From: Ruegeria sp. HKCCD4315
GTDB taxonomy: Bacteria; Pseudomonadota; Alphaproteobacteria; Rhodobacterales; Rhodobacteraceae
DNA length: 64,000 nt
Direction: 5' to 3'
NCBI RefSeq assembly: GCF_013112245.1
Contig: NZ_WVRN01000001.1
Location: 1,306,501 to 1,370,500 of the forward strand
The position numbers and the translations under genes are program-made. The notes below the pieces were generated by a model that was not told the DNA's origin, did not search any database, and saw only the letters and a list, made by a program, of their open reading frames with translations. Below, piece by piece: positions 1 to 64,000 of the stretch. Every line of letters starts with the position of its first letter. Position 1 is the first letter of the stretch.

Positions 1-923
1 ACGGTGCCGTTCAGCCCAAGAAAGACGCCGCCGTTCACACGCCTTGGGTCGATCCGTTTCTTCAGACGGTTTAGCGAGGTGATCGCCAGAATTGACGCCA
101 GCCGGGACAGCGGAGAATACTTGAACGCCTGGCGCAGCAGGTCACCGATCAGGCTGGCTGTACCCTCACCGGTCTTAATCGCAACATTGCCGGTAAACCC
201 ATCCGTGACAATGACATCTGCCTTATCGCCCGGAATGTCGCTGCCTTCGACAAAGCCCACAAATTCGAAATTTGCCTGCTCTGCAAACTCGGTGATCATT
301 GCGTGCGCTTCTTTCAGCTCGGCGCGGCCCTTGTGTTCTTCGGTGCCGACATTCAGCAACCCAATGCGGGGCCGTGCAAGCGCCATGCCATTGCGCGCAT
401 ATGAAGCGCCCATCAGGGCATATTGCAGCAAATCCTTGGCGTCGGCGCGGACGTCGGCGCCTACGTCGAGCATCACGTTGAACCCCTGAGGGTTGCGCGA
501 AGGCCACAGAATCGCAATGGCCGGGCGGTTCACGCCCGGCAGTTTGCGCAGGCGCATCATCGACAGCGCCATCAGCGCACCGGTGTTTCCACAAGACACC
601 GCACCATGTGCCTCGCCCTGGCGCACAGCCTCCAGCGTGGACCACATCGAAGTTTGCTTGCCGTTGCGCACAACCTGACTTGGCTTGTCCTCCATCGTGA
701 CGACGTCCGGACAATCACGAAAAACGACGCGCCCCTCAAGGACACGCCGTTTTGCGACTAGCTTTCGCAGGACCTGCTCGGGACCGTGCAGCAAGAACCC
801 AATATCCGGGTTCTTGTCAGCCGACTTCGCCAGACCGGCAACAACAACTGCGGGACCCTCATCCCCACCCATGGCGTCGACCGAGATGGTGATCCGTCCG
901 GCGTGCGTGGGCTGTTCAGTCAT
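1..923 (-). CDS. plsX: Phosphate acyltransferase PlsX (3' end outside window)
   Basis: PlsX makes acyl-phosphate from acyl-ACP, the first step of the PlsX/PlsY route to phosphatidic acid, at the inner face of the membrane. I read an open frame on the minus strand from an ATG at 923 to the window edge, about 307 residues. It contains the family's SVDAMGGDEGP block near residues 14-24, SCGNTGALMAL, NVGTEEHKG and the C-terminal GGVFLGLNG block. Only the last few residues are missing. It lies 24 bases downstream of rpmF and is probably co-transcribed with it; fabH usually follows, beyond this window. No internal stop was seen. Confidence 0.95.
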   Translation of the reverse strand, partial: MTEQPTHAGRITISVDAMGGDEGPAVVVAGLAKSADKNPDIGFLLHGPEQVLRKLVAKRRVLEGRVVFRDCPDVVTMEDKPSQVVRNGKQTSMWSTLEAVRQGEAHGAVSCGNTGALMALSMMRLRKLPGVNRPAIAILWPSRNPQGFNVMLDVGADVRADAKDLLQYALMGASYARNGMALARPRIGLLNVGTEEHKGRAELKEAHAMITEFAEQANFEFVGFVEGSDIPGDKADVIVTDGFTGNVAIKTGEGTASLIGDLLRQAFKYSPLSRLASILAITSLNRLKKRIDPRRVNGGVFLGLNGT

Positions 924-947
924 GCCTCGGCCTGCGCTCAATCAGGC

Positions 948-1154
948 TTAGGCTGCGTCTTCGTCCAGGTCGATTTCGTCGGCCTGTGCGACGACTTCAC
1001 GATCATCATAGTGGCCGCAGGATGCGCAAACGTGATGCGGGCGCTTCAGCTCGCCACAGTTGGGGCATTCGTTCGGGTTTGCAGCAACCAGAGCGTCGTG
1101 TGCGCGGCGGTTGTTGCGACGCGACTTGGAAACTTTGTTCTGTTGGACGGCCAT
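948..1154 (-). CDS. rpmF: 50S ribosomal protein L32
   Basis: This 68-residue basic protein matches bacterial L32. It starts [17 protein letters not shown] and carries the paired CPNC and CASC motifs of the zinc-binding form, followed by an acidic tail. L32 is part of the large ribosomal subunit. The order DUF177-rpmF-plsX on one strand is the classic bacterial arrangement that ties ribosome production to lipid synthesis. A possible promoter stands about 85 bases upstream. Confidence 0.97.
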
Positions 1155-1236
1155 GGTCTCAACCTTTGTCTACTGAGGGTCAGCAGATTCGCCGCCGACC
1201 GGGTTTCATATTTCGTTTTATCGTGGTTTGACGCGC

Positions 1237-1265
1237 GTTTAGGCGACCAGCCCCGCAATGTCCAA
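1237..1265 (-). promoter_or_regulatory. Possible sigma-70 promoter for rpmF-plsX
   Basis: On the minus strand TTGGAC (1265-1260) is followed after 17 bases by CTAAAC (1242-1237), about 85 bases before the rpmF start. Spacing is ideal, but the hexamers are only partial matches to consensus, so this is a prediction. Confidence 0.35.
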
Positions 1266-1359
1266 CCCAAAATCCGATGAGCGCGCGAAAATACTGCGAT
1301 TCTCGTCATGTTCAAGCGATTTTTCTGGCCGCCTGCTATGACAGGAAATCAGCCCCCTG

Positions 1360-1896
1360 TCACTCGTCTTTTTTCAGCGCGTCGCGCAAACCCGCCAATC
1401 CGGCAAATGGCTTGACGTCTTCGTCGGTCATGGCCTGTTTGCCTGGCTCTGTATAGTCGACCTGGCCCAGTTCTGCCCCGTCCTTGCGTGGGTATTGCGG
1501 CAATGCCAGCGCCAGCGCCTCGACCATGACCAGTGCCGGATCAATCTCGGGACCCAGCGGTTCGGATTCGTCATCTTCGGGGATCTCGAACTCGGGTTCA
1601 TCAGGATCGGTCCAATCGGACAGAAAGGTGCGATGAACCGGGACATCAATACGGGTTGTGACAGGGTCGAGGGTCACGACGCAGGGCTGGATGACAGTGG
1701 CTCCAAGCTTGCCGTTGAGAACCCAGTCGCGCTTGCCCTGCGCTCGGACCTCTCCGACAAAGCTGAGCTTGCGCAAACCCAGCAATCCCAGATCTTGCCG
1801 AATCTCGTCCAACGAAGCGGCAGAAGGGCGCAGATCGAACGGTGTTGGAGCGTTCTGAGGCAGATCGGCCACCCGAAGTGATGTAAGGTTGCTCAT
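1360..1896 (-). CDS. DUF177 (YceD family) protein
   Basis: This 178-residue protein belongs to the YceD/DUF177 family, whose gene almost always precedes rpmF. Family members are linked to 23S rRNA or 50S maturation, but the biochemical role is not settled. The expected features are visible: an N-terminal beta-rich half, the CVVTLDPV stretch around residues 72-79, an acidic linker (DEPEFEIPEDDESEP) and a C-terminal KPFAGLAGLRDALKK motif. It is divergent from bamE, with 85 bases between the two starts, and is followed by rpmF after a 205-base gap that holds rpmF's own likely promoter. Confidence 0.85.
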   Translation of the reverse strand: MSNLTSLRVADLPQNAPTPFDLRPSAASLDEIRQDLGLLGLRKLSFVGEVRAQGKRDWVLNGKLGATVIQPCVVTLDPVTTRIDVPVHRTFLSDWTDPDEPEFEIPEDDESEPLGPEIDPALVMVEALALALPQYPRKDGAELGQVDYTEPGKQAMTDEDVKPFAGLAGLRDALKKDE

Positions 1897-1915
1897 TTGT
1901 GAGCCTTTCTATGTG

Positions 1916-1944
1916 TTGAACCGTGGCAGCGGTTTCTGTAATCG
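1916..1944 (+). promoter_or_regulatory. Possible promoter for bamE
   Basis: TTGAAC (1916-1921) and TAATCG (1939-1944) are separated by exactly 17 bases, about 38 bases before the bamE start. This is a reasonable sigma-70-type match in the DUF177/bamE divergent gap. Prediction only. Confidence 0.4.
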
Positions 1945-1981
1945 GATAGAAGCCGCAAGAGGCCAAGGCAAGAGGGTGCAT

Positions 1982-2455
1982 ATGTTGAAGGTAATGAACC
2001 GGTTGAAACCAGCGACAAAATCGCTTGTGTTTGTTGCCTGTCTGGCTGCGGTCGGGGCCTGTACGCCCATCTTCAAGAATCACGGCTATGTCCCCCCGGC
2101 CGAGGAACTGGCGGAAATCAAGGTTGGCGTCGATACGCGCGACACCGTGGAAGAAGCCATCGGTGCTCCGGGCGCTTCGGGTGTGGTGCGGGATTCAGGC
2201 TTTTACTATGTCCGCTCGCGGGTGCGGCACTACGGCCCGAAACGGCCTGAGGTCGTATCGCGTGAACTGGTTGCCATCAGCTTTGACCAACGTGGCGTGG
2301 TCAGAAACATCGAGCGTTTTGGCCTGGAAGACGGGATCGTGATTCCCCTGGAACGCCGTGTGACTGATTCCAACGTTCAGGACAAAGGCTTCCTGCGTCA
2401 GCTGCTTGGCAATATCGGCAACTTCAACCCGGCTAACATTCCGGGTGCCAACTAA
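1982..2455 (+). CDS. bamE: Outer membrane assembly lipoprotein BamE (SmpA/OmlA)
   Basis: BamE is a small lipoprotein of the BAM complex, which folds beta-barrel proteins into the outer membrane. The frame stays open upstream, but I chose the ATG at 1982 because AGAGGG lies five bases before it and because it gives a clean lipoprotein signal: a basic start, a hydrophobic run and the lipobox AVGAC with Cys near residue 27. The mature part has the SmpA/OmlA pattern: KVGVDTRDTVEEAIGAPGASG, then a tyrosine-rich YYVRSR stretch and FDQRGVVRNIERF. Length is 157 residues, usual for alphaproteobacterial members. It acts with other Bam proteins and SurA (gene at 31.5 kb). Confidence 0.9.
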   Translation: MLKVMNRLKPATKSLVFVACLAAVGACTPIFKNHGYVPPAEELAEIKVGVDTRDTVEEAIGAPGASGVVRDSGFYYVRSRVRHYGPKRPEVVSRELVAISFDQRGVVRNIERFGLEDGIVIPLERRVTDSNVQDKGFLRQLLGNIGNFNPANIPGAN

Positions 2456-2555
2456 TTCGGTCTGCTGACTTGCGTTGGTCACAAGACGGTCACATGTCTT
2501 GTGTCAGCGAGGTCATGAAGACAACATTGGGTCGGCAACCCCGGAGGATGCGACC

Positions 2556-3296
2556 GTGGCGACAGCGGTTTTGTTGAGCAAAGGGCGCTATCGCGCCCGA
2601 TTGGCGCAGTCGGCTGAAGACATCAGTGCCGCACAGGCATTGCGCACACAGGCTTTTGGCACTCAGCAGCTGGACACTGATGCGTTCGACAGGCGGTGTT
2701 GCCACGTTTTGGTCGAGGACATGCGCACTGACGCGCGGCTTGTCTGTTGTTTTCGTATGATGAGTATGGATCACGGTCGAGAAGTCGGGCGCAGCTATTC
2801 TGCGCAGTTCTACGACCTAAGCTCGCTTGAGGGTTTCAACGGCAGAATGGTCGAGATGGGGCGGTTCTGTGTCCACCCCGATTGCAGTGATCCCGATATT
2901 CTGCGCGTCGCGTGGGGTGCGATGACTGCTTATGTGGATCAGAACGGCGTTGAGATGTTGTTTGGGTGTTCGTCCTTTGCCGGTACCGAGACCGAACAGT
3001 ACCTGGACGCGTTTGCGATGCTCAAACACCGTCATCTGGCCCCAAAACGATGGCTGCCGCGGGTGAAGGCACCGGATGTTTTTCGCTTTGCCACGCGTTT
3101 GCGGCGCAGGCCGGATCTGAAGCAGGCGATGTTACGAATGCCGCCTTTGTTGCGGACCTATCTGATGATGGGTGGCTGGGTCAGTGATCACGCGGTTGTG
3201 GATCGCGACATGAACACGCTGCACGTTTTTACCGGGTTGGAAATCCGGGCGATTCCCCCAGCGCGGAAACGTCTGCTGCGGGCGGTGGCCCGGTAG
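2556..3296 (+). CDS. olsB: L-ornithine N-alpha-acyltransferase (OlsB-like)
   Basis: OlsB transfers a 3-hydroxyacyl group from acyl-ACP to ornithine, the first step of ornithine lipid synthesis, a phosphorus-free membrane lipid common in roseobacters. The 246-residue product shows the acetyltransferase_5 fold pattern: LRTQAF, then VEMGRFCVHPD near the middle, GCSSFAGT and a C-terminal lysine/arginine-rich part ending FTGLEIRAIPPARK. I place the start at GTG 2556 because GGAGG (2543-2547) sits eight bases before it; the frame is open 81 bases further upstream without a better site. The partner O-acyltransferase olsA is not adjacent. Confidence 0.85.
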   Translation: MATAVLLSKGRYRARLAQSAEDISAAQALRTQAFGTQQLDTDAFDRRCCHVLVEDMRTDARLVCCFRMMSMDHGREVGRSYSAQFYDLSSLEGFNGRMVEMGRFCVHPDCSDPDILRVAWGAMTAYVDQNGVEMLFGCSSFAGTETEQYLDAFAMLKHRHLAPKRWLPRVKAPDVFRFATRLRRRPDLKQAMLRMPPLLRTYLMMGGWVSDHAVVDRDMNTLHVFTGLEIRAIPPARKRLLRAVAR

Positions 3297-3321
3297 TTTG
3301 AGTATTTTCGAAAAGGTGAAG
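3297..3321 (+). repeat. Degenerate copy of the 3'-end hairpin/T-run element
   Basis: Directly after the olsB stop lies TTTGAGTATTTTCG followed by AAAAGGTGAAG. It matches the single-stranded half of the element seen intact at 59638-59687 (GAGTATTTTTGAAAAGATGAAG), but the hairpin half is absent. It looks like a remnant. Confidence 0.45.
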
Positions 3322-3364
3322 CTGGGGCGTTGACGCAGTGTGACTGCCGGTTTAGCTGGCGGGC

Positions 3365-5173
3365 ATGGCGAGAATTCCTTTGTTGCAGATGTCCGGCATT
3401 TCCCTGACCTTCGGGGGCGATCCGGTGTTTTCCGATCTTGATCTGGTTGTCCAACCCGGTGACCGCGTGGCACTGGTGGGGCGCAATGGGTCGGGCAAAT
3501 CGACCCTTATGAAAGTGATGGCGGGACTGGTTGAAGCTGATCAGGGCGAGATCGTTGTACCGCCGGGGAAATCCGTAGGGTATATGGAGCAAGACCCAAC
3601 GATGGAGGGGTTTGCAACTCTGGGGGACTATGCCTCTAGTGGGTTGGAGCCGGGCGAATTGTACAAGGTGGAACGGGCGGGTGAAGGGCTGAAGTTCGAT
3701 CCTTCTCGCCCCGTTGAGACAGCCTCGGGTGGGGAACGGCGACGGGCAGCATTGGCCAAGTTGATGGCTGAAGCCCCCGATCTGATGCTGCTGGACGAGC
3801 CAACCAACCATTTGGATATTGAAGCCATCGCGTGGCTGGAGCGCGAACTAGGATCAACCCGGGCGGCTTTTGTATTGATCTCGCACGACAGGGCATTTTT
3901 GCGGGCACTGACGCGGGCGACGCTTTGGATCGACCGAGGGGCTGTCAGACGGCAGGAGCAGGGTTTTGATGCGTTTGAGTCCTGGCGGGACAAGGTCTGG
4001 GAAGAAGAAGACCAACAGCGTCACAAGTTGAATCGGTTGATCAAATCCGAAGCGAAATGGGCAGTCGAGGGCATCAGCGCCCGGCGCAAACGCAATCAGG
4101 GCAGGGTACGGGCCTTGCAAGCGTTGCGGGCGGAAAAGGCGGCGCAGATCAAACGTCAGGGTTCCGCTGCCATGACGCTTGAAGCGGGGCCAAAGTCGGG
4201 TCGTAAGGTCATTGAGGCCAAGGGCTTGGCCAAGGGGTTCGACGACAAGCAGATTGTTCGGAATTTTGACCTTCTGGTGCAGCGCGGTGATCGCGTGGCG
4301 TTTGTCGGACCTAATGGGGTGGGCAAGACTACGCTGCTGAAAATGCTGTTGAGACAGGTGGAGCCGGATGAGGGTTCGGTTTCGTTGGGCACCAACCTTG
4401 AGATCGCTGTGTTCGACCAAACTCGCGCTCAACTGGATCCCGAGATGTCCCTTTGGGACAGTTTGACCGGTGACCCCGAGATGCGGGTGTCGGGTAAGGC
4501 CGATCAGGTGATGGTGGGCGGACAGCCCAAGCACGTCGTTGGCTATCTCAAGGAATTTCTGTTTGACGAACGGCAGGCAAGAGCGGCCGTTAAGTCCCTG
4601 TCTGGTGGCGAAAAAGCACGGCTATTGCTGGCGAAGCTGATGGCGAAATCCTCGAACCTTTTGGTGCTGGACGAACCGACCAACGATCTGGATGTCGAGA
4701 CACTGGACTTGTTGCAGGAGCTTTTGGACGATTACGACGGCACGGTTCTGTTGGTCAGCCACGACCGGGATTTTCTGGACCGTGTGGCCACGACGACCAT
4801 TGCGATGGAGGGCAATGGGCGCGCCACGGTTTATGCCGGTGGGTGGTCGGATTACATCGCGCAACGCGGTGATGTGACGGGCAAAAAAGAAGAAAAAGCA
4901 AAAGCTTCAAAGCCAAAGGTCAAGCAAGAGGCCAAGCCGAAATCGGGTCTGTCTTTCTCGGAAAAACACAGATTGGAAAAACTGCCCGTCGAGATCGCGC
5001 GCCTGGAGGCCGAGATCGCCAAGCTGGAAGAGTTGATGTCTGATCCCGAACTGTTCACCCGCGAGCCTGTCAAGTTCCAGAAGGCCACCGACGCTTTGGT
5101 GGAGCGGCAAGAAAAGCTTTCGGCTGCAGAGGAAGAGTGGCTAATGCTCGAAGAAAAGGCTGAAAGCGCTTAA
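3365..5173 (+). CDS. uup: ABC-F family ATPase, Uup type
   Basis: This 602-residue soluble protein has two ABC ATPase domains and no membrane segments, which marks it as ABC-F, a family acting on ribosomes or nucleic acids rather than in transport. Walker A motifs are GRNGSGKS (39-46) and GPNGVGKT (315-322); both signature motifs (ASGGERRR, LSGGEKAR) and Walker B sequences with DEPTNHLD and DEPTNDLD are intact. A basic linker (RRKRNQGRVRALQ) joins the halves. The last 80 residues form a charged coiled coil starting at LSFSEKHRLEKLP, the mark of Uup, so I prefer Uup over EttA or YbiT. Its stop overlaps the convergent acetyltransferase stop in a shared TTAA. Confidence 0.88.
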   Translation: MARIPLLQMSGISLTFGGDPVFSDLDLVVQPGDRVALVGRNGSGKSTLMKVMAGLVEADQGEIVVPPGKSVGYMEQDPTMEGFATLGDYASSGLEPGELYKVERAGEGLKFDPSRPVETASGGERRRAALAKLMAEAPDLMLLDEPTNHLDIEAIAWLERELGSTRAAFVLISHDRAFLRALTRATLWIDRGAVRRQEQGFDAFESWRDKVWEEEDQQRHKLNRLIKSEAKWAVEGISARRKRNQGRVRALQALRAEKAAQIKRQGSAAMTLEAGPKSGRKVIEAKGLAKGFDDKQIVRNFDLLVQRGDRVAFVGPNGVGKTTLLKMLLRQVEPDEGSVSLGTNLEIAVFDQTRAQLDPEMSLWDSLTGDPEMRVSGKADQVMVGGQPKHVVGYLKEFLFDERQARAAVKSLSGGEKARLLLAKLMAKSSNLLVLDEPTNDLDVETLDLLQELLDDYDGTVLLVSHDRDFLDRVATTTIAMEGNGRATVYAGGWSDYIAQRGDVTGKKEEKAKASKPKVKQEAKPKSGLSFSEKHRLEKLPVEIARLEAEIAKLEELMSDPELFTREPVKFQKATDALVERQEKLSAAEEEWLMLEEKAESA

Positions 5174-5718
5174 GGCTTCAGACCTCTGGCAGGGTTTCCT
5201 GCGACTGTCTCTCCGGCGGGAACGTTTTTGGTGACGACGCTGCCTGCGCCAATCGTGGCATTGTCGCCGATAGTGACGCCGGGCAACAGGATCGCGCCAC
5301 CACCGACCCACACATGTTTGCCTATTGTAACCGGCAAGCCGATTTCCAGCCCTTGCGCCCGTTCAGCCGGGTCCTTGGCGTGTTGGGCGCAATAGATCTG
5401 GACATGGGGGCCAAACATTGAGTCGTCCCCGATCCGTACCGGGGCTGTGTCCAATACCACGCAGCCCGCGTTGAAATAGACCCGGTTGCCCAGATGGATG
5501 TTCATCCCATAGGCGCAATGAAACGGGGCTTCGAGGAAACAGTCTTCGCCTACTTGACCCAGCAAGGCACGTAGCTCTGGTGCCATCGCGCCGCGTGCGT
5601 CGGGTGGGCAATTGTTGTGCGCGTGAACGGCGTGTCTCGCTTGCGCGCGTAAGGCATCAAGTTCCGGGTCCAGACAGCAATACCATTGACCGGACTGCAT
5701 TTTTTCACGTTCCGACAT
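5170..5718 (-). CDS. Sugar O-acetyltransferase (maltose/galactoside acetyltransferase family)
   Basis: The 182-residue product is a left-handed parallel beta-helix acetyltransferase that uses acetyl-CoA. It has the N-terminal Mac domain (MQSGQWYCCLDPELDALRAQAR), hexapeptide repeats from about residue 70 (GMNIHLGNRVYFN, VRIGDDSMFGPHVQI) and the catalytic-histidine region YCAQHAKDP around 110-118, ending GETVAGNPARGLK. It resembles Maa (maltose O-acetyltransferase); the true acceptor sugar cannot be read from sequence. Its stop overlaps that of the ABC-F gene, and nine bases separate its start from the stop of the upstream SDR, so these two minus-strand genes probably share a transcript. Confidence 0.85.
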   Translation of the reverse strand: MSEREKMQSGQWYCCLDPELDALRAQARHAVHAHNNCPPDARGAMAPELRALLGQVGEDCFLEAPFHCAYGMNIHLGNRVYFNAGCVVLDTAPVRIGDDSMFGPHVQIYCAQHAKDPAERAQGLEIGLPVTIGKHVWVGGGAILLPGVTIGDNATIGAGSVVTKNVPAGETVAGNPARGLKP

Positions 5719-5727
5719 GGGGCAGGT

Positions 5728-6483
5728 TTAGCGCATGCGCAGGGCGCCGTCGACGCGGATGACCTCACCATTCAGATAACCCATCTCGACAATGAAACCG
5801 GCCAGACGACCGTATTCCTTCGGGTCGCCCAAACGGGGCGGGTTCGGGACGTCAGCAGCGAGCTGTTGTTGTACCTCTTCGGGCAGGCCAGCCAGCATCG
5901 GTGTCATGAAGATGCCGGGTGCAATTGTCATGACGCGAATGCCGGTTGAGGCTAGATCACGGGCCATCGGAAGGGTCATGCCGACGACACCGCCTTTGGA
6001 CGCTGCGTAGGCCGCCTGACCCTTTTGCCCGTCATAGGCGGCGATAGAGGCGGTGTTGATGATTACACCACGCGCGCCATCGGACTCGGGGTCATTCCTG
6101 GCCATCTCGGCGACGGCAAGACGAGACACGTTGAAAGTGCCGACCAGATTGATGTCGATGGTGCGCTGAAAGGCATCCAAAGGGTGGGGACCATCCTTAC
6201 CGACCGTTTTGATGCCATACGCGATGCCCGCGCAATTTACGGCAGCAGTGATCTTGCCCATCTTCTCCACGCCATGGCGCACGGCGGCAGCCACCGAATC
6301 TTCATCAGTCACGTCCGTCTGCGCGAAGTGACCCCCGATTTCGGCAGCGACCTTTGCGCCGCGATCCGCGTCGCGGTCCAGAATGGTAACCTGCGCACCT
6401 TCAGAGGCAAAATAGCGGGCCGTGGCTTCGCCGAGACCGGAAGCGCCGCCGGTGACGAGTGCTGCTGTGGTGGACAGGTGCAT
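5728..6483 (-). CDS. SDR, 3-hydroxyacyl-CoA dehydrogenase type-2-like
   Basis: This 251-residue classical SDR has the NAD site TGGASGLG (11-18), NCAG, the catalytic Ser region [14 protein letters not shown] and YAASK. The insert [15 protein letters not shown] and the ending [15 protein letters not shown] match the type-2 3-hydroxyacyl-CoA dehydrogenase (HSD17B10-like) group, which oxidises short or branched 3-hydroxyacyl-CoAs in beta-oxidation and isoleucine breakdown. I start at ATG 6483, preceded by GGGAGGAG. An inverted repeat of TetR type lies between this start and any promoter, so control by an acyl-CoA-sensing repressor is plausible. Exact substrate is unproven. Confidence 0.82.
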
Positions 6484-6504
6484 GGTGAACTCCTCCCAGA
6501 GATA

Positions 6505-6518
6505 TGAACACTTGTTCA
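6505..6518. promoter_or_regulatory. Inverted repeat, candidate TetR-type operator
   Basis: TGAACA, two bases, TGTTCA lies 21 bases upstream of the SDR start at 6483 and just upstream of its ribosome binding site. Position and symmetry fit a repressor site; no TetR gene is in the window. Confidence 0.45.
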
Positions 6519-6684
6519 ATAACTGCTACGCGGGGGTGGTGTCCACACTTTTGATGATGACGCTGCCCATCCGGGCTGTGCTTGCGTTCCTGAAGACAAA
6601 TTAATCCGACCCTCACGAAAACGCGCCTGTTTGTGAGTGAAGATGTTGGGGCCGTCATGTGTTTTTTCGCCAGGAGGTCCTGAT

Positions 6685-7506
6685 ATGGTTATGAGTAAGA
6701 AACAAACGCTGGGCGCTGTATTTGTCGCGCCTGTTTTTGGATTGGTGATGATTGGCAGTGCATCTGCTGCACCGGAAACCTGTACTGGAAAAACAGCCCG
6801 CAGCCTGGCGAATGCCGGGGATTATGCGGGCCTATGTGATTGTGTGCAGGTGACGCCGAGTTTTCTGGACAGGCTTCAGAGACGGTCGGATTTCGAGACA
6901 ACGTTGGACGTGACCGGGGCACAGTGTCCGGGTCTCGCCGCGCTACTGACGGACTTGCCGACGGCAAGCCTTTCGGGATCAAGTGAAAACCGTGGTGAAA
7001 GCCGGGGATCTGAACCGATTGGTGAAGCGTTTGCAGATGCAGGAAGTCCAGGATCGCCAGGCGGTGGTGAACCCGGAGATGGCGACGACCCGAGCGATGG
7101 TGGCGGTCCCGGTGACAGTGGTGATCCTGGTGATGCCGGCGGACCGGGTGATGGCGGCGGACCCGGTGATGGTGGTGAACCCGGTGATGGTGGCGAACCG
7201 GGTGATGGCGGTGGACCCGGAGACGGTGGTGAACCCGGTGATGGCGGTGGACCCGGAGACGGTGGTGAACCCGGTGATGGCGGCGGAAAAGGCGGCGGCA
7301 AGGGAGAAGGTAAAGGCAAAGGCGGCGGCAAAGGCGGCGAAGGTAAAGGTAAAGGCGGCAAAGGCGGCAGCAAAGGCAACAACGGTAGCGGGAATGGCGG
7401 CGAAGGCAGCAGCCCGGGCCGGGGCAACAACGCCAACAATGACGAAGGCGGCGATGACCGGAACGGTCGTGGCGGCGGTCGAGGGGGCGGAAAGGGACTT
7501 AGGTAA
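6685..7506 (+). CDS. Secreted glycine-rich hexapeptide-repeat protein
   Basis: Function unknown. I start at ATG 6685 because AGGAGG is seven bases upstream; it gives a signal peptide ending near GSASA followed by APETC. Mature residues to about 95 form a small domain with four cysteines (ETC, LCDC, AQC). Then come ten tandem six-residue units of the form PGDGGE/G (7108-7287), strongly acidic, followed by a lysine-rich tail (GGGKGEGKGKGGGKG) and an arginine/asparagine-glycine end. The polypeptide is thus a compact head with a flexible tail whose charge switches from negative to positive. A strong terminator follows. It may be exported or cell-surface material; that is inference. Confidence 0.75.
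   Translation: MVMSKKQTLGAVFVAPVFGLVMIGSASAAPETCTGKTARSLANAGDYAGLCDCVQVTPSFLDRLQRRSDFETTLDVTGAQCPGLAALLTDLPTASLSGSSENRGESRGSEPIGEAFADAGSPGSPGGGEPGDGDDPSDGGGPGDSGDPGDAGGPGDGGGPGDGGEPGDGGEPGDGGGPGDGGEPGDGGGPGDGGEPGDGGGKGGGKGEGKGKGGGKGGEGKGKGGKGGSKGNNGSGNGGEGSSPGRGNNANNDEGGDDRNGRGGGRGGGKGLR
7108..7287 (+). repeat. Ten in-frame 18-bp tandem repeats
   Basis: Ten consecutive 18-base units encode PGDSGD, PGDAGG, then eight PGDGGG or PGDGGE units. The later units are nearly identical in DNA, with the E and G forms alternating, which suggests recent expansion by slippage or unequal exchange. Confidence 0.9.
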
Positions 7507-7530
7507 ACACCCCGTCTTACGAAGCAACAC

Positions 7531-7557
7531 GGCCACCCGATTGGGTGGCCGTTTTTT
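7531..7557 (+). terminator. Rho-independent terminator after the glycine-rich gene
   Basis: GGCCACCC and GGGTGGCC form a perfect 8-bp stem with a GATT loop, followed by GTTTTTT. It acts for the plus strand; no T run follows on the minus strand. Confidence 0.92.
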
Positions 7558-7584
7558 GCTTTGCCTCTTCTGATTGAGGCCTTG

Positions 7585-8838
7585 TCAGCCGAGCTGAACC
7601 AGCGCGTGGCGCTTTTTGCCAGCGCTCAGCTTGATGGGCGATGACAGCGCGCCTGCGTCGATCATCAGCCCTGCATCGGTCAGCGGAGCATCATCCAGCT
7701 TGGCCCCGTTCTCGGCGATCAGGCGCTTGGCCTCTTTGCCGGATTTTGCCAAACCCGATTTGACGATGATCTGCACGATGGACATGCCGTCACCCAATTC
7801 GTCAGGGCTGAGGGTCAGTGTTGGCAGATCTCCACCAACGCCGCCTTTCTCGAACACTTCACGCGCGGTCGCTTCGGCGTTGGCCGCAGCCTGCGCGCCA
7901 TGCAGCAGGGTTGTGACCTCATTGGCCAGACGGATTTTGGCTTCATTGATCTCGGACCCGGCAAGGGCGCCCAGACGATCGCACTCATCCACCGGCAATT
8001 CAGTGTAGAGCTTCAGAAACCGGCCCACATCCGCGTCGGTTGTGTTGCGCCAGAACTGCCAGAACTCATAGGGCGAGCGCATCTCAGCGTTCAGCCAGAC
8101 CGCACCGTCCTGAGACTTGCCCATTTTCTTGCCGTCACTGGTGGTCAGCAGAGGCGAGGTCAGGCCGTAGATCTCGTGATCCAGCACGCGGCGGGTCAGG
8201 TCGATGCCGTTGACGATGTTGCCCCACTGATCCGAGCCGCCCATCTGCAGAACGCAGCCATAGCGGCGGTTCAGTTCCAGGAAGTCATAAGCCTGAAGGA
8301 TCATGTAGTTAAACTCGAGGAAGCTCAGCGACTGCTCACGATCCAGCCGCGACTTCACAGACTCAAACGACAGCATCCGGTTGACCGAGAAATGGCGCCC
8401 GATATCCCGGAGAAAATCGAGGTAGTTCAGATCGTCCAGCCATTCGGCATTGTTCAGCATAAGCGCCTTGTTCTCGGCGTCCGTGTCATAGTCGATATAG
8501 GCGGCGAACACCTTCTTGATGCCCGAGATGTTCTCGTCGATCTGTTCGGGGCCCAGCAGGGGGCGTTCATCCGCGCGGAACGACGGATCGCCCACCTTGG
8601 TCGTCCCACCGCCCATCAGGGTGATCGGCTGGTGGCCGGTTTTCTGGAACCAGCGCAGCATCATGATCTGGATCAGGCTGCCCACATGCAACGACTTGGC
8701 CGTTGCATCAAAGCCGATATAGGCCGGTTTGCACCCACTGATCAGCGCGTCGTCAAGGCCCTGATAATCGGTGCAGTCGGCGAGAAAGCCGCGCTCGATC
8801 ATCGTGGCGATGAAATCCGATTTGGGGTGGTAGGTCAT
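7585..8838 (-). CDS. tyrS: Tyrosyl-tRNA synthetase
   Basis: TyrS charges tRNA-Tyr in the cytoplasm. The 417-residue product has the class I signature HVGS (51-54, the HIGH motif), GGSDQWGN (200-207) in the tyrosine pocket, and KMGKS (238-242, the KMSKS motif). A C-terminal S4-type RNA-binding domain covers about residues 350-417 ([21 protein letters not shown]). Length and domain order are those of ordinary TyrS. It is divergent from anmK with 243 bases between; I see no T-box or other leader structure there. Confidence 0.97.
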
Positions 8839-9081
8839 ATCGTGCCCTTTGGGTTAATGTTGCGGGGCACTGTATAGGCGGCAGCGCGCAGGAGGAAAAG
8901 CCACCTTTTCATAAGTGTGTCGGGTGTCGATCCCGCCACGCGATTTGCGAAAAATGAATGCCGCCTGATGAGAACGCTTGCGTTTTTGTGCAAACAAAAG
9001 GCAGTTTGACCGGGCTGCAACCCAGAGGTGAACCCAAAGACCCGGATGTGGCGAAAAGAACAGCCAGATCAGGAGGCAGGC

Positions 9082-10203
9082 GTGAGCCAGACCATCAGCA
9101 AACACGGTGTGATCCGGGCGTTGGGCGCAATGTCGGGGACTTCGATGGATGGGGTGGATGCCGCGATGGTCGAAACCGACGGGCACCAGATCATCGGGTT
9201 CGGGCCAAGCGGTTATCGCGCCTACACTGACGCTGAACGCGACGTGTTGCGTAGGGCGCTGGGGCAGTGGCACGGGCCAGATGTCGATGCAGCCGCCGAA
9301 TTGGTCACTTTTGCCCATGCCGAAGCACTGTCGGAATTTGAAGAGGTCGACCTGATCGGTTTTCACGGCCAGACCCTGGCACATGAGCCGCGCGGGCGTG
9401 GCACCTTGCAAGTGGGTGACGGTCTGGGACTGGCGCAGGCGTTGGGGCGTCCGGTCGTCTGGGATTTCCGCAGCGATGATGTGGCGATGGGGGGCGAGGG
9501 GGCTCCGCTGGCGCCGTTCTTTCATTTTGCCTGCGCCAAGTGGTTTGGTGCGGATCGGCCCCTGTGCTTTCTGAACCTGGGTGGGGTCGGCAATCTGACC
9601 TATGTTGATCCGTCCTTTGACGGACCCGAAGCGCCGGGTGCTTTGCTGGCCTTTGACACCGGGCCTGCAAATGCGCCTGTTGACGATCTGATGCAAGCCC
9701 GGCTGGGGCTGCCGATGGACCGGGACGGAGCGCTTGCACGTGATGGCACCGTCGAAATGGGCGCGCTAGAGCTGTTTTTGGCCGAGCCATACTTTGCCCG
9801 GATGCCGCCGAAATCATTGGACCGGAATGATTTTTCGGAAATGATCGGTCTGGTGCAGGAATTGAACGATGCGGATGCCGTGGCAACCCTGACCGGGATG
9901 TGTGCCGCGGGGGTCGTGCAAGGGATGGAGCATTGCCCAAAACCTCCGTCATGTGTGCTGGTCACCGGCGGTGGGCGACATAATCCGGTTTTGATGGAGA
10001 TGCTGCGCGTGTCGTTGGACTGCCCGGTCGAACCGGTTGAGGCGGTGGGACTGGATGGCGATATGCTTGAGGCGCAGGCTTTTGCCTATCTGGCGGTGCG
10101 CGTGGCGCGAGGCCTGCCGACCTCGTGCCCCGGCACAACCGGTGTTCAGGCACTGGTCGGGGGCGGAGTGGTCAGCTCGGTTTCGATGGATGCCGTTGGG
10201 TAG
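9082..10203 (+). CDS. anmK: Anhydro-N-acetylmuramic acid kinase
   Basis: AnmK hydrolyses and phosphorylates 1,6-anhydro-MurNAc to MurNAc-6-phosphate, recycling cell wall. The start is taken at GTG 9082, six bases after AGGAGG; the frame stays open upstream. The 373-residue product begins with the ATP-binding block [12 protein letters not shown] (15-26), then [35 protein letters not shown] and [13 protein letters not shown] near the C-terminus, all typical of the family. MurQ, the next enzyme, is not nearby. Confidence 0.95.
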
Positions 10204-10281
10204 CATTACCCAAAAACAGTTCAAAAAAACAACTTGTTGTGCGACGGTTGCCTCAGACCCATGGATTGAGGGCAAGGCATT

Positions 10282-10572
10282 ATGGCGACAAAAGCAGAGC
10301 TTGAAACAGAGTTAGAGAAACTACGGCAGCGCAACGCGACGTTGGAAGCGCGGGTTGAAGAAGACCCGAAGCTCAAGGACGCGCCCGAACGCGTCAAGAC
10401 ATCAGATGAAATCCGAAAGCTGCTTGAAGAGCATGGCATTGATCTGAGCAAGGCACAGTCCTTGGGAGAGGACGTGGTCGAGGAATTCGGCCGCCTGCAG
10501 AAGGATTATCCGATGACTGCGTTACTGATTGCGTTTTCGCTGGGATACGTTGTCGGACGCGCACAAGGTTAG
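10282..10572 (+). CDS. Small coiled-coil, membrane-anchored protein (YqjD/ElaB-like)
   Basis: A 96-residue protein with a charged helical N-terminus (residues 4-30, ETELEKLRQRNATLEARVEE), a middle helix (DEIRKLLEEHGIDLSKA) and a C-terminal hydrophobic segment TALLIAFSLGYVVGRAQG. This resembles the DUF883/YqjD type, tail-anchored inner-membrane proteins that can bind ribosomes in E. coli; the match is by architecture, not strong motifs. It is nine bases upstream of a YqjE-like gene, which repeats the yqjD-yqjE order and supports the call. Confidence 0.6.
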   Translation: MATKAELETELEKLRQRNATLEARVEEDPKLKDAPERVKTSDEIRKLLEEHGIDLSKAQSLGEDVVEEFGRLQKDYPMTALLIAFSLGYVVGRAQG

Positions 10573-10581
10573 GAGGGACCC

Positions 10582-11043
10582 ATGAGCAGATTGAGTAGAA
10601 ATCTGGTGACGATCTATCGGACGGAACGTCTGATCGCCCGGCGCCGTCTGGCCGTGGTTCAACAGCAGACTATTTTGATGGGGATCGCGGGCATTGCTGC
10701 CCTGTCAGCGTTGGTGCTTGTGAACGTTGCTTTGTTCTTTGCTCTGCAAAACTCCATGTCTCCTGCCTCGGCCGCTGCATTACTGGCACTTGGCAATCTT
10801 GCGTTCGCCTGTCTGCTGGTCTTGTTCGCGCGACGCAGCAACGCAGAGGACGAAGTCGCCCCGGCGGTTGAAGTTCGCGACATGGCAATTGCAGATATCG
10901 AGGATGAGTTGGAAGAGATGGCGTCCGAAGCGCGCGAAGTTGTGCAGGCCGTCAAAAGCATCGGGGCGAATCCATTGGGTTCGATGGCGACAGTGTTGGT
11001 GCCTTTAATCAGCATGTTGATCAAAAGTCGAAGTGGCGATTAG
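10582..11043 (+). CDS. Phage-holin-superfamily / YqjE-like membrane protein
   Basis: The 153-residue protein has two adjacent transmembrane segments (about 31-58 and 64-86: MGIAGIAALSALVLVNVALFF, then AALLALGNLAFACLLVLF) followed by an acidic cytoplasmic helix rich in E and D and a short hydrophobic end. This matches the YqjE / Holin-X-type membrane proteins of unknown function. AGGAGGGAC precedes the start. It is co-directional with and close behind the YqjD-like gene. The name 'holin' is a fold label; there is no phage context. Confidence 0.6.
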   Translation: MSRLSRNLVTIYRTERLIARRRLAVVQQQTILMGIAGIAALSALVLVNVALFFALQNSMSPASAAALLALGNLAFACLLVLFARRSNAEDEVAPAVEVRDMAIADIEDELEEMASEAREVVQAVKSIGANPLGSMATVLVPLISMLIKSRSGD

Positions 11044-11102
11044 GGGGCGCTGCCCCCGCCGCGCAAGCGCGCCTCCCCCGAGATATTTTGGGCCAGATGA
11101 AG
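11043..11102. repeat. 3'-end hairpin/T-run element, copy B
   Basis: Two hairpins, GGGGGC-GCT-GCCCCC (11043-11057) and CGCGC-AA-GCGCG (11060-11071), precede CTCCCCCGAGATATTTTGGG and CCAGATGAAG. It fills the gap between convergent genes and ends eight bases before the desaturase stop. It may terminate the plus-strand transcript. Copy C at 39228-39286 has the same layout. Confidence 0.8.
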
Positions 11103-11110
11103 AACGGATC

Positions 11111-12001
11111 TTATGAGTTGAGCGTTCGGGCGTAGTCTTTGGTGAATTCCGTGTAACCGGTGGATGTGGATTTCAAGTGCGCGCGCGTCCAGTCGTGCAA
11201 CTCGGGCAAGTGGTGGAACGGGACATTTGGAAAGGAGTGATGCTCGGCGTGGTACGGCATGTTCCAGGCCAAAAACCGTAAGGCCCGGTTGGTAAAGGTT
11301 GTGCGCGAGTTCTCGAGCATGTTCGCCACTGGCGGGCAGAGGCCATGCTCGGCCAGCAGGTAAAGGCGTAAAACGGGTTGAGCGACCAGCACAGGAAGAA
11401 GCCAGACCCAGAACAGCATCGTGCTGTAGGTCAGGCTGATGAGCGTTAAGGCGTAGAGACCAAGCAGAATGCGCGCTTCGACCTTCATCGCTTTGTGTTG
11501 GCGCTTCGGAAGGTAAGGGGCGTCCAGGTGGCCGCGTGCGTTTTGAACCAGAACCTTTGCCATGCCGCTCCAATAGGTCCAACCGCTCAGGTAGATCATC
11601 AGGTCAGGCCAGTTGTCGGGGCGCGGTTTTCCATCCAGCTCCGGGTCGCGTTTGGGGTCGTTGGTCCATTTGTGGTGGGCCAGATGGAAATATCGGAACC
11701 ACGTAAAGGGCAGGGCAATTGGGACCGAGACCAGATGTCCGACCGCATCGTTCAGCCACCCTGTACGAAAAGGGGTCTTGTGGGTGCATTCGTGGCTGAG
11801 GGTGAAGAGGAACACCAGCAAAACGCCTTGCGGCAGGACCAAGACCGGCCAGAACGGGATTTGCGCCAAAATTGCGGCGCTCAGGGCCGCCAGCGCCGCC
11901 AGATAGATCAACAGATGGTTCAGCCCAGCGGAGTTCGACCGGCGTTGCAATCGGTCCTTAGTTTCGGCAGGCAAAGAAGCGATCAGGTCTTTGTGGTCCA
12001 T
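11111..12001 (-). CDS. Fatty acid desaturase (membrane di-iron type)
   Basis: A 296-residue integral membrane desaturase. The three histidine boxes that hold the di-iron centre are HECTH (70-74), HLAHH (106-110) and HAEHH (251-255). Hydrophobic spans flank them (about 31-66 and 180-215). Members introduce a cis double bond into acyl chains or hydroxylate related lipids using O2; substrate and position cannot be told from sequence. It has its own stop-proximal repeat downstream and stands alone on the minus strand, 45 bases after the extensin-like gene. Confidence 0.85.
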   Translation of the reverse strand: MDHKDLIASLPAETKDRLQRRSNSAGLNHLLIYLAALAALSAAILAQIPFWPVLVLPQGVLLVFLFTLSHECTHKTPFRTGWLNDAVGHLVSVPIALPFTWFRYFHLAHHKWTNDPKRDPELDGKPRPDNWPDLMIYLSGWTYWSGMAKVLVQNARGHLDAPYLPKRQHKAMKVEARILLGLYALTLISLTYSTMLFWVWLLPVLVAQPVLRLYLLAEHGLCPPVANMLENSRTTFTNRALRFLAWNMPYHAEHHSFPNVPFHHLPELHDWTRAHLKSTSTGYTEFTKDYARTLNS

Positions 12002-12046
12002 ACCGGCATCGTTAAACCCGGTTTAAGTCCGGTCAAGCCCGAAGGG

Positions 12047-12778
12047 CTAGCGGCAAACCGGAGCGCCTTTGCGCTGGGCTGTGTCAAAGTGAAAATGCCC
12101 AACGTGATAGCGGTCGGCGTCCGGGCCGAGTACGGTACTGAACACGCCACAGGCACCGTTGTGCAGCTCGCGCAACACCGCGCTTTGGGTCTTGTCCGTC
12201 CATCCGTCCTTAACGGTGATTTGTGTGCCGTCCTGAAGAACAAAGGTCGAAATATCAATGGCCCGCCCGCGTGCATGTTGAGACAGGCGCGCGCGTGGCT
12301 GGTTGTTCTGGGTTTTGCAGGCATAGTGCCCTACTACCCGCATGCCCTTGAGTCCGCCGCCTATTTCGGCAAAGGCGGGTTTGGCAACGGTTTCGATCCA
12401 TGTTTTCAGCGTGACCGCCGTCTGACAATCCATCAGCGAAAACTGACTGAGGGCAACATCTGAGATCCGGTAGACCCGAACCGGTTTGGCAATGCCGCAG
12501 CCCCGGGTCTTGCTTTTCAGGGTTTTGCGCGTTTCGCCCAATATGGTCCAGTCGCCGCAGACGGCCCCACGTTCGCGCATCCGCTCGCGTCCTTGTTCCA
12601 ATTGCATGGCCGCGCATGGGGACAGGTCTTCGGGCGTCTGCGCGGCTGGTTCGGCAGTTGTAGACTCGCTGGGCAATGAAACATCCAACGGTTCGCCAGA
12701 ATCTGCACAGTCCGGGCTGGCGCTTGTAATCCCTGCACTTAAGCAGAGAATAAGGACAGTCAAACAGACCTGCTCCAT
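12047..12778 (-). CDS. Extensin-like family protein, possible periplasmic metallopeptidase fold
   Basis: About 243 residues from ATG 12778; a GTG at 12799 adds seven residues and is the alternative start. The N-terminus is a signal peptide (VCLTVLILCLSAGITSA). The C-terminal half is the extensin-like domain. It contains LSQHARGRAIDIS and, later, YHVGHFHFD: this H-x6-D plus H-x-H set equals the zinc ligands of LAS-type peptidases such as VanX and MepA. Several cysteines (SPCAAM, AVCGD, RGCG, ACKT, GACG) suggest disulfides in the periplasm. A cell-wall role is likely but untested. Confidence 0.72.
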   Translation of the reverse strand: MEQVCLTVLILCLSAGITSASPDCADSGEPLDVSLPSESTTAEPAAQTPEDLSPCAAMQLEQGRERMRERGAVCGDWTILGETRKTLKSKTRGCGIAKPVRVYRISDVALSQFSLMDCQTAVTLKTWIETVAKPAFAEIGGGLKGMRVVGHYACKTQNNQPRARLSQHARGRAIDISTFVLQDGTQITVKDGWTDKTQSAVLRELHNGACGVFSTVLGPDADRYHVGHFHFDTAQRKGAPVCR

Positions 12779-12874
12779 GCTCACTCGATACTCCGTCACA
12801 CACGGTTACGGGTACAGGATGGTCAAAGCTGAGCCGTCTGTAAACTCAACTTTTCAGAGATTTCTTGGGTCGGG

Positions 12875-13294
12875 CTATTCCCTTGGGATGTCAAAGCCCG
12901 GCGCGGCCAACTCAAAACCTTCGAAATCAAAGCCGGGAGAGACCGTGCAACTGACCAAGGTGTAGTCGCCCGTGCTGCGTGCAGCCTGCCAATGGCCTTC
13001 CGGAACGATCAGCTGCGGCGCGCCTTTTAACAGGTCAGGGGTCAGCAGATGATCGACCGCAGGCCCCGCATCCGTCGCGCTGAGCGATAGGAACAGAGGT
13101 GCGCCTGCGTGGTAGAGCCAGATCTCGGTGGCGTCGACCCGATGCCAGTGGCTGCTTTCACCGGCCTGCAACAAGAAATAGATGCAAGTGCCGGTGGGGC
13201 GGCCTGCGTTGCTGGCACGCCATGTCTCGGCATACCAACCGCCTTCGGGATGACGTTGCAGGTTCAGGTGATCGATAATGTCTTGTGCGGTCAT
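12875..13294 (-). CDS. Cupin-fold DUF985 protein
   Basis: A 139-residue single-domain protein of the DUF985/YML079 cupin family. It shows LQRHPEGGWYAETWR at the start, IYFLLQAGESSHWHRVDATEIWLYHAG in the barrel core and VSPGFDFEGFELAAPGFD at the end, the usual family marks. Function is unknown; the fold suggests small-molecule or sugar binding. The gene is divergent from selO with 86 bases between. Confidence 0.85.
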   Translation of the reverse strand: MTAQDIIDHLNLQRHPEGGWYAETWRASNAGRPTGTCIYFLLQAGESSHWHRVDATEIWLYHAGAPLFLSLSATDAGPAVDHLLTPDLLKGAPQLIVPEGHWQAARSTGDYTLVSCTVSPGFDFEGFELAAPGFDIPRE

Positions 13295-13380
13295 AAGTGC
13301 CCTCTTGGTTCGGCGCGATTATGCACGGGACGATACGATCCGCTATGGTATTCGTGCGCCTGAACAATATGTAGTGCGAC

Positions 13381-14799
13381 ATGACCCTAACGATCCCCTT
13401 CGATAACACCTATGCCCGTCTGCCGGATGCGTTTTTTGCGCGGCAGGCGCCGGTTCCCGTGCGTTCACCGCAGATGATTGCATTCAACGATGATTTGGCG
13501 AAGTTGCTGCAGATCACCCCAGGAGATGTGCAGGACATGGCCCAGGCTTTTGCTGGCAATCGTCTGCCCACAGGTGCAGAGCCCATTGCGCAGCTGTATT
13601 CTGGGCACCAGTTCGGACAGTATAACCCTCAATTGGGGGATGGGCGTGCGGTGCTGCTGGGCGAGACCGTGGGCACCGATGGGGTGCGCCGGGACATACA
13701 GCTGAAAGGCTCGGGCCCCACGCCTTTTTCGCGCCGTGGCGATGGTCGGGCGTGGCTGGGGCCGGTTCTGCGCGAATATGTGGTGTCTGAGGCGATGCAC
13801 GCGCTGGGCGTTCCGACCACGCGTGCTCTGGCGGCTGTGGAAACGGGCGAAACGGTGTTTCGCGAAGGCCCGATGCCGGGGGCGGTGTTGACGCGCGTGG
13901 CCAGCAGCCATCTGCGGGTGGGTACGTTTCAGGTTTTCGCCGCACGGGGGCAGCTGGACAGTTTGCGCCGACTGACGGAATACGCCATCGCGCGTCACTA
14001 TCCTAAGGCTGACGGGCCTATGGGTCTGTTGCGGGCGGTGCGGGACGCACAGGCCAAGCTGATCGCGCAGTGGATGAGCGTGGGGTTCATTCACGGGGTG
14101 ATGAACACTGACAATTGCTCGATCGCGGGTGAGACGATTGATTATGGCCCTTGCGCTTTCATGGACACGTATCACCCCAACACGGTCTACAGTTCGATTG
14201 ACCGGATGGGGCGCTATGCCTATTCGAACCAGCCCGACATTGCTGTGTGGAATCTGGCGCAGCTTGCGACGTCGCTGATCCAGCAGATGGATGATAAGGA
14301 GGCCGCTGTCGAAGAGGCGACCGAGATCGTCCATGCCATGCCAGAGCTTTTGCAGCAGAATTGGTTGACCCTGTTCCGGGCCAAGATCGGTCTGACGGCT
14401 GACGAAGACGCTGATCTAGAGCTTGTGACGGATCTTTTGAAACGCATGGCCGAAGGGCAGGCGGACTTCACCAACACATTCCGGGCGCTGGGCAGCGATA
14501 CCGCGCGGGATCAATTTGTTGACCCCGCCAGCTATGACAGTTGGGCCGAGGGCTGGCGCGCGCGATTAGAACGCGAAGCGCAACCGTTCGACGTGATGGC
14601 CGCTGCTAACCCGGCGTTTATTCCGCGTAACCACCGTGTCGAACAGATGATCCAAGCGGCGGTACAAGGGGATTACGCGCCGTTCCATCGGCTGAATGCC
14701 GTCCTCGCTCGGCCTTACGATGATCAGGATGACGACGCAGATTTGAAACGGCCCCCGGCCAAGAACGAGGTGGTGCACGCAACCTTCTGTGGGACATGA
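13381..14799 (+). CDS. selO: Protein adenylyltransferase SelO (YdiU)
   Basis: SelO is a pseudokinase that transfers AMP from ATP to Ser, Thr or Tyr of target proteins and is tied to redox stress. The 472-residue product carries [18 protein letters not shown], the nucleotide-binding Lys in QLKGSG (K109), HGVMNTDN (238-245) and the metal-binding DYGPCAFMD (254-262), all as in active members. It ends HATFCGT, with a Cys three residues from the C-terminus where some eukaryotic homologues have selenocysteine. Length is slightly shorter than E. coli YdiU (478). Confidence 0.95.
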
Positions 14800-14813
14800 C
14801 CCATAGGGCGACA

Positions 14814-15701
14814 CTACTTTCGCACGATCTCCAACACGGCGGCGCTGACGATCAGCGCAGCGCCCAGAAACTCTCGTAGGCCAAAGGGTTCTCCGGATAG
14901 CACGGCAGCAGATGCGATTCCGACGACCACTTCGCTCATCAGCAGCAGGCCGACCCTTGAAGGGGAAAGCTTCGTCGCAGGCCAAATCGTCATGTAGATC
15001 ATGGGCAGGACGTAAAAGGCCGACAACAGGGCCAACAGAAGAATGCGGATCGCTTCACTTTGCGCGATGGATGGTAAAGCCTGCTCGGGCAGAGCAAGAA
15101 GGCTGAATAGGGACAGGATCAGCGCACCGAAAACAAAGGCAAAGACCTGCCCCGAAATCGAGATGCGATTGACACGATAAAGGCCCATAGAGCCCAGGGC
15201 CCAGCATATGCCTGAGGCCAATGCCAGCCAATCGCCTATGTTTTGCGGCCAGGGCACGAAACCCGCGCCGCCCAGAACAACAAAAAGACCGCCCAACCCG
15301 CAGAAAAGACCAGCAAGGCGCATGAGGCTGAGACGCTCACCCAAAAACAAAACACCCAGAAGTGTTCCCCAGATCGGCGTGAGGTAGAACAGCAGGATGG
15401 ACCGCACAACATCGGTATACACCAGGCTGATGGAATACAGGCTAAACGCGGCCCCTGTGAACATGCCGCTGAGCATCAGGTTGCGCCATTCCCGCACCAG
15501 CGTTTGCCGATCGCTCCAAATAAACGGAAGTAAGGCGATCAGGGCCGCGCAGTACATGACAATCCCGGGCCAGGGGCCGGTCAGACCCTGATCCAGAAAG
15601 AACCGAACCGGGATCCAGTAAAGCCCCCATAGCGCGCCACCCATGACCAGAACCAGGCTGGCGCGGGTGCTGTTGTCCGGCTGTGTCTGATGCAGTTCCA
15701 T
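14814..15701 (-). CDS. DMT-superfamily (EamA) permease
   Basis: A 295-residue protein with about ten hydrophobic spans in two EamA halves. The first half starts ASLVLVMGGALWGLYWIPVRFF and the second WLALASGICWALGSMGLYR. Family members export or import metabolites; substrate is unknown. It is convergent with selO (14-base gap) and divergent from the EEP-family gene, with 220 bases between that hold an inverted repeat. Confidence 0.82.
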   Translation of the reverse strand: MELHQTQPDNSTRASLVLVMGGALWGLYWIPVRFFLDQGLTGPWPGIVMYCAALIALLPFIWSDRQTLVREWRNLMLSGMFTGAAFSLYSISLVYTDVVRSILLFYLTPIWGTLLGVLFLGERLSLMRLAGLFCGLGGLFVVLGGAGFVPWPQNIGDWLALASGICWALGSMGLYRVNRISISGQVFAFVFGALILSLFSLLALPEQALPSIAQSEAIRILLLALLSAFYVLPMIYMTIWPATKLSPSRVGLLLMSEVVVGIASAAVLSGEPFGLREFLGAALIVSAAVLEIVRK

Positions 15702-15800
15702 TCAGCCCCTCGAGTTGTGGCGGTGTCGCCGTTCCACTGCAACCGGATAGAGCAGAGGATCAAAAGGAACAATCCTTTGGTGATCGCTTGCAGGTCGTTT

Positions 15801-15822
15801 GCCAATTAACCGTGCAATTGGC
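15801..15822. promoter_or_regulatory. Inverted repeat in divergent permease/EEP gap
   Basis: GCCAATT, eight bases, AATTGGC lies about 100 bases from each divergent start. The 7-bp arms are perfect, so it could be an operator. No further support. Confidence 0.35.
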
Positions 15823-15921
15823 TTTGTTTCTGTCCAAGGCATTCGTTCCGTAACCGAACAGAGGGGTTGCGCACCGCGCCAGAGGTGGCACATTGGGCGC
15901 AAGCCCATTGGTCAAGCCCTT

Positions 15922-16626
15922 ATGAAACCGTCTTCAACCCTACGTATCGCTAGCTATAACATTCAAAAATGCCTCGGGCTGGATTTCCGGCGTCAACCGC
16001 AGCGCATCCTGCAGGTCATCGAACACATGCGGGCCGACATCGTTGTGTTACAAGAGGCTGACAAACGCCTGCCGCCCCGCCCGGCGGCCCTGCCGCATTT
16101 CATGCTGGATGAGGCGGGTTGGCAGATCGTCGATCTGGGCGGGGCCGGAAGCCTTGGGTGGCATGGCAATGCGGTCATCTGGCGTGGTGACGGCATTGCA
16201 GTCCGGCAAACAGGGCATCACGAATTGCCGGGGTTAGAGCCGCGCGGGGCTGTCCGAGTCGAGTTTGACACTCAAATCGGGCCGCTGCGGGTGATGGGGA
16301 TGCATCTTGGGCTGTTGCCCGCATCCCGTAGGCAACAGATTTCGCATATCCGGCGCTGTGACGACGATCTTGACCAGATGCCAACTGTCTGGGCCGGGGA
16401 CTTCAATGAATGGTCGCGACAACCAGTTCTGGACCATCTGGCCCCCGAAATGCGCTTTCTACCGCCTCGCCCCAGCTTTCCCGCAGCACAACCTCTGGGC
16501 GCGCTGGACCGGATCGCGCTGGGCGCAGGGGTGCAGGCCACTGCACATGGGGTTCACGACGCGCGCCCGGCGCATATCGCATCGGATCATCTGCCCGTTT
16601 GGGCCGATCTGACACGTGCCGCGTGA
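15922..16626 (+). CDS. Endonuclease/exonuclease/phosphatase (EEP) family protein
   Basis: I choose ATG 15922, giving MKPSSTLRIASYNIQKCLG, since the family starts directly with this first strand; the open frame extends 41 codons further upstream. The 234-residue product shows the metal-dependent EEP signature: SYNIQ, VVLQEAD with the catalytic Glu, GMHLGL, AGDFNEW and the final SDHLPVWAD. Members cleave nucleic acids or phosphodiesters. No signal peptide is seen. Which substrate is used here is unknown. Confidence 0.85.
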   Translation: MKPSSTLRIASYNIQKCLGLDFRRQPQRILQVIEHMRADIVVLQEADKRLPPRPAALPHFMLDEAGWQIVDLGGAGSLGWHGNAVIWRGDGIAVRQTGHHELPGLEPRGAVRVEFDTQIGPLRVMGMHLGLLPASRRQQISHIRRCDDDLDQMPTVWAGDFNEWSRQPVLDHLAPEMRFLPPRPSFPAAQPLGALDRIALGAGVQATAHGVHDARPAHIASDHLPVWADLTRAA

Positions 16627-16709
16627 GATCAGCGGAAAAGCAGAAATCCTTGTGGCGCAAACGGCGCAGACATACTAAGACAGAGACCCGAGCAAGTCTG
16701 AGGGGCATC

Positions 16710-17123
16710 ATGTCGGATACGATTATTGGGCGTTGTGAGGCCAAGGGCCTGCGCATGACCGGTCAAAGAAGGATCATCGCGCAGGTATTGGAGCAAAGCG
16801 ACGACCATCCGGATGTCGAAGAACTTTATGCACGTGCTTCTGCCGTCGACAAAGGTATCTCGATCGCGACGGTCTATCGGACGGTCAAACTGTTTGAAGA
16901 GGCCGGGATTCTGGAACGTCTGGAATTCGGCGACGGCCGCGCGCGGTATGAAGATGCCGAGCGTGATCACCATGACCACCTGATCGACATGCAATCGGGC
17001 GAGGTTATCGAATTCGTCGACCCCGAAATCGAAGCCCTTCAGGAAAAAATCGCGGCAAAACTGGGATATAAGCTGAAAGGTCATCGGCTGGAACTGTACG
17101 GCGTGCCGCTGGAACAGGACTGA
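16710..17123 (+). CDS. fur: Fur-family metal-responsive regulator (Fur/Mur type)
   Basis: A 137-residue Fur family protein. The winged helix covers residues 1-80 (LRMTGQRRIIAQVLE, ISIATVYRTVKLFEEAG), and the dimer domain has the metal-site run ERDHHDHLIDMQSGEVIEF. It lacks the HHH haem motif of Irr, so I place it with Fur/Mur, which in alphaproteobacteria often senses manganese or iron. The cysteines of structural-zinc Fur proteins are absent. ATG 16710 is the start; the frame is open 300 bases upstream but overlaps the EEP gene. An inverted repeat lies downstream at 17144. Confidence 0.88.
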   Translation: MSDTIIGRCEAKGLRMTGQRRIIAQVLEQSDDHPDVEELYARASAVDKGISIATVYRTVKLFEEAGILERLEFGDGRARYEDAERDHHDHLIDMQSGEVIEFVDPEIEALQEKIAAKLGYKLKGHRLELYGVPLEQD

Positions 17124-17143
17124 TCCATCACGAAACGCGATTG

Positions 17144-17159
17144 ATTAACCCACGTTAAT
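17144..17159. promoter_or_regulatory. Inverted repeat between fur and the DMT permease
   Basis: ATTAAC, four bases, GTTAAT lies about 100 bases before the permease start. It resembles two TTAA half-sites six bases apart; CtrA sites use seven, so I do not name a protein. Confidence 0.3.
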
Positions 17160-17257
17160 TCATCAAGCGTGACGGGAATTTGTCTTGCCCGCGGCCGTCG
17201 CATCAGGTTGTTGTGCGCGATAGGCACCGGATGTGCCCTTTTCCTGTGGACGCGCAA

Positions 17258-18136
17258 ATGAACAACGTAAACGGCATTCTGCTGCTCATAGGGTCGATGG
17301 CGGCCTTTGCACTTGAAGATATGTTCATCAAGGTCTTGTCGGTCTCTGTACCGACTGGGCAGATCATGGTGTTCCTCGGTCTGGTCTGTGGCGTCGTGTT
17401 CGCCATCTTGTCACTGGTCTCGCGTAAGCGGATTTTTGATCCGGTGGCCTGGCAATTACTGCCAATGGTACGTGCGGCAACCGAAGGGGTCGGGGCGGTG
17501 ACCTTTGTGACAGCACTGTCTTTGATTGATCTGTCCACGGTCGCCGCCGTGTTTCAGGCCATGCCCCTTGCTGTCACCATGGGGGCGGCACTGTTTCTGG
17601 GTGAACAGGTTGGCTGGCGGCGCTGGAGCGCCATTGGTGTTGGTTTCATCGGCGTTCTGATGATCATCCGCCCTGGTTTGGAAGGATTCCAGCCCGAATC
17701 CCTGTTTGTGGTGTTGACCGTCATTGCCATTGCCGCACGGGATCTGATCACGCGCAAGCTGGACGTGCGGGTGGCCTCGACCGTTGTAGCAATGCAGGCC
17801 TATATCGCCGTTGCGCTGGCCGGGGGACTTTTGATGGCGATGTCTGGTGCATCCTTCACACCACTTCAGGATGGACAAGCCCTGCCATATTTAGGCGCCG
17901 TAGGGTTTGGCGTGATTGGGTACTACGGCATTGTTACTGCAATGCGTGTGGGCGAAGCGTCGGCTCTTATGCCGTTCCGCTATACACGTCTGGTGTTTTC
18001 GATCCTTGCGGGGATGCTGATGTTTGGTGAGCGGCCAGATGTCCTGACAATGGCGGGCGCGACCCTTATCATCGGGTCCGGTCTGTACACCTTTGTCCGC
18101 GAACGGCGATTGGCTCGCGAACTTGTCCCAGCCTGA
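17258..18136 (+). CDS. DMT-superfamily (EamA) permease
   Basis: A 292-residue membrane protein with ten predicted spans in two EamA domains; the first begins NGILLLIGSMAAFALEDMFIKVL and the second SLFVVLTVIAIAARDLITRKL. A typical loop GEQVGWRRWSAIGVGFIGVL joins them. I favour ATG 17258; ATG 17231 in the same frame adds nine polar residues and is possible. No clear ribosome binding site decides. Substrate unknown; downstream is eno with its own leader. Confidence 0.8.
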   Translation: MNNVNGILLLIGSMAAFALEDMFIKVLSVSVPTGQIMVFLGLVCGVVFAILSLVSRKRIFDPVAWQLLPMVRAATEGVGAVTFVTALSLIDLSTVAAVFQAMPLAVTMGAALFLGEQVGWRRWSAIGVGFIGVLMIIRPGLEGFQPESLFVVLTVIAIAARDLITRKLDVRVASTVVAMQAYIAVALAGGLLMAMSGASFTPLQDGQALPYLGAVGFGVIGYYGIVTAMRVGEASALMPFRYTRLVFSILAGMLMFGERPDVLTMAGATLIIGSGLYTFVRERRLARELVPA

Positions 18137-18188
18137 TCTTGTTGGCGCAAACAGAATACTGTTAGCCCTAAAGGGCGGTAAATATGCG

Positions 18189-18202
18189 TGTTAGCGTTAA
18201 CG
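18189..18202. promoter_or_regulatory. LacI-type operator upstream of eno (CceR/PckR-like)
   Basis: TGTTAGCGTTAACG matches the central-CG palindrome used by alphaproteobacterial CceR/PckR regulators of carbon flow, as I remember it, at nearly every fixed position. It is 71 bases upstream of the eno start. A weak promoter (GTTTAC, 17 bases, TATGAC at 18209-18237) follows. Confidence 0.5.
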
Positions 18203-18236
18203 GAAACGGTTTACTTTTGGGCCGGTGCTGCTATGA

Positions 18237-19550
<1,314 letters not shown>

Positions 19551-19577
19551 CCCGTGTGGTGCTAGGCTGGCCCTTGG

Positions 19578-20138
19578 GTGCGATCCGGGGGTCACGTCTT
19601 GCTGAAGATTATTGAACCAGAAACGCCGGACCAGCTGAACGCGGTTCGGCGTTTGTGTTGGGACTATCGGGATTTCCTGCTGACGCTGGATGAGCGATCT
19701 GTCCAGATCGTCCAAACCTTCTACGCCAAGGAAAAATACGCCCGTTTGATGGACACTCTGGCAGCAGATCATGCACCGCCTGACGGCGGACTCAAACTGG
19801 CCATGCTTGACGGAGAGCCGATTGGTTGCGGCATGTTTCACACAATTGCGCCGGGTGTGGCCGAAATAAAGCGGGTGTATGTGAGGGATACAGCAAGGGG
19901 ATCCGGTGCAGGGCGTGCAATCATGCTGTCGCTGATTGAAACCTGTCGGGATCTTGGTTTCGATTACATCCGAATGGACACCGGAAAACCGCTGAAAGCC
20001 GCGACTCAATTATACCTGTCTTTAGGGTTCCATCTGCGTGGTGCTTACTCTGAGATTCCAGAAATCGCTCGGGATCATCTGCTCTTTTTTGAAATGCAGC
20101 TCACGGAAGTCAAAAAAAGTAAAGATAACGATAATTGA
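19578..20138 (+). CDS. GNAT family N-acetyltransferase
   Basis: A 186-residue GNAT protein, 27 bases after eno. The acetyl-CoA site is the IKRVYVRDTARGSGAGRAIM stretch (about 95-114), followed by DYIRMDTGKPLKAATQLYLSLGFH. The acceptor is unknown. Two starts are possible: GTG 19578, or TTG 19599, which has GGGGG seven bases ahead and removes seven residues. It may read through from eno, as no terminator separates them. Confidence 0.75.
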   Translation: MRSGGHVLLKIIEPETPDQLNAVRRLCWDYRDFLLTLDERSVQIVQTFYAKEKYARLMDTLAADHAPPDGGLKLAMLDGEPIGCGMFHTIAPGVAEIKRVYVRDTARGSGAGRAIMLSLIETCRDLGFDYIRMDTGKPLKAATQLYLSLGFHLRGAYSEIPEIARDHLLFFEMQLTEVKKSKDNDN

Positions 20139-20278
20139 ATTTAATCAGCGTTTTACGCGCCGAAATGCCTTATTTTGTCCGCTTTAGATCTGCTTAAATT
20201 TTATTATGTGTGAACTTGTTACTAACTATGCCCGCGCTGAATCCCGTAACCTCGGTTCATTACAGAAAGGGGGCTACG

Positions 20279-20443
20279 ATGTCTGTATCAAAATTCCTTC
20301 TGATAATCGCCGCAACGTCCATAACCATTCTGTCCGCGTGTGCGGGTCCGGGAACCTACCCGATAACCGGGGAAGAAGTATCGGCGAATGATCCGGTTCA
20401 GGACATGAATCCCGCCAATATCTTCCGGGGAGAATCGCGCTAA
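20279..20443 (+). CDS. Small lipoprotein, unknown function
   Basis: A 54-residue peptide with a lipoprotein signal (MSVSKFLLIIAATSITILSAC) and a short mature part containing YPITGEEVSANDPVQDMNP. AAAGGGGG lies five bases before ATG 20279; the longer frame from 20210 lacks a site. It stands after a 140-base AT-rich gap. Similar short lipoproteins of unknown role occur in this bacterial family. The TAA stop overlaps the stop of the convergent acetyltransferase by four bases (CTAA). Confidence 0.65.
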   Translation: MSVSKFLLIIAATSITILSACAGPGTYPITGEEVSANDPVQDMNPANIFRGESR

Positions 20444-20889
20444 AGCGCCTTGCTCATCAGCATGTACTTTTCGCGGGGTCTGAACCCGGTACGCAGGTAC
20501 AGTTTCTGAGCGGCCTCATTGGTTCTGTCCACTTCAAGATGAAGCGCGGTCAGACCCGCTCCGGCCAATGCCTTGGGAAGATCCAGCAAAACCTCGGTGG
20601 CGATGCCACGGCCGCGGACGGCAGGGCGGATATAGATTTCGTCTACGAACCCGTCCATGCCACCGAACTCGACTGACCAGCCGAAGGTGAGGATGATATA
20701 GCCCAACGGCGCGCGTCCCGGGCCAATCAGGTAGACACAGCCATGGGGGATGCCTTCCAGCAAGGGGGCAAGGGCATTTCGGGTTTTGTCAGCGTCCTGT
20801 TCGATCCGCGCCTCGGCATGAAACGCAGTGACCAGCGCCATCAGGCGGTCCAGATCTTCGGGGCGCGCAAGGCGCAGAGCGGCGCTCAT
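20440..20889 (-). CDS. GNAT family N-acetyltransferase
   Basis: A 149-residue GNAT domain: LRLARPEDLDRLMALV at the start, the acetyl-CoA loop VRGRGIATEVL near 92-102, and LHLEVDRTNEAAQKLYLRTGFRPREKY at the end. Its ATG overlaps the nucleoside hydrolase stop by four bases, so the two are translated from one message. Target amine unknown. Confidence 0.85.
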   Translation of the reverse strand: MSAALRLARPEDLDRLMALVTAFHAEARIEQDADKTRNALAPLLEGIPHGCVYLIGPGRAPLGYIILTFGWSVEFGGMDGFVDEIYIRPAVRGRGIATEVLLDLPKALAGAGLTALHLEVDRTNEAAQKLYLRTGFRPREKYMLMSKAL

Positions 20890-21827
20890 AGTCGGGCCAG
20901 CCTTTCTGTCAGCAGGGCAAAAAAGCCGTCCGCGTCGAGGTCGCCAACAAACAGCGCATTAGGTGCACGGTCGGTCACGCCCCACCAATCGGCGACGGTC
21001 ATGCCCATGGTCAGTTCCGACCGGGTCTCAACCTGGACATTCACATGACGGCCCGAGAACAATTCGGGCCGGATCAGATAAGCGGTTACGCAGGGGTCAT
21101 GCAAAGGGGCGCCCGCGCTGCCGTATTTTTCCTTGTCGAAGCGTTCAAAAAAGTCGGTCATTTCCGCCACTGCAATGCCGACCTTGTTTCCCAATGCCCG
21201 GAATGCATCATTGCGGGGTTTGGTGACCAGCGCTTTGTGCGTGACATCCAAGGGCATGACCACGATGGGCCTGCCGGATCTGAAAACAATATCAGCGGCT
21301 TCCGGGTCGACGTGGATGTTGAATTCGGCTGTGGGGGTGATGTTGCCCACTTCGAAATAAGCGCCCCCCATCAGCACGATTTCCTGCACCCGATCGACGA
21401 TGTCGGGGGCCTTGCGGAACGCCATGGCGATGTTGGTCAGTGGCCCCAACGGGCAGAGTGTCACGGTGCCCGATTCATGTTTGCGCAGTGTCTCAATGAT
21501 GAAATCAACCGCATGTCCGTCCGCCAGCGGCATTTCAGGGTCCGGCAGAACGGGCCCGTCCAATCCGGTTTTGCCATGTACATGTTCTGCCGTGACCAGA
21601 GGGCGGATCAAAGGGCGATCACATCCCGCATAGACAGGAACATCCGCCCGGCCCGCCAGTTCGCAGACAATCCGAGCGTTCTTGGCGGTGAGCGCCAAAG
21701 GTACGTTCCCGGCAACGGCAGTGATGCCCAGAACTTCGATCTCATCCGGGCTGGCCAGGGCCAGCAGGATGGCGACGGCGTCGTCTTGTCCGGGGTCGGT
21801 GTCGATGATGATTTTGCGCGGTGCCAT
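20886..21827 (-). CDS. Inosine/uridine-preferring nucleoside hydrolase
   Basis: Nucleoside hydrolases cleave the N-glycosidic bond of ribonucleosides to base and ribose. The 313-residue product has the family's calcium-binding DTDPGQDDA (9-17), AGNVPLALTAKNA, ELAGRADVPVYAG, LCPLGPLTNIA, MGGAYFEVGNITPTAEFNIHVDPEAA and LHDPCVTAYL. Length is typical. I chose ATG 21827 with GGAGG five bases before; the frame extends 12 codons more. Substrate range (purine or pyrimidine) cannot be decided. Confidence 0.9.
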   Translation of the reverse strand: MAPRKIIIDTDPGQDDAVAILLALASPDEIEVLGITAVAGNVPLALTAKNARIVCELAGRADVPVYAGCDRPLIRPLVTAEHVHGKTGLDGPVLPDPEMPLADGHAVDFIIETLRKHESGTVTLCPLGPLTNIAMAFRKAPDIVDRVQEIVLMGGAYFEVGNITPTAEFNIHVDPEAADIVFRSGRPIVVMPLDVTHKALVTKPRNDAFRALGNKVGIAVAEMTDFFERFDKEKYGSAGAPLHDPCVTAYLIRPELFSGRHVNVQVETRSELTMGMTVADWWGVTDRAPNALFVGDLDADGFFALLTERLARL

Positions 21828-21888
21828 TGTGCCTCCGGGGTCTTGAAGCGCGGACACTCGCAAGTGTCACCGCACTTGTCCAGCAGTT

Positions 21889-22746
21889 TCAGGCCCCGGT
21901 CGGCGCGTCCACCGGCGGGAGTTTGCCATTGGCGCGATGTTCCTCGGTTTTGACATCGTCCCAGAGCGCATCCATCTCGGCAAGATCGCTTTGTGCGGGG
22001 GTTTTGCCCCGCTCGGCCAGACGGGCTTCGACCTGTTCAAAGCGGCGGGTGAACTTGGCATTGGTGCGGCGCAGGGCGGCCTCGGGTTCGATACCCAGAT
22101 GGCGCCCAAGATTGACCATCACAAACAGCAGATCGCCGAATTCGTCCTCAAGCGCATCGGCGTCCATCCTGTCACGCGCTTCTTCCAATTCGGCCGCTTC
22201 TTCTGTGATCTTGGCCAACACATGGCTGGCATCGGGCCAGTCAAAGCCCACGCGAGCGGCACGTTTTTGCAGTTTGTGAGCGCGCAGCAGGGCGGGCAGG
22301 TTCGCCGCGACACCGTCCAACGCGCCTTTCTGTTCCTTGCCCGCACGCTCGGCGGCCTTGATTGCTTCCCAATCCTTGGTCTGCTGATCGGCTGACTTGT
22401 CGCGGGACTCGTCACCAAACACATGCGGATGGCGGCTGACCATCTTGTCCGACATGGTTCGAACCACGTCTTGAAAGGTGAAATGCCCGGCCTCTTCAGC
22501 CATTTGCGCGTGAAAGACAGATTGGAACAGAAGATCGCCCAGTTCTCCTTTCAGCTCATCATAAGCCTCGCGCTCAATGGCGTCGGCGACTTCATACGCC
22601 TCTTCAATCGTATAGGGTGCGATGGTCGCGAAATCCTGCTCGATATCCCACGGGCAGCCACTTTGCGGGTCGCGCAGGCGGCGCATGATTTCCAGCAAAC
22701 GCTCGATACCAGCGTCGCTGTCGTGGATCAGAGGATTTTCGGCCAT
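21889..22746 (-). CDS. mazG: Nucleoside triphosphate pyrophosphohydrolase MazG
   Basis: MazG hydrolyses (d)NTPs to monophosphates and pyrophosphate, removing non-standard nucleotides and tuning stress responses. The 285-residue protein has two MazG domains. The first carries CPWDIEQDFATIAPYTIEEAYEVADAI and ELKGELGDLLFQSVFHA; the second carries KITEEAAELEEA and LEDEFGDLLFVMVNLGRHL. Metal-binding E/D residues are in place. The start is ATG 22746 with AAAGGG upstream; an extra 12 codons upstream are not needed. It diverges from the M20 gene with 66 bases between. Confidence 0.95.
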   Translation of the reverse strand: MAENPLIHDSDAGIERLLEIMRRLRDPQSGCPWDIEQDFATIAPYTIEEAYEVADAIEREAYDELKGELGDLLFQSVFHAQMAEEAGHFTFQDVVRTMSDKMVSRHPHVFGDESRDKSADQQTKDWEAIKAAERAGKEQKGALDGVAANLPALLRAHKLQKRAARVGFDWPDASHVLAKITEEAAELEEARDRMDADALEDEFGDLLFVMVNLGRHLGIEPEAALRRTNAKFTRRFEQVEARLAERGKTPAQSDLAEMDALWDDVKTEEHRANGKLPPVDAPTGA

Positions 22747-22812
22747 TGCGAACCCTTTCGTTCCGGTGTCAGATGCATCCATTCCGCAGTCCTGATCAGG
22801 AGTCCACCCCAG

Positions 22813-23976
22813 ATGCCCGTCGTCAACCGAATTGCCGATTTCTCAGCCGATATGTCCGCATGGCGGCAGCATTTGCACACGATCCCTGAATTGGAGTTCG
22901 AGTGCTATGAGACAGCCGCCTTTGTGGCCGAGCGTCTGCGCGAGTTCGGGGTGGATGAACTGCATGAAGGCATCGCCAAGACCGGAATGGTTGCGATCAT
23001 CAACGGGCAGGAGGATGGCCCGACCATCGGCCTGCGCGCGGACATGGACGCTTTGCCCATCGCCGAGGAAACCGGGGTGGAGTACACGTCGACACATCCG
23101 GGCAAGATGCATGCCTGTGGCCACGACGGGCATACGACGATGCTGCTTGGGGCTGCACGCTATCTGGCCGAGACGCGGAATTTCCGCGGCCGCGTCGCGC
23201 TGATCTTTCAGCCTGCCGAGGAAGAAGGTGGCGGTGCTGGCGTGATGGTGGAAGAGGGCATTATGGAGAGGTTCGACATTTCTCAGGTCTATGCGCTGCA
23301 CAACGCGCCGGGTTTTGCAGAAGGGGCGTTCTATACCACGCCCGGGCCGATCATGGCGGCGGTTGATACGTTCGAGGTACATATCCAAGGTGTCGGTGGC
23401 CACGGTGCTATGCCGCACGAGACGCGCGACCCTGTAATGGCGGCCTGTGGTATCGCGCAAGCTATTCAGACGATTGTCAGCCGCAACCACTATGCCTTGG
23501 ACGATCTAGTGGTCTCGGTCACGCAAATCCATTCGGGCACGGTCAACAACGTGATTCCCGACACGGCTTTTATCAATGGAACGGTACGCACGTTCGATCC
23601 GGCTGTGCAGAAAATGGTGATGGAGCGAATGGAGCAGATCGTACAGGGGCAGGCGGCGTCTTATGGGGTTGAGGCAAGACTGGATTATGACGTCAACTAT
23701 CCCGCAACGATCAATGATGCCGAAAAAGCCAACTTCGCTGCTGACGTGGCACGTGAGGTTGCGGGCGAGGATCGAGTGATCGCCAACGCAGGCCGCGAAA
23801 TGGGGGCCGAGGATTTCTCGTACATGCTGCAGGAACGGCCCGGCGCGTATCTGTTCTTGGGGCAAGGCGAGGGGGCAGGGCTGCACCATCCCAAGTACAA
23901 CTTCAACGACGATATCGCACCGGTCGGCGCGTCCTTTTTCGCACGTATCGTGGAAAAGACGCAGCCGTTGGGCTGA
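22813..23976 (+). CDS. M20 family metallo-amidohydrolase (hippurate/N-acyl amino acid hydrolase)
   Basis: A 387-residue zinc hydrolase of the M20D group that cleaves amides such as hippurate or N-acetyl amino acids. It shows WRQHLHTIPELEFE, the metal motif MHACGHDGHTTML, the catalytic pair QPAEEEGGGAG, GGHGAMPHETRDPV in the dimer domain and MGAEDFSYML late. I start at ATG 22813, within a frame that stays open 130 codons upstream only because it is antisense to mazG. Twelve bases before the first ureohydrolase, it probably forms an operon with the two ureohydrolases. Confidence 0.88.
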   Translation: MPVVNRIADFSADMSAWRQHLHTIPELEFECYETAAFVAERLREFGVDELHEGIAKTGMVAIINGQEDGPTIGLRADMDALPIAEETGVEYTSTHPGKMHACGHDGHTTMLLGAARYLAETRNFRGRVALIFQPAEEEGGGAGVMVEEGIMERFDISQVYALHNAPGFAEGAFYTTPGPIMAAVDTFEVHIQGVGGHGAMPHETRDPVMAACGIAQAIQTIVSRNHYALDDLVVSVTQIHSGTVNNVIPDTAFINGTVRTFDPAVQKMVMERMEQIVQGQAASYGVEARLDYDVNYPATINDAEKANFAADVAREVAGEDRVIANAGREMGAEDFSYMLQERPGAYLFLGQGEGAGLHHPKYNFNDDIAPVGASFFARIVEKTQPLG

Positions 23977-23988
23977 TGGGGTAAACAG

Positions 23989-24963
23989 ATGGCACTGGAA
24001 GACGCAAAGAATCAGGTGGACGAGGCGTTCACCAACCCGGACCTTAAAGGGTTGTCTTATGAAAACACCTTTGGCGGGGCGACCTCGTTCCTGCGACGGC
24101 TGTACACCAAAGATCTAAGCGGCGTAGACATCGCGGTGACCGGGGTGCCTTTTGATCAGGCTGTCACCAATCGCCCCGGCACGCGCCTTGGCCCGCGTGC
24201 GATCCGCGAGGCCAGCGCCCTGCAATCGCCTGACGCGCCTTATGGATGGCCTTTTGATGCGCTCAGCGAACTGGCCATCGTGGACTACGGAGACATGGCC
24301 TATGACTATGCCAATATCCCGGCCTTTCCCGACACCCTAACCGATCACATCCGCACCATTCTGGCGGCTGACGTGGCCTCGGTCACGCTGGGCGGGGACC
24401 ATTATATCAGCTTCCCGATCCTGAAAGCCTATGCCGAGAAATACGGACCCATGTCATTGCTGCAATTTGATGCGCATACGGACACTTGGGCCGATGATGA
24501 CATGTCCCGCGTTGATCACGGGACAATGTTCTACAAGGCGGTGAAGTCGGGGATTGTGGACCCGAAACGCTCGGTCCAGGTGGGCATTCGCACCACCAAT
24601 GAGGACACACTGGGCGTCAACATAATCGACGCGCGTGAGGTTTATGAATCTGGCCCTGCGGCGGTCGCACAGAAGATCAAGGGTATACTGGGTAACAGCC
24701 CAGTCTATCTGAGTTTCGACATCGACGGGTTGGACCCAGCCTTTGCGCCGGGTACCGGCACGCCGGTTTGGGGCGGGTTAAGTTCCATTCAGGCACAGAT
24801 CATCCTGCGCGACATTGCCGGTATCAACATCAAGGGCGGAGACGTAGTCGAGGTCTCTCCGCCCTTTGACACATCCGGCGCAACGGCGATTGCCGGGGCG
24901 CATGTGGCGACGCAGATCATCTGTCTGCTGGGATGGGATAAGCTGGCCAAAGAGAAAGAGTAA
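23989..24963 (+). CDS. speB: Ureohydrolase (agmatinase-like), first copy
   Basis: A 324-residue binuclear-manganese ureohydrolase that would cleave a guanidino compound to urea and an amine. Metal ligands are intact: GGDH (H138), FDAHTD (D161, H163, D165) and SFDIDGLDP (D244, D246). The RPGTRLGPRAIR block and FAPGTGTPVWGGLSS are agmatinase-type. True substrate could be agmatine, guanidinobutyrate or guanidine; sequence alone does not settle it. It follows the M20 gene by 12 bases. The second copy downstream is clearly divergent, so this is not a recent duplication. Confidence 0.8.
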   Translation: MALEDAKNQVDEAFTNPDLKGLSYENTFGGATSFLRRLYTKDLSGVDIAVTGVPFDQAVTNRPGTRLGPRAIREASALQSPDAPYGWPFDALSELAIVDYGDMAYDYANIPAFPDTLTDHIRTILAADVASVTLGGDHYISFPILKAYAEKYGPMSLLQFDAHTDTWADDDMSRVDHGTMFYKAVKSGIVDPKRSVQVGIRTTNEDTLGVNIIDAREVYESGPAAVAQKIKGILGNSPVYLSFDIDGLDPAFAPGTGTPVWGGLSSIQAQIILRDIAGINIKGGDVVEVSPPFDTSGATAIAGAHVATQIICLLGWDKLAKEKE

Positions 24964-25050
24964 ACCTGTTTGGGTACCCGTTAACTTCTGGTTAGCCATA
25001 CTTCCGGTATGTGCTGGAAGACGTAAAAAAAAGGATGGGGCGGCACGCGC

Positions 25051-25998
25051 ATGACAGAATTCAACCAACCGGTCAGCGGCAATGACTTGGCGCGTTTCTC
25101 GGGGCCGAACACGTTTATGCGCCTTCCACAGGCCGCGTCACTGGCGGGGCTGGACGTGGCGGTGCTTGGCATTCCGATGGATATCGGCACCTCGTGGCGG
25201 TCGGGCACTCGGTTTGGCCCGAAACAGATCCGCAGTGAAAGCGCGATGATCCGGCCCTATAATATGGCCACGTCGGCGGCCCCGTTTGACAGCTTGCAGA
25301 TCGCTGACATCGGGGATCTGGCGATCAATACCTTCTCATTGTCGGACAGCCTGAGGATCATCAAAGAAAGTTATGATGCAATACTGGCAAAGAACGTCAT
25401 CCCGGTGGCGATGGGGGGTGATCATTCAATCACCTTGCCGATCCTGCGGGCGATTGCCGCCAAGCACGGGCCGGTAGCGCTGGTGCATGTGGATGCCCAT
25501 GCGGACGTGAATGACGAGATGTTTGGTGAAAAGGAAACCCACGGCACCGTTTTCCGCCGCGCCTACGAAGAAGGGCTGATCGTTCCTGACAAAACCTTTC
25601 AGATCGGCATTCGTGGATCAGGCTACGCGGCATCGGACTTTACCGAGGCCAAGGATTGGGGTTTTCGCCAGTTTCCCGCCTGGGAGCTGTGGCAGCAGAA
25701 CCTGACCCAGATCGGCTCGCAGATTCGCAAGACCATCGGTGAGCATCCGGTTTATATCACCTATGACATCGACAGCCTGGATCCGGCCTTTGCTCCGGGC
25801 ACCGGCACGCCAGAGATTGCGGGGCTGACGACCCCACAGGCGTTGCAACTGATCCATGCGTTGCAAGGGGTGAACGCGGTGGGCTGTGACCTTGTCGAGG
25901 TCTCACCACCATATGACCCATCGGGAAACACGGCGCTGACGGCGGCGAACCTGATATATGAGATGCTGTGCATCCTGCCGGGGGTGACGTCGCGGTAA
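25051..25998 (+). CDS. Ureohydrolase (agmatinase/guanidinobutyrase-like), second copy
   Basis: A 315-residue paralogue with ligands MGGDH (H125), VDAHAD (D148, H150, D152) and YDIDSLDP (D239, D241). Its SGTRFGPKQIRSESAMIRPYN and ETHGTVFRRAYEEGL blocks look closer to guanidinobutyrase/guanidinopropionase enzymes than the first copy does. The 87-base gap before it holds a small inverted repeat, CATAC-TTCCG-GTATG at 24997-25011, so it may have some separate control. GGATGGGG precedes the start. The two enzymes probably handle different guanidino substrates. Confidence 0.78.
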   Translation: MTEFNQPVSGNDLARFSGPNTFMRLPQAASLAGLDVAVLGIPMDIGTSWRSGTRFGPKQIRSESAMIRPYNMATSAAPFDSLQIADIGDLAINTFSLSDSLRIIKESYDAILAKNVIPVAMGGDHSITLPILRAIAAKHGPVALVHVDAHADVNDEMFGEKETHGTVFRRAYEEGLIVPDKTFQIGIRGSGYAASDFTEAKDWGFRQFPAWELWQQNLTQIGSQIRKTIGEHPVYITYDIDSLDPAFAPGTGTPEIAGLTTPQALQLIHALQGVNAVGCDLVEVSPPYDPSGNTALTAANLIYEMLCILPGVTSR

Positions 25999-26064
25999 AC
26001 CGGTGTGGAACGGGTTGTGCAGGCGCTTCATCCGCCTAGGATTTGCCCCAGAGGGTAAAGTGGG

Positions 26065-26466
26065 ATGAAAAAGATGGTTCTTTGGGCAGTGCTCGCGCTT
26101 GTGATCGGACTAGGCGCTTATATCCGGCTGGCCCCATCCGACCCTGCGCAATGGAATGTTGCGCCGGTCGCACCCGTGGATCAGGACCTGCCCGGCGGTG
26201 TGGTGCGCGTTGTCGAAACCGGCCCCGAAGGTTTGCAGCGTCTGGACCAGATCATCCGCGCCACGCCCCGCACATCGGTTTTGGCAGGGTCTGTCGATGC
26301 AGGCATGATCACCTACATCACCCGCACGAAATGGATCGGCTTTCCCGACTACACCACGGTTCAGCAGGACGGCAACTCTCTGCGCGTTCACGGCCGCCTG
26401 CGGTTTGGGCGCAAAGATTTTGGCGTGAACAAAGCGCGGGTCGATGGGTGGTTGCAGAAGATGTAA
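26065..26466 (+). CDS. DUF1499 family protein
   Basis: A 133-residue protein with one N-terminal membrane anchor (MVLWAVLALVIGLGAYI) and the DUF1499 pattern: EGLQRLDQIIRATPRTSVLAG, then YITRTKWIGFPDYTTVQ and LRVHGRLRFGRKDFGVNKARVDGWL. Function unknown; the bulk is expected in the periplasm. It converges with the small secreted protein gene, 15 bases apart. Confidence 0.8.
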   Translation: MKKMVLWAVLALVIGLGAYIRLAPSDPAQWNVAPVAPVDQDLPGGVVRVVETGPEGLQRLDQIIRATPRTSVLAGSVDAGMITYITRTKWIGFPDYTTVQQDGNSLRVHGRLRFGRKDFGVNKARVDGWLQKM

Positions 26467-26481
26467 TTGAGTGGCGGTGGT

Positions 26482-26763
26482 TTAAGACGCGTCGTCCGAA
26501 GCTGCCTTCCCAAAGGGTTTACTTTGCAACCCCGATGACAGGCACCCTTCCTGAACCTCTCGCCACATGGGAACGTTCAGCGACATTTGACATTGCGCGG
26601 TGAACATGCGGCCATCGACCTGCAGGCAGATCATCTCGCCCAACTCGATGCGCGTCCCGGACGTGTCGGTGCAATAGCAATCGCGGGTTTTACCGTCCGG
26701 GCCGACGTAATCAGCGAAAACCGGCGTGGATGTCAGCAGTAAAGCAAGCAAAATCCGTTTCAT
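26482..26763 (-). CDS. Small secreted cysteine-containing protein
   Basis: A 93-residue protein with a signal peptide (MKRILLALLLTSTPVFA) and a mature region holding five cysteines (CYC, ICL, QCQ, GCL), so disulfides are likely. DCYCTDTSGTRIELGEMICL resembles short secreted proteins of unknown role found in this bacterial family. It is divergent from prfA with 62 bases between. Confidence 0.65.
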   Translation of the reverse strand: MKRILLALLLTSTPVFADYVGPDGKTRDCYCTDTSGTRIELGEMICLQVDGRMFTAQCQMSLNVPMWREVQEGCLSSGLQSKPFGKAASDDAS

Positions 26764-26825
26764 GACAGCAAGCTTAGCATGACGTTGCCCTTGACCAAAG
26801 CCCCGGGATGAGAGACACCGCCCGG

Positions 26826-27881
26826 ATGATCCCCGAAGAACGTCTTGAACAGATCACCCAGCGTTTTCAATACCTCGAAGCAGCCATGGCCGATGGCGTG
26901 TCGGGGGGCGATATTGCGACGCTTGCCAAGGAGTATTCCGACCTCAAGCCGGTGGTTGATCAGATCATGGCCTGGCGGCAGCTGGTCGCGGATCTGGCCG
27001 AGGCCCAGGCGATGTTGGCCGACCCGGACATGAAAGAACTGGCCGAAGAGGAAATCCCTCAGCTACAGGCCAGTATTCCTGCGGCGGAACAGGCCCTGCA
27101 ATTGGCGTTGCTGCCAAAAGACGCGGCCGATGCGCGCCCGGCGATGTTGGAAATTCGCCCTGGAACCGGCGGCGATGAGGCCGCTTTGTTCGCAAGCGAC
27201 CTCTTGCGCATGTATCAACGCTATGCCGAGGCGCGGGGCTGGCGGTTTGAGATTATCGAGGAACAGGCCTCGGATTTGGGCGGCATCAAAGAGGTCGTGG
27301 CTCATATCAAGGGCGACAATGTCTTTGCCCGGATGAAGTACGAATCCGGCGTGCACCGCGTGCAGCGCGTACCCGAGACGGAAAGTGGCGGGCGGATTCA
27401 TACATCGGCTGCGACAGTGGCGGTTCTGCCCGAGGCCGAGGATGTGGACATCCAGATCGACGCAAATGACATCAGAATCGATACGATGCGCAGTTCAGGC
27501 GCGGGTGGACAGCACGTCAACACCACCGACTCGGCGGTCCGGATAACGCACCTTCCGACGGGGTTGGTTGTAACGAGTTCCGAGAAGTCACAGCACCGTA
27601 ACCGCGAGATTGCCATGCAGGTGCTGAAGACACGGCTTTATGATCTGGAGCGGCAGCGGATTGACAGTGAACGCTCGGCAGATCGGGCCAGTCAGGTGGG
27701 CTCGGGCGACCGTTCGGAACGTATTCGTACCTATAACTTCCCGCAAGGTCGCATGACGGATCACCGCATCAACCTGACGCTTTATAAGCTGGATCAGGTC
27801 ATGCAGGGCGATCTGGATGAGGTCATCGATGCGCTGACGGCTGATGATCAGGCGCGGCTGCTTGCCGAGATGGCGCAATGA
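26826..27881 (+). CDS. prfA: Peptide chain release factor 1
   Basis: RF1 reads UAA and UAG stop codons and releases the finished peptide. The 351-residue protein has the stop-reading P-x-T motif as PET (183-185) in [20 protein letters not shown], and the catalytic GGQ at 227-229 in GAGGQHVN. N-terminal helices and the final [12 protein letters not shown] are standard. I take ATG 26826; an upstream in-frame start at 26808 is possible. The Gln of GGQ is the target of PrmC, the next gene, whose start overlaps this stop (ATGA). Confidence 0.96.
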
Positions 27882-28723
27882 CCGGCCTGCAGACAGCGGC
27901 ACAGGCCATGGTGGCGGCAACGGCCCGTCTGCGGGCGGCTGGCGTGGATGACCCCGCGCGCGATGCACGACTGCTGCTGGCCCATGCGGCGCGCATAGAA
28001 GCCAGTCGGGTGACGCTGATTGCGCCCGAGGAGTTGCAGCCCGAGATTGCCGAGCGCTATGACCAGTTGATCTCGCTTCGCGCCATTCGGGTGCCAGTTT
28101 CACATTTGTTAGGCGAACGAGAGTTTTATGGGCGCCGGTTCCGGGTCAGCCGGGATGTTCTGGATCCACGACCCGAAACCGAAACCCTGATCGAAGCAGC
28201 CCTGAGCGCGCCGTTTGATCACGTTCTGGATTTGGGGGTCGGCTCGGGTTGCATCCTGATTACGTTGCTGGCCGAACGTGCCAGCGCGTCAGGCGTCGGG
28301 GCCGATCTGAGCGAAGCTGCCTGTCTGCAAGCCAGTGCAAATGCGATTGAGCATCAAGTTCAGGGGAGAGTGGATATTGTGCGCTCGGATTGGTTTGAAA
28401 ACATTGATGGTCAGTTTGACCTTATTGTTTCCAATCCACCTTATATCTCAGTGGACGAAATGGTCGAATTGTCACCAGAGGTCAAAGAGCACGAGCCGCG
28501 TATGGCCCTAACCGACGAAGGAGACGGGTTGGGTGCATATCGTCGGATTGCCGCGTCAGCCCCCGATTTTCTTCTGCCGGGGGGGCGGATTCTTGTTGAA
28601 ATAGGCCCAACGCAGGCCAAAAAAGTTGCCGCTTTGTTTGATGCGGCAGGGCTTGTAGATGTTTGTGTGATCCCTGATCTGGATGGGCGCGACCGTGTGG
28701 TTGGCGCAAAAATGCCGGGTTGA
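27878..28723 (+). CDS. prmC: Release factor glutamine N5-methyltransferase
   Basis: PrmC methylates the Gln of the GGQ motif in release factors with S-adenosylmethionine. The 281-residue product has the RF-contacting N-terminal helices, the SAM loop LDLGVGSG (117-124) and the catalytic NPPY (186-189). [11 protein letters not shown] at 96-106 is the family's pre-motif. Four-base overlap with prfA indicates translational coupling. Motifs are complete. Confidence 0.95.
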
Positions 28724-28964
28724 TCGGCAGGATTGCGACCAAAAAGCGCTGCCCGAACCAAAAAACCTGGTGAAAACCCGAGATTCCTCTTGTCTGCGCG
28801 GTCAGGACATGCTTACTCAGGATTAGTCGGCGAGGTTGACGCTGTTGCAGCGCACCCCTGACGCCAAGCCCAAAAAAGTCGAGATCCCGTCACGGCAAAC
28901 GCCTTAGAGCAGTGCAAAACACGGGTGGTTCGACAGCGAATTGACAAGGCTGACGTAGAGAAAG

Positions 28965-29543
28965 ATGAGATCTTCCAAATCCCGCTCGCGGGCCAAGAAT
29001 AACCGCAATCGTCCCTCCGGCGGCAACGTCGTAAACCGTGTGTTTGACAGCTCGGGCCCCGAGGGCAAAGTGCGTGGCACGCCGCAGCAGATCATTGACA
29101 AATACAATCAACTGGCACGTGACGCGCAACTGTCAAACGACCGTGTGGCGGCTGAGAACTTTCAGCAGCATGCCGAGCATTACTTGCGAATGCTGAGCGA
29201 AGCGCAGCGCGAAATGGAAGCCCGCCGGGAAGAGCAGGAGCGCCAGAACCGCGAACGCCAGGCCGAACGGGATCGCGAACGCGCCGAACGTCAAGAACGC
29301 GAAGCCGCCCGTCAGGCCGACCCGGCCGAAGCGCCGCAGCCGGATGTGATGGATTTCGCAGCCCCCGAGGCCGCACCTGAAAGCGGGTTGGTTGAAACTC
29401 CGGAAAGCAAAGAGGCTGAAGGCTCAGCTCCGGAGAAAAAGGAAAAACCTGCACGCAAGCCGCGGGCGCGGAAGCCCAAAGCTGCACCGGTGAGCGAAGA
29501 GGCCCCTAAAACCGATGGGGACGCACCGGAAGCGGCCGAATAA
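28965..29543 (+). CDS. DUF4167 protein
   Basis: A 192-residue protein with the DUF4167 N-terminal domain (basic RSSKSRSRAKNNRNR, then SSGPEGKVRGTPQQIIDKY and NFQQHAEHYLRM). From residue 85 it is a charged helical segment with repeated RQxERxRE, then a proline/acidic linker and a lysine-rich KPRARKPKAAP patch. The family is widespread in alphaproteobacteria, usually near prfA-prmC, and of unknown function; the basic start suggests nucleic-acid binding. The 241-base gap before it contains no gene that I can see. A bidirectional terminator follows. Confidence 0.85.
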   Translation: MRSSKSRSRAKNNRNRPSGGNVVNRVFDSSGPEGKVRGTPQQIIDKYNQLARDAQLSNDRVAAENFQQHAEHYLRMLSEAQREMEARREEQERQNRERQAERDRERAERQEREAARQADPAEAPQPDVMDFAAPEAAPESGLVETPESKEAEGSAPEKKEKPARKPRARKPKAAPVSEEAPKTDGDAPEAAE

Positions 29544-29563
29544 GCCAAGCAACAGATCGAACG

Positions 29564-29594
29564 AAAAGCCCCGGTAGAACCGGGGCTTTTTATT
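29564..29594. terminator. Bidirectional intrinsic terminator
   Basis: AAAAGCCCCGGT and ACCGGGGCTTTT form a perfect 12-bp stem with an AGA loop. T-rich sequence on both sides lets it end the DUF4167 gene and the convergent rsmA gene, whose stop is six bases on. Confidence 0.95.
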
Positions 29595-29595
29595 T

Positions 29596-30438
29596 TCAGG
29601 TCTTTTGAACTTCGCGGGCCAGTGCGCAGAACGCTTCCAGCGGAACTTGTTCCGCGCGTTCCGTGGGCTGAATCCCTGCCGCCAGCAAACGGTCTTCGAT
29701 ATCGGGGGCCACGCCCTTCAATGAAGCCCGCAGCATTTTGCGACGTTGATTGAAGGCCGCAGCCACAACACGGGACAGGATGGCAGCATCGGCAGGATAG
29801 CGGGGCTCGGGCAGGGCGGTCAGGTGAACCACGGCGCTGGACACCTTGGGCGGTGGGGTGAACGCGCCTGGGGGCAGCGACATGGCGATGCGCGCCTCAG
29901 CCCGCCATTGCGCAAGGATGGCGAGACGGCCGTACGCCTTGCTGCCGGGTTGAGCGACGATACGTTCAGCAACTTCGCGTTGGAACATCAGCGTCAGGCT
30001 TTGCCAGAAAGGTGGCCATTCGGGTGGCGTCAGCCAACGGACCAGCAACTCGGTTCCCACGTTATAGGGCAGGTTGGCCGCAACGCGGATCGGCGGCGTC
30101 AGGTGTTCCAGCGGGTTGATTTCCAGCGCATCACCGTTGATGACCTGAAGCCGTCCGGGATACGCCGCAGCGATGTCGTTCAGGGCAGCGATACAGCGCG
30201 TGTCTTTTTCCAGTGCGACGACCTTGCGCGCGCCTTCAGACAAAAGCCCGCGTGTCAAACCGCCGGGGCCAGGGCCGATTTCCAGCACATCACATTCAGT
30301 CAGGTCCCCGGCCTGACGGGCGATCTTGGCGGTCAGGTTAAGGTCCAGCAGGAAGTTCTGACCCAATGACTTGCGCGCCGAGAGCTGATGGGTTGCGATG
30401 ACCTCGCGCAGCGGGGGAAGATTGTCGATAGCGCTCAT
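29596..30438 (-). CDS. rsmA: 16S rRNA dimethyladenosine transferase RsmA (KsgA)
   Basis: RsmA dimethylates two adjacent adenosines near the 3' end of 16S rRNA as a late 30S maturation check. The 280-residue product shows SLGQNFLLD, the SAM motif [19 protein letters not shown], the catalytic NLPYNV and [12 protein letters not shown] start at ATG 30438; seven more codons upstream are possible. It is the last gene of the block lptG-lptD-surA-pdxA-rsmA. Confidence 0.95.
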
Positions 30439-30487
30439 GATCCGATTACCGTGATGCAAAGGAGCGCATGTGCGCCAGAGATTTTTT

Positions 30488-30520
30488 GCCTCCGGCGGAG
30501 GTATTTTCAGCCAGGTGAAG
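30488..30520. repeat. 3'-end hairpin/T-run element, copy D
   Basis: GCCTCCGGCGGAGG, TATTTTC, AGCCAGGTGAAG reads on the plus strand, ending two bases before the pdxA stop. Unlike the other copies it sits between two genes of the same strand (pdxA then rsmA). CCTCC/GGAGG can form a short hairpin. Confidence 0.8.
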
Positions 30521-30522
30521 GA

Positions 30523-31488
30523 TCAAGAGCTTTTTGCCATGCGTTGAGCGAGCTTCAGGGCCTCGATCAGGCTGGTGGGCGTGGCAATGCCTTTCCCGGC
30601 GATGTCCAGCGCTGTGCCGTGATCCGGCGACGTTCGGATAAAGGGCAGGCCCAGTGTCACATTCACGCCGCGGTCGAAATCCAAGGTTTTGATCGGTATC
30701 AGGGCCTGATCGTGATACATCGCGATCGCCGCATCATAGCGCGCGCGGGCCGCGGCGTGAAACAGCGTATCTGCCGGGTGGGGGCCAGTGAGCGTCGCGC
30801 CATCGAGGTTCAGTTCAGCGACAAGCGAGGCAATCCAATCGCCTTCCTCAGTTCCCATTTTGCCGCCTTCGCCCGCATGAGGGTTGAGGCCAGCGATGGC
30901 GATGCGCGGGTTGGCGATGCCGAACTGCTTGCGAAGGCCAGCAGCGGTAATCTCGATCGTATCGCGTAGGAGATCCGGGGTCAGGGCTTCTGGAACTTGT
31001 GACAACGGAATATGAATTGTAGCAGGCACAACACGCAGTTGATCGCTGGCCAACATCATCACGACCCGTTGCGTTCCAGAAAGGGCGGCAAGAAACTCGG
31101 TATGGCCGGGATAGCTGAATCCGGCCCCGTCTATCAGAGCTTTTTTGTGGATGGGCGCTGTGCAAAGCGCCGAGGCGTGTCCTGCTTTTACCAAGTCGAC
31201 ACCGGTTTCGATGGCATCGATCACAGAAGGTGCATTGGCGGGGTCGGGCTGGCCAGGCACATTGGGGACCAGGAAGTCCAGTTGTAGGACGGGCAACGCT
31301 TGATCGCAGACCGTCAGGGCCTGCGCGGGATCTTCGATTTCCGCGACCGGAGTCCCAGCAGGCAGGTGGCTGGCATCGCCGATATAGAAGAACGGGCAGG
31401 AGCCGCGTAGCTCGTCCCAAGCTTTGGCCGCTATTTCGGGACCGATCCCCGCCGGTTCACCACAGCTGAACGCGATTGGGCGGGTCAT
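30523..31488 (-). CDS. pdxA: 4-hydroxythreonine-4-phosphate dehydrogenase
   Basis: PdxA oxidises 4-phosphohydroxy-L-threonine in the deoxyxylulose-phosphate-dependent route to pyridoxal phosphate. The 321-residue protein has CGEPAGIGPEI at the start, the metal-binding TAPIHKKAL and YPGHTEFLA, GLNPHAGEGGKMGTEE, PADTLFH, YHDQALIPIKTL and FIRTSPDHGTALDIAGKG, as in functional members. Its start overlaps the surA stop by four bases. The order surA-pdxA-rsmA is conserved in many proteobacteria. Confidence 0.95.
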   Translation of the reverse strand: MTRPIAFSCGEPAGIGPEIAAKAWDELRGSCPFFYIGDASHLPAGTPVAEIEDPAQALTVCDQALPVLQLDFLVPNVPGQPDPANAPSVIDAIETGVDLVKAGHASALCTAPIHKKALIDGAGFSYPGHTEFLAALSGTQRVVMMLASDQLRVVPATIHIPLSQVPEALTPDLLRDTIEITAAGLRKQFGIANPRIAIAGLNPHAGEGGKMGTEEGDWIASLVAELNLDGATLTGPHPADTLFHAAARARYDAAIAMYHDQALIPIKTLDFDRGVNVTLGLPFIRTSPDHGTALDIAGKGIATPTSLIEALKLAQRMAKSS

Positions 31489-32738
31489 TCCTGAACGATA
31501 ATAGCGTCGGCCCGCAGCTGTTCCACCAGGCTTTCGGCAAAGGCTGTAAGGCGTTGCTGTGCCAAGGCATTGGCCACGTCCGCGCGAGAGGTGTTTTCAC
31601 CCAGATCACGTGTGCGGTTGCACAGCATCAGGAACATCAGCGTTTGACCGTTGTTGCGCGTCAGGTTTGTAGACACCTCGTTGCGGTCCAGATTGGCCAA
31701 TTCTACCGCGACATCACGGGGCACCTCAGAAGGGGCGGCGTCGATGCGTTCCAAGACTTCTGGGGGTTGATCCTTGGCGATTCCATAAAGGTCATCGCAG
31801 GTGTCGATCTCTTCTTTCAGGCGTGTGGCTTGCGACAGCGCGTCGGCATTGCGGCCACCTGGGATGTAGTAGATCGCATAATCCAGCTTTGAGATCGGGG
31901 CGGCTGAGGTTGCAACTTCACGAAGGCCGCGCATCTGGAACAAGGCGACAGCATTTGGCAACGAAATGGGATCCGTGACCTCTCCGTTTTGAAGTCCCAG
32001 GATTACAGGCTGCAGAGCTGGCGGAAGGTCTGTGATGTTCAGCCAGTCCAACCGTCCGCCCTGATCACGGGTGGCGGCTGCGGAATATTGTGCTGCGGCT
32101 GCCGAAAACGCATCAACACCTTCCAGCCGCGAGATTTCCTGAGCCAGCAGTTCGGTCTGCGCAACGGTTTGCTGATTCACCGGGATGATAATTTCGGACA
32201 AAAGGACTTGAAGCCCACCGCCCCCGGTCTGCCCAAGGGCCCGGTCGATCTCATCTTCGGTGGGACGCGCCTGAGACAGGTAGCGTGAGCTGATGTAGTC
32301 ACGCCAAGCCAACTGATCCGCGATGTAATCCCGAACGGTCTCAGGGTCGACGCCTGATTCCCCAAGCAATTGCAGGAACTGTTCCGAGGATAACTGGCCG
32401 CGCGACGCAAATTCGTCGATGCCCAGTTGGACGGCCTCGGGGGCCGCTTGCACGCCAGCTTCGCGCATGACTTGTTGGCGCAGCTTTGCATTGATCAGGG
32501 CGTCTCGCACGTCGGCTTCGCTGCCGCCGGGCAGGCCCAGTACGTTCAGGAATTGCAGCCGTTGTTCGAGTTCGTACCAGGTAACGATGTCCTGATTGAC
32601 CCGGATCGCAGGAGAAAACAGGCTTTGCGCCATGGAATGCGTGCCTGCAACTGCGAAAATCGCGGCAGTCAGCGCCGGTGCGACCGGTTTAAGCCAACCG
32701 GAACGTAGAAACCTGGAGAAACCTGATATCAACTGCAT
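31485..32738 (-). CDS. surA: Periplasmic chaperone SurA (peptidyl-prolyl isomerase family)
   Basis: SurA guides outer-membrane proteins, LptD among them, from the Sec channel to the BAM complex. The 417-residue product has a signal peptide ending near THSMAQS, an N-terminal SurA domain (IRVNQDIVTWYELEQRLQFL) and a parvulin-like domain (LQVLLSEIIIPV, DQGGRLDWLNITDLPPALQPVI). A second isomerase domain is weak or missing, which is common in alphaproteobacteria. Its gene overlaps lptD by ten bases and pdxA by four. Confidence 0.9.
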   Translation of the reverse strand: MQLISGFSRFLRSGWLKPVAPALTAAIFAVAGTHSMAQSLFSPAIRVNQDIVTWYELEQRLQFLNVLGLPGGSEADVRDALINAKLRQQVMREAGVQAAPEAVQLGIDEFASRGQLSSEQFLQLLGESGVDPETVRDYIADQLAWRDYISSRYLSQARPTEDEIDRALGQTGGGGLQVLLSEIIIPVNQQTVAQTELLAQEISRLEGVDAFSAAAAQYSAAATRDQGGRLDWLNITDLPPALQPVILGLQNGEVTDPISLPNAVALFQMRGLREVATSAAPISKLDYAIYYIPGGRNADALSQATRLKEEIDTCDDLYGIAKDQPPEVLERIDAAPSEVPRDVAVELANLDRNEVSTNLTRNNGQTLMFLMLCNRTRDLGENTSRADVANALAQQRLTAFAESLVEQLRADAIIVQE

Positions 32739-34885
32739 GTTCTCTTGTATGTCTTGCCACCGCTTTCGACAGAGTACCCTGTCAATGACAGGGTAAACCC
32801 GAATTCTGTCGAAGGCTCAATAGTGGATGTTGAAGTAAAGCGCCGGCTTACAGACATGTTAACCTGCACGCATTCGTTGCGATATGTCACGCCCAGACCC
32901 AAACGGATCGGTTCGGATTGGCCCAGATCATAGCGCGCCTGGGCATTCGTCAGCCAGTTCTGATCGACCTGATACCGGCCGACAAGCCAGATTTCCGAGA
33001 TCTCGTCGACGATATTTTCCGCTGGATCCGGTTCCTGCCAGATGTAACTGCCGGAAATCCTCGCAACCTCGTTTGTCCAGGCACCACGCAGTTCTGCTTT
33101 GACAAAACTGAAATCGCTGTCGATCAGTCCGCGACCGCCAAGGGACCAGCCATTGTTGGTTTGAATCTGTCCTGCGATCAGCAGATCGGATGAGGTGCCT
33201 TGCAAACCCGATGTCAGGGTGAAATTCGGATCGGCATCCGCCCGGAACACCTGACCGACGGTGGCCAGCGCCTGCCAGCCGCCTGCACCGTAACGGGCCC
33301 AGTTCAGGCCAACAACACCTGTTGCACCGTCTTCGCGCTGATCTTCCGCTGGGAAACGCGAGAGCGCCAGCAAGTTACCCTGATCGAATTCCTGAAAAGT
33401 GCTCTCGTCATTTGGCACGTCTGTGTCCGACACATGCGTCCATCCGATCTGAGCGATGGGCTCAAGGAATTGCACGGCACCTGATTGCTCGCGCCGCGTC
33501 ATCGGATAGCGCAATGTCAGAGCAGCCCTTGGCGTTGAGCGTGTGACCTGCGAGGGGAAATTGCTGTCATGGCGAATGTTGAACGTGTCGACAGATGCCC
33601 CCAGCGTTACGTCGGCGCGCAGGCCCGAAGCGAAGGTCCAGCTGCGCAGCCACTCTGCGTCAAACGTGGCGCGGGCGATGTCTCGGCCAACAATGTCTGC
33701 GTCGCTTGTACGTTCATGGGCGTGGCCGATAAAGGCCAGCCGCACTTCGCCGCCCAAAGCACCGGGGAAAAAGCGTTTTTCGTAATTCAAATCGAATACG
33801 CGAGACGGAATTTCGTCCTGGTTTTCACTTTCGCGCAGCGTTTTGTAATGGATCAGGCTGGTTTTGAATGCGGTATCTCGCTTGATCCGCTCCAGCGAAA
33901 GTTCACTGCGCAAACGGTCCGGATCAGGCAGGCCGTAATCCACAAGATAGGCATCATCCGAGGCGGTTTGCACTTGGAAGGTCAGCCGGTAGTCATTCTT
34001 GAGGTTGAACCAGCCATTTGCGAACAGGTAGCCACGATCTTGATCAGGCTGAATGTCATCGCGGGTATAGGCACCATCTAACTGAATACGTCCGTTCACA
34101 AAGGCTTGACGGTATCTGTAACCCAACGTTGTCGTGTTGCCTGATACATAAGGTGTCAGCGTCAGGTCCTTGTGGTCCCCCAGCTTGATGAAATACGGAA
34201 CCTGAACGCCTGTTCCCAATTGTGAGGTACTGCGGATCGAAGGCACCAGAAAGCCTGTCGCGCGGTCAAGCGTGGGATCGGGTAGGCGCAGATAGGGGAA
34301 ATAGAATACCGGGTAGTCCAGCACCCGAAGCTGCGCGCCTTCGAAATAGAGCTGTTGTTCCAACTGGTCATGGGTGACACGACGGGCCCTAATCTGCCAG
34401 AGCGGCGGCTTGCCGTTGGCGCAGACATGGCAGGACGTAGCCGAGACTTTACTGAATTGTGTATAGCGGCCCGCTGCTCGTTTTGCCTGGACCGAAGCAA
34501 TCTGAACCTGCTGGTCAAACACCATTCGTGCACCGATCAGCAAACCGTTTTGAATGCCACTGTCGAGCTGTCCAGAGTCCGCCAGCAGCGTTGTCTGACC
34601 GCCCTGATCGATACGGATGGGGCCTTCCAGTGTCAGCTGACCGGTTTCACGGTCATAAGTCACACGCTGAGCGGACAGCTTGATGTCGCCCTGAAAAGCC
34701 TCGACATTGCCTTCAGCCACCAGTTTGCGTTCAGGCGTGATGAAAACCTTGTCGGCGACCAGCAGGGCGGGCTCTTCCTGCGTTTCTGCGCCCTGAGGCT
34801 GTGCAGGCGTCGATTGGGCCACAAGGGGTGCCGGGGCGGACAATGCCAGCGCGCCGGTCAGCAAGAGGGGAACAAAGCGCCGCAT
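32729..34885 (-). CDS. lptD: LPS-assembly protein LptD
   Basis: LptD is the outer-membrane barrel that inserts lipopolysaccharide. The 718-residue protein has a signal peptide, the OstA jellyroll domain (about 40-150, KVFITPERKLVAEGNVEAFQGD), the CHVC pair near 153-156, then a long beta-barrel with alternating aromatic strands and cysteines near the end (NECVQ, KRTCS) for disulfides. Length is somewhat below the E. coli protein (784). It overlaps surA (10 bases) and lptG (1 base), so the three are coupled. Confidence 0.93.
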   Translation of the reverse strand: MRRFVPLLLTGALALSAPAPLVAQSTPAQPQGAETQEEPALLVADKVFITPERKLVAEGNVEAFQGDIKLSAQRVTYDRETGQLTLEGPIRIDQGGQTTLLADSGQLDSGIQNGLLIGARMVFDQQVQIASVQAKRAAGRYTQFSKVSATSCHVCANGKPPLWQIRARRVTHDQLEQQLYFEGAQLRVLDYPVFYFPYLRLPDPTLDRATGFLVPSIRSTSQLGTGVQVPYFIKLGDHKDLTLTPYVSGNTTTLGYRYRQAFVNGRIQLDGAYTRDDIQPDQDRGYLFANGWFNLKNDYRLTFQVQTASDDAYLVDYGLPDPDRLRSELSLERIKRDTAFKTSLIHYKTLRESENQDEIPSRVFDLNYEKRFFPGALGGEVRLAFIGHAHERTSDADIVGRDIARATFDAEWLRSWTFASGLRADVTLGASVDTFNIRHDSNFPSQVTRSTPRAALTLRYPMTRREQSGAVQFLEPIAQIGWTHVSDTDVPNDESTFQEFDQGNLLALSRFPAEDQREDGATGVVGLNWARYGAGGWQALATVGQVFRADADPNFTLTSGLQGTSSDLLIAGQIQTNNGWSLGGRGLIDSDFSFVKAELRGAWTNEVARISGSYIWQEPDPAENIVDEISEIWLVGRYQVDQNWLTNAQARYDLGQSEPIRLGLGVTYRNECVQVNMSVSRRFTSTSTIEPSTEFGFTLSLTGYSVESGGKTYKRTCS

Positions 34886-35985
34886 CAGCCGTCCTCCGCA
34901 TGAAGCAGCAAGCCAAGAGACAGCAAAATGGCAGCAAAGGGCGGTGCCCAGGCAGCGATGTATGTGGGCAATTGTCCGTTTTCCCCGAGGATTTGCGCAA
35001 AGTTGCGGACGAAGTAGATGGCAAAGCCAAGCAGAACCGCTGTTAGTACCGCAATACCCGTTCCGCCAAAGCGGACGTGACGCATGGTGAAGGCTGCTCC
35101 GATCAGGACCATCGAGACCAGAAAGAAGGGGCGTGCCAGTTGCACTTGCAGCCAGACCTCATACTGTTTGGTCGAAAAGCCTGCTTCGCGCAGATCCGCG
35201 ATCAGTTGCGGCAGGTCGTAAACCGAAACGGAATCTTGTTGTCCCAGCGTGTCGAGAATGCGCTGGCGGGTTAGCGAAGTCGGAAGGTCCAGGCGGTCAT
35301 GAACAACGGCGTTGGTTTCGGGGTTCCCACCGTCTTGCATGGACCAGATCTTGGCGTTGGAAAGAATCCACCGGCCATCCTCCAGATCGGCCCGGTCGGC
35401 AATGATCTGTTGGGTTGGCTTTCCATCGCGTGCAAATGTGATCACTGTCACGTCGTCCAGTCCCAGCTTGTCGCCGTTTGAGGTGCCCCGCGCGTGGATC
35501 ACCGCTTGTCCGTTTTCCGCCGATTGGCGCAGCCACAACCCTTCACTGCTGATCGACAGGGCAGAGCTGCCATTGTTGCGATAGGAATCGGACAGGCGCT
35601 GGAACTCTTCCGAGGTGGCAGCGGCGATTGGGTTCAGCAATGCCACGGCCAGCACACCGATGGTGAGTGCAAGAAGGACAGGCGCCACCAAAGCGCGGAT
35701 GCCCGAGCGGCCGGTGGCACGTGTCACCACAAGCTCTGAGGTGCGCGCAAGCCCTACGAAAAGGGCGATGGTCGACAAAATGACCAGCAGCGGTAGCATT
35801 TCGCTGATCGCGGCCGGTGTGTTGAGCAGTGTAAGTTGCAACAACTGACCGAAAGACAGGTCATAATCGTCAAACCGGCGAATCTGTTCGATCAGATCGA
35901 TAAGAATCATCAGTGTTAGGAAAATGCCGCCAATGACCAGAAAACTCTGCATGAAACGTCGGGCGAAGTAGCGGTCGAGGATCAC
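34885..35985 (-). CDS. lptG: LPS export permease LptG
   Basis: LptG with LptF forms the inner-membrane part of the LPS extractor driven by LptB. The 366-residue protein starts with GTG at 35985 (GGGGG is seven bases ahead). It has membrane spans near 11-33, 50-75, 96-118 and three at the C-terminus, with a periplasmic beta-jellyroll domain of about 130-270. LDRYFARR, SELVVTRATGRS, ADLEDGRW and YDLPQLIADLREAG mark LptG rather than LptF. An lptF gene normally precedes it and is missing here; see the note on 35986-36214. Confidence 0.9.
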   Translation of the reverse strand: MILDRYFARRFMQSFLVIGGIFLTLMILIDLIEQIRRFDDYDLSFGQLLQLTLLNTPAAISEMLPLLVILSTIALFVGLARTSELVVTRATGRSGIRALVAPVLLALTIGVLAVALLNPIAAATSEEFQRLSDSYRNNGSSALSISSEGLWLRQSAENGQAVIHARGTSNGDKLGLDDVTVITFARDGKPTQQIIADRADLEDGRWILSNAKIWSMQDGGNPETNAVVHDRLDLPTSLTRQRILDTLGQQDSVSVYDLPQLIADLREAGFSTKQYEVWLQVQLARPFFLVSMVLIGAAFTMRHVRFGGTGIAVLTAVLLGFAIYFVRNFAQILGENGQLPTYIAAWAPPFAAILLSLGLLLHAEDG

Positions 35986-36214
35986 AGGCGCGCCCCCGCA
36001 AAGCTTGCAACACGGGCGTTCGGGCCGCTTGCGCGCGCGCAGAATGTTCTGCGCAACGGCTTATGCCTGCCCTCTCGTGCCACGTCTTTCTCCCCCGAGC
36101 CTGCCGGTTATTTTTCGGAGACCTTAATGCAATTGAAGGCCGGGGAAAACTGCTATCTGGTCAAGCGGTGCTACGCGGGCTAGGTCTTGGGGAACAGAAT
36201 TTGAGGAGTTTACA
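35986..36214. other. Gene-free gap between lptG and pepA where lptF is expected
   Basis: No reading frame longer than a few dozen codons is present. The gap holds an 18-base near-palindrome GCGCAGAATGTTCTGCGC (36037-36054) and, at 36090-36120, CTCCCCCGAG and TTATTTTTCGGAG, which look like a broken piece of the 3'-end element found elsewhere between convergent genes. Upstream of pepA, GAGGAG is the ribosome binding site. Confidence 0.6.
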
Positions 36215-37681
36215 ATGAGCAGTCTGGTACCGATCCGCTTTCAGGAGTTTGACTTGGATGCGATGGCGCAGGCCGAAGGTCGGGTGGTTATCATCATCCC
36301 GTCTGACGGCAAGATGAGCCCCGCCGCCCGAAGGGCTAACCGTCTGACAAAAGGGGCTGTCGCGCGGCTGGTCGAAAGCGGGTCTTTCGAAAAAACCAAG
36401 ACTGCAGATGTGATCTCGCTGGCGTGGCCTGCGGGGATGGTGGCCGAAGCCCTGGACGTTCTGGTGCTGCCGCGCCGCCCTGAGGCGGACGAGGCGCGCA
36501 AGGCGGGTGCTGCTGTGGCAAAGCTGGCAGGCGGCAAGGACGTGCTTGTGATGGTTGGCAATCAGGCGCGCACAGAAGATCTGGCTTTGGGTATCGCGCT
36601 GCGCAGCTACGACTTTGACGCGCATAAGACCAAAGAAAGCGAAGACGCAGGCACGGTCACAATCAGCCATTCGAAACCTGACGAGGCAGAGGCGGAATTT
36701 GCGCCGCTTTACGCAATTGCTGATGGCGTGCGGATGACCCGCGATCTGACCAATGAGCCCGCAAACGTTCTGACAACCTCCGAATTCGCCGACCGCCTGG
36801 TCGAGATGCAGGAGCTGGGCCTTGAGGTCGAAGTTCTGGACGAAGACAAGCTGGCCGAGCTGGGAATGCGCACATTGCTGAGCGTCGGGCAGGGCTCGGA
36901 CAGCCCGTCCAAAGTGGTCGTCATGCACTGGAAGGGGGGTGACAAGGGCGATGCGCCGCTGGCTTTGGTCGGCAAGGGTGTGGTGTTTGACACAGGCGGT
37001 ATCTCTCTGAAACCAGCGGGTGGCATGGAAGAGATGACCATGGATATGGGTGGCGCAGGTGTTGTCGCCGGTACCATGCGCGCGCTGGCCAAGCGTAAGG
37101 CCAAGGCCAATGTCGTTGGTCTGGTTGGATTGGTTGAAAACATGCCATCCGGCAATGCCACACGCCCCGGTGATGTGGTCAAGTCTATGAAAGGCGATAC
37201 GGTCGAGATCATCAACACCGATGCCGAAGGTCGCTTGGTTCTGTGCGACGTGATGTGGTACGCGCAGGAACGGTTCAGCCCCGTTGGCATGATCGATCTG
37301 GCCACGCTTACCGGCGCGATCATCATCGGGCTGGGGCACGAGAATGCCGGTGTGTTCTCGAACAACGATACATTCTGCAACGCATTCCTGAAATCCGCCA
37401 AGGCCGAGGATGAAGGCGCGTGGCGGATGCCGTTGGGCGATGCCTATGACAAGTTGCTGAAATCGCGAATCGCCGACATGAAAAACATAGGGGGTCGGCC
37501 CGCGGGCTCGATCACCGCCGCGCAGTTCCTGCAACGGTTTGTCAAAGAAGAAACGCCTTGGATCCATCTGGATATCGCGGGTGTGGCCTCGGTTTCCGCT
37601 GAGACATCTTATGCACCCAAAGGCGCCACCGGTTGGGGTGTTCGCGCGCTCAGCCGGTTTGTGCAGGACAATTTCGAGTAG
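36215..37681 (+). CDS. pepA: Leucyl aminopeptidase (M17)
   Basis: PepA removes N-terminal residues from peptides with two metal ions and in some bacteria also binds DNA. The 488-residue product has the M17 core: GKGVVFDTGGISLKP (metal Lys/Asp), MDMGGAGVVAGTM, NMPSGNATRPGDVVKS, NTDAEGRLVLCD (the family signature) and GASYAPK-like SYAPKGATGWGVRAL at the end. The less conserved N-terminal domain covers residues 1-170. It is followed after four bases by holC, a pairing seen in many proteobacteria. Confidence 0.95.
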   Translation: MSSLVPIRFQEFDLDAMAQAEGRVVIIIPSDGKMSPAARRANRLTKGAVARLVESGSFEKTKTADVISLAWPAGMVAEALDVLVLPRRPEADEARKAGAAVAKLAGGKDVLVMVGNQARTEDLALGIALRSYDFDAHKTKESEDAGTVTISHSKPDEAEAEFAPLYAIADGVRMTRDLTNEPANVLTTSEFADRLVEMQELGLEVEVLDEDKLAELGMRTLLSVGQGSDSPSKVVVMHWKGGDKGDAPLALVGKGVVFDTGGISLKPAGGMEEMTMDMGGAGVVAGTMRALAKRKAKANVVGLVGLVENMPSGNATRPGDVVKSMKGDTVEIINTDAEGRLVLCDVMWYAQERFSPVGMIDLATLTGAIIIGLGHENAGVFSNNDTFCNAFLKSAKAEDEGAWRMPLGDAYDKLLKSRIADMKNIGGRPAGSITAAQFLQRFVKEETPWIHLDIAGVASVSAETSYAPKGATGWGVRALSRFVQDNFE

Positions 37682-37685
37682 GCTT

Positions 37686-38144
37686 ATGGGCGCTGTCTAT
37701 TTCTACCACCTGACCCGCCAGCCGCTGGAGCGCACCTTGCCGGTGCTGCTGGACAAGGCGCGGCAGGCCGGGTGGAAGATTGACGTGCGGGGCATCGACC
37801 CCGCGCGGATGGACTGGCTGGATGAAAAGCTGTGGCTGGGGCCCGAAGACGGGTTCCTGCCGCATGGCCGCGAAGGTGGCCCCCATGACGCAGAGCAGCC
37901 AATTTTGCTGACCACAGGTTCGGAAGCTGCCAATGGCGCGTCCTGCGTCATGGCCGTTGACGGCGCGCCGGTCGAGGCGGAAGAAGTCACCGCGATGGAA
38001 CGTGTGTGCATCCTGTTTGATGGCAATGACGATATGGCTGTTCAACACGCGCGGGGGCAGTGGAAATCGCTGACCGCTGCGGGGTGTTCGGCACAATACT
38101 GGTCGGAGGAATCCGGGCGGTGGGAAAAGAAGGCTGAAGCCTGA
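37686..38144 (+). CDS. holC: DNA polymerase III subunit chi
   Basis: HolC links the clamp-loader to single-strand binding protein in the replisome. The 152-residue product begins MGAVYFYHLTRQPLERTLPVLLDKA and contains EKLWLGPEDGFLPHG and the later CILFDGNDDMAVQHAR, fitting the chi family. I start at ATG 37686, four bases after the pepA stop, since the longer frame from 37539 lies inside pepA. Partner psi (holD) is usually absent in this group. Confidence 0.88.
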   Translation: MGAVYFYHLTRQPLERTLPVLLDKARQAGWKIDVRGIDPARMDWLDEKLWLGPEDGFLPHGREGGPHDAEQPILLTTGSEAANGASCVMAVDGAPVEAEEVTAMERVCILFDGNDDMAVQHARGQWKSLTAAGCSAQYWSEESGRWEKKAEA

Positions 38145-38175
38145 CGGGCGACGCCGTTTTCGGGAGATTTGAAAG

Positions 38176-39222
38176 ATGCAAATGAAGCCCTTGGGCCGTA
38201 CAGGAATTATGGTGAGCGAACTGTGTCTTGGAACCATGACTTTTGGCACACAGACCTCCGAAGCCGATGCGCACAAGCAGATGGACATGGCGCTGGATGC
38301 TGGCATCAACTTTGTGGACGCAGCCGAGATGTATCCGGTGAACCCGGTTTCAAAAGAAACGATCGGGCGCACCGAAGAGATTCTGGGCAACTGGAACGCG
38401 GCCAATGCGGCGCGGCGGAGCGATTACATTCTGGCGACCAAGCATTCCGGCGAGGGGTTGTCCTTTGTACGCGACGGTGCGCCGATCACAGGCAAGACGA
38501 TCCCCGAAGCGATCGAAGGGTCACTGAAGCGGTTGCAGACAGAGTGCATTGATCTCTACCAGTTTCACTGGCCGAACCGTGGCAGCTACATGTTCCGCCA
38601 GAATTGGGATTTTGCGCCAACCGGGCACAACACCGATGACGTTCTAGAGAACATGCAGGAGTGTCTGGAGGCGTTGCAGGCTCAGGTCGACAAGGGCAAC
38701 ATCCGCGCCTTTGGTCTGTCCAACGAAAGTGCATGGGGCACGGCGCAGTGGGTGCGTTTGGCCGAAAAGATGGGTGCGCCGCGTGTGGCATCGGTTCAGA
38801 ACGAATATTCTCTGCTCTGTCGTCTGTTCGACACGGATATGGCCGAGCTATGCGTGCATGAAGATGTCGGGCTGATGGCGTTCTCGCCTTTGGGTACCGG
38901 GTTGCTGACGGGTAAGTATCAGGGTGGTGCCGTCCCGGACGGTTCGCGCATGTCGCTTTCGCCTGAACTGGGCGGGCGCAAGTCTGATCGGGTGTTTGAT
39001 GCGGTCGCGGCTTATCTGGACGTTGCTGCGCGCCATAGCTTGGATCCGACGCATATGGCATTGGCCTGGTGTCGTACACGTCCGTTCATGATGTCCGCTA
39101 TTTTTGGCGCGACCACGATTGAGCAGCTTGAACACGTATTGGCTGGCGCGGATCTGACGTTGTCAGATGAGGTGCTGGCAGAGTTGGATGCAGCCCATAA
39201 GGCGCACCCAATGCCGTACTGA
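38176..39222 (+). CDS. Aldo/keto reductase (Tas-like)
   Basis: A 348-residue aldo/keto reductase using NADPH. It starts MKPLGRTGIMVSELCLGTMTFGTQ and holds the catalytic tetrad region DAGINFVDAAEMYPVNPVSKET, the KH pair in LATKHSG and the QFHWPNRG block; the length and the inserted NRGSYMFRQNWDF loop match the Tas group (YajO/Tas-type). Substrate unknown. GGGAGA precedes ATG 38176. It ends before repeat copy C. Confidence 0.87.
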   Translation: MQMKPLGRTGIMVSELCLGTMTFGTQTSEADAHKQMDMALDAGINFVDAAEMYPVNPVSKETIGRTEEILGNWNAANAARRSDYILATKHSGEGLSFVRDGAPITGKTIPEAIEGSLKRLQTECIDLYQFHWPNRGSYMFRQNWDFAPTGHNTDDVLENMQECLEALQAQVDKGNIRAFGLSNESAWGTAQWVRLAEKMGAPRVASVQNEYSLLCRLFDTDMAELCVHEDVGLMAFSPLGTGLLTGKYQGGAVPDGSRMSLSPELGGRKSDRVFDAVAAYLDVAARHSLDPTHMALAWCRTRPFMMSAIFGATTIEQLEHVLAGADLTLSDEVLAELDAAHKAHPMPY

Positions 39223-39227
39223 GGGCA

Positions 39228-39286
39228 GGGGGCGCTGCCCCCGCCGCCTTCGGCGGCTCCCCCGAGGTATTTTTAGCCAGATGAAG
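39228..39286. repeat. 3'-end hairpin/T-run element, copy C
   Basis: Hairpins GGGGGC-GCT-GCCCCC (39228-39242) and GCCGCC-TTC-GGCGGC (39243-39257) are followed by TCCCCCGAGGTATTTTT and AGCCAGATGAAG. It starts five bases after the aldo/keto reductase stop and ends ten bases before the regulator stop. Layout is nearly the same as copy B. Confidence 0.88.
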
Positions 39287-39296
39287 TTGGATCCGG

Positions 39297-40283
39297 TCAG
39301 TGATGGGTGGGGTGCGCGCGCTCTTGCCTGAGGTCGCGGGCGGACTGGCCGTGCGCGGTGCGAAAGGCACGGGCAAAGCTGGATTGTGAGGCAAATCCCG
39401 TGGCCAGCGCCACGTCCATCAGCGGCATGTCGGTGTCGGTAACAAGTCGGCGGGCCTCGGCCAGGCGCAGTTGCAGATAATGGTCCTGCGGCGTGGTGTT
39501 CAGGCGCAGACGGAACTGTTGTTGCAACGTACGCGGGCTGGTGCCCAGTCGGTCTGCGATATAGGCAAGCGGCAGGGGGTCATCCAAAGAGTCCTGCATC
39601 AGTGAATTGGCCTTGGCGGTCAAAGCTGTGTGGCGGTGTGGTGCGCCAGTGCGACTTTGCGGTTTGGCAGGGTCTGGAGCGCCTTCGTAGAGGAACAAGC
39701 CCGAAACGCGCGCCGCGAAACCCGCGCCATGGCGGGCGGCGATGATGTGCAGCATCATCTCAACCGCTGGGATCGCGCCCCCTGACGTCAGCCTAGTGTC
39801 CGAGACGGTGTAGCGGTCAGGGCGTACATCGACCTCGGGGAAGCGCGCGGCGAAGTTTTCCAAGTCTTCCCAATGGGTGGTGGCGGCGTGACCGTCAAGC
39901 AGCCCGGCCTCGGCCAGCAGCCATGGGCCGCCGTCGATGCCTGCCATTGTTGCACCGGTGCCTGCGATCCGGCGTAGACCCGCGAGCAGGCTGGGGGTGG
40001 CGTGACGGGCCAGTTGGAACCCGGCCACAACGATCATCAGGTCACAGCCTTGTAGACGTGCCAGCGGGATGCCGGGCACTTGCAGGGCGCTGGTCAGCAT
40101 TGCCGGTTCGGGTGTCGCTGTCACATAGTCCCAGTCAAAAGCCGGGCGGTCGGCCAGACGGTTGGCCGCGCGCATCGGGTCGACGGCCGAGGCGAAGCTG
40201 AGCGTGTTGCAGTCATCAAGCACCAGCACCGCCGTTTTCAGGGCGCGATGTTCGGGTTGCAGTATGTTTTTTGCGGATTGCAT
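39297..40283 (-). CDS. cdhR: GlxA-family AraC-type regulator (CdhR-like), carnitine operon
   Basis: A 328-residue regulator with an N-terminal DJ-1/glutaminase-like domain (VLVLDDCNTLSFASAVDP to about 180) and a C-terminal AraC DNA-binding domain (YIADRLGTSPRTLQQQFRLRL and MDVALATGFASQSSFARAFRTAHG). The nucleophile position reads AGIDGGPWLL, without Cys, as in sensor members such as GbdR and CdhR. It is divergent from the BKACE gene, so control of the carnitine operon is the natural guess. I start at ATG 40283; the frame stays open to a TTG at 40349. Confidence 0.82.
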   Translation of the reverse strand: MQSAKNILQPEHRALKTAVLVLDDCNTLSFASAVDPMRAANRLADRPAFDWDYVTATPEPAMLTSALQVPGIPLARLQGCDLMIVVAGFQLARHATPSLLAGLRRIAGTGATMAGIDGGPWLLAEAGLLDGHAATTHWEDLENFAARFPEVDVRPDRYTVSDTRLTSGGAIPAVEMMLHIIAARHGAGFAARVSGLFLYEGAPDPAKPQSRTGAPHRHTALTAKANSLMQDSLDDPLPLAYIADRLGTSPRTLQQQFRLRLNTTPQDHYLQLRLAEARRLVTDTDMPLMDVALATGFASQSSFARAFRTAHGQSARDLRQERAHPTHH

Positions 40284-40309
40284 CAAGTTCGATTCGCATT
40301 CTGGCAAGT

Positions 40310-40413
40310 TGTTTTCCCAAGGCTGCGCCAGAGTCGGGTCAGAACGCAAATCGGAATCCGGGGAGAAGCCTGGGGAAAACTCAGGTCAAAACCGGGTATA
40401 ACTTGGGGAAAAC
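40310..40413. promoter_or_regulatory. Repeated TGGGGAAAAC boxes in the carnitine operon control region
   Basis: CCTGGGGAAAAC (40369-40380) and CTTGGGGAAAAC (40402-40413) are direct repeats 33 bases apart, about three helical turns, and CTTGGGAAAAC occurs inverted at 40311-40321. The last copy overlaps the ribosome binding site of the BKACE gene. They suit an AraC-type protein such as the divergent regulator. Confidence 0.55.
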
Positions 40414-40416
40414 GCC

Positions 40417-41331
40417 ATGCCTCTGGAAATGAACCGTGATGTCTTTATCACCTGCGCCGTGACCGGCTCGGGTGGAACGCAGGATCGCAGCCCTCATGTA
40501 CCGCGCTCGCCGCAGCAGATTGCCGACAGCGCGATTGCTGCCGCCAAGGCTGGGGCTGCAGTTGTGCATTGCCATGTGCGTGACCCCGAAACCGGTGCGC
40601 CAAGCCGTCGGCTGGACCTGTATCGTGAGGTGACAGACCGGATTCGCGACGCCGACGTGGACGTTGTTCTGAACCTGACCGCGGGGATGGGTGGGGACAT
40701 CGTGTTTGGGGGCGTTGAAAGCCCGTTTCCTGTGAATGAGGCCGGGACTGACATGATCGGCGCGTCGGAGCGCGTTGCGCATATTGCCGAGTGTTTGCCC
40801 GAAATCTGCACTTTGGACTGTGGCACCATGAACTTTGCCGAGGCCGACTACGTCATGACCAACACGCCCGGTGCGCTGCGCGCTATGGGACAGATGATGA
40901 CGGATATGGGGGTAAAGCCCGAGATCGAAGCCTTTGACACCGGCCACCTATGGTTTGCCAAGCGGTTGGTGAAAGAGGGGATTCTGGAGCCCAACGCGTT
41001 GGTTCAGCTGTGCATGGGTGTGCCGTGGGGTGCGCCGGACGATCTGAATACCTTCATGGCGATGGTGAACAATGTCCCCGATGATTGGACCTACAGCGCA
41101 TTTTCGCTGGGGCGTAACCAGATGGCTTATGTCGCCGCTACGGTGCTGGCGGGCGGCAACGTGCGCGTGGGTCTGGAGGATAACCTGTGGCTGGACAAGG
41201 GCGTGCTGGCCGAGAACTGGCAACTGGTCGAACGGGCCGGGACCATCATCGAGAATATGGGCGCACGGGTCATCGGGCCGCAAGAAGTGCGCGAGAAGTT
41301 GGGATTGGAAAAACGCGCGCCCAAAAACTGA
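40417..41331 (+). CDS. cdhC: BKACE family enzyme, likely 3-dehydrocarnitine cleavage enzyme
   Basis: BKACE enzymes cleave beta-keto acids with acetyl-CoA in a zinc-dependent retro-Claisen reaction. The 304-residue product has the zinc pair HCHVRDP (H51, H53), NLTAGMGGD, DCGTMNFA, EAFDTGHLW and GNVRVGLEDNLWLDKG. In Pseudomonas, the carnitine locus member (CdhC) turns 3-dehydrocarnitine plus acetyl-CoA into betainyl-CoA and acetoacetate; location next to a carnitine dehydrogenase-thioesterase supports that role here. It starts three bases after a TGGGGAAAAC box. Confidence 0.85.
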   Translation: MPLEMNRDVFITCAVTGSGGTQDRSPHVPRSPQQIADSAIAAAKAGAAVVHCHVRDPETGAPSRRLDLYREVTDRIRDADVDVVLNLTAGMGGDIVFGGVESPFPVNEAGTDMIGASERVAHIAECLPEICTLDCGTMNFAEADYVMTNTPGALRAMGQMMTDMGVKPEIEAFDTGHLWFAKRLVKEGILEPNALVQLCMGVPWGAPDDLNTFMAMVNNVPDDWTYSAFSLGRNQMAYVAATVLAGGNVRVGLEDNLWLDKGVLAENWQLVERAGTIIENMGARVIGPQEVREKLGLEKRAPKN

Positions 41332-41391
41332 TTTGTTCGCGTTGGACGGCCCAATCCGAAAGCTCAGGGTGTCAGCATAAGGATTTAAACC

Positions 41392-41709
41392 ATGCGAGCG
41401 TTTCTGGTGATGTGCGTGGCGCTCCTGATGCTGTGCCTACCCCGGGAAGGGGCAGCGCAAGCCACAGAGGACGACTTGGCCCGCCAGGAGTGCGAAGCCA
41501 AGGGTGGACGCTATGAGGTGGGTGGGCGACTCCGGCAGTTTATCTGCTTTGAACCTTTGCCAGACGCCGGGGAGTCCTGTGAAAAAGCCTCCGATTGTGC
41601 AGGGTTCTGCCTGTCGGACACCAAACAATGCAGTGCCGTTACGCCGAAATTCGGATGTATTTCGCATCTGGATGAGGCGGGGCAGGCACAAGTGATCTGT
41701 ATCGATTAG
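41392..41709 (+). CDS. Secreted cysteine-rich protein within the carnitine operon
   Basis: A 105-residue protein with a signal peptide (VMCVALLMLCLPREGAAQA). The mature part has eight cysteines (QECEA, FICFE, ESCEKASDCAGFCLSD, KQCSA, FGCIS, VICID), about one per ten residues, so a disulfide-tied periplasmic fold is likely. It lies 60 bases after the BKACE gene and eight bases before the dehydrogenase, so it is inside the operon. I do not recognise the family; substrate capture or envelope sensing are only guesses. Confidence 0.7.
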   Translation: MRAFLVMCVALLMLCLPREGAAQATEDDLARQECEAKGGRYEVGGRLRQFICFEPLPDAGESCEKASDCAGFCLSDTKQCSAVTPKFGCISHLDEAGQAQVICID

Positions 41710-41717
41710 AGGACGAT

Positions 41718-43184
41718 ATGACAAAAACGGCAGCAATCATCGGGGGTGGGGTCATTGGCGGCGGTTGGGCTGCACGGTTCCTGCTGAATGGCTGGAACGT
41801 CCGGGTGTTCGACCCGGACCCGGAAGCAGAACGCAAGATTGGTGAGGTTCTGGACAATGCGCGACGGTCTCTGCCGGGCTTGAGCGATGTGCCGTTGCCG
41901 GCCGAAGGGACGCTGAGCTTTCATGATGACATGGCCGACGCCGTAGAAGGCGCGACTTGGATTCAGGAAAGTGTGCCGGAACGGCTGGATCTGAAACTAA
42001 AAGTCTACAAGGGTTTGCAAGAAGCTTGCGACCCGGGCGCAATCATCGGGTCGTCGACCAGCGGCTTCAAACCCTCGGAACTGCAAGACGGCGCGCTGCG
42101 CCCCGAGCAGATCGTCGTCACACATCCGTTCAACCCGGTCTACCTGCTGCCGCTGATCGAGCTGGTGCCCACCGACAAGAACCCGCCCGAAATGGTCGCG
42201 CGCGCGCAGGAGTTGCTGAAATCGGTCGGGTTTTTCCCGCTGCACATCAAGAAGGAAATTGACGCGCATATTGCGGACCGGTTCCTTGAAGCGGTGTGGC
42301 GAGAGGCTCTGTGGCTGGTCAAGGACGGCATTGCAACGACCGAAGAAATCGATGAGGCGATCCGGATGGGCTTTGGCATCCGTTGGGCGCAGATGGGCCT
42401 GTTCGAGACCTACCGCGTGGCCGGGGGCGAGGCCGGGATGCGTCATTTCATGGCGCAATTTGGTCCGGCTTTGAAATGGCCTTGGACCAAGCTGATGGAT
42501 GTGCCCGAATTCACCGATGAGCTGGTCGATATGATCGCCGATCAGTCCGACGCACAATCTGGGATGCACTCGATCCGCGAACTGGAGCGCATTCGCGACA
42601 ACAACCTTGTGGGTATGATGCGGGCCCTCAAGGCGCAGAATTATGGGGCAGGCGCGGCTCTGAACCAGCATGATGCGCTGTTAAAACCGGGTGCCTTGCC
42701 GACATTGGATCAGGCGGACCTGAGCCAGCCGATCCTGACCCTGTCGCGCGCCGTCCCGCTGGATTGGACGGACTATAATGGCCACATGAATGAGGCGAAG
42801 TATCTGGAGGCCTTTGCCGCCGCCACGGACCGCTTCATGGAGATCATCGGTTGCGACATGGAGTACATCTCGTCGGGCGGCAGTTACTTCACCGCCGAAA
42901 ACCACATTCGTTACATCGATGAGGTCAACGCGGGTGCAAAGATCGAGGTGCGCACGCAGATGCTGCTGGGGCAGGGTAAGAAGCTGCACGTGTTCCACAG
43001 CATGTATGAAGGCGACAAGCTGCTGGCCACAGGCGAAAGCTTTTTGCTGCATGTCAGTCTCGAGACGCGCCGACCCAGCCCTCCTTCCCCTGAAATCGAA
43101 GCGGCGATGGCTCGTATTGCCGAAGCTCAGTCCGCGTTGCCCTACCCCGAAGGTGCGGGGGCCGCTATTCGGAAGCCCTCATGA
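41718..43184 (+). CDS. cdhA: Fused carnitine 3-dehydrogenase and betainyl-CoA thioesterase
   Basis: A 488-residue two-domain enzyme. Residues 1-315 are an NAD-dependent 3-hydroxyacyl dehydrogenase-type fold: GGGVIGGGWA (9-18), the active-site HPFNP and ELV blocks, and DNNLVGMMRALK at the end of the domain. Residues about 340-475 are a hotdog thioesterase (LDWTDYNGHMNEAKYLEAF, GGSYFTAENHIRYIDEV). In Pseudomonas these are separate proteins CdhA (carnitine to dehydrocarnitine) and CdhB (betainyl-CoA to glycine betaine). The fusion thus brackets the BKACE step. Stop overlaps the SDR start by four bases. Confidence 0.88.
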   Translation: MTKTAAIIGGGVIGGGWAARFLLNGWNVRVFDPDPEAERKIGEVLDNARRSLPGLSDVPLPAEGTLSFHDDMADAVEGATWIQESVPERLDLKLKVYKGLQEACDPGAIIGSSTSGFKPSELQDGALRPEQIVVTHPFNPVYLLPLIELVPTDKNPPEMVARAQELLKSVGFFPLHIKKEIDAHIADRFLEAVWREALWLVKDGIATTEEIDEAIRMGFGIRWAQMGLFETYRVAGGEAGMRHFMAQFGPALKWPWTKLMDVPEFTDELVDMIADQSDAQSGMHSIRELERIRDNNLVGMMRALKAQNYGAGAALNQHDALLKPGALPTLDQADLSQPILTLSRAVPLDWTDYNGHMNEAKYLEAFAAATDRFMEIIGCDMEYISSGGSYFTAENHIRYIDEVNAGAKIEVRTQMLLGQGKKLHVFHSMYEGDKLLATGESFLLHVSLETRRPSPPSPEIEAAMARIAEAQSALPYPEGAGAAIRKPS

Positions 43185-43939
43185 GACGAAGGGTGCTTGT
43201 GACCGCTGGCGCGTCTGGTGTCGGTCGCGCCATGGCCGAAGCGTTTGATGCGGCTGGATATGATGTCTGGGTCACGGATATCGATCCGGTGGCATTAAAT
43301 TCTGTTCCGGATCATTGGACGGCACATCGCGCGGATGTTGTGGATGAGGCCGACATGCGCGGCGTTTTTGACGCTGTTTCGCAGGCGGGTGGTTTGGATG
43401 CGTTATGTGCCAATGCCGGAATAGCAGGGCCAACGGATGCCATCGAAGACATCGATTTGAACGCTTGGCGGGTCTGCGTCGCGGTTAATCTGGACGGTGC
43501 GTTTCTGGCTGCCAAATATGCCGCCCCGTTGATGAAGTCAGCGCGGGCGGGCAGCATCATCCTGACTTCGTCGACGGCAGGTCAGTACGGCTATCCGTTT
43601 CGTGCGCCGTATGCCTCGGCAAAATGGGCGGTCATTGGATTGATGAAAACACTTGCGATGGAACTGGGCCCGCATGGGATACGCGCAAACGCAATCTGCC
43701 CAGGCGCAGTTGAAGGCCCGCGCATGGAAGGTGTTCTGGCCCGTGAGGCAGAAGCCAAAGGCATGAGCCGCGATGCGGTGTACCAAGGCTATGCCTCAGG
43801 CACGTCCATGGGGCGCTTTGTCGAAGCGCAGGACATAGCCAATATGGCCGTCTTCCTTGCGTCAGATGCGGCGCGGCTGGTGTCGGGTCAGGTCATCGCG
43901 GTGGATGGTCACACGGTTAATCCTGACCCAAAACTGTGA
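43181..43939 (+). CDS. SDR family oxidoreductase, carnitine operon
   Basis: A 252-residue classical SDR with TAGASGVG, CANAGIAGP, the Ser in SSTAGQYGYPFRAPYASAK with Tyr and Lys, and the ending GQVIAVDGHTVN. Its ATG overlaps the stop of the fused carnitine enzyme (ATGA), so the two are co-translated. It may act on a carnitine-related hydroxy acid or a product such as 3-hydroxybutyrate; this is inference from position. The stop lies one base short of the convergent small gene's stop. Confidence 0.85.
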   Translation: MRRRVLVTAGASGVGRAMAEAFDAAGYDVWVTDIDPVALNSVPDHWTAHRADVVDEADMRGVFDAVSQAGGLDALCANAGIAGPTDAIEDIDLNAWRVCVAVNLDGAFLAAKYAAPLMKSARAGSIILTSSTAGQYGYPFRAPYASAKWAVIGLMKTLAMELGPHGIRANAICPGAVEGPRMEGVLAREAEAKGMSRDAVYQGYASGTSMGRFVEAQDIANMAVFLASDAARLVSGQVIAVDGHTVNPDPKL

Positions 43940-43940
43940 T

Positions 43941-44123
43941 CTAGCCCTGATTTGGCCCACGGATCTGGCGGATGGTCTGACGGACCGCCTGCCAGTCCTG
44001 TGCTTCCTGCTGGTTTCCGGCAGCCTCGCATTCGCGCATTTTCTGCGCAGCTTCGGCCTCGGCCCGGTCTCCGTGAGCGGCGTAAAGGGCACGTGCGTAT
44101 TGAGCGGTTTGTAATGCGTCCAT
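43941..44123 (-). CDS. Small conserved-looking protein, unknown function
   Basis: A 60-residue helical, charged protein (MDALQTAQYARALYAAHGD, AEAEAAQKMRECEAAGNQQ, DWQAVRQTIRQIRG). GGAGG lies nine bases before ATG 44123, which is why I do not use the longer 76-codon frame. It resembles short hypothetical proteins common in this bacterial family. No motif tells its role. Confidence 0.6.
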   Translation of the reverse strand: MDALQTAQYARALYAAHGDRAEAEAAQKMRECEAAGNQQEAQDWQAVRQTIRQIRGPNQG

Positions 44124-44202
44124 TCCTGTGGTCCTCCGTCTGTGGTCGGAATGCCCGAAGGTTCGCGCCAACGGACCATAGCACAGGATTGGTCTGCCCG
44201 CA

Positions 44203-45072
44203 TCATGTGGTTTCAGAAATTCTGGATCTGAGCTGCCGCAGGTGGTTGGGAAAGTTTCGGGCAGTCACATCAGCTTCGCGCACCAGCGTGTCGAAGTGAC
44301 GTGTAAAGGTTTCGATTCGGTCCCGGTCGCGGAACGCCATATAGTGACTGCCAGCGTAGAACACGCAAAGCAGGGGGCCGAAAATCGTCACCGGCGCGGA
44401 ATAGAGGCGTTTGGCATCAAATAGATAGATCCGCATTCTGGGGTAAAGCTGATCGCAAAGTGTCAGAAGGTGGTCGATCTGTTCCAGCCGCACCTGCGCG
44501 CTAAGGCCGCTGTAATACCCTGTGGCGCTTGCAAAGCTCTCGATTTCGAACAGCGGCATGGCGATTTCATAATCCGATTGCGCGCTGCGCATCCAGGCCA
44601 ACCTGTCCTCAGACGCGCCGATGGCCTGATCTGCCGTGCGCCCCAGATGCGGGGCATATTCCCATTCCAGCACAGCACGGGTCTTGAGCATGTCGGGCAG
44701 GGTCGCCGGGACATAGCGAACCTTGTAACCAGCGGCCTCCTTGTGCCACTCGAAGATCCGTTCATCGACCAGCGCGCGGGGGGCTTCGGTGAAACTCAGA
44801 GAGCTGGCCAGAAGCTCGGCCGCGCTTTCGGGCCTGTCAGAGAGGCTCAATAACCAATCGGCTGAAACACCAAGTGCGGCCGCGCATCCTCCGACCACAT
44901 GCGCGTTGGGCAGACGCGCACCATGCCCGGTCAAAAGCTGCGATACGGTCGAACGATCAACACTGATGTGCCGTGCCAGCGCGCTTTGACTGATGTCTCG
45001 CTGCTCCATCGCCTGAGCCAGACGTTGACGGAACTGAGCGGCGCGATCTCTTTTGTCGATTTTTTCCTGCAT
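44203..45072 (-). CDS. XRE-family transcriptional regulator
   Basis: A 289-residue protein with an N-terminal helix-turn-helix of XRE type (about 14-75: QFRQRLAQAMEQRDISQSALARHISVDRSTVSQLLTG, GGCAAALGVSADWLLSLSD). The remaining 200 residues, rich in Trp, Tyr and Phe (LEWEYAPHLG, YYSGLSAQVRLEQIDHLLTLCDQLYPRMRIYLFDA), are a ligand or partner domain I do not recognise. The start at 45072 has no Shine-Dalgarno sequence, and a palindrome stands five bases upstream, so autoregulation or leaderless translation is possible. It diverges from the DUF2061-desaturase genes. Confidence 0.78.
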   Translation of the reverse strand: MQEKIDKRDRAAQFRQRLAQAMEQRDISQSALARHISVDRSTVSQLLTGHGARLPNAHVVGGCAAALGVSADWLLSLSDRPESAAELLASSLSFTEAPRALVDERIFEWHKEAAGYKVRYVPATLPDMLKTRAVLEWEYAPHLGRTADQAIGASEDRLAWMRSAQSDYEIAMPLFEIESFASATGYYSGLSAQVRLEQIDHLLTLCDQLYPRMRIYLFDAKRLYSAPVTIFGPLLCVFYAGSHYMAFRDRDRIETFTRHFDTLVREADVTARNFPNHLRQLRSRISETT

Positions 45073-45076
45073 ATAT

Positions 45077-45088
45077 TGATAAATATCA
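45077..45088. promoter_or_regulatory. Palindrome at the XRE regulator start
   Basis: TGATAAATATCA, arms TGATA and TATCA with two bases between, begins five bases upstream of the XRE start in an AT-rich stretch. It is a plausible autoregulatory site and may also serve the divergent DUF2061 promoter. Confidence 0.45.
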
Positions 45089-45180
45089 TAGATGTTGAAT
45101 TTTGTTAATCATATTCAGAATTCCCACCATGACCATCGCCCTGTAACCCTTTGAAAAAAGCAAAAAGACTGAGGGTCGGA

Positions 45181-45384
45181 ATGGAAACGCGGCGAAGATC
45201 TGTCGTGAAAGCAATCGTTTGGAATGTCATGGGGCTTGTCACCATGACTGTTGTGGGGCTGATTGCCACGGGCTCGGCTACTGTGGGCGGGGTTGTGGCG
45301 CTGGTGAACACCGCCATTGGCCTGACCATGTATGTGATTTACGAGCGGGTTTGGGCAGGTATCTCGTGGGGGCGCAATGGCTGA
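45181..45384 (+). CDS. DUF2061 membrane protein
   Basis: A 67-residue protein with the DUF2061 pattern: METRRRSVVKAIVWNVMG, two short hydrophobic spans (LVTMTVVGLIATG and VVALVNTAIGLTMYVIYERVW) and a Trp-rich end. The function is unknown. The reading frame overlaps the desaturase start by eight bases, so the two are translated together. ATG 45181 is preceded by GAGGGTCGGA. Confidence 0.83.
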   Translation: METRRRSVVKAIVWNVMGLVTMTVVGLIATGSATVGGVVALVNTAIGLTMYVIYERVWAGISWGRNG

Positions 45385-46279
45385 GCGACCCACTTCCCAA
45401 TCGCCTGAATGGGGCACATTGTTCCTGATCATTGCCTGCTATGGGGCGTGGCTTGCAGGTCTGTTTTGGTTGGCAAGCCTGTCAGTTTGGCTGGCCGTTC
45501 CAGCCCTTGCTGTTGTTGCGGCGCTGCATTCGTCGCTGACACATGAGGCCCTGCACGGGCATCCTTTCCGCACAAAATGGGTAAACGAGGCGCTGATGGC
45601 GCTGCCGCTGACGCTGTTCATCCCGTACAACCGCTTTCGGGATTTGCACCTGGCGCATCATCAGGATGCAGCGTTGACCGATCCATATGACGACCCGGAA
45701 TCGAACTATTTGGATCCCAAGGTCTGGTCGACTCTTCCGCGCGGCTTACAAAAGCTGCTGGCGGTCAACAACACGCTGCTTGGGCGCATGGTCTTGGGCC
45801 CGGCTATCGGACAAGTTCTGTTTCTGCGCGACGAATGGCGAGGCGCGCGGCATTGGGACAAGGATATCCTGCTGGCTTGGGCTTTGCACCTGCCGGGTGC
45901 GGCGGTGGTGCTGTGGGTTGTTGCCCAGTCGTCTATGCCGGTTTGGGCCTATTTGATTTCTGCCTATTTCGGGCTGGGGCTGCTAAAAATACGGACCTTC
46001 CTTGAGCACCGTGCGCATGAAAAATCCCGTGCGCGTACGGTTATTATCGAAGACCGGGGCCCGCTGGCTTTTCTGTTTCTGAACAACAACCTGCACGTGG
46101 TTCATCACATGAACCCCAACGCCCCGTGGTACCAGTTGCCGCAACTGTATGAAGACGGCAAGGATAGGTATCTGGCCTGCAATGAGGCTTACGTGTACCG
46201 GTCTTACGCGCAAATTTTCCGGCAGTATCTGCTGCGCGCGAAAGACCCTGTGCCGCATCCGCTCTGGCCAAAGTCCTGA
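45377..46279 (+). CDS. Fatty acid desaturase / hydroxylase (membrane di-iron)
   Basis: A 300-residue membrane enzyme with histidine boxes HEALHGH (56-62), HLAHH (91-95) and HVVHH (240-244). The first box (HEALHGHPF) and the LNNNLHVVHH arrangement fit a fatty-acid desaturase/carotenoid-hydroxylase superfamily member different from the one at 11-12 kb. Substrate not determined. It is translationally coupled to DUF2061 and 21 bases from the following EamA permease. The divergent XRE regulator may control it, perhaps for membrane fluidity; that is inference. Confidence 0.82.
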   Translation: MAERPTSQSPEWGTLFLIIACYGAWLAGLFWLASLSVWLAVPALAVVAALHSSLTHEALHGHPFRTKWVNEALMALPLTLFIPYNRFRDLHLAHHQDAALTDPYDDPESNYLDPKVWSTLPRGLQKLLAVNNTLLGRMVLGPAIGQVLFLRDEWRGARHWDKDILLAWALHLPGAAVVLWVVAQSSMPVWAYLISAYFGLGLLKIRTFLEHRAHEKSRARTVIIEDRGPLAFLFLNNNLHVVHHMNPNAPWYQLPQLYEDGKDRYLACNEAYVYRSYAQIFRQYLLRAKDPVPHPLWPKS

Positions 46280-46300
46280 TTTGACGACACAACGGGTGGC

Positions 46301-47203
46301 ATGAGTCTCTGGATCCCTGTCACCATCGCTGCCGCCAGTTTTCAGACGGTACGTTTCATGCTGCAAAAGTCGCTGAGCAGTGTGAAACTGTCTGCGGCTG
46401 GCGCAACGTTTGCGCGCTTTGCTTATTCCATGCCGTTGGCCGTTGCGGGTTTGATGGTCGCTTTGCAGGTAACGGGGGCAAGCCTGCCACCGCTCAGCCC
46501 TTTGTTCTGGCTATACGCGGTGATCGGCGGGACGGCGCAGATACTGGCGACGATTTGTGTTGTTGCCCTGTTCAAGCAGCGCAACTTTGCGGTGGGGATC
46601 ACCTTTAAGAAAACCGAAGTGATTCAAACCGCGATTGTCGGCTTTCTTGTGCTGGGGGATCGCGTGTCAGCGGGTGCGCTTGTGGCCATTCTGTTGGGGC
46701 TTGCCGCAGTTCTGCTGCTGTCGAAAACACCCGGAGGTGATGGGGCTTGGTGGCGGCATCTGACCAACCGCGCCTCTCAACTTGGGCTTGGTTCGGGTGT
46801 GCTGTTTGCATTTTCCGCCGTCAGCTATCGCGGTGCTTCGTTGCAGCTGGGTGAGGTCGATGCGTGGTTTCGGGCCTTGGTCACTCTGGCCGCCGTAGTC
46901 ACGTTTCAATTTCTCAGCATGGGGCTGTGGCTGTTGTGGCGCGATCGGTCCGAGTTGATCGCAGTCTGGCAAACGCGGTCCACCGGCATCTTTGTCGGGC
47001 TGACCAGTCTGGGTGGGTCGTTCTGCTGGTTCTGGGCCTTCACCTTGCAAAACGCTGCATATGTCAAAGCTTTGGGGCAGGTCGAATTGCTCCTCAGCTT
47101 GATGGCCTCGACATTGTTCTTCCGTGAAACGATCACCCGGCGAGAGATCGCCGGAATGACTTTACTGGGGCTTTCGATACTGGCTCTGGTGCTGGCAATT
47201 TAG
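46301..47203 (+). CDS. EamA-family permease
   Basis: A 300-residue protein with ten hydrophobic spans. FAVGITFKKTEVIQTAIVGFLVLGD is a feature of one DMT branch, and KALGQVELLLSLMASTLFFRETIT ends the second EamA half. Substrate unknown. It follows the desaturase by 21 bases and its stop overlaps that of the convergent rhlE gene by four (TTAG). Confidence 0.8.
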   Translation: MSLWIPVTIAAASFQTVRFMLQKSLSSVKLSAAGATFARFAYSMPLAVAGLMVALQVTGASLPPLSPLFWLYAVIGGTAQILATICVVALFKQRNFAVGITFKKTEVIQTAIVGFLVLGDRVSAGALVAILLGLAAVLLLSKTPGGDGAWWRHLTNRASQLGLGSGVLFAFSAVSYRGASLQLGEVDAWFRALVTLAAVVTFQFLSMGLWLLWRDRSELIAVWQTRSTGIFVGLTSLGGSFCWFWAFTLQNAAYVKALGQVELLLSLMASTLFFRETITRREIAGMTLLGLSILALVLAI

Positions 47204-48561
47204 CCAGCACGACGCTCATCAAAGCTAAGAGCGATAAAGCTGGGCAGATGATCACCCATCCCCACAACAACCGGACCGTTATCAGCCTTGCGGCCTCGAC
47301 CGCGCCCTTTCGGTTCGCGCTCTTTCCGGGTGTCCTTAGCGCCTTCCTGGTCTTTGGCCCTTTTCTCGGGCTTCGGTTTCTCAGATTTGGGCTTTTCGGG
47401 CTTGGCCTCTTCCTTGACCGGGTTGTCGATGCGCGGGATGTCTTTCTGGATCAGCTTTTCGATTGCATCCAAAGCTTTCTCATCACGGCCCGAGCAAATC
47501 GTGATGGCCTTGCCTTCGCGCCCGGCGCGACCGGTGCGGCCGATGCGGTGGACGTAGTCCTCGGCATGGCCGGGCACGTCGAAGTTGAACACGTGACTGA
47601 CCGAAGGAATATCCAAACCCCGCGCGGCGACGTCCGAGGCCACCAGCAGGCGCAACGATCCATCGCGGAACCCGTCCAGCGTTTTCATGCGCTGCGACTG
47701 GTCCAGATCACCATGGATCGCGGCAGCGTTATAGCCGTATTTCTTCAGCGATTTCGCGCAGATATCCACATCTGTCTTACGGTTGCAGAAGATGATCGCG
47801 TTGGTGCACTTGTCGCCCTCGGCATCGATCAACGCACGCAGAACTTTGCGTTTGTTGCTGGCCTCACGATCGCGGCGACCGCCTTTGAACATGACGACGC
47901 CCTGTTCGATGGTCTCGGATGCGGTGGCCTGACGGGCAACCTCAATCCTGGCAGGGGCGGATAGGAAGGTGTCGGTGATCCGCTCAATCTCAGAGGCCAT
48001 GGTGGCCGAGAAGAACAGGGTCTGGCGCGTGAACGGCGTCAGCGAGAAGATGCGTTCGATATCGGGAATAAAGCCCATGTCCAGCATCCGGTCGGCTTCG
48101 TCCACCACCATGATCTGAACACCGGTCAGCAACAGCTTGCCGCGTTCGAAATGGTCCAGCAGGCGGCCCGGCGTGGCGATCAGAACGTCAACGCCCCGGT
48201 CGATCAACGCCTCTTGCTCCTTAAAGCTGACGCCGCCGATCAACAGCGCTTTCGTCAGTTTCAGGTGCTTTGTGTAGGTGTCGAAATTCTCAGCCACCTG
48301 CGCGGCGAGTTCCCGTGTCGGGCACAGAACCAGCGAACGCGGCATGCGTGCACGGGCGCGGCCACGGGCCAGCAGAGTGATCATCGGCAGGGTAAAGCTG
48401 GCGGTTTTGCCAGTGCCGGTCTGCGCAATCCCCAGAACATCGCGACCTTCCAGAGCAGGCGGAATCGCACCTTCCTGGATCGGAGTGGGAGTTTCGTATC
48501 CGGCTTCCTCAATGGCTTTGAGGACCTTTGGGTTCAGGTTCAGTTCGTTAAACTTTGTCAT
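47200..48561 (-). CDS. rhlE: DEAD-box RNA helicase (RhlE-like)
   Basis: ATP-dependent RNA helicase for rRNA or mRNA remodelling. The 453-residue product has the Q motif ([26 protein letters not shown]), Walker [13 protein letters not shown] in [16 protein letters not shown] (FFSATM), and [13 protein letters not shown]. After residue 370 comes a lysine/glutamate/arginine-rich tail with [17 protein letters not shown] repeats and RGRGRGRK, for RNA contact. I start at ATG 48561, where the family begins MTKFNELNL; an upstream in-frame stretch to 48690 looks like untranslated leader. Confidence 0.88.
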
Positions 48562-48746
48562 GTAAGTCCGGTTTTTGCGGACACTTGACCTGGCCCGCGC
48601 GTCAAAGATGTGCCGGGCCCGGATGGCCATGCGCGCAATGCGCCTGTTCGGCTTGGGGGCGGACATAACAAAAACGTAGGTCAGGGTCAAATGAAGTCGG
48701 CTTAATGCGGGGCACGCAGACTGTTCGCAAGATTTTCCGCAACAAT

Positions 48747-49676
48747 TCAGCAGCTTCCGGGGAAGTGTTTCGCCATTTTTGCATCCAAATCCAGGGGGCG
48801 GTGCCGCAACAGGCCGTGCCGGTCCAGTCGAGCGCGCACTTCGGGGTCTGCGCCGCTCATTTCATAGAAAAAAGCGCGCAGTCCTTCCATGCCCTGTTCG
48901 TCCTCAATCCAGTTGAGCAGTTCGTTTTTGTTCAGCCCGCCTTGCTCGCGCGGTACATTTGGGGCCATGCCTGCCTGATACGAGCCGCGATCCATGCGGA
49001 ATTGGTAATGCCCGATCCAGTGATCCCAATCCGGGGCGTGTCGGTGGCACAGTTCAACTTCGGGCAGCTCGTATTTGCAAGGCAGCAGTTTTTTGTTCTG
49101 AAACAGGTTGTGTATGCGGAAGTTCAGGTACTTCAGACCGGTTCGTACGAACAGCTTGCCCTGCACGTGGCTGAGAAAACCGCCCAGAACAAATGCTCCG
49201 TAGGTCGGGTAGATGGCTTCGACCAGAGCCTCGCGGTTGGGGCCCTGGGGGATGTGTGCCTTGTACAGATCGTCACCGCCAGCCAGGGCTTCCATAGGGC
49301 GGACGCGTGCGGCGTTGAGGTTGGGCGGCACGTTGCCCAGCACTTCGGCGATCGGGATCGGGGACCAAAGAAACTCGTCTACATCGATATGCGTCAGCCA
49401 ATCCAGGGGCGTGTTGCGATAGGCAAATGTCGCGTGAACCGTCTGACGGACCTGATGCTTTTCCGGCCTTGCACGTCCTCGCTTTTCCCAAAACGCATCG
49501 TCGCAAACCCGCACGCGCACTTTGGGGTGCATCCTGAGCGCTCGAAAGGTGTGCCGGTTGGGTTCGTCCATGTAGATATACATGAAGTCTGCGCCCAGCT
49601 CGAGGTGATGCGCCACAAAGCGCAGTACGTTCTCGGTCGAACCCCGAACCATCGATACGATACCCCAGGTGGTCAT
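48747..49676 (-). CDS. Glycosyltransferase family 2-like protein
   Basis: A 309-residue protein of the Glyco_tranf_2_4 type. It has WGIVSMVRGSTENVLRFVAHHLELGADFMYIYMD at the start and the metal/sugar-binding DVD within LTHIDVDEFL (D98, D100), then PMEALAGGDDLYKAH and a Trp-rich C-terminus. No membrane segment. Donor and acceptor unknown; a cell-envelope or exopolysaccharide role is likely. Its start overlaps the stop of the upstream unknown gene by four bases, indicating a functional pair. Confidence 0.82.
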   Translation of the reverse strand: MTTWGIVSMVRGSTENVLRFVAHHLELGADFMYIYMDEPNRHTFRALRMHPKVRVRVCDDAFWEKRGRARPEKHQVRQTVHATFAYRNTPLDWLTHIDVDEFLWSPIPIAEVLGNVPPNLNAARVRPMEALAGGDDLYKAHIPQGPNREALVEAIYPTYGAFVLGGFLSHVQGKLFVRTGLKYLNFRIHNLFQNKKLLPCKYELPEVELCHRHAPDWDHWIGHYQFRMDRGSYQAGMAPNVPREQGGLNKNELLNWIEDEQGMEGLRAFFYEMSGADPEVRARLDRHGLLRHRPLDLDAKMAKHFPGSC

Positions 49677-50416
49677 GCGCGCGTCGCGCGGGCGTCGCGC
49701 ATCTGTTTCAGGCGGCGAAAGACACCGCCGGGATCTTTGTTGAGTTCCGTCATCAGGTGATCGACCAGCGGCGCGATGGTTGGGTCGTGCATCGCCTGGG
49801 TCCAGATTGGGGCGATAAGATTGACGTCCAACCCACCTTTTTCAAAAGAAAAACCCTTCATCTGAAAGGGCAAATCTACATGGTTTTTGTCTTCGAACCG
49901 AAAGGGCGAATCTGGGGCCAGACCCGAGAACAGGCGTTCAAATTCGTAAAGCTTCATCAGACCAAACAGCATCCGCAACGCGTGACCCACCTCGCGCTGT
50001 GTCGCCGTCTGGCCGTGGTCTGCAAATGTCTGAACCGAAGACACCAGCCAGCGCAGGTCGAGTGTGGCCAGCAGGTGATCGGACTGTTCGTCCCACAATC
50101 GGCAGAAAAGGGCTGGCGCGTGGCGGGGAAAAGACCGTTTTCTAAGGTTCGAAATCAATTGCGCGTTTAGGAAGGCCAGTTCCGACTGACCAACAAACTC
50201 GCGCGCGATTTGGGCGCGTTTGCGATCCCACGTGGTGCTGCGTCCGACCGGCACTTCGGTGGCGCTGTCTGGAACCGTGCGTCTGGCCAGATCATCCAGA
50301 TCAACGTCGGGATCGGGCAGCGTGAGGGTGCCGAACTGAAACGGACTGCGCCGGTTCTCATAGCTGTCCAGCATGTCTGGCAGACCACCGGGATAGGTCA
50401 GTTCGTCGTCACTCAT
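49673..50416 (-). CDS. Unknown protein coupled to a glycosyltransferase
   Basis: A 247-residue soluble protein that I do not recognise. An acidic N-terminus (MSDDELTYPGG, LTLPDPDVDLDDLARR) is followed by a helical region with several Trp/Arg residues (KRAQIAREFVGQSELAFLN, FCRLWDEQSDHLLATLDLRW, FADHGQTATQREVGHALRML) and a C-terminal PFQMKGFSFEKGGLDVNL. No signal peptide or membrane span. The four-base overlap with the glycosyltransferase is the only hint about role; partner protein or modification enzyme are both possible. Confidence 0.7.
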   Translation of the reverse strand: MSDDELTYPGGLPDMLDSYENRRSPFQFGTLTLPDPDVDLDDLARRTVPDSATEVPVGRSTTWDRKRAQIAREFVGQSELAFLNAQLISNLRKRSFPRHAPALFCRLWDEQSDHLLATLDLRWLVSSVQTFADHGQTATQREVGHALRMLFGLMKLYEFERLFSGLAPDSPFRFEDKNHVDLPFQMKGFSFEKGGLDVNLIAPIWTQAMHDPTIAPLVDHLMTELNKDPGGVFRRLKQMRDARATRA

Positions 50417-50465
50417 GTGCGCAGGATTGCACAGCCGGGTTCGGCTGCGCAATCAGCCAGTTGGA

Positions 50466-52070
50466 TCACACCATCATCTCTTTTGTCGCGGTCAGGTTTA
50501 GCGCCGGATAGTCGCGCACGACCCGGTCGATGTCCCATTGCAGGCGCGTCAGATAGACGATGTCACCGTCATGATCATGGGCGATGTGCTGCTTGTTGGC
50601 GTTGACGAACTTCTCGACCTCGGCCTTGTCACCGCTGACCCATCGGGCTGAAGTGAATTGCGACGCCTCGAACCGAACGGGCAGGCCGTATTCCATCTCA
50701 ATCCGGCTGGCGAGCACTTCGAATTGCAGCGCGCCGACAACGCCGACGATAAAGCCCGACCCGATTGAGGGTTTGAACACTTTGGCCGCGCCTTCTTCGG
50801 CGAATTGCATCAGGGCTTTTTCCAGATGTTTAGCTTTCATCGGATCGCCCGCGCGGACACCTTGCAGCAGTTCCGGCGCAAACGAAGGAATGCCGGTAAC
50901 GCGCAGCGCCTCGCCCTCGGTCAGCGTATCGCCGATGCGCAGTTGGCCGTGGTTCGGGATGCCGATGATGTCCCCGGCCCAAGCCTCTTCGGCCAGTTCG
51001 CGGTCGGATGCAAGGAACAGAACCGGATTCGAGATCGCCATGGGCTTTTTGGACCGCACATGCGTCAGCTTCATGCCACGTTTGAAGTGACCTGAAGCCA
51101 TACGGACAAAGGCAACCCGGTCGCGGTGCTTGGGGTCCATATTGGCCTGCACCTTGAAGACAAAGCCTGCGACTTTCTTTTCGTCGGGCGCAATCTGACG
51201 CGGTTCCGCCGATTGAACCTGCGGCTGTGGGCCATAAGCACCGATACCTTCCATCAGCTCTTTGACGCCAAACGAGTTGATCGCCGAACCAAACCAGATC
51301 GGGGTCATGTGGCCTTCCAAAACCGCCTGCGGGTCAAGTGCTGGCAGCAGTTCACGCGCCATCTCGACCTCTTCCAGCAGTTTTTCCAGCAGATGCTCGG
51401 GCACATGTTCGGCCAATTTAGGATCGTCCAGCCCGTTGATCTGGATGCTTTCGGCCACCTTGTTGCGGTCAGCGCGGTCCATCAGTTCCAGCCGGTCACG
51501 CAGCATGTCGTAACAGCCGATGAAATCACGGCCCACGCCAATCGGCCAAGCGGCTGGCGTGACGTCGATGGCTAGCATTTCCTGAATTTCGTCGATGATC
51601 TCGAACGTATCGCGGCTTTCCCGGTCCATCTTGTTACAGAAGGTCAGGATCGGAAGATCGCGTAGACGGCAAACCTCGAACAGTTTCTGCGTCTGGCTTT
51701 CCACACCTTTCGCACCATCGATCACCATGACGGCCGCGTCCACCGCAGTCAGCGTGCGATAGGTATCCTCGGAAAAGTCCGAGTGACCGGGTGTGTCCAC
51801 CAGATTGAAGCGGAAATTGTCATAGTCGAACGACATGGCCGATGCGGAAACCGAGATGCCCCGATCCTTTTCCATCTGCATAAAGTCCGACCGCGTCCGC
51901 CGTGCCTCGCCCTTGGCGCGCACCTGACCGGCCATCTGGATCGCGCCCCCGTACAACAGGAACTTTTCCGTCAGCGTCGTCTTGCCCGCATCCGGGTGCG
52001 AGATGATGGCGAATGTCCGGCGGCGGGCGATCTCGGGCGGCAGGGTGGGTTGGTTCGAGGTATCAAGCAT
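50466..52070 (-). CDS. prfC: Peptide chain release factor 3
   Basis: RF3 is a GTPase that frees RF1 and RF2 from the ribosome after termination. The 534-residue protein has the GTPase motifs HPDAGKTT (25-32), DTPGHSDF and NKMDRES, then the EF-G/RF3-type domains II and III with AGFVFKVQANMDPKHRDRVAFVRM and GVVGALQFEVLASRI. I start at ATG 52070; the frame stays open to 52238, but the family begins near residue MLDTSNQ here. It pairs functionally with prfA and prmC at 27 kb, which are not adjacent. Confidence 0.94.
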   Translation of the reverse strand: MLDTSNQPTLPPEIARRRTFAIISHPDAGKTTLTEKFLLYGGAIQMAGQVRAKGEARRTRSDFMQMEKDRGISVSASAMSFDYDNFRFNLVDTPGHSDFSEDTYRTLTAVDAAVMVIDGAKGVESQTQKLFEVCRLRDLPILTFCNKMDRESRDTFEIIDEIQEMLAIDVTPAAWPIGVGRDFIGCYDMLRDRLELMDRADRNKVAESIQINGLDDPKLAEHVPEHLLEKLLEEVEMARELLPALDPQAVLEGHMTPIWFGSAINSFGVKELMEGIGAYGPQPQVQSAEPRQIAPDEKKVAGFVFKVQANMDPKHRDRVAFVRMASGHFKRGMKLTHVRSKKPMAISNPVLFLASDRELAEEAWAGDIIGIPNHGQLRIGDTLTEGEALRVTGIPSFAPELLQGVRAGDPMKAKHLEKALMQFAEEGAAKVFKPSIGSGFIVGVVGALQFEVLASRIEMEYGLPVRFEASQFTSARWVSGDKAEVEKFVNANKQHIAHDHDGDIVYLTRLQWDIDRVVRDYPALNLTATKEMMV

Positions 52071-52179
52071 GAGCGCGCGTATATGCGGGGAAACCCGCCG
52101 AAGCAAGACAAAGGGGGTGGTTCGAATCATGTGCCTGTGGCAATAAGAACATATAGTGAACAAATAATGGAGAGGATCA

Positions 52180-52542
52180 ATGAATTTGAAAGAGATTGCA
52201 GATGAACTGGTCGCCGGATGCCGTGAGGACCGTGCCAAGGAAAACCTGTTTAAGCTTTACGCTCCCGATGCTGTTTCGGTCGAAGGGCAGGACTTTCAAG
52301 GCATGGGGCGCGAAACCCACGGCGTGGAAGCCATACGTGGCAAGCATGAGTGGTGGGAAAGTGCCCATGAAGTCTCGGGGGCTTCCGTCAGTGACCCGTT
52401 TCCCCATGGTGACGACCGTTTTGCCGTGATTTTCGAAGTGCAGGGCACTGTGAAAGATACCGGTGAAGCTTTCGATATGCGCGAAGTGGGTGTCTACCAC
52501 GTTGCCGATGGCAAGATTGTGCGGGAAGAGTTCTTTTATTGA
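52180..52542 (+). CDS. SnoaL/NTF2-like fold protein
   Basis: A 120-residue protein of NTF2-like fold: MNLKEIADELVAGCREDRAKENLFKLYAPDAVSVEG, GVEAIRGKHEWWESAHEV and FEVQGTVKDTGEAFDMREVGVYHVADGKIVREEFFY. This group includes steroid isomerase-like enzymes and small-ligand binders; the actual role is unknown. The promoter probably lies in the 109-base gap, which separates it from divergent prfC. It is 75 bases before the atypical SDR, same strand. Confidence 0.78.
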   Translation: MNLKEIADELVAGCREDRAKENLFKLYAPDAVSVEGQDFQGMGRETHGVEAIRGKHEWWESAHEVSGASVSDPFPHGDDRFAVIFEVQGTVKDTGEAFDMREVGVYHVADGKIVREEFFY

Positions 52543-52617
52543 TGAACGAACCGTTTCTGGTCTTCTTTGTCTGGCCAGTGCTAGACATGCGCACGAAGAC
52601 AGGCAAAGGGGATCAGA

Positions 52618-53397
52618 ATGGATCTTGGCATTCAGGGAAAACGTGCGCTGGTGTGTGCCAGTAGCAAAGGGTTGGGATTGGGCTGCGCCGAGGCGTTGGC
52701 CGAAGCAGGCGTTGATCTGGTGATGAACGCACGGGGTTCTGACGCTTTGGAGGCTGAGGCTGCGCGTCTGCAGAATGACTACGGCGTCAAGGTGAACACC
52801 GTTGCCTGTGATGTCACCACAGCCGAAGGGCAAAAGGCCGTGATTGATGCGGCGCAGGGCGTTGATATTCTTGTGACAAATGCAGGTGGCCCCCCTCCGG
52901 GTTTGTGGTCGGACTGGGATCGTGACGACTTCATTAAGGCGTTGGATGCCAACATGCTGACGCCAATTGCGTTTATGAAAGCACTGTTGCCCGGAATGAT
53001 CGACAAAGGATGGGGGCGTGTCGTCAACATCACGTCGCAATCGGTGCGTGCTCCGATCCCGGCCTTGGGGTTGTCGAACGCGGCGCGCACGGGTCTGACC
53101 GGATATGTGGCCGGCACGTCGCGTCAGGTTGCGCCCTTTGGGGTCAATGTCAACAACCTGCTGCCGGGAATTCATGCCACCGACCGGGCGGATTCACTGG
53201 ACAGCGGTGTCGCATCGCAACAAGGCATTTCGATGGATGAGGCGCGTGCAAACCGAGCAGCCACGATCCCTGCACGCCGCTACGGCACGCGGCAGGAATT
53301 TGGTGCCGCTTGCGCGTTTCTTTGTTCGCAACAGGCAGGTTTCATAATCGGGCAGAACATTCTGCTGGACGGTGGCGCCGGAAACATGACGATGTAA
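52618..53397 (+). CDS. Atypical SDR lacking the catalytic Tyr and Lys
   Basis: A 259-residue SDR fold: the cofactor loop reads ASSKGLG, followed by MNARG and NAGGPPPG, ending IIGQNILLDGGAG. Where classical SDRs have YxxxK, this one reads LSNAARTGLTGY; aligned on the following GL-T/I-G, Tyr is replaced by Ser and Lys by Arg. The same replacement seems shared by a known branch of FabG-like SDRs, so it is not a sequencing error. Its chemistry may be changed or the protein may only bind. Stop and the AlkC-like start are two bases apart. Confidence 0.75.
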   Translation: MDLGIQGKRALVCASSKGLGLGCAEALAEAGVDLVMNARGSDALEAEAARLQNDYGVKVNTVACDVTTAEGQKAVIDAAQGVDILVTNAGGPPPGLWSDWDRDDFIKALDANMLTPIAFMKALLPGMIDKGWGRVVNITSQSVRAPIPALGLSNAARTGLTGYVAGTSRQVAPFGVNVNNLLPGIHATDRADSLDSGVASQQGISMDEARANRAATIPARRYGTRQEFGAACAFLCSQQAGFIIGQNILLDGGAGNMTM

Positions 53398-53399
53398 AC

Positions 53400-54512
53400 A
53401 TGGCTCAGAATTTCTCTTTAAAAGACCAGTTGTTCAATGCGGAAAAAACCCGTTATCTCGCGGGTTTGTTTGACGCAGCTGATGCGTCTTTTGATGCCGA
53501 GGCGTTTCATGCACAGGTCATGTCGCGTCTGCTGGAACTGGAACTGAAAGAGAGAATGGCGTGGATTTCAGACTGTCTTCAACAGGCTGTGCCGGGGGGC
53601 CTGCCAACGGTTGCCCCCGTCATCCTGCGGGCTTTGCCGCCGCCTTTGGACCCCACGAAAACAGATGACGATTTCGGAGATTTCATCTTTGCCCCCTTGG
53701 GCGAATGGGTGGCGGCGATCGGGCAGGATCATGTGGAACTGGCGTTGGATGTGTTGGAAGAGATAACACAGCGGTTTTCCATGGAGTGGGCCATTCGCCC
53801 GTTTCTGAATCAAGCCCCTGATGCTGTGATAAAGCGGATGCAACAGTGGTGCAGCCATGACAGTTATCATGTGCGCCGGTTGGTCAGCGAGGGCACACGC
53901 CCCCGGTTACCATGGGGACAGGGGATTGATCTGGAATTGACCGATCCGCTACCGTTGCTGGACCAGCTGCACGGGGACGGCACACGCTATGTCACCCGGT
54001 CTGTGGCCAACCATCTGAACGACATCACCAAGAAGAACCCCGAACTGGTATTGGAACGCTTGAAAAAGTGGCGCGTTGCTGGGCAACAAAACACGGCCGA
54101 GTTGAATTGGATGACGTCGCACACATTGCGCGGGCTGGTGAAAGCAGGACACCCTGAGGCGATGAAGGTGCTGGGGTTTGATCCGGATGCTGAAATAGCT
54201 GCGTCAATTGATGTGATTTCTGAAGCCCGGATTGGTGATGCGCTTGAGTTTTCAGTTGCCCTGACCGGTGCAGGCGAACAGCCGGTTCTGGTGGATTATA
54301 TTGTTCATTTCCAACGCCCTGGTGGGAAAACCTCGGCCAAGGTGCATAAACTCAAGCAGGCGGCGCTGAAGAATGGTCGCTTGCACCTAAGCAAACGTCA
54401 TAAGCTGAAGGGCGACGCCACAACGTTCAAACTGGTGCCCGGTGCGCATCGTCTTGAGGTGCAAGTGAACGGCAAGGTTCGTGCAGGTGTCGATTTCGAG
54501 CTGCTGGGCTAG
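53400..54512 (+). CDS. AlkC-like DNA alkylation-repair protein
   Basis: A 370-residue protein whose first 270 residues look like HEAT-type alpha helical repeats, with FAPLGEWVAAIGQDHVELALDVLEEITQRFSMEWAIRPFLN and WCSHDSYHVRRLVSEGTRPRLPWG matching DNA alkylation repair (AlkC/AlkD) enzymes that excise 3-methyladenine. The C-terminal 95 residues are beta-rich (EARIGDALEFSVALTGAG, LVDYIVHFQRPGGK, LKGDATTFKLVPGAHRLEVQVNGK), fitting the Ig-like domain present in AlkC. The start is ATG 53400, two bases after the SDR stop; they are probably one operon. Confidence 0.75.
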   Translation: MAQNFSLKDQLFNAEKTRYLAGLFDAADASFDAEAFHAQVMSRLLELELKERMAWISDCLQQAVPGGLPTVAPVILRALPPPLDPTKTDDDFGDFIFAPLGEWVAAIGQDHVELALDVLEEITQRFSMEWAIRPFLNQAPDAVIKRMQQWCSHDSYHVRRLVSEGTRPRLPWGQGIDLELTDPLPLLDQLHGDGTRYVTRSVANHLNDITKKNPELVLERLKKWRVAGQQNTAELNWMTSHTLRGLVKAGHPEAMKVLGFDPDAEIAASIDVISEARIGDALEFSVALTGAGEQPVLVDYIVHFQRPGGKTSAKVHKLKQAALKNGRLHLSKRHKLKGDATTFKLVPGAHRLEVQVNGKVRAGVDFELLG

Positions 54513-54530
54513 GCCCACATATAAAGTTAA

Positions 54531-54547
54531 CGTTTTTGTAAAAAACG
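54531..54547. promoter_or_regulatory. Inverted repeat upstream of the arsenite methyltransferase
   Basis: CGTTTTT, three bases, AAAAACG forms a perfect 7-bp inverted repeat 72 bases before the arsM start. TTGACA at 54563-54568 follows. It could be an operator or the terminator of the AlkC-like gene, as it lies 19 bases after its stop. Confidence 0.4.
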
Positions 54548-54618
54548 CAGGCTTTGGATTGCTTGACACAGCGCGCTGCATTACCTGCGGACCAACCAAG
54601 TATGAAGGGAAGACTGCG

Positions 54619-55671
54619 ATGAAGCATGAATCGGTGCAGAATTACTATGGTGAAGTCCTGCAGAGCAGCGCGGATTTGCAGACCAACGCGTGCTGTACGC
54701 CCGATGACATGCCGGATCACGTGAAAAAGATCCTGTCGAAAATCCATGACGACGTGCTGACCCGGTACTACGGCTGTGGTTTGATCGCGCCTCTGGATCT
54801 TGAGGGCATGTCGATCCTCGATCTGGGCTGCGGCGCGGGGCGTGACGTCTATGCTTTGTCAGCCATGGTGGGCGAAACGGGCCGGGTGGTTGGTGTCGAC
54901 ATGACGCCCGAGCAGTTGGAGGTTGCCCGTGCGCATCAGGACTATCACGCCCAAGCCTTTGGGCACGCCAAAAGCAACGTTGAATTCCATCACGGCTATA
55001 TCGAAAAGCTGGATGAGCTGGACTTGGAGCCCGGATCCTTCGACATCATCGTGTCGAACTGCGTCATCAACCTGGCCACCGACAAAGATGCAGTTCTGCG
55101 CGGCGCGCATCGGCTGCTGAAAGAAGGCGGCGAGATGTATTTCTCGGACGTTTACGCAGACCGCCGTATCCCGCAGGCGATGGCCGAGGATGAAGTGCTG
55201 TATGGCGAATGCCTGTCGGGTGCATTGTACTGGAATGACTTCCTGTCGATGGCCCGTAAGGCCGGTTTTGGTGATCCAAGACGCGAGACTCACCGTCCGT
55301 TGACTATCGAAAATCCCGCGCTCGAAGCACGTGTGGCACCGCTTAAGTTCCTGTCGGCGACGTATCGATTGTTCAAACTGCCCGCACTGGAACCGGCTTG
55401 CGAAGATTACGGCCAGGCGGTGATCTATAAGGGCACTGTGCCCAACGCCCCGCATGAGTTTGTTCTGGACGATCATCACATCATCGAAACCGGCAAGGTC
55501 TTTCCGGTCTGCGGCAACACATGGATGATGCTGCAGGACACGCGGTTCGCGCGGCACTTTGACTTTATCGGTGACTTCTCGACCCATTACGGCATCTTCG
55601 AAGGCTGCGGCGGTGAAAGCCCGTTTGAGGCCGTGGGTGAAACCGCATCCTCGGGCGGCGGCTGCTGCTGA
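54619..55671 (+). CDS. arsM: Arsenite S-adenosylmethionine methyltransferase
   Basis: ArsM methylates arsenite to volatile or less harmful methylarsenicals. The 350-residue protein has the SAM loop LDLGCGAGRD (67-76) and the conserved As(III)-binding cysteines: C71 in the loop, C148 in SNCVINL and C198 in GECLSGALYW. An N-terminal pair CC (25-26) and a C-terminal GGGCC are extra thiols. Length and order agree with bacterial ArsM. No arsR, arsB or arsC gene is beside it. The promoter region contains an inverted repeat at 54531. Confidence 0.9.
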   Translation: MKHESVQNYYGEVLQSSADLQTNACCTPDDMPDHVKKILSKIHDDVLTRYYGCGLIAPLDLEGMSILDLGCGAGRDVYALSAMVGETGRVVGVDMTPEQLEVARAHQDYHAQAFGHAKSNVEFHHGYIEKLDELDLEPGSFDIIVSNCVINLATDKDAVLRGAHRLLKEGGEMYFSDVYADRRIPQAMAEDEVLYGECLSGALYWNDFLSMARKAGFGDPRRETHRPLTIENPALEARVAPLKFLSATYRLFKLPALEPACEDYGQAVIYKGTVPNAPHEFVLDDHHIIETGKVFPVCGNTWMMLQDTRFARHFDFIGDFSTHYGIFEGCGGESPFEAVGETASSGGGCC

Positions 55672-55687
55672 TCCCTTGCACCTGAGG

Positions 55688-55708
55688 GGCGGGGTTGCTA
55701 TCCCCGCC
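55688..55708 (+). terminator. GC-rich stem-loop after arsM
   Basis: GGCGGGG, loop TTGCTAT, CCCCGCC gives a 7-bp stem. There is no T run after it, so it may weaken rather than end transcription, or occlude the ABC gene start nine bases later. Confidence 0.4.
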
Positions 55709-55716
55709 TAAGCCCG

Positions 55717-56847
55717 ATGGAATTGATCGGGAAAGGCAATTGGGGTCCATCGGTGTCAGGTAACGCAACTCCTCCACGTCTGGAAATTCGCAACATTATC
55801 CGCCGCTTCGAGGGGCGGGTTGTGGTGGATGACGTGTCACTGACCGTTCAGGCGGGCAAGGTGACGTGTTTGTTGGGGCCGTCGGGCTGCGGCAAATCCA
55901 CGACGCTGCGCATGATCGCCGGGGTCGAGATGCAGGACTCGGGCGAGATATACGTAGATGGCAAGCTGATTTGCGACACTGTCTTCCGGGTTCCCCCGGA
56001 ACGGCGAGAGATTGGCCTGATGTTTCAGGATTTCGCGCTGTTTCCACATCTGAGCGTGGCCAACAATGTCGCTTTTGGCCTGAAAGGCAGCAAGGATGAA
56101 AAACGCGCCCGGGTTGAAGAACTGCTTCGCAAAGTAGATCTGATGCGCTTCATCGACGGGTTTCCGCATCAGTTGTCTGGGGGTGAGCAGCAGCGTGTGG
56201 CGCTAGCCCGCGCCTTGGCACCGCGCCCTCGGATCATGTTGATGGATGAGCCGTTTTCTGGTCTCGACAACCGTCTGCGTGATGGCATTCGGGACGAAAC
56301 GCTGTCCATCCTCAAGGAAGAGGACGCCGCCGTTTTGCTGGTCACGCACGAGCCGGAAGAGGCGATGCGCATGGCGGATGAGATCGCGCTGATGCGGCGT
56401 GGTAAGGTGGTGCAGCAAGGCGCGCCCTATAACGTTTACACTCGACCAGCAGATAAAGCTGCCGTGGCTTTTTTCAGTGATGTCAACGTGTTGCGGGCGC
56501 AAGTCAATGGGGCGTTGGCTGATACGCCGTTTGGTCAGTTTCTTGCGCCAGGTATCCCGGATGGAACAGATGTCGAAATTGTATTCCGCCCGCAGCACGT
56601 CAAGCTGGACTTTGACCGCAACGGTAAGGGGCCTTCGCCTACGCCCTCGGCTGGTGTGGCTGCGCGGGGCGTGGTCGAGCGTGCGCGCTTTCTTGGAAAC
56701 GAAAGCCTTGTAGAGTTTCGCATGGATTATGATGGCTCGATCCTCAAGGCGACGGTTCCAAATGTCTTTGTGCCGGGTCCGGGTCGCGTCATGTGGCTGA
56801 CCATTCGCCGGGACAGGTGTTTTGTATTCCCCGAGAGCAAAACCTGA
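55717..56847 (+). CDS. ABC transporter ATP-binding protein (iron/polyamine FbpC-like)
   Basis: A 376-residue single ATPase subunit: Walker A GPSGCGKS (54-61), Q-loop MFQDFALFPHLSV, signature LSGGEQQR, Walker B IMLMDEP and H in LVTHEPEEA. The C-terminal 130 residues form the TOBE regulatory domain (DGTDVEIVFRPQHVKLDF, GNESLVEFRMDYDGSILKATVP). The architecture equals FbpC/PotA/UgpC ATPases. No permease or binding-protein gene is nearby, so it must serve a transporter encoded elsewhere. It follows arsM by 45 bases. Confidence 0.85.
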   Translation: MELIGKGNWGPSVSGNATPPRLEIRNIIRRFEGRVVVDDVSLTVQAGKVTCLLGPSGCGKSTTLRMIAGVEMQDSGEIYVDGKLICDTVFRVPPERREIGLMFQDFALFPHLSVANNVAFGLKGSKDEKRARVEELLRKVDLMRFIDGFPHQLSGGEQQRVALARALAPRPRIMLMDEPFSGLDNRLRDGIRDETLSILKEEDAAVLLVTHEPEEAMRMADEIALMRRGKVVQQGAPYNVYTRPADKAAVAFFSDVNVLRAQVNGALADTPFGQFLAPGIPDGTDVEIVFRPQHVKLDFDRNGKGPSPTPSAGVAARGVVERARFLGNESLVEFRMDYDGSILKATVPNVFVPGPGRVMWLTIRRDRCFVFPESKT

Positions 56848-56961
56848 CCTGACGATTTCCACCCAAGTGGTGCGCGAAAGCCTCAGATTGCAGTCCTGCG
56901 TCGCTTGCCGCAACGCAGGCCGGGGTCTATCAAGGGCCAAACGCGGGGGTAAAACGGGCAT

Positions 56962-57744
56962 ATGCGTATTCTTCTGACCAATGATGACGGGATCAACGCT
57001 CCGGGCTTGATCACGCTTGAGGCGATTGCGGCCGAACTGGCTGGGCCGGATGGCGAAGTTTGGGTGGTTGCGCCTGCCTTCGAGCAATCCGGGGTCGGGC
57101 ATTGCATCAGCTACACCCATCCCACAATGATCGCCAAGCTGAGCGAGCGGCGCTATGCAGCCGAAGGCTCGCCTGCGGATTGTGTTTTGGCGGGGCTGCA
57201 TGATGTGATGGCAGACCGCCGACCCGATCTGGTTTTGTCCGGTGTAAACCGGGGGAACAACTCGGCTGAGAACACGCTTTATTCCGGCACGATTGGCGGT
57301 GCGATGGAGGCAGCCCTGCAAGGTGTGCCTGCAATTGCACTGTCGCAGTATTTCGGCCCGCGCAATCTTGGGCTGGATGATCCGTTTGAGGCCGCCGCAC
57401 GCTTTGGCGCTGATCTGGTCCGGCGTATTCTGGATGCCAATCCGGCCGAGCAGGGCGATTACCGCCTGTTCTATAACGTGAATTTCCCACCCGTTCCGGC
57501 AGATGAGGTGCTGGGCACGCGCGTTGCAGCGCAGGGCTTCCGGCGCGACACGCATTTCTCGGTCGAACCGCACAGCTCGCCCTCGGGGCGGCGGTTCCTG
57601 TGGATCAAAGGCGGTTATCAGCACAACCCAACCGCCCCGGGCACCGATGCGGCGGTCAATTTGGAAGGCTATATCTCGGTCACGCCAATGCGTGCTGACC
57701 TGACCGCCTACGACATGCTGGAGGCGCTGAAGGCAGTCGAATGA
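56962..57744 (+). CDS. surE: 5'/3'-nucleotidase SurE
   Basis: SurE is a metal-dependent nucleotidase and exopolyphosphatase important in stationary-phase survival. The 260-residue protein begins [15 protein letters not shown], with metal Asp pair and the Asn-rich [23 protein letters not shown]; both are family marks. [11 protein letters not shown] and the later [13 protein letters not shown] fit. The surE-pcm-nlpD order matches the classic surE-pcm-nlpD-rpoS arrangement of gammaproteobacteria, without rpoS. Its stop overlaps pcm start by four bases. Confidence 0.95.
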
Positions 57745-58391
57745 GCGGACTGGACCCTGAAACCGTAATGCAGTTCCTGTTTGCCCTGCGCAAACGGGGC
57801 GTGACCGATGCGCGCGTTCTGGCAGCGATGGAGCAGGTGGACCGGGGCCGGTTTGTCACCGGCCTGTTTGCAGACCGCGCTTATGAGGACATGCCGCTTC
57901 CGATTGCCTGCGGCCAGACGATCAGCCAGCCTTCGGTTGTCGGGCTGATGACGCAGGCGCTGGATGTGCGTGCACGGGACACCGTGCTCGAGATTGGCAC
58001 TGGTTCAGGCTATCAGGCGGCGATCCTGTCCAAGCTGGCGCGCCGGGTTTACACGGTCGAACGCCACAGGCGGTTGGTCAATGAAACGGGTAAGCTGTTT
58101 GCCGACCTGGGACTGACGAATATCACTGCCATGTTGTCGGATGGATCCTTTGGTTTGCCGGAACAGGCGCCGTTTGATCGGATCATTGTGACCGCAGCGG
58201 CCGAAGACCCTCCGGGCCCGCTCTTGGCGCAGCTGAAAATCGGGGGTATTATGGTTTTACCCGTGGGTCAGTCGGACGCCGTGCAGCAGTTGATCAAAGT
58301 GACGCGCACTGAAACCGGTCTGGACTATGATGAATTGACGTCGGTTCGTTTTGTGCCTCTGCTGGAGGGGCTTGGGAAGGACGAGACGTAA
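57741..58391 (+). CDS. pcm: Protein-L-isoaspartate O-methyltransferase
   Basis: Pcm repairs isoaspartate damage in proteins using S-adenosylmethionine. The 216-residue product has [23 protein letters not shown], the SAM loop [45 protein letters not shown] and GGIMVLPVG, all expected. Overlap of start with the surE stop shows coupling. Length typical. Confidence 0.95.
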
Positions 58392-58453
58392 CAGGCTTTG
58401 TGAATTGGTCGCCGGAACCCCGGACAACAGGGGCAGGCTTTGAGGACAGAATT

Positions 58454-59629
58454 ATGAAAGCAGTATCCAAATCAGCTATGCGCCGCTGCGCGACCGGACT
58501 GGTCGCTGTCGTCGTTTTGGCCGGGTGTGAAGGGCCCTTGGACTATGATCTGCGTGGGCAGGTCGGTGGGTTCTCGACTGCCGATGCGGCGCAAGCTTCC
58601 ACCACATCGCGGCCCACACCGGACAGCCGGGGTGTGATCACTTATCCCAACTATCAGGTTGCCGTAGCCCGTCGGGGCGACACAGTGCGTGACGTTGCCG
58701 CGCGTGTTGGCCTGCCGGAAAGTGAGTTGTCGCGCTTCAACGGATTGCAGGCCACCGACAGTTTGCGAGAAGGCGAAGTGCTGGCCTTGCCGCGCTCGGT
58801 CGGTGCCGGTAGCGGGGTGGATATCGCTTCGGTGGCCGGAAGTGCGATCGATCAGGCCCCGGATACGGGTTCGGTTCAGACAACGACATTGGAACCAGCG
58901 AAACCCGCGCCAACCGCCGCCCCTGTGCCTTCGGGGCCGGAACCGGTCCGGCACAAGGTCAAACGGGGCGAGACGGCCTATACCATCTCGAGGCTCTATC
59001 AGGTGCCGGTCGACGCGCTTGCGGAGTGGAACGGGCTTGGGCCCGATTTTACCGTGCGCGAAGGTCAGTTTCTATTGATTCCGGTCAAGAACCAGCCTGC
59101 ACCACGGCAAAGCGCTGCGGCGGCTGCGGCACCTGTTGCGGCCACTGAAGTGACCGAGCCGGGGCAGGGATCGCCAACACCGACCCCGCCAAGCGCCACC
59201 CAGCCGCTGCCTGAAGAAAAAGTTGCACCCAAAGCTGAGGCACCGGATGTGACGGCCGAAGCCCCGACCAATACGCGCTCTTCGGCCCTTTCACTGCCAG
59301 TAAGCGGTACCATCATCCGTGGCTACAACAAGGGCAAGAATGAAGGCATCGACATAGCCGCAGCACCCGGTACGGCTGTAACAGCGGCCGAGGCAGGTAC
59401 GGTTGCGGCGATAACGGCGGATGCGGATCAGGTTCCGATCATCGTGGTTAAACACAAAAACGATCTGCTGACAGTTTATGCCAACGTAGACGACATTACC
59501 GTAAAGAAAGGTGACCGCGTGCGTCGTGGTCAAAAGCTGGCGCAGTTGCGGGGTGGAGACAACGCCTATGTACATTTTGAAGTGCGCAAAGGGTTCGAGT
59601 CTGTTGATCCAGAGCCCTACCTGAAGTGA
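58454..59629 (+). CDS. nlpD: NlpD-like lipoprotein with LysM and degenerate LytM domain
   Basis: A 391-residue lipoprotein: signal to the lipobox LAGC, two LysM domains (about 60-112, VAVARRGDTVRDVAARVGLPESELSRFNG, and 165-208, KVKRGETAYTISRLYQVPVDALAEWNG), a proline/acidic linker and an M23 (LytM) domain near 285-391. Its zinc ligands are changed: NEGIDIAAAPGTAV lacks the first His, and YANVDD replaces the usual YAH motif. As in E. coli NlpD/EnvC, this suggests an activator of amidases rather than a peptidase. ATG 58454 is chosen; a start 18 codons upstream lacks a lipoprotein pattern. It follows surE and pcm. Confidence 0.88.
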   Translation: MKAVSKSAMRRCATGLVAVVVLAGCEGPLDYDLRGQVGGFSTADAAQASTTSRPTPDSRGVITYPNYQVAVARRGDTVRDVAARVGLPESELSRFNGLQATDSLREGEVLALPRSVGAGSGVDIASVAGSAIDQAPDTGSVQTTTLEPAKPAPTAAPVPSGPEPVRHKVKRGETAYTISRLYQVPVDALAEWNGLGPDFTVREGQFLLIPVKNQPAPRQSAAAAAAPVAATEVTEPGQGSPTPTPPSATQPLPEEKVAPKAEAPDVTAEAPTNTRSSALSLPVSGTIIRGYNKGKNEGIDIAAAPGTAVTAAEAGTVAAITADADQVPIIVVKHKNDLLTVYANVDDITVKKGDRVRRGQKLAQLRGGDNAYVHFEVRKGFESVDPEPYLK

Positions 59630-59637
59630 GGATGAAT

Positions 59638-59687
59638 GGCCCGTTTCGGGCCATGCCTCCGGCGGGAGTATTTTTGAAAAGATGAAG
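59638..59687. repeat. 3'-end hairpin/T-run element, copy E
   Basis: GGCCCG-TTT-CGGGCC (59638-59652) is followed by ATGCCTCCGGCGGGAG, TATTTTT, GAAAAGATGAAG. It starts eight bases after the nlpD stop and ends four bases before the WYL-regulator stop. Copy F has the same GGCCC...GGGCCATGCCTCCGG order. Confidence 0.85.
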
Positions 59688-59691
59688 AAGG

Positions 59692-60363
59692 TCAGACGTT
59701 TGGGTCGTAGTCGCTCAGGCGTTTGCCGGGTTCGTCCGCAAAGAGTTCCGGCAACGGCGCGATAGTTTCGATCAGGTCGATACGGAAGACGCGGAAACCC
59801 TGACGAAGTTCGCACCAAGCGGTGAGGGTCCAGACGCGGCCCCAGTATTCCATGTGAAGCGGGCGGATGGTGCGTTCGGTCAGAACCCCGTCGATCCTTT
59901 GATATGACAAGCGAAGTTTCTGGCGCGATTTGATGGCTGCGCGGATCGGGGCCATATGTGCCAGCCCACGGGCGGCATCGGCAAAGGGGTAAACGGCGAA
60001 CTTCCATGCGTCGGCTTCGGCTATTACCTGCGTGGGCAAGACGGCATCGATTTTGTCAGCCAGAGAATTGGCAGCGGCTTTCAGGTCAGGATCGGCGGCC
60101 TCGGCCACGATAGCCATACCGAGGTTGAGCGCTTCAAGCTCGGCTGTAGTCAGGTTCAGCGGGGGCAGGGTGATCTGCTCGCGCACCATGTAGCCCACGC
60201 CGCGTTCGCCTTCGACCGGAACACCCGAAGCCACCAGCGTATCCATATCGCGATAGATGGTGCGGACCGATACCTCGAGCCGGTCCGCAATGTCCTGCGC
60301 ACGGTGCAGTTTGCCGTCGCGCAGGATCTGTATGATGTCGAAAAGACGATCCGTGCGGCGCAT
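59692..60363 (-). CDS. WYL-domain (YafY-type) transcriptional regulator
   Basis: A 223-residue regulator with an N-terminal HTH_11 domain (RRTDRLFDIIQILRDGKLHRAQDIADRLEVSVRTIYRDMDTL) and a WYL-type ligand domain (IKSRQKLRLSYQRIDG, RTIRPLHMEYWGRVWTLTAWCELRQGFRVFRIDLIE). It follows the monooxygenase-like gene by 21 bases on the same strand, so it is probably the second gene of that operon and controls its own promoter through the palindrome at 60737-60762. Confidence 0.88.
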   Translation of the reverse strand: MRRTDRLFDIIQILRDGKLHRAQDIADRLEVSVRTIYRDMDTLVASGVPVEGERGVGYMVREQITLPPLNLTTAELEALNLGMAIVAEAADPDLKAAANSLADKIDAVLPTQVIAEADAWKFAVYPFADAARGLAHMAPIRAAIKSRQKLRLSYQRIDGVLTERTIRPLHMEYWGRVWTLTAWCELRQGFRVFRIDLIETIAPLPELFADEPGKRLSDYDPNV

Positions 60364-60384
60364 ATTACGCCGTCCAGACCGCGC

Positions 60385-60690
60385 TTAGGCGGTCATGTTC
60401 CATAACACGTTCTCGTGGCGCATCTGAATGCTGTCAGGATTGATGGCTGCCATCAGACCGGCGCAGAAGTCCTGTTGTGGGAATTGCGCGGCGGCGTCTT
60501 TGGCCGCCTTCATGTCCGTCCAGACGACATAATCGGTCCAACGCCCGTCTTCGCCCTGGCTCAACTGGCGATGGGCGAAGCCCGGTGCGCTGCGGACAAA
60601 GGCTTCTGAGGCTTGGCTGAGTTTCACAAATTCTTCCGGTGTGGTGCCATTGGCAAGGGTGAAGGTGACGATTTCAGCAACATGGGTCAT
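60385..60690 (-). CDS. Antibiotic-biosynthesis-monooxygenase-like (ABM) small protein
   Basis: A 101-residue dimeric alpha+beta barrel type protein: HVAEIVTFTLANGTTPEEFVKLSQASEAFVRSAPGF, then GRWTDYVVWTDMKAAKDAAAQFPQ and PDSIQMRHENVLW. ABM-like proteins bind or oxidise small aromatics or haem-like ligands; catalysis is not shown here. It is the first gene of a two-gene operon with the WYL regulator and the target of the palindrome about 47 bases upstream. Confidence 0.72.
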   Translation of the reverse strand: MTHVAEIVTFTLANGTTPEEFVKLSQASEAFVRSAPGFAHRQLSQGEDGRWTDYVVWTDMKAAKDAAAQFPQQDFCAGLMAAINPDSIQMRHENVLWNMTA

Positions 60691-60736
60691 TTGGGTCTCC
60701 GTTGACCAGGTTTCGATACCGTCTTCGTAATGCTAC

Positions 60737-60762
60737 CCAACTGACATAAACCTGTCAGTTGG
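60737..60762. promoter_or_regulatory. Perfect 10-bp inverted repeat, likely WYL-regulator operator
   Basis: CCAACTGACA, six bases, TGTCAGTTGG is a perfect inverted repeat centred about 60 bases upstream of the monooxygenase-like start. A CTGACA/TGTCAG core is an arrangement I associate with YafY/WYL-type regulators. It lies in the 222-base gap to tatA, which shows nothing else clear. Confidence 0.65.
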
Positions 60763-60912
60763 AAAATGCGAGCCCTTAGATTCTGCGGGATCATATCAAT
60801 TTTTACCTTCAAACAGCACTTGTTCCCTTTTGAGGCAACGCATCCGGGCGTAAACACAGAGCCAGTTCATATTCCCGGCACGTAAGGGTGCCGATGAAAG
60901 AGGAGAAAAGAC

Positions 60913-61128
60913 ATGCTCAACAATATCGGCCTTCCCGGTCTTCTGCTGATCGCCGTTGTGGTTCTGGTTCTGTTTGGCCGCGGCAAGATCAGCTCGCTGA
61001 TGGGTGAAGTTGGCAAAGGTATCACCGCCTTCAAGAAGGGCGTGAAGGATGGCACGGAAGAGCTGGAACAAGATGCGTCCGAGATGGCCAAGGACGTCAC
61101 TCCTGAAACCGAGAAAGACAAGGCGTAA
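60913..61128 (+). CDS. tatA: Sec-independent translocase TatA
   Basis: TatA forms the pore for folded, twin-arginine-bearing proteins. The 71-residue protein has one N-terminal span ([16 protein letters not shown]), the hinge FGRGKI, an amphipathic helix ([18 protein letters not shown]) and an acidic tail. GAGGAGAA precedes the start. It begins the operon tatA-tatB-tatC. Confidence 0.95.
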
Positions 61129-61134
61129 GCGCAG

Positions 61135-61593
61135 ATGTTTGATCTGGGCTGGACCGAACTTCTGGTCATCGGCATCGTTGCCCTGATCGTTGTGGGGCCG
61201 AAGGACCTGCCGGTGTTGTTCCGCAATGTCGGGCGTTTTGTCGGCAAAGCCCGTGGCATGGCGCGCGAATTCAGCAGCGCCATGAACGAGGCTGCGGATC
61301 AGGCTGGCGTGAACGAGATCAAGAAAGGTCTCGACGCTGCCGCGAATCCTGTGGGTTCTGCCATGGACGGTGTCAAACAAGCCGCGCAGGATATGGCCAA
61401 AAGCATCGATCCTACCAAGTTCGATCCTGACAGCGAAACCGGCAAACTGGCGGCAGAACGGGCCGAGCAGGCCAAGAAAATTCAGGCCACCACAGCACGT
61501 GCCGCCGCCGAACGCAAAGCCAAGGAAGCTGCCGACGCATTGGCCAAGGCTGAAGAGGCCGAGGCTGCGCTGAACACTGAAAGCAAGACATGA
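61135..61593 (+). CDS. tatB: Sec-independent translocase TatB
   Basis: TatB, with TatC, forms the substrate receptor. The 152-residue product begins [26 protein letters not shown], the TatB hallmark (Glu 8 and Pro-Lys-Asp-Leu-Pro), then a long amphipathic helix ([28 protein letters not shown]) and an alanine/lysine-rich end. Its stop overlaps tatC start by four bases. Confidence 0.95.
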
Positions 61594-62471
61594 GCAAGAC
61601 CGACGAGATCGAAGATACCTCGGCCCCCCTGATCGAGCATCTGGCCGAGCTGCGCACGCGGTTGATACACTGCGTCGTGGCTTTTCTGGTCGGGATGATC
61701 ATCTGCTTTACCGTGGCCACGCCGCTTTTTAACTTTCTGACCAATCCCCTATGCGAGGTACTGACTGAGCGTGGACAGGATTGCGGCCTGATTTTCATCT
61801 CGCCACAGGAAGGTTTCTTTGTGGCCATCAAGGTCTCGTTGCTGGGCGGGTTCATTCTGGCGTTTCCCTATATCGGGATGCAGATGTGGCGCTTTGTGGC
61901 GCCGGGGCTGTATAAGTCGGAAAAGAACGCGTTTTTGCCCTTCATGCTGGCCTCGCCCTTCATGTTCCTTCTGGGCGCAAGCTTCGCGTTCTATGTCGTC
62001 ACGCCACTGGCCTATGATTTCTTCCTTGGGTTCCAGCAATTTGGTGCTGAAGGTGAAGCCGTAGCAGATGGTGCAACTGCTGCACCTCTGAGCGTGGTTT
62101 TCCAGGGCTCAGCACAGGAATACCTGAACCTGACGATCAAGTTCATCGTGGCTTTCGGGCTGTGCTTCCAACTGCCGGTTCTTTTGACCCTCATGGGCAA
62201 GGCGGGACTGGTCAGCGCCGAAGGCCTGGGTGCCGTGCGCAAATATGCAGTCGTAGGCATTCTGGTGCTGGCTGCTATCGTGACGCCCCCGGATGTAATC
62301 ACGCAGATCATCCTCTTTGTTGTGGTTTATGGCCTTTACGAAATTTCGATCTTCCTGGTCGCTCGGGTCGAACGCAAGCGCGAAGAACAACTGCGTGCCG
62401 ACGGCTATTACGACGATGAAGAGGCTGAAGCGGATGCCGATCATATGCAGGATTACGAAGAAAAATCGTGA
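61590..62471 (+). CDS. tatC: Sec-independent translocase TatC
   Basis: TatC is the six-span receptor of the Tat system. The 293-residue product begins with the conserved [12 protein letters not shown] (14-25), then [53 protein letters not shown] segment [17 protein letters not shown] and [20 protein letters not shown], all family marks. A charged C-terminal tail ends in [12 protein letters not shown]. An intrinsic terminator follows. Confidence 0.95.
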
Positions 62472-62490
62472 TCTATAGAAAATACTGAAC

Positions 62491-62520
62491 AAGGCGTGCC
62501 GATCTCTGGCGCGCCTTTTT
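62491..62520 (+). terminator. Rho-independent terminator after tatC
   Basis: AAGGCGTGCC and GGCGCGCCTT pair over ten positions (one G-T) around a GATCTCT loop, followed by TTT. It ends the tatABC transcript. Confidence 0.85.
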
Positions 62521-62584
62521 CGTTTCCGCCTCTTGTTGCGCCGGAAGGAACATGGTTTGAACACCAAAACGACCGGAGGCCCCT

Positions 62585-63427
62585 ATGGATGATCAAGCCC
62601 TGAACCGTATTGCTGATGCGCTGGACCGCATGGCACCGGCCCCATTGGCTGCCCCGGATTTTGACGAAGCCCCTGCATTTGTCTGGCATGTGGAACCCGA
62701 CCGGTTAGAGCCTGTGAACCAGGTCAACCGCGTCGATTTGGACTTGTTGGTCGGCATCAATCGGTCGCGCGACACCTTGCTTGATAACACGCGTCGGTTT
62801 GCCGCCGGATACAAGGCGAACAACGCGTTGTTGTGGGGCGCGCGGGGCATGGGGAAGTCCAGCCTTGTCAAGGCAGTGCACGGAACCCTGCAATCGGACC
62901 ATCCGGATTTGAAGCTGGTCGAATTGCAACGCGAGGATATGGCGTCGGTTGCACGCCTTCTGAACCATCTGCGCGCTGCGCCGCACCGGTTCATCCTGTT
63001 CTGCGACGATCTTTCGTTCAGCCATGATGACCAGCATTACAAATCGCTCAAGGCCGTTCTGGACGGTGGTATTGAAGGTCGCCCGGAAAATGTTGTTTTC
63101 TACGCCACCTCGAACCGTCGTCACCTGATGCCAAGGGACATGATCGAAAACGAACGCTCCAGCGCCATTAACCCATCCGAGGCGGTTGAGGAAAAGGTTT
63201 CGCTGTCCGACCGTTTTGGACTTTGGCTGGGCTTTCACCCCTGCGATCAGGACGAATATCTGGCCATGATTGACCGCTATTGCGCGGCCTATGGCGTATC
63301 GGTCGATGCAGGCACTCTGAGGGCCGAAGCCATTGAGTGGCAAGCCACGCGCGGCTCACGCTCAGGCCGCGTTGCCTGGCAATTCTTTGTCGATCTGGCC
63401 GGTCGCAACGGCGTTCACATCGCCTGA
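62585..63427 (+). CDS. DUF815 family AAA+ ATPase
   Basis: A 280-residue P-loop protein of the DUF815 family. It has Walker A GARGMGKS (85-92), Walker B FILFCDDLSF and an arginine-rich sensor region (FYATSNRRHLMPRDM, RSGRVAWQFFVDLA). AGGCCCCT is near the start ATG 62585. The family is common beside tat or ribosome-related genes and of unknown function, thought to be a nucleoprotein or chaperone-like ATPase. Confidence 0.88.
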   Translation: MDDQALNRIADALDRMAPAPLAAPDFDEAPAFVWHVEPDRLEPVNQVNRVDLDLLVGINRSRDTLLDNTRRFAAGYKANNALLWGARGMGKSSLVKAVHGTLQSDHPDLKLVELQREDMASVARLLNHLRAAPHRFILFCDDLSFSHDDQHYKSLKAVLDGGIEGRPENVVFYATSNRRHLMPRDMIENERSSAINPSEAVEEKVSLSDRFGLWLGFHPCDQDEYLAMIDRYCAAYGVSVDAGTLRAEAIEWQATRGSRSGRVAWQFFVDLAGRNGVHIA

Positions 63428-63433
63428 TCCCAG

Positions 63434-63483
63434 CTTCATCTGGCTAAAAATACCTCCGCCGGAGGCATGGCCCGCAAGGGCCA
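63434..63483. repeat. 3'-end hairpin/T-run element, copy F (reverse)
   Basis: On the minus strand: TGGCCC-TTGC-GGGCCA (63483-63468), TGCCTCCGGCGGAGG, TATTTTT, AGCCAGATGAAG. It begins six bases after the DUF815 stop, between convergent genes, and is copy E in opposite orientation. Confidence 0.88.
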
Positions 63484-63487
63484 TTTC

Positions 63488-64000
63488 CTATAGCAGCGCC
63501 AGAATGCGCGCGGCTTCACTTGCCGTGCTGTTCAACGCGTCCCGGTCTTCTCCGGGATGGAACCGTGCGCGTACGGCGGTGGGCATAGGCGCAGGTTCGA
63601 CAATTGAAACGCGTGGGCCGGTGCGTTCAGTTTCCGCGGCCCAACTGCGGGCCAGGGCCATCTGCGCGGCCTTGGTGGCCCCATAGATGCCATAGAACTT
63701 CTCGCCGGCCTTCGGGTCGTCAAAGAACACCGCGTGGCCGTTTTCACCCAGCAGGGGCGTAACGTAGGGGATCAGAACCGAGGTCGCATTGGCGTTGGTG
63801 TTAACGGCCTTTGCCCACTCTTTCGGATCAATGAAATGAGTTGGTGTCAGGGCCGAGGTATGGATCGCCGTGTGCAACCAGAGATCCACCTTACCCCATC
63901 GGTCGTGAATCCCTCTGCACAAGGTTGCCATGGCATTTGGATCGGTGATGTCCATAGGGGCCAGCGTTGCCGAACCTCCCTTGGCCTTGATCCGGTCGTC
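63488..64000 (-). CDS. SDR-family oxidoreductase (5' end outside window)
   Basis: The C-terminal 170 residues of a short-chain dehydrogenase read through to the window end. Visible are PMDITDPNAMATLCRGIHDRWGKVDLWLHTA, the NTNANATS block, a Y and K in YGIYGATKAAQ with the usual spacing, and VSIVEPAPMPTAVRARFHPGED. The cofactor loop lies beyond the window. Downstream is copy F of the repeat. Substrate unknown. Confidence 0.82.
   Translation of the reverse strand, partial: DDRIKAKGGSATLAPMDITDPNAMATLCRGIHDRWGKVDLWLHTAIHTSALTPTHFIDPKEWAKAVNTNANATSVLIPYVTPLLGENGHAVFFDDPKAGEKFYGIYGATKAAQMALARSWAAETERTGPRVSIVEPAPMPTAVRARFHPGEDRDALNSTASEAARILALL

Follow-up and report, generated by a model that had tools for sequence, protein, structure and literature searches.

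What is the short element, a hairpin followed by TATTT and a fixed word, that recurs a few bases from stop codons in the genome of Ruegeria sp. HKCCD4315? Bacterial gene ends are generally attributed to hairpins with T-runs or to Rho, and neither needs a lineage-specific word. An initial annotation of the window, the whole stretch of 64,000 nucleotides that was analyzed, had listed six copies and proposed a bidirectional terminator, a stabilizer of mRNA 3' ends, or a dispersed non-autonomous element. Our analysis confirmed that the family is real and found it larger than first described. The remarkable part of it (its dialects, the coupling of its two halves, its switching in place, and its hairpin-less copies) had been missed.

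Copies in the window, the genome, and the family

We searched the genome with a core of 19 bases, TATTT-N6-RGRTGAAG, in which TATTT and positions 12 to 19 are imposed and positions 6 to 11 are left open. This core matched exactly 74 times (39 forward and 35 reverse) versus 0 matches for the reversed control; contig C1 carries 70 of the 74. In the window, where 1.14 matches to the core with up to 3 mismatches were expected, 9 were found, including all six listed copies; 0 of 100 shuffles reached 9. A narrower pattern with GGCCAGATGAAG gave 5 matches against 0.01 expected. All six copies proved to be correctly placed when checked in the window sequence (Table 1).

The element is specific to the Rhodobacteraceae, a mostly marine family, in a scan across genomes. 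With the first search pattern, there are up to 125 copies per genome, with the maximum in G110, and G110, G104, G070, and G132 hold 71 to 125 copies each. No Rfam 15 family matched above its gathering score anywhere in the window, and a search of mostly open-access literature, including passages of PMC1590033, PMC3733652, PMC12306157, PMC13020248, and PMC3630211, gave no description of the element.

Table 1. Element copies and neighboring genes in the window
Feature	Position	Strand	Details
Copy lacking a fused hairpin, AAAA word	3297-3321	+	TTTGAG + TATTTTCGAAAAGGTGAAG; core 3303-3321
GCC-word copy, convergent genes	11043-11110	+	Hairpins 11043-11083; core 11084-11102; GGATC tail 11106-11110
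GCC-word copy in the pdxA-rsmA series, antisense	30487-30520	+	Hairpin 30487-30501; core 30502-30520
GCC-word copy, convergent genes	39228-39294	+	Hairpins to 39267; core 39268-39286; GGATCC 39289-39294
AAAA-word copy, convergent genes	59636-59687	+	Hairpin ATGGCCC..GGGCCAT; CTCCGGCGGGAG; core 59669-59687
GCC-word copy, convergent genes	63434-63483	-	Core 63434-63452; hairpins 63453-63483
pdxA	30523-31488	-	TIGR00557 and NF003699 above cutoff; stop 2 bases from the 30488 copy
rsmA/ksgA, next gene of the pdxA series	29596-30459	-	TIGR00755 above cutoff
Peptidase M23/NlpD-like gene	58478-59629	+	Ends before the 59638 copy; NCBIfam matches all below cutoff, name loose
DUF815 AAA-ATPase gene	62585-63427	+	PF05673; stop 6 bases from the 63434 copy

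Placement at gene ends

Copies lie at gene ends in both orientations. The 70 noncoding copies comprise 26 in >> contexts, 24 convergent (><), 18 in << contexts, 1 divergent (<>), and 1 without an assigned context; 50 of the 70 are sense to the gene on the hairpin side, and 18 are antisense to both neighbors. The excess of convergent over divergent sites (24 versus 1, P = 1.5e-6) strongly supports an enrichment near gene 3' ends, and the orientation bias at tandem gene pairs (26 versus 18) is not significant (P = 0.29). Coding sequence is nearly free of the words: in ∼496 kb scanned, a single word was found outside an element, in coding sequence, and was estimated as chance. One copy (L045) adjoins the RNase P RNA, which shows that the gene caller used for the contexts misses RNA genes.

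The arrangement originally described for the window was borne out. Open reading frames place the copies at 11043, 39228, 59636, and 63434 between convergent genes, and profile matches identify the genes flanking the copy at 30488 as pdxA and rsmA/ksgA, to both of which it is antisense. The distances from the stop codon to CTTCA(T/C) are likewise 2 (30488), 4 (59638), 6 (63434), 8 (11043), and 10 (39228) bases.

Dialects and coupled halves

The open positions of the core fall into two classes. Positions 6 to 8 differ among copies, and positions 9 to 11 are constant within a dialect and different between genomes. Because the search pattern imposed TATTT and positions 12 to 19, only positions 9 to 11 count as fixed from the listings; they read GCA in every printed copy of G132 (71 by count), CCA in every printed copy of G131 (55), CCA in 22 of 22 copies of G039, and ACA in 23 of 23 copies of G124. 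Words differ between species within one genus; copies with the AAAA word number 0 in G171, G165, G151, and G155, 27 of 29 in G164, and 35 of 35 in G178. The two forms that the initial annotation had recognized by their hairpins are better defined by the word (GCCAGATGAAG or AAAAGATGAAG).

The two halves of the fixed sequence, on either side of the variable bases, change together. AG stands directly before TATTT in 31 of 31 AAAA copies versus 0 of 38 GCC copies. In other genera GGAG stands before several different words, so the coupling is not one-to-one.

Conservation and switching at orthologous sites

The same sites switch dialect in place between relatives, both halves together, and one such switch shows no other change across ∼85 bases. 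At 39228, G157 has the AAAA word and the site is damaged in G174; the copy at 30488 is present in four of five relatives and missing in G157; at 11043, both flanks could be placed in only one of five. The copy at 3297, where 6 bases separate TATTT from the stop of the gene at 2757 to 3296, had been called degenerate. It lacks a fused hairpin, yet its core is kept in four of five close relatives and the fifth, G173, carries another dialect (ACGAGAAGAAG), so the label does not hold. In ∼70 kb of each of the five relatives, a small sample scanned only for words ending in GAAG, there was no element at a new site, only losses, decay, and type changes.

Both the hairpin and the core are highly conserved at the site at 63434, for which 27 of 30 rows across the genus were compared after alignment by the hairpin, not the core. 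TATTT is kept in 24 to 27 of the 27 and AGATGAAG in 25 to 26, with the hairpin bases kept as well as the core, versus a mean identity to our genome of 56% at third codon positions in the adjoining gene. T occupies positions 6 and 7 in 23 of 27 rows, which makes the T-run there look selected; only position 8 varies (14 of 27). In G149, which has no exact copy, an ordinary terminator-like hairpin occupies this site.

The hairpin and termination

Folding of 70 copies gave a helix of at least 4 bp in all of them, as a 52-base fold nearly always does, with the nearest predicted helix 0 to 15 bases from TATTT. For the main contexts, the median z of fold stability was -1.3 to -1.5, only moderately better than shuffles. 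Stems vary widely among copies, and the initial annotation considered compensatory pairing likely; at two orthologous sites, where stems were matched in 27 of 30 and 20 of 30 rows, only one-sided G-U changes were seen, with an expression that admitted hardly any other change. T at position 6 occurs in 38 of 50 sense contexts versus 8 of 18 antisense contexts (P = 0.02); at position 7 the two sets of contexts do not differ significantly (P = 0.27). Termination in the sense direction is plausible given the hairpin with TATTT and this T bias, but the bidirectional action that had also been suggested would have to be deduced from placement; in the copies inspected by eye, no U-tract was seen after the hairpin in the reverse reading. 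A fused hairpin is lacking in several TTTGAG/TGAG copies, and a complete T-run terminator precedes copies L162, L179, and L388. The core is therefore not merely a U-tract.

A two-part site for putative factors

The species-specific wording and its change in place suggest factors that read the element. We tentatively favor, with confidence well short of even, a terminator-associated site that is read by putative sequence-specific factors and terminates or insulates transcription at 3' ends. The element would be a composite 3'-end signal of the Rhodobacteraceae with two parts, the first a G+C-rich hairpin that has no constant sequence and that some copies lack. The second, of ∼22 to 27 bp, would be a two-part sequence with fixed spacing: TATTT preceded by a few bases and followed by three variable ones, then a word of 8 to 11 bases, which ends in GAAG in the searched forms. 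This second part may be a DNA site bound by a factor whose specificity differs among lineages, with one factor or paralogue per dialect, and beside a hairpin it could stop or insulate transcription at gene ends. The hairpin with TATTT would stop transcription that enters from the hairpin side, and the bound factor would stop read-through and opposing transcripts. In favor of this reading are the copy number relative to the control, the scarcity of divergent sites, the uniform positions 9 to 11 of each dialect, the conservation at 63434, the coupled change of the two halves, the near absence of words outside elements, the copies behind a complete terminator or lacking a fused hairpin, and the T bias at position 6 in sense contexts.

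Several observations count against such factors. Uniform words could be explained by descent plus rare copying between sites, and the antisense copies (18 of 70), the spread of 0 to 15 bases between the nearest predicted helix and TATTT, the moderate fold stability, and the imperfect coupling of the halves also weigh on that side. A broader proposal, that a Rhodobacteraceae factor family marks gene ends through two-part addresses and turns over between species, with the addresses at dozens of fixed chromosomal sites rewritten accordingly, in at least one case by copying a single short patch of less than ∼25 bases, is in our view doubtful. When a word is constant in each dialect, differs in sister species, and is swapped in place, the implication is either a gene-end factor that coevolves with dozens of sites or a novel way of copying DNA patches of very small size. 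Culturable Ruegeria would allow tests of both, and terminator prediction in the ecologically important Rhodobacteraceae would gain.

Alternative explanations

The strongest alternative, possible if on balance rather unlikely, is that these are ordinary Rho-independent terminators, that RNA polymerase itself, with no extra factor, prefers certain DNA just past the release point, and that the dialects are copy lineages spread by rare short conversion. Many copies resemble intrinsic terminators in having a G+C-rich hairpin ahead of TATTT(TT) where genes end and in favoring T in sense contexts. Hairpin, T-run, and word are equally kept at 63434, where a terminator-like hairpin replaces the element in G149; this conservation favors an ordinary terminator and slightly lowered our confidence in the factor reading. 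Unlike intrinsic terminators, however, the element has a species-specific word past the T-run and, in many copies, variable bases inside it, and some copies lack a fused hairpin (the conserved copy at 3297 among them), are antisense, or lie behind a complete terminator. The words also differ among species of one genus, whereas little change would be expected in RNA polymerase.

A non-autonomous mobile family resembling REP or BIME, moved by a putative enzyme, tolerated only at gene ends, and with paired copies as REPIN-like dimers, would account for the dispersal of palindromic copies at 3' ends in both orientations, near stop codons, for the subfamilies per genome, for type change in place, and for inverted pairs centered on GGATCC. 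Many GGATCA tails supply a TGA stop, much as, in a passage of PMC3733652, GTAG ends of REPs supply a TAG stop. The foot of the REP palindrome is tagged GTAG or CGTC according to the title and a passage of that paper; here there is no such tag at the palindrome foot, and what the copies share is a two-part word, unpaired and lying outside the hairpin, that ends in GAAG beyond TATTT. The Y1 (HUH) transposase (PF01797) occurs in only 16 of 149 genomes of the family, our own copy lying on contig C3, and is absent from G110 with its 125 copies and from G104, G070, and G132. Mobility of the REP/RAYT type, as the initial annotation's dispersed non-autonomous element would require, is not supported, given the lack of PF01797 in most carriers, and also has against it the lack of new sites in ∼70 kb of each of the five relatives. 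The sites instead look old and shared, with types changing in place, and conservation at 63434 is strong, which makes any REP-like family unlikely.

An RNA-level element of the 3' untranslated region, a stabilizer or a translation-termination signal, would be transcribed as stop codon, CTTCATC, A-rich stretch, and hairpin. Of the 42 contexts in which a gene ends on that side, 26 do have CTTCAT starting 0 to 14 bases past the stop, but the word is equally present in the 26 >> contexts with no gene ending there, and the closeness to stops may reflect compact intergenic spaces nearly filled by the element; we consider this improbable. RNA pairing of the two halves (GG with CC) fits GCC, CCA, and CCC and was dropped because AAAA, ACA, and CAA do not fit. 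TATTT as the -10 box of a promoter was judged unlikely by eye, since position 6 varies.

DUS copies are reported to number in the thousands per genome. Least probable is an uptake-signal-like sequence (DUS/USS) maintained by biased uptake of DNA and tolerated at terminators: passages of PMC3630211 and PMC13020248 describe for DUS dialects of a fixed word, the presence of two dialects in a single genome, and a link to terminators, but this reading was rejected on the low copy number here (tens to ∼125) and the near absence from coding sequence. The usual position behind a hairpin also differs from DUS, and further points against it are that contig C1 holds 70 of the 74 copies and that one switch shows no other change over ∼85 bases, which is unlike the import of a long fragment.

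Matches in viral contigs

The first pattern matched 18 stretches of viral contigs, all in sequence of 25 to 58% G+C, and 0 of the 18 had a hairpin foot ending in GAGG or GGGA. The second pattern matched at least 120 stretches at at least 80 loci. Among the matches listed, six viral stretches with a G+C-rich upstream resemble real elements (words CCA, GCA, and AAA), and some viral contigs, perhaps proviruses, may thus carry the element.

Abundance and range of the element

The initial annotation had described a family of hairpin plus T-run elements, and all six of its copies were found at their positions in the window, where the core (TATTT at positions 1-5, open bases at 6-11 and an imposed end at 12-19) occurs far above chance. 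A whole-genome pattern search gave 74 exact matches to TATTTNNNNNNRGRTGAAG in the strain's own genome versus 0 for the reversed control. Contig C1 (3.64 Mb) holds 70 of them, C2 (0.90 Mb) holds 4 and the other two contigs none (p 4e-5 for so few copies off C1). Keyed by ∼100 surrounding bases, 73 distinct copies were listed; since L063 has no separate row among these, it and L064, both on C2, probably have identical surroundings and so reflect a duplicated stretch. Three copies inside ORFs were left out, giving 70 for the placement and anatomy counts, and genes around the sites were called by codon usage.

Of the 149 family genomes, 86 matched the first pattern; the highest count was 125 copies (G110), and the control never exceeded 1 match per strand in a genome. 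In 289 genomes drawn across the class, those outside the family gave 0-4 matches and 0-2 control matches each, with no common word among the matches listed. A second pattern, which drops the AGATGAAG requirement, also matched 86 of the 149 with 0 control matches, and was rich in genomes where the first gave 0, for example, G088 (119), G016 (37), G148 (26) and G129 (23). Additional words, among them ACCCAAAGAAG, AACAGAAGAAG and CAACGAAGAAG, appear in the second-pattern matches listed, which do not include these four genomes. Positions 9-11 among the matches listed are GCA in every row of G132 and CCA in every row of G131.

Ruegeria are the window's closest named relatives, and word use differs between genomes. 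By exact matches, the AAAA word makes up 35/35 copies in G178, 27/29 in G164, 52/85 in G172 and 33/74 in the own genome, and 0/28, 0/15, 0/11 and 0/6 in G171, G151, G165 and G155. G173, close to the own genome, has 7 AAAA copies versus 33; TATTTN6AGAAGAAG also matches it 12 times, and AC(A/G)AG is the reading in 11 of these. G149 is the sole genome among 31 Ruegeria with no exact copy, and two further pattern searches gave none there either; the two sites examined in it hold one decayed AAAA copy and one ordinary terminator-like hairpin.

Variable bases between coupled halves

The search imposed TATTT and RGRTGAAG and left six bases open. In the two own dialects, copies differ from one another at positions 6-8 (entropy 0.9-1.7 bits) and hardly at all at 9-11 (0-0.18 bits). 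The 70 copies comprise GCCAGATGAAG (38 copies), AAAAGATGAAG (31) and one GAC copy. The bases ahead of TATTT change with the word: AG precedes TATTT in 31/31 AAAA copies and GG or GA in 38/38 GCC copies. In G173, CCG is paired with AC(A/G)AGAAGAAG in the four copies listed, a pairing also seen in two G175 copies, while TCG accompanies one ACG copy of G168. Five own-genome copies, by reading of the rows, carry a third, minor word, AACAGAAGAAG, against 1 reversed-control match there. The L479 copy of this word sits between divergent genes and is retained at that place in G177 (L476) and G154 (L499).

Own-genome copies of the minor word AACAGAAGAAG (loci include L479, L488 and L496)
Contig	Position
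C1	1427149
C1	1470379
C1	1699059
C1	2463604
C2	499539

The nearest predicted stems are very diverse (64 distinct stems among the 70 copies), and in several AAAA copies TTTGAG or TGAG alone precedes TATTT. By eye, hairpins of the C-run type (e.g., window 39235-39267) have the first hairpin's C-run again just before the core, its length (4, 5 or 6 C) seemingly matched to the hairpin; the G-run could therefore pair with either copy.

Placement at gene ends

Taking the TATTT strand as plus, the neighboring genes of the 70 copies run >> in 26, >< in 24, << in 18 and <> in 1, with 1 unresolved. Divergent sites are nearly absent (1 versus 24 convergent ones, p 1.5e-6), which links the element to gene 3' ends. 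Orientation bias between the tandem contexts was not significant (p 0.29). These counts carry small errors where an RNA gene adjoins a copy: L045, called ><, is really <<, because an RNase P RNA gene (2501-2893, minus strand) starts ∼100 bases from its GCC core (2992-3010).

A stop codon lies 0-14 bases from the GAAG side in 26 of 42 >< or << contexts and at 64-88 bases in nine more, several of which hold another core, oppositely oriented, on the far side of GGATCC. On the hairpin side, the stop lies 18-63 bases ahead of TATTT in 39/50 cases. Stop distances of 2-10 bases may arise because the element takes up almost all of a compact intergenic space. The TGA stop of the opposing gene is itself part of the GGATCA tail in many GCC copies.

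Tail-to-tail GCC pairs centered on GGATCC, each core with its own hairpin, occur in the own genome at L019/L020, L036, L040, L010, L049 and L029, the second core sometimes imperfect. GGATC also ends many single GCC copies, as if each were half of such a pair.

Conservation and switching of words in place

The hairpin anchor aligned 27 of the 30 orthologous spaces at site 63434; the element is missing from L103 and L121, and L101, which has the element, was left out since the anchor missed its shorter hairpin. TATTT is kept in 24-27/27, the dialect triple in 23-24/27 and AGATGAAG in 25-26/27, and the first eleven adjoining hairpin bases are kept like the core (24-27/27). Position 8 and the second base beyond the element are each kept in 14. 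T occupies positions 6 and 7 in 23/27, which counts against 6-8 being free. On a measure not quite the same, the adjacent gene matches the own genome at a mean of 56% of third codon positions over its final 90 bases. Conservation is weaker at site 59638: 22/30 rows were anchored, several are decayed, and two spaces have shrunk to 11 bases.

On a tree of 29 genomes, GCC and AAAA were exchanged at least twice at site 63434 and at least four times at site 59638, where some rows labeled AAAA are decayed copies. Site 39228 carries the AAAA word in G157, and at the hairpin-less site 3297 four relatives retain the AAAA core, whereas G173 has ACGAGAAGAAG. Eleven BLAST-matched locus pairs with different words were aligned (flank identity 66-86%). 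In L491/L001 and L501/L011, the space differs almost solely at or near word positions; divergence is too great for a judgment in L477/L060, L472/L041 and L473/L037, and the L478/L057 alignment used the wrong copy of the locus. Stepwise change under selection is possible at such pairs because related words differ by just four or five bases. Between the sisters G165 and G167, only nine bases differ from -2 to +82 at site 63434, namely three of the four bases ahead of TATTT and positions 6-11, and this switch looks more like a single copied patch than stepwise change.

Possible function and relation to known systems

The hairpin with TATTT would act as an intrinsic terminator for transcripts arriving from the hairpin side. 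Position 6 is more often T where a gene points in (38/50 versus 8/18, p 0.02); the same contrast at position 7 was not significant (p 0.27). The word beyond TATTT persists in antisense copies and in copies without a fused hairpin, and in some copies, in L162 and L179 (both of another genus) and in L388 (a viral contig), it comes after a complete terminator that has a T-run of its own. Variable bases between fixed, coupled halves would look like the footprint of one sequence-specific binder, and the dialects like changes in the specificity of that putative factor; no such binder was found. Across ∼496 kb, the three words had two occurrences outside elements, one within coding sequence and the other next to a decayed TATTT; two more loose matches (G174, G157), seemingly in one gene, are not elements.

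REP repeats share the placement at gene ends and, as described in PMC3733652, also supply stop codons, but the REP transposase is missing from most carriers of the element. About 70 kb of each of five relatives showed no element at a new site, the flanks of site 11043 being placeable in just one. Uptake sequences share dialects and an association with terminators, as described in PMC13020248 and PMC3630211, but differ in number of copies and presence in genes. Rfam gave no match in the window, and a literature search found no description of the element. It resembles all three kinds (terminators, REP repeats and uptake sequences) and lacks, or may lack, defining features of each; we file it as a new form among terminator-associated dispersed repeats.

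Among the matches listed, at least six G+C-rich viral contigs carry element-like cores (L368, L384, L388, L401, L412 and L420).
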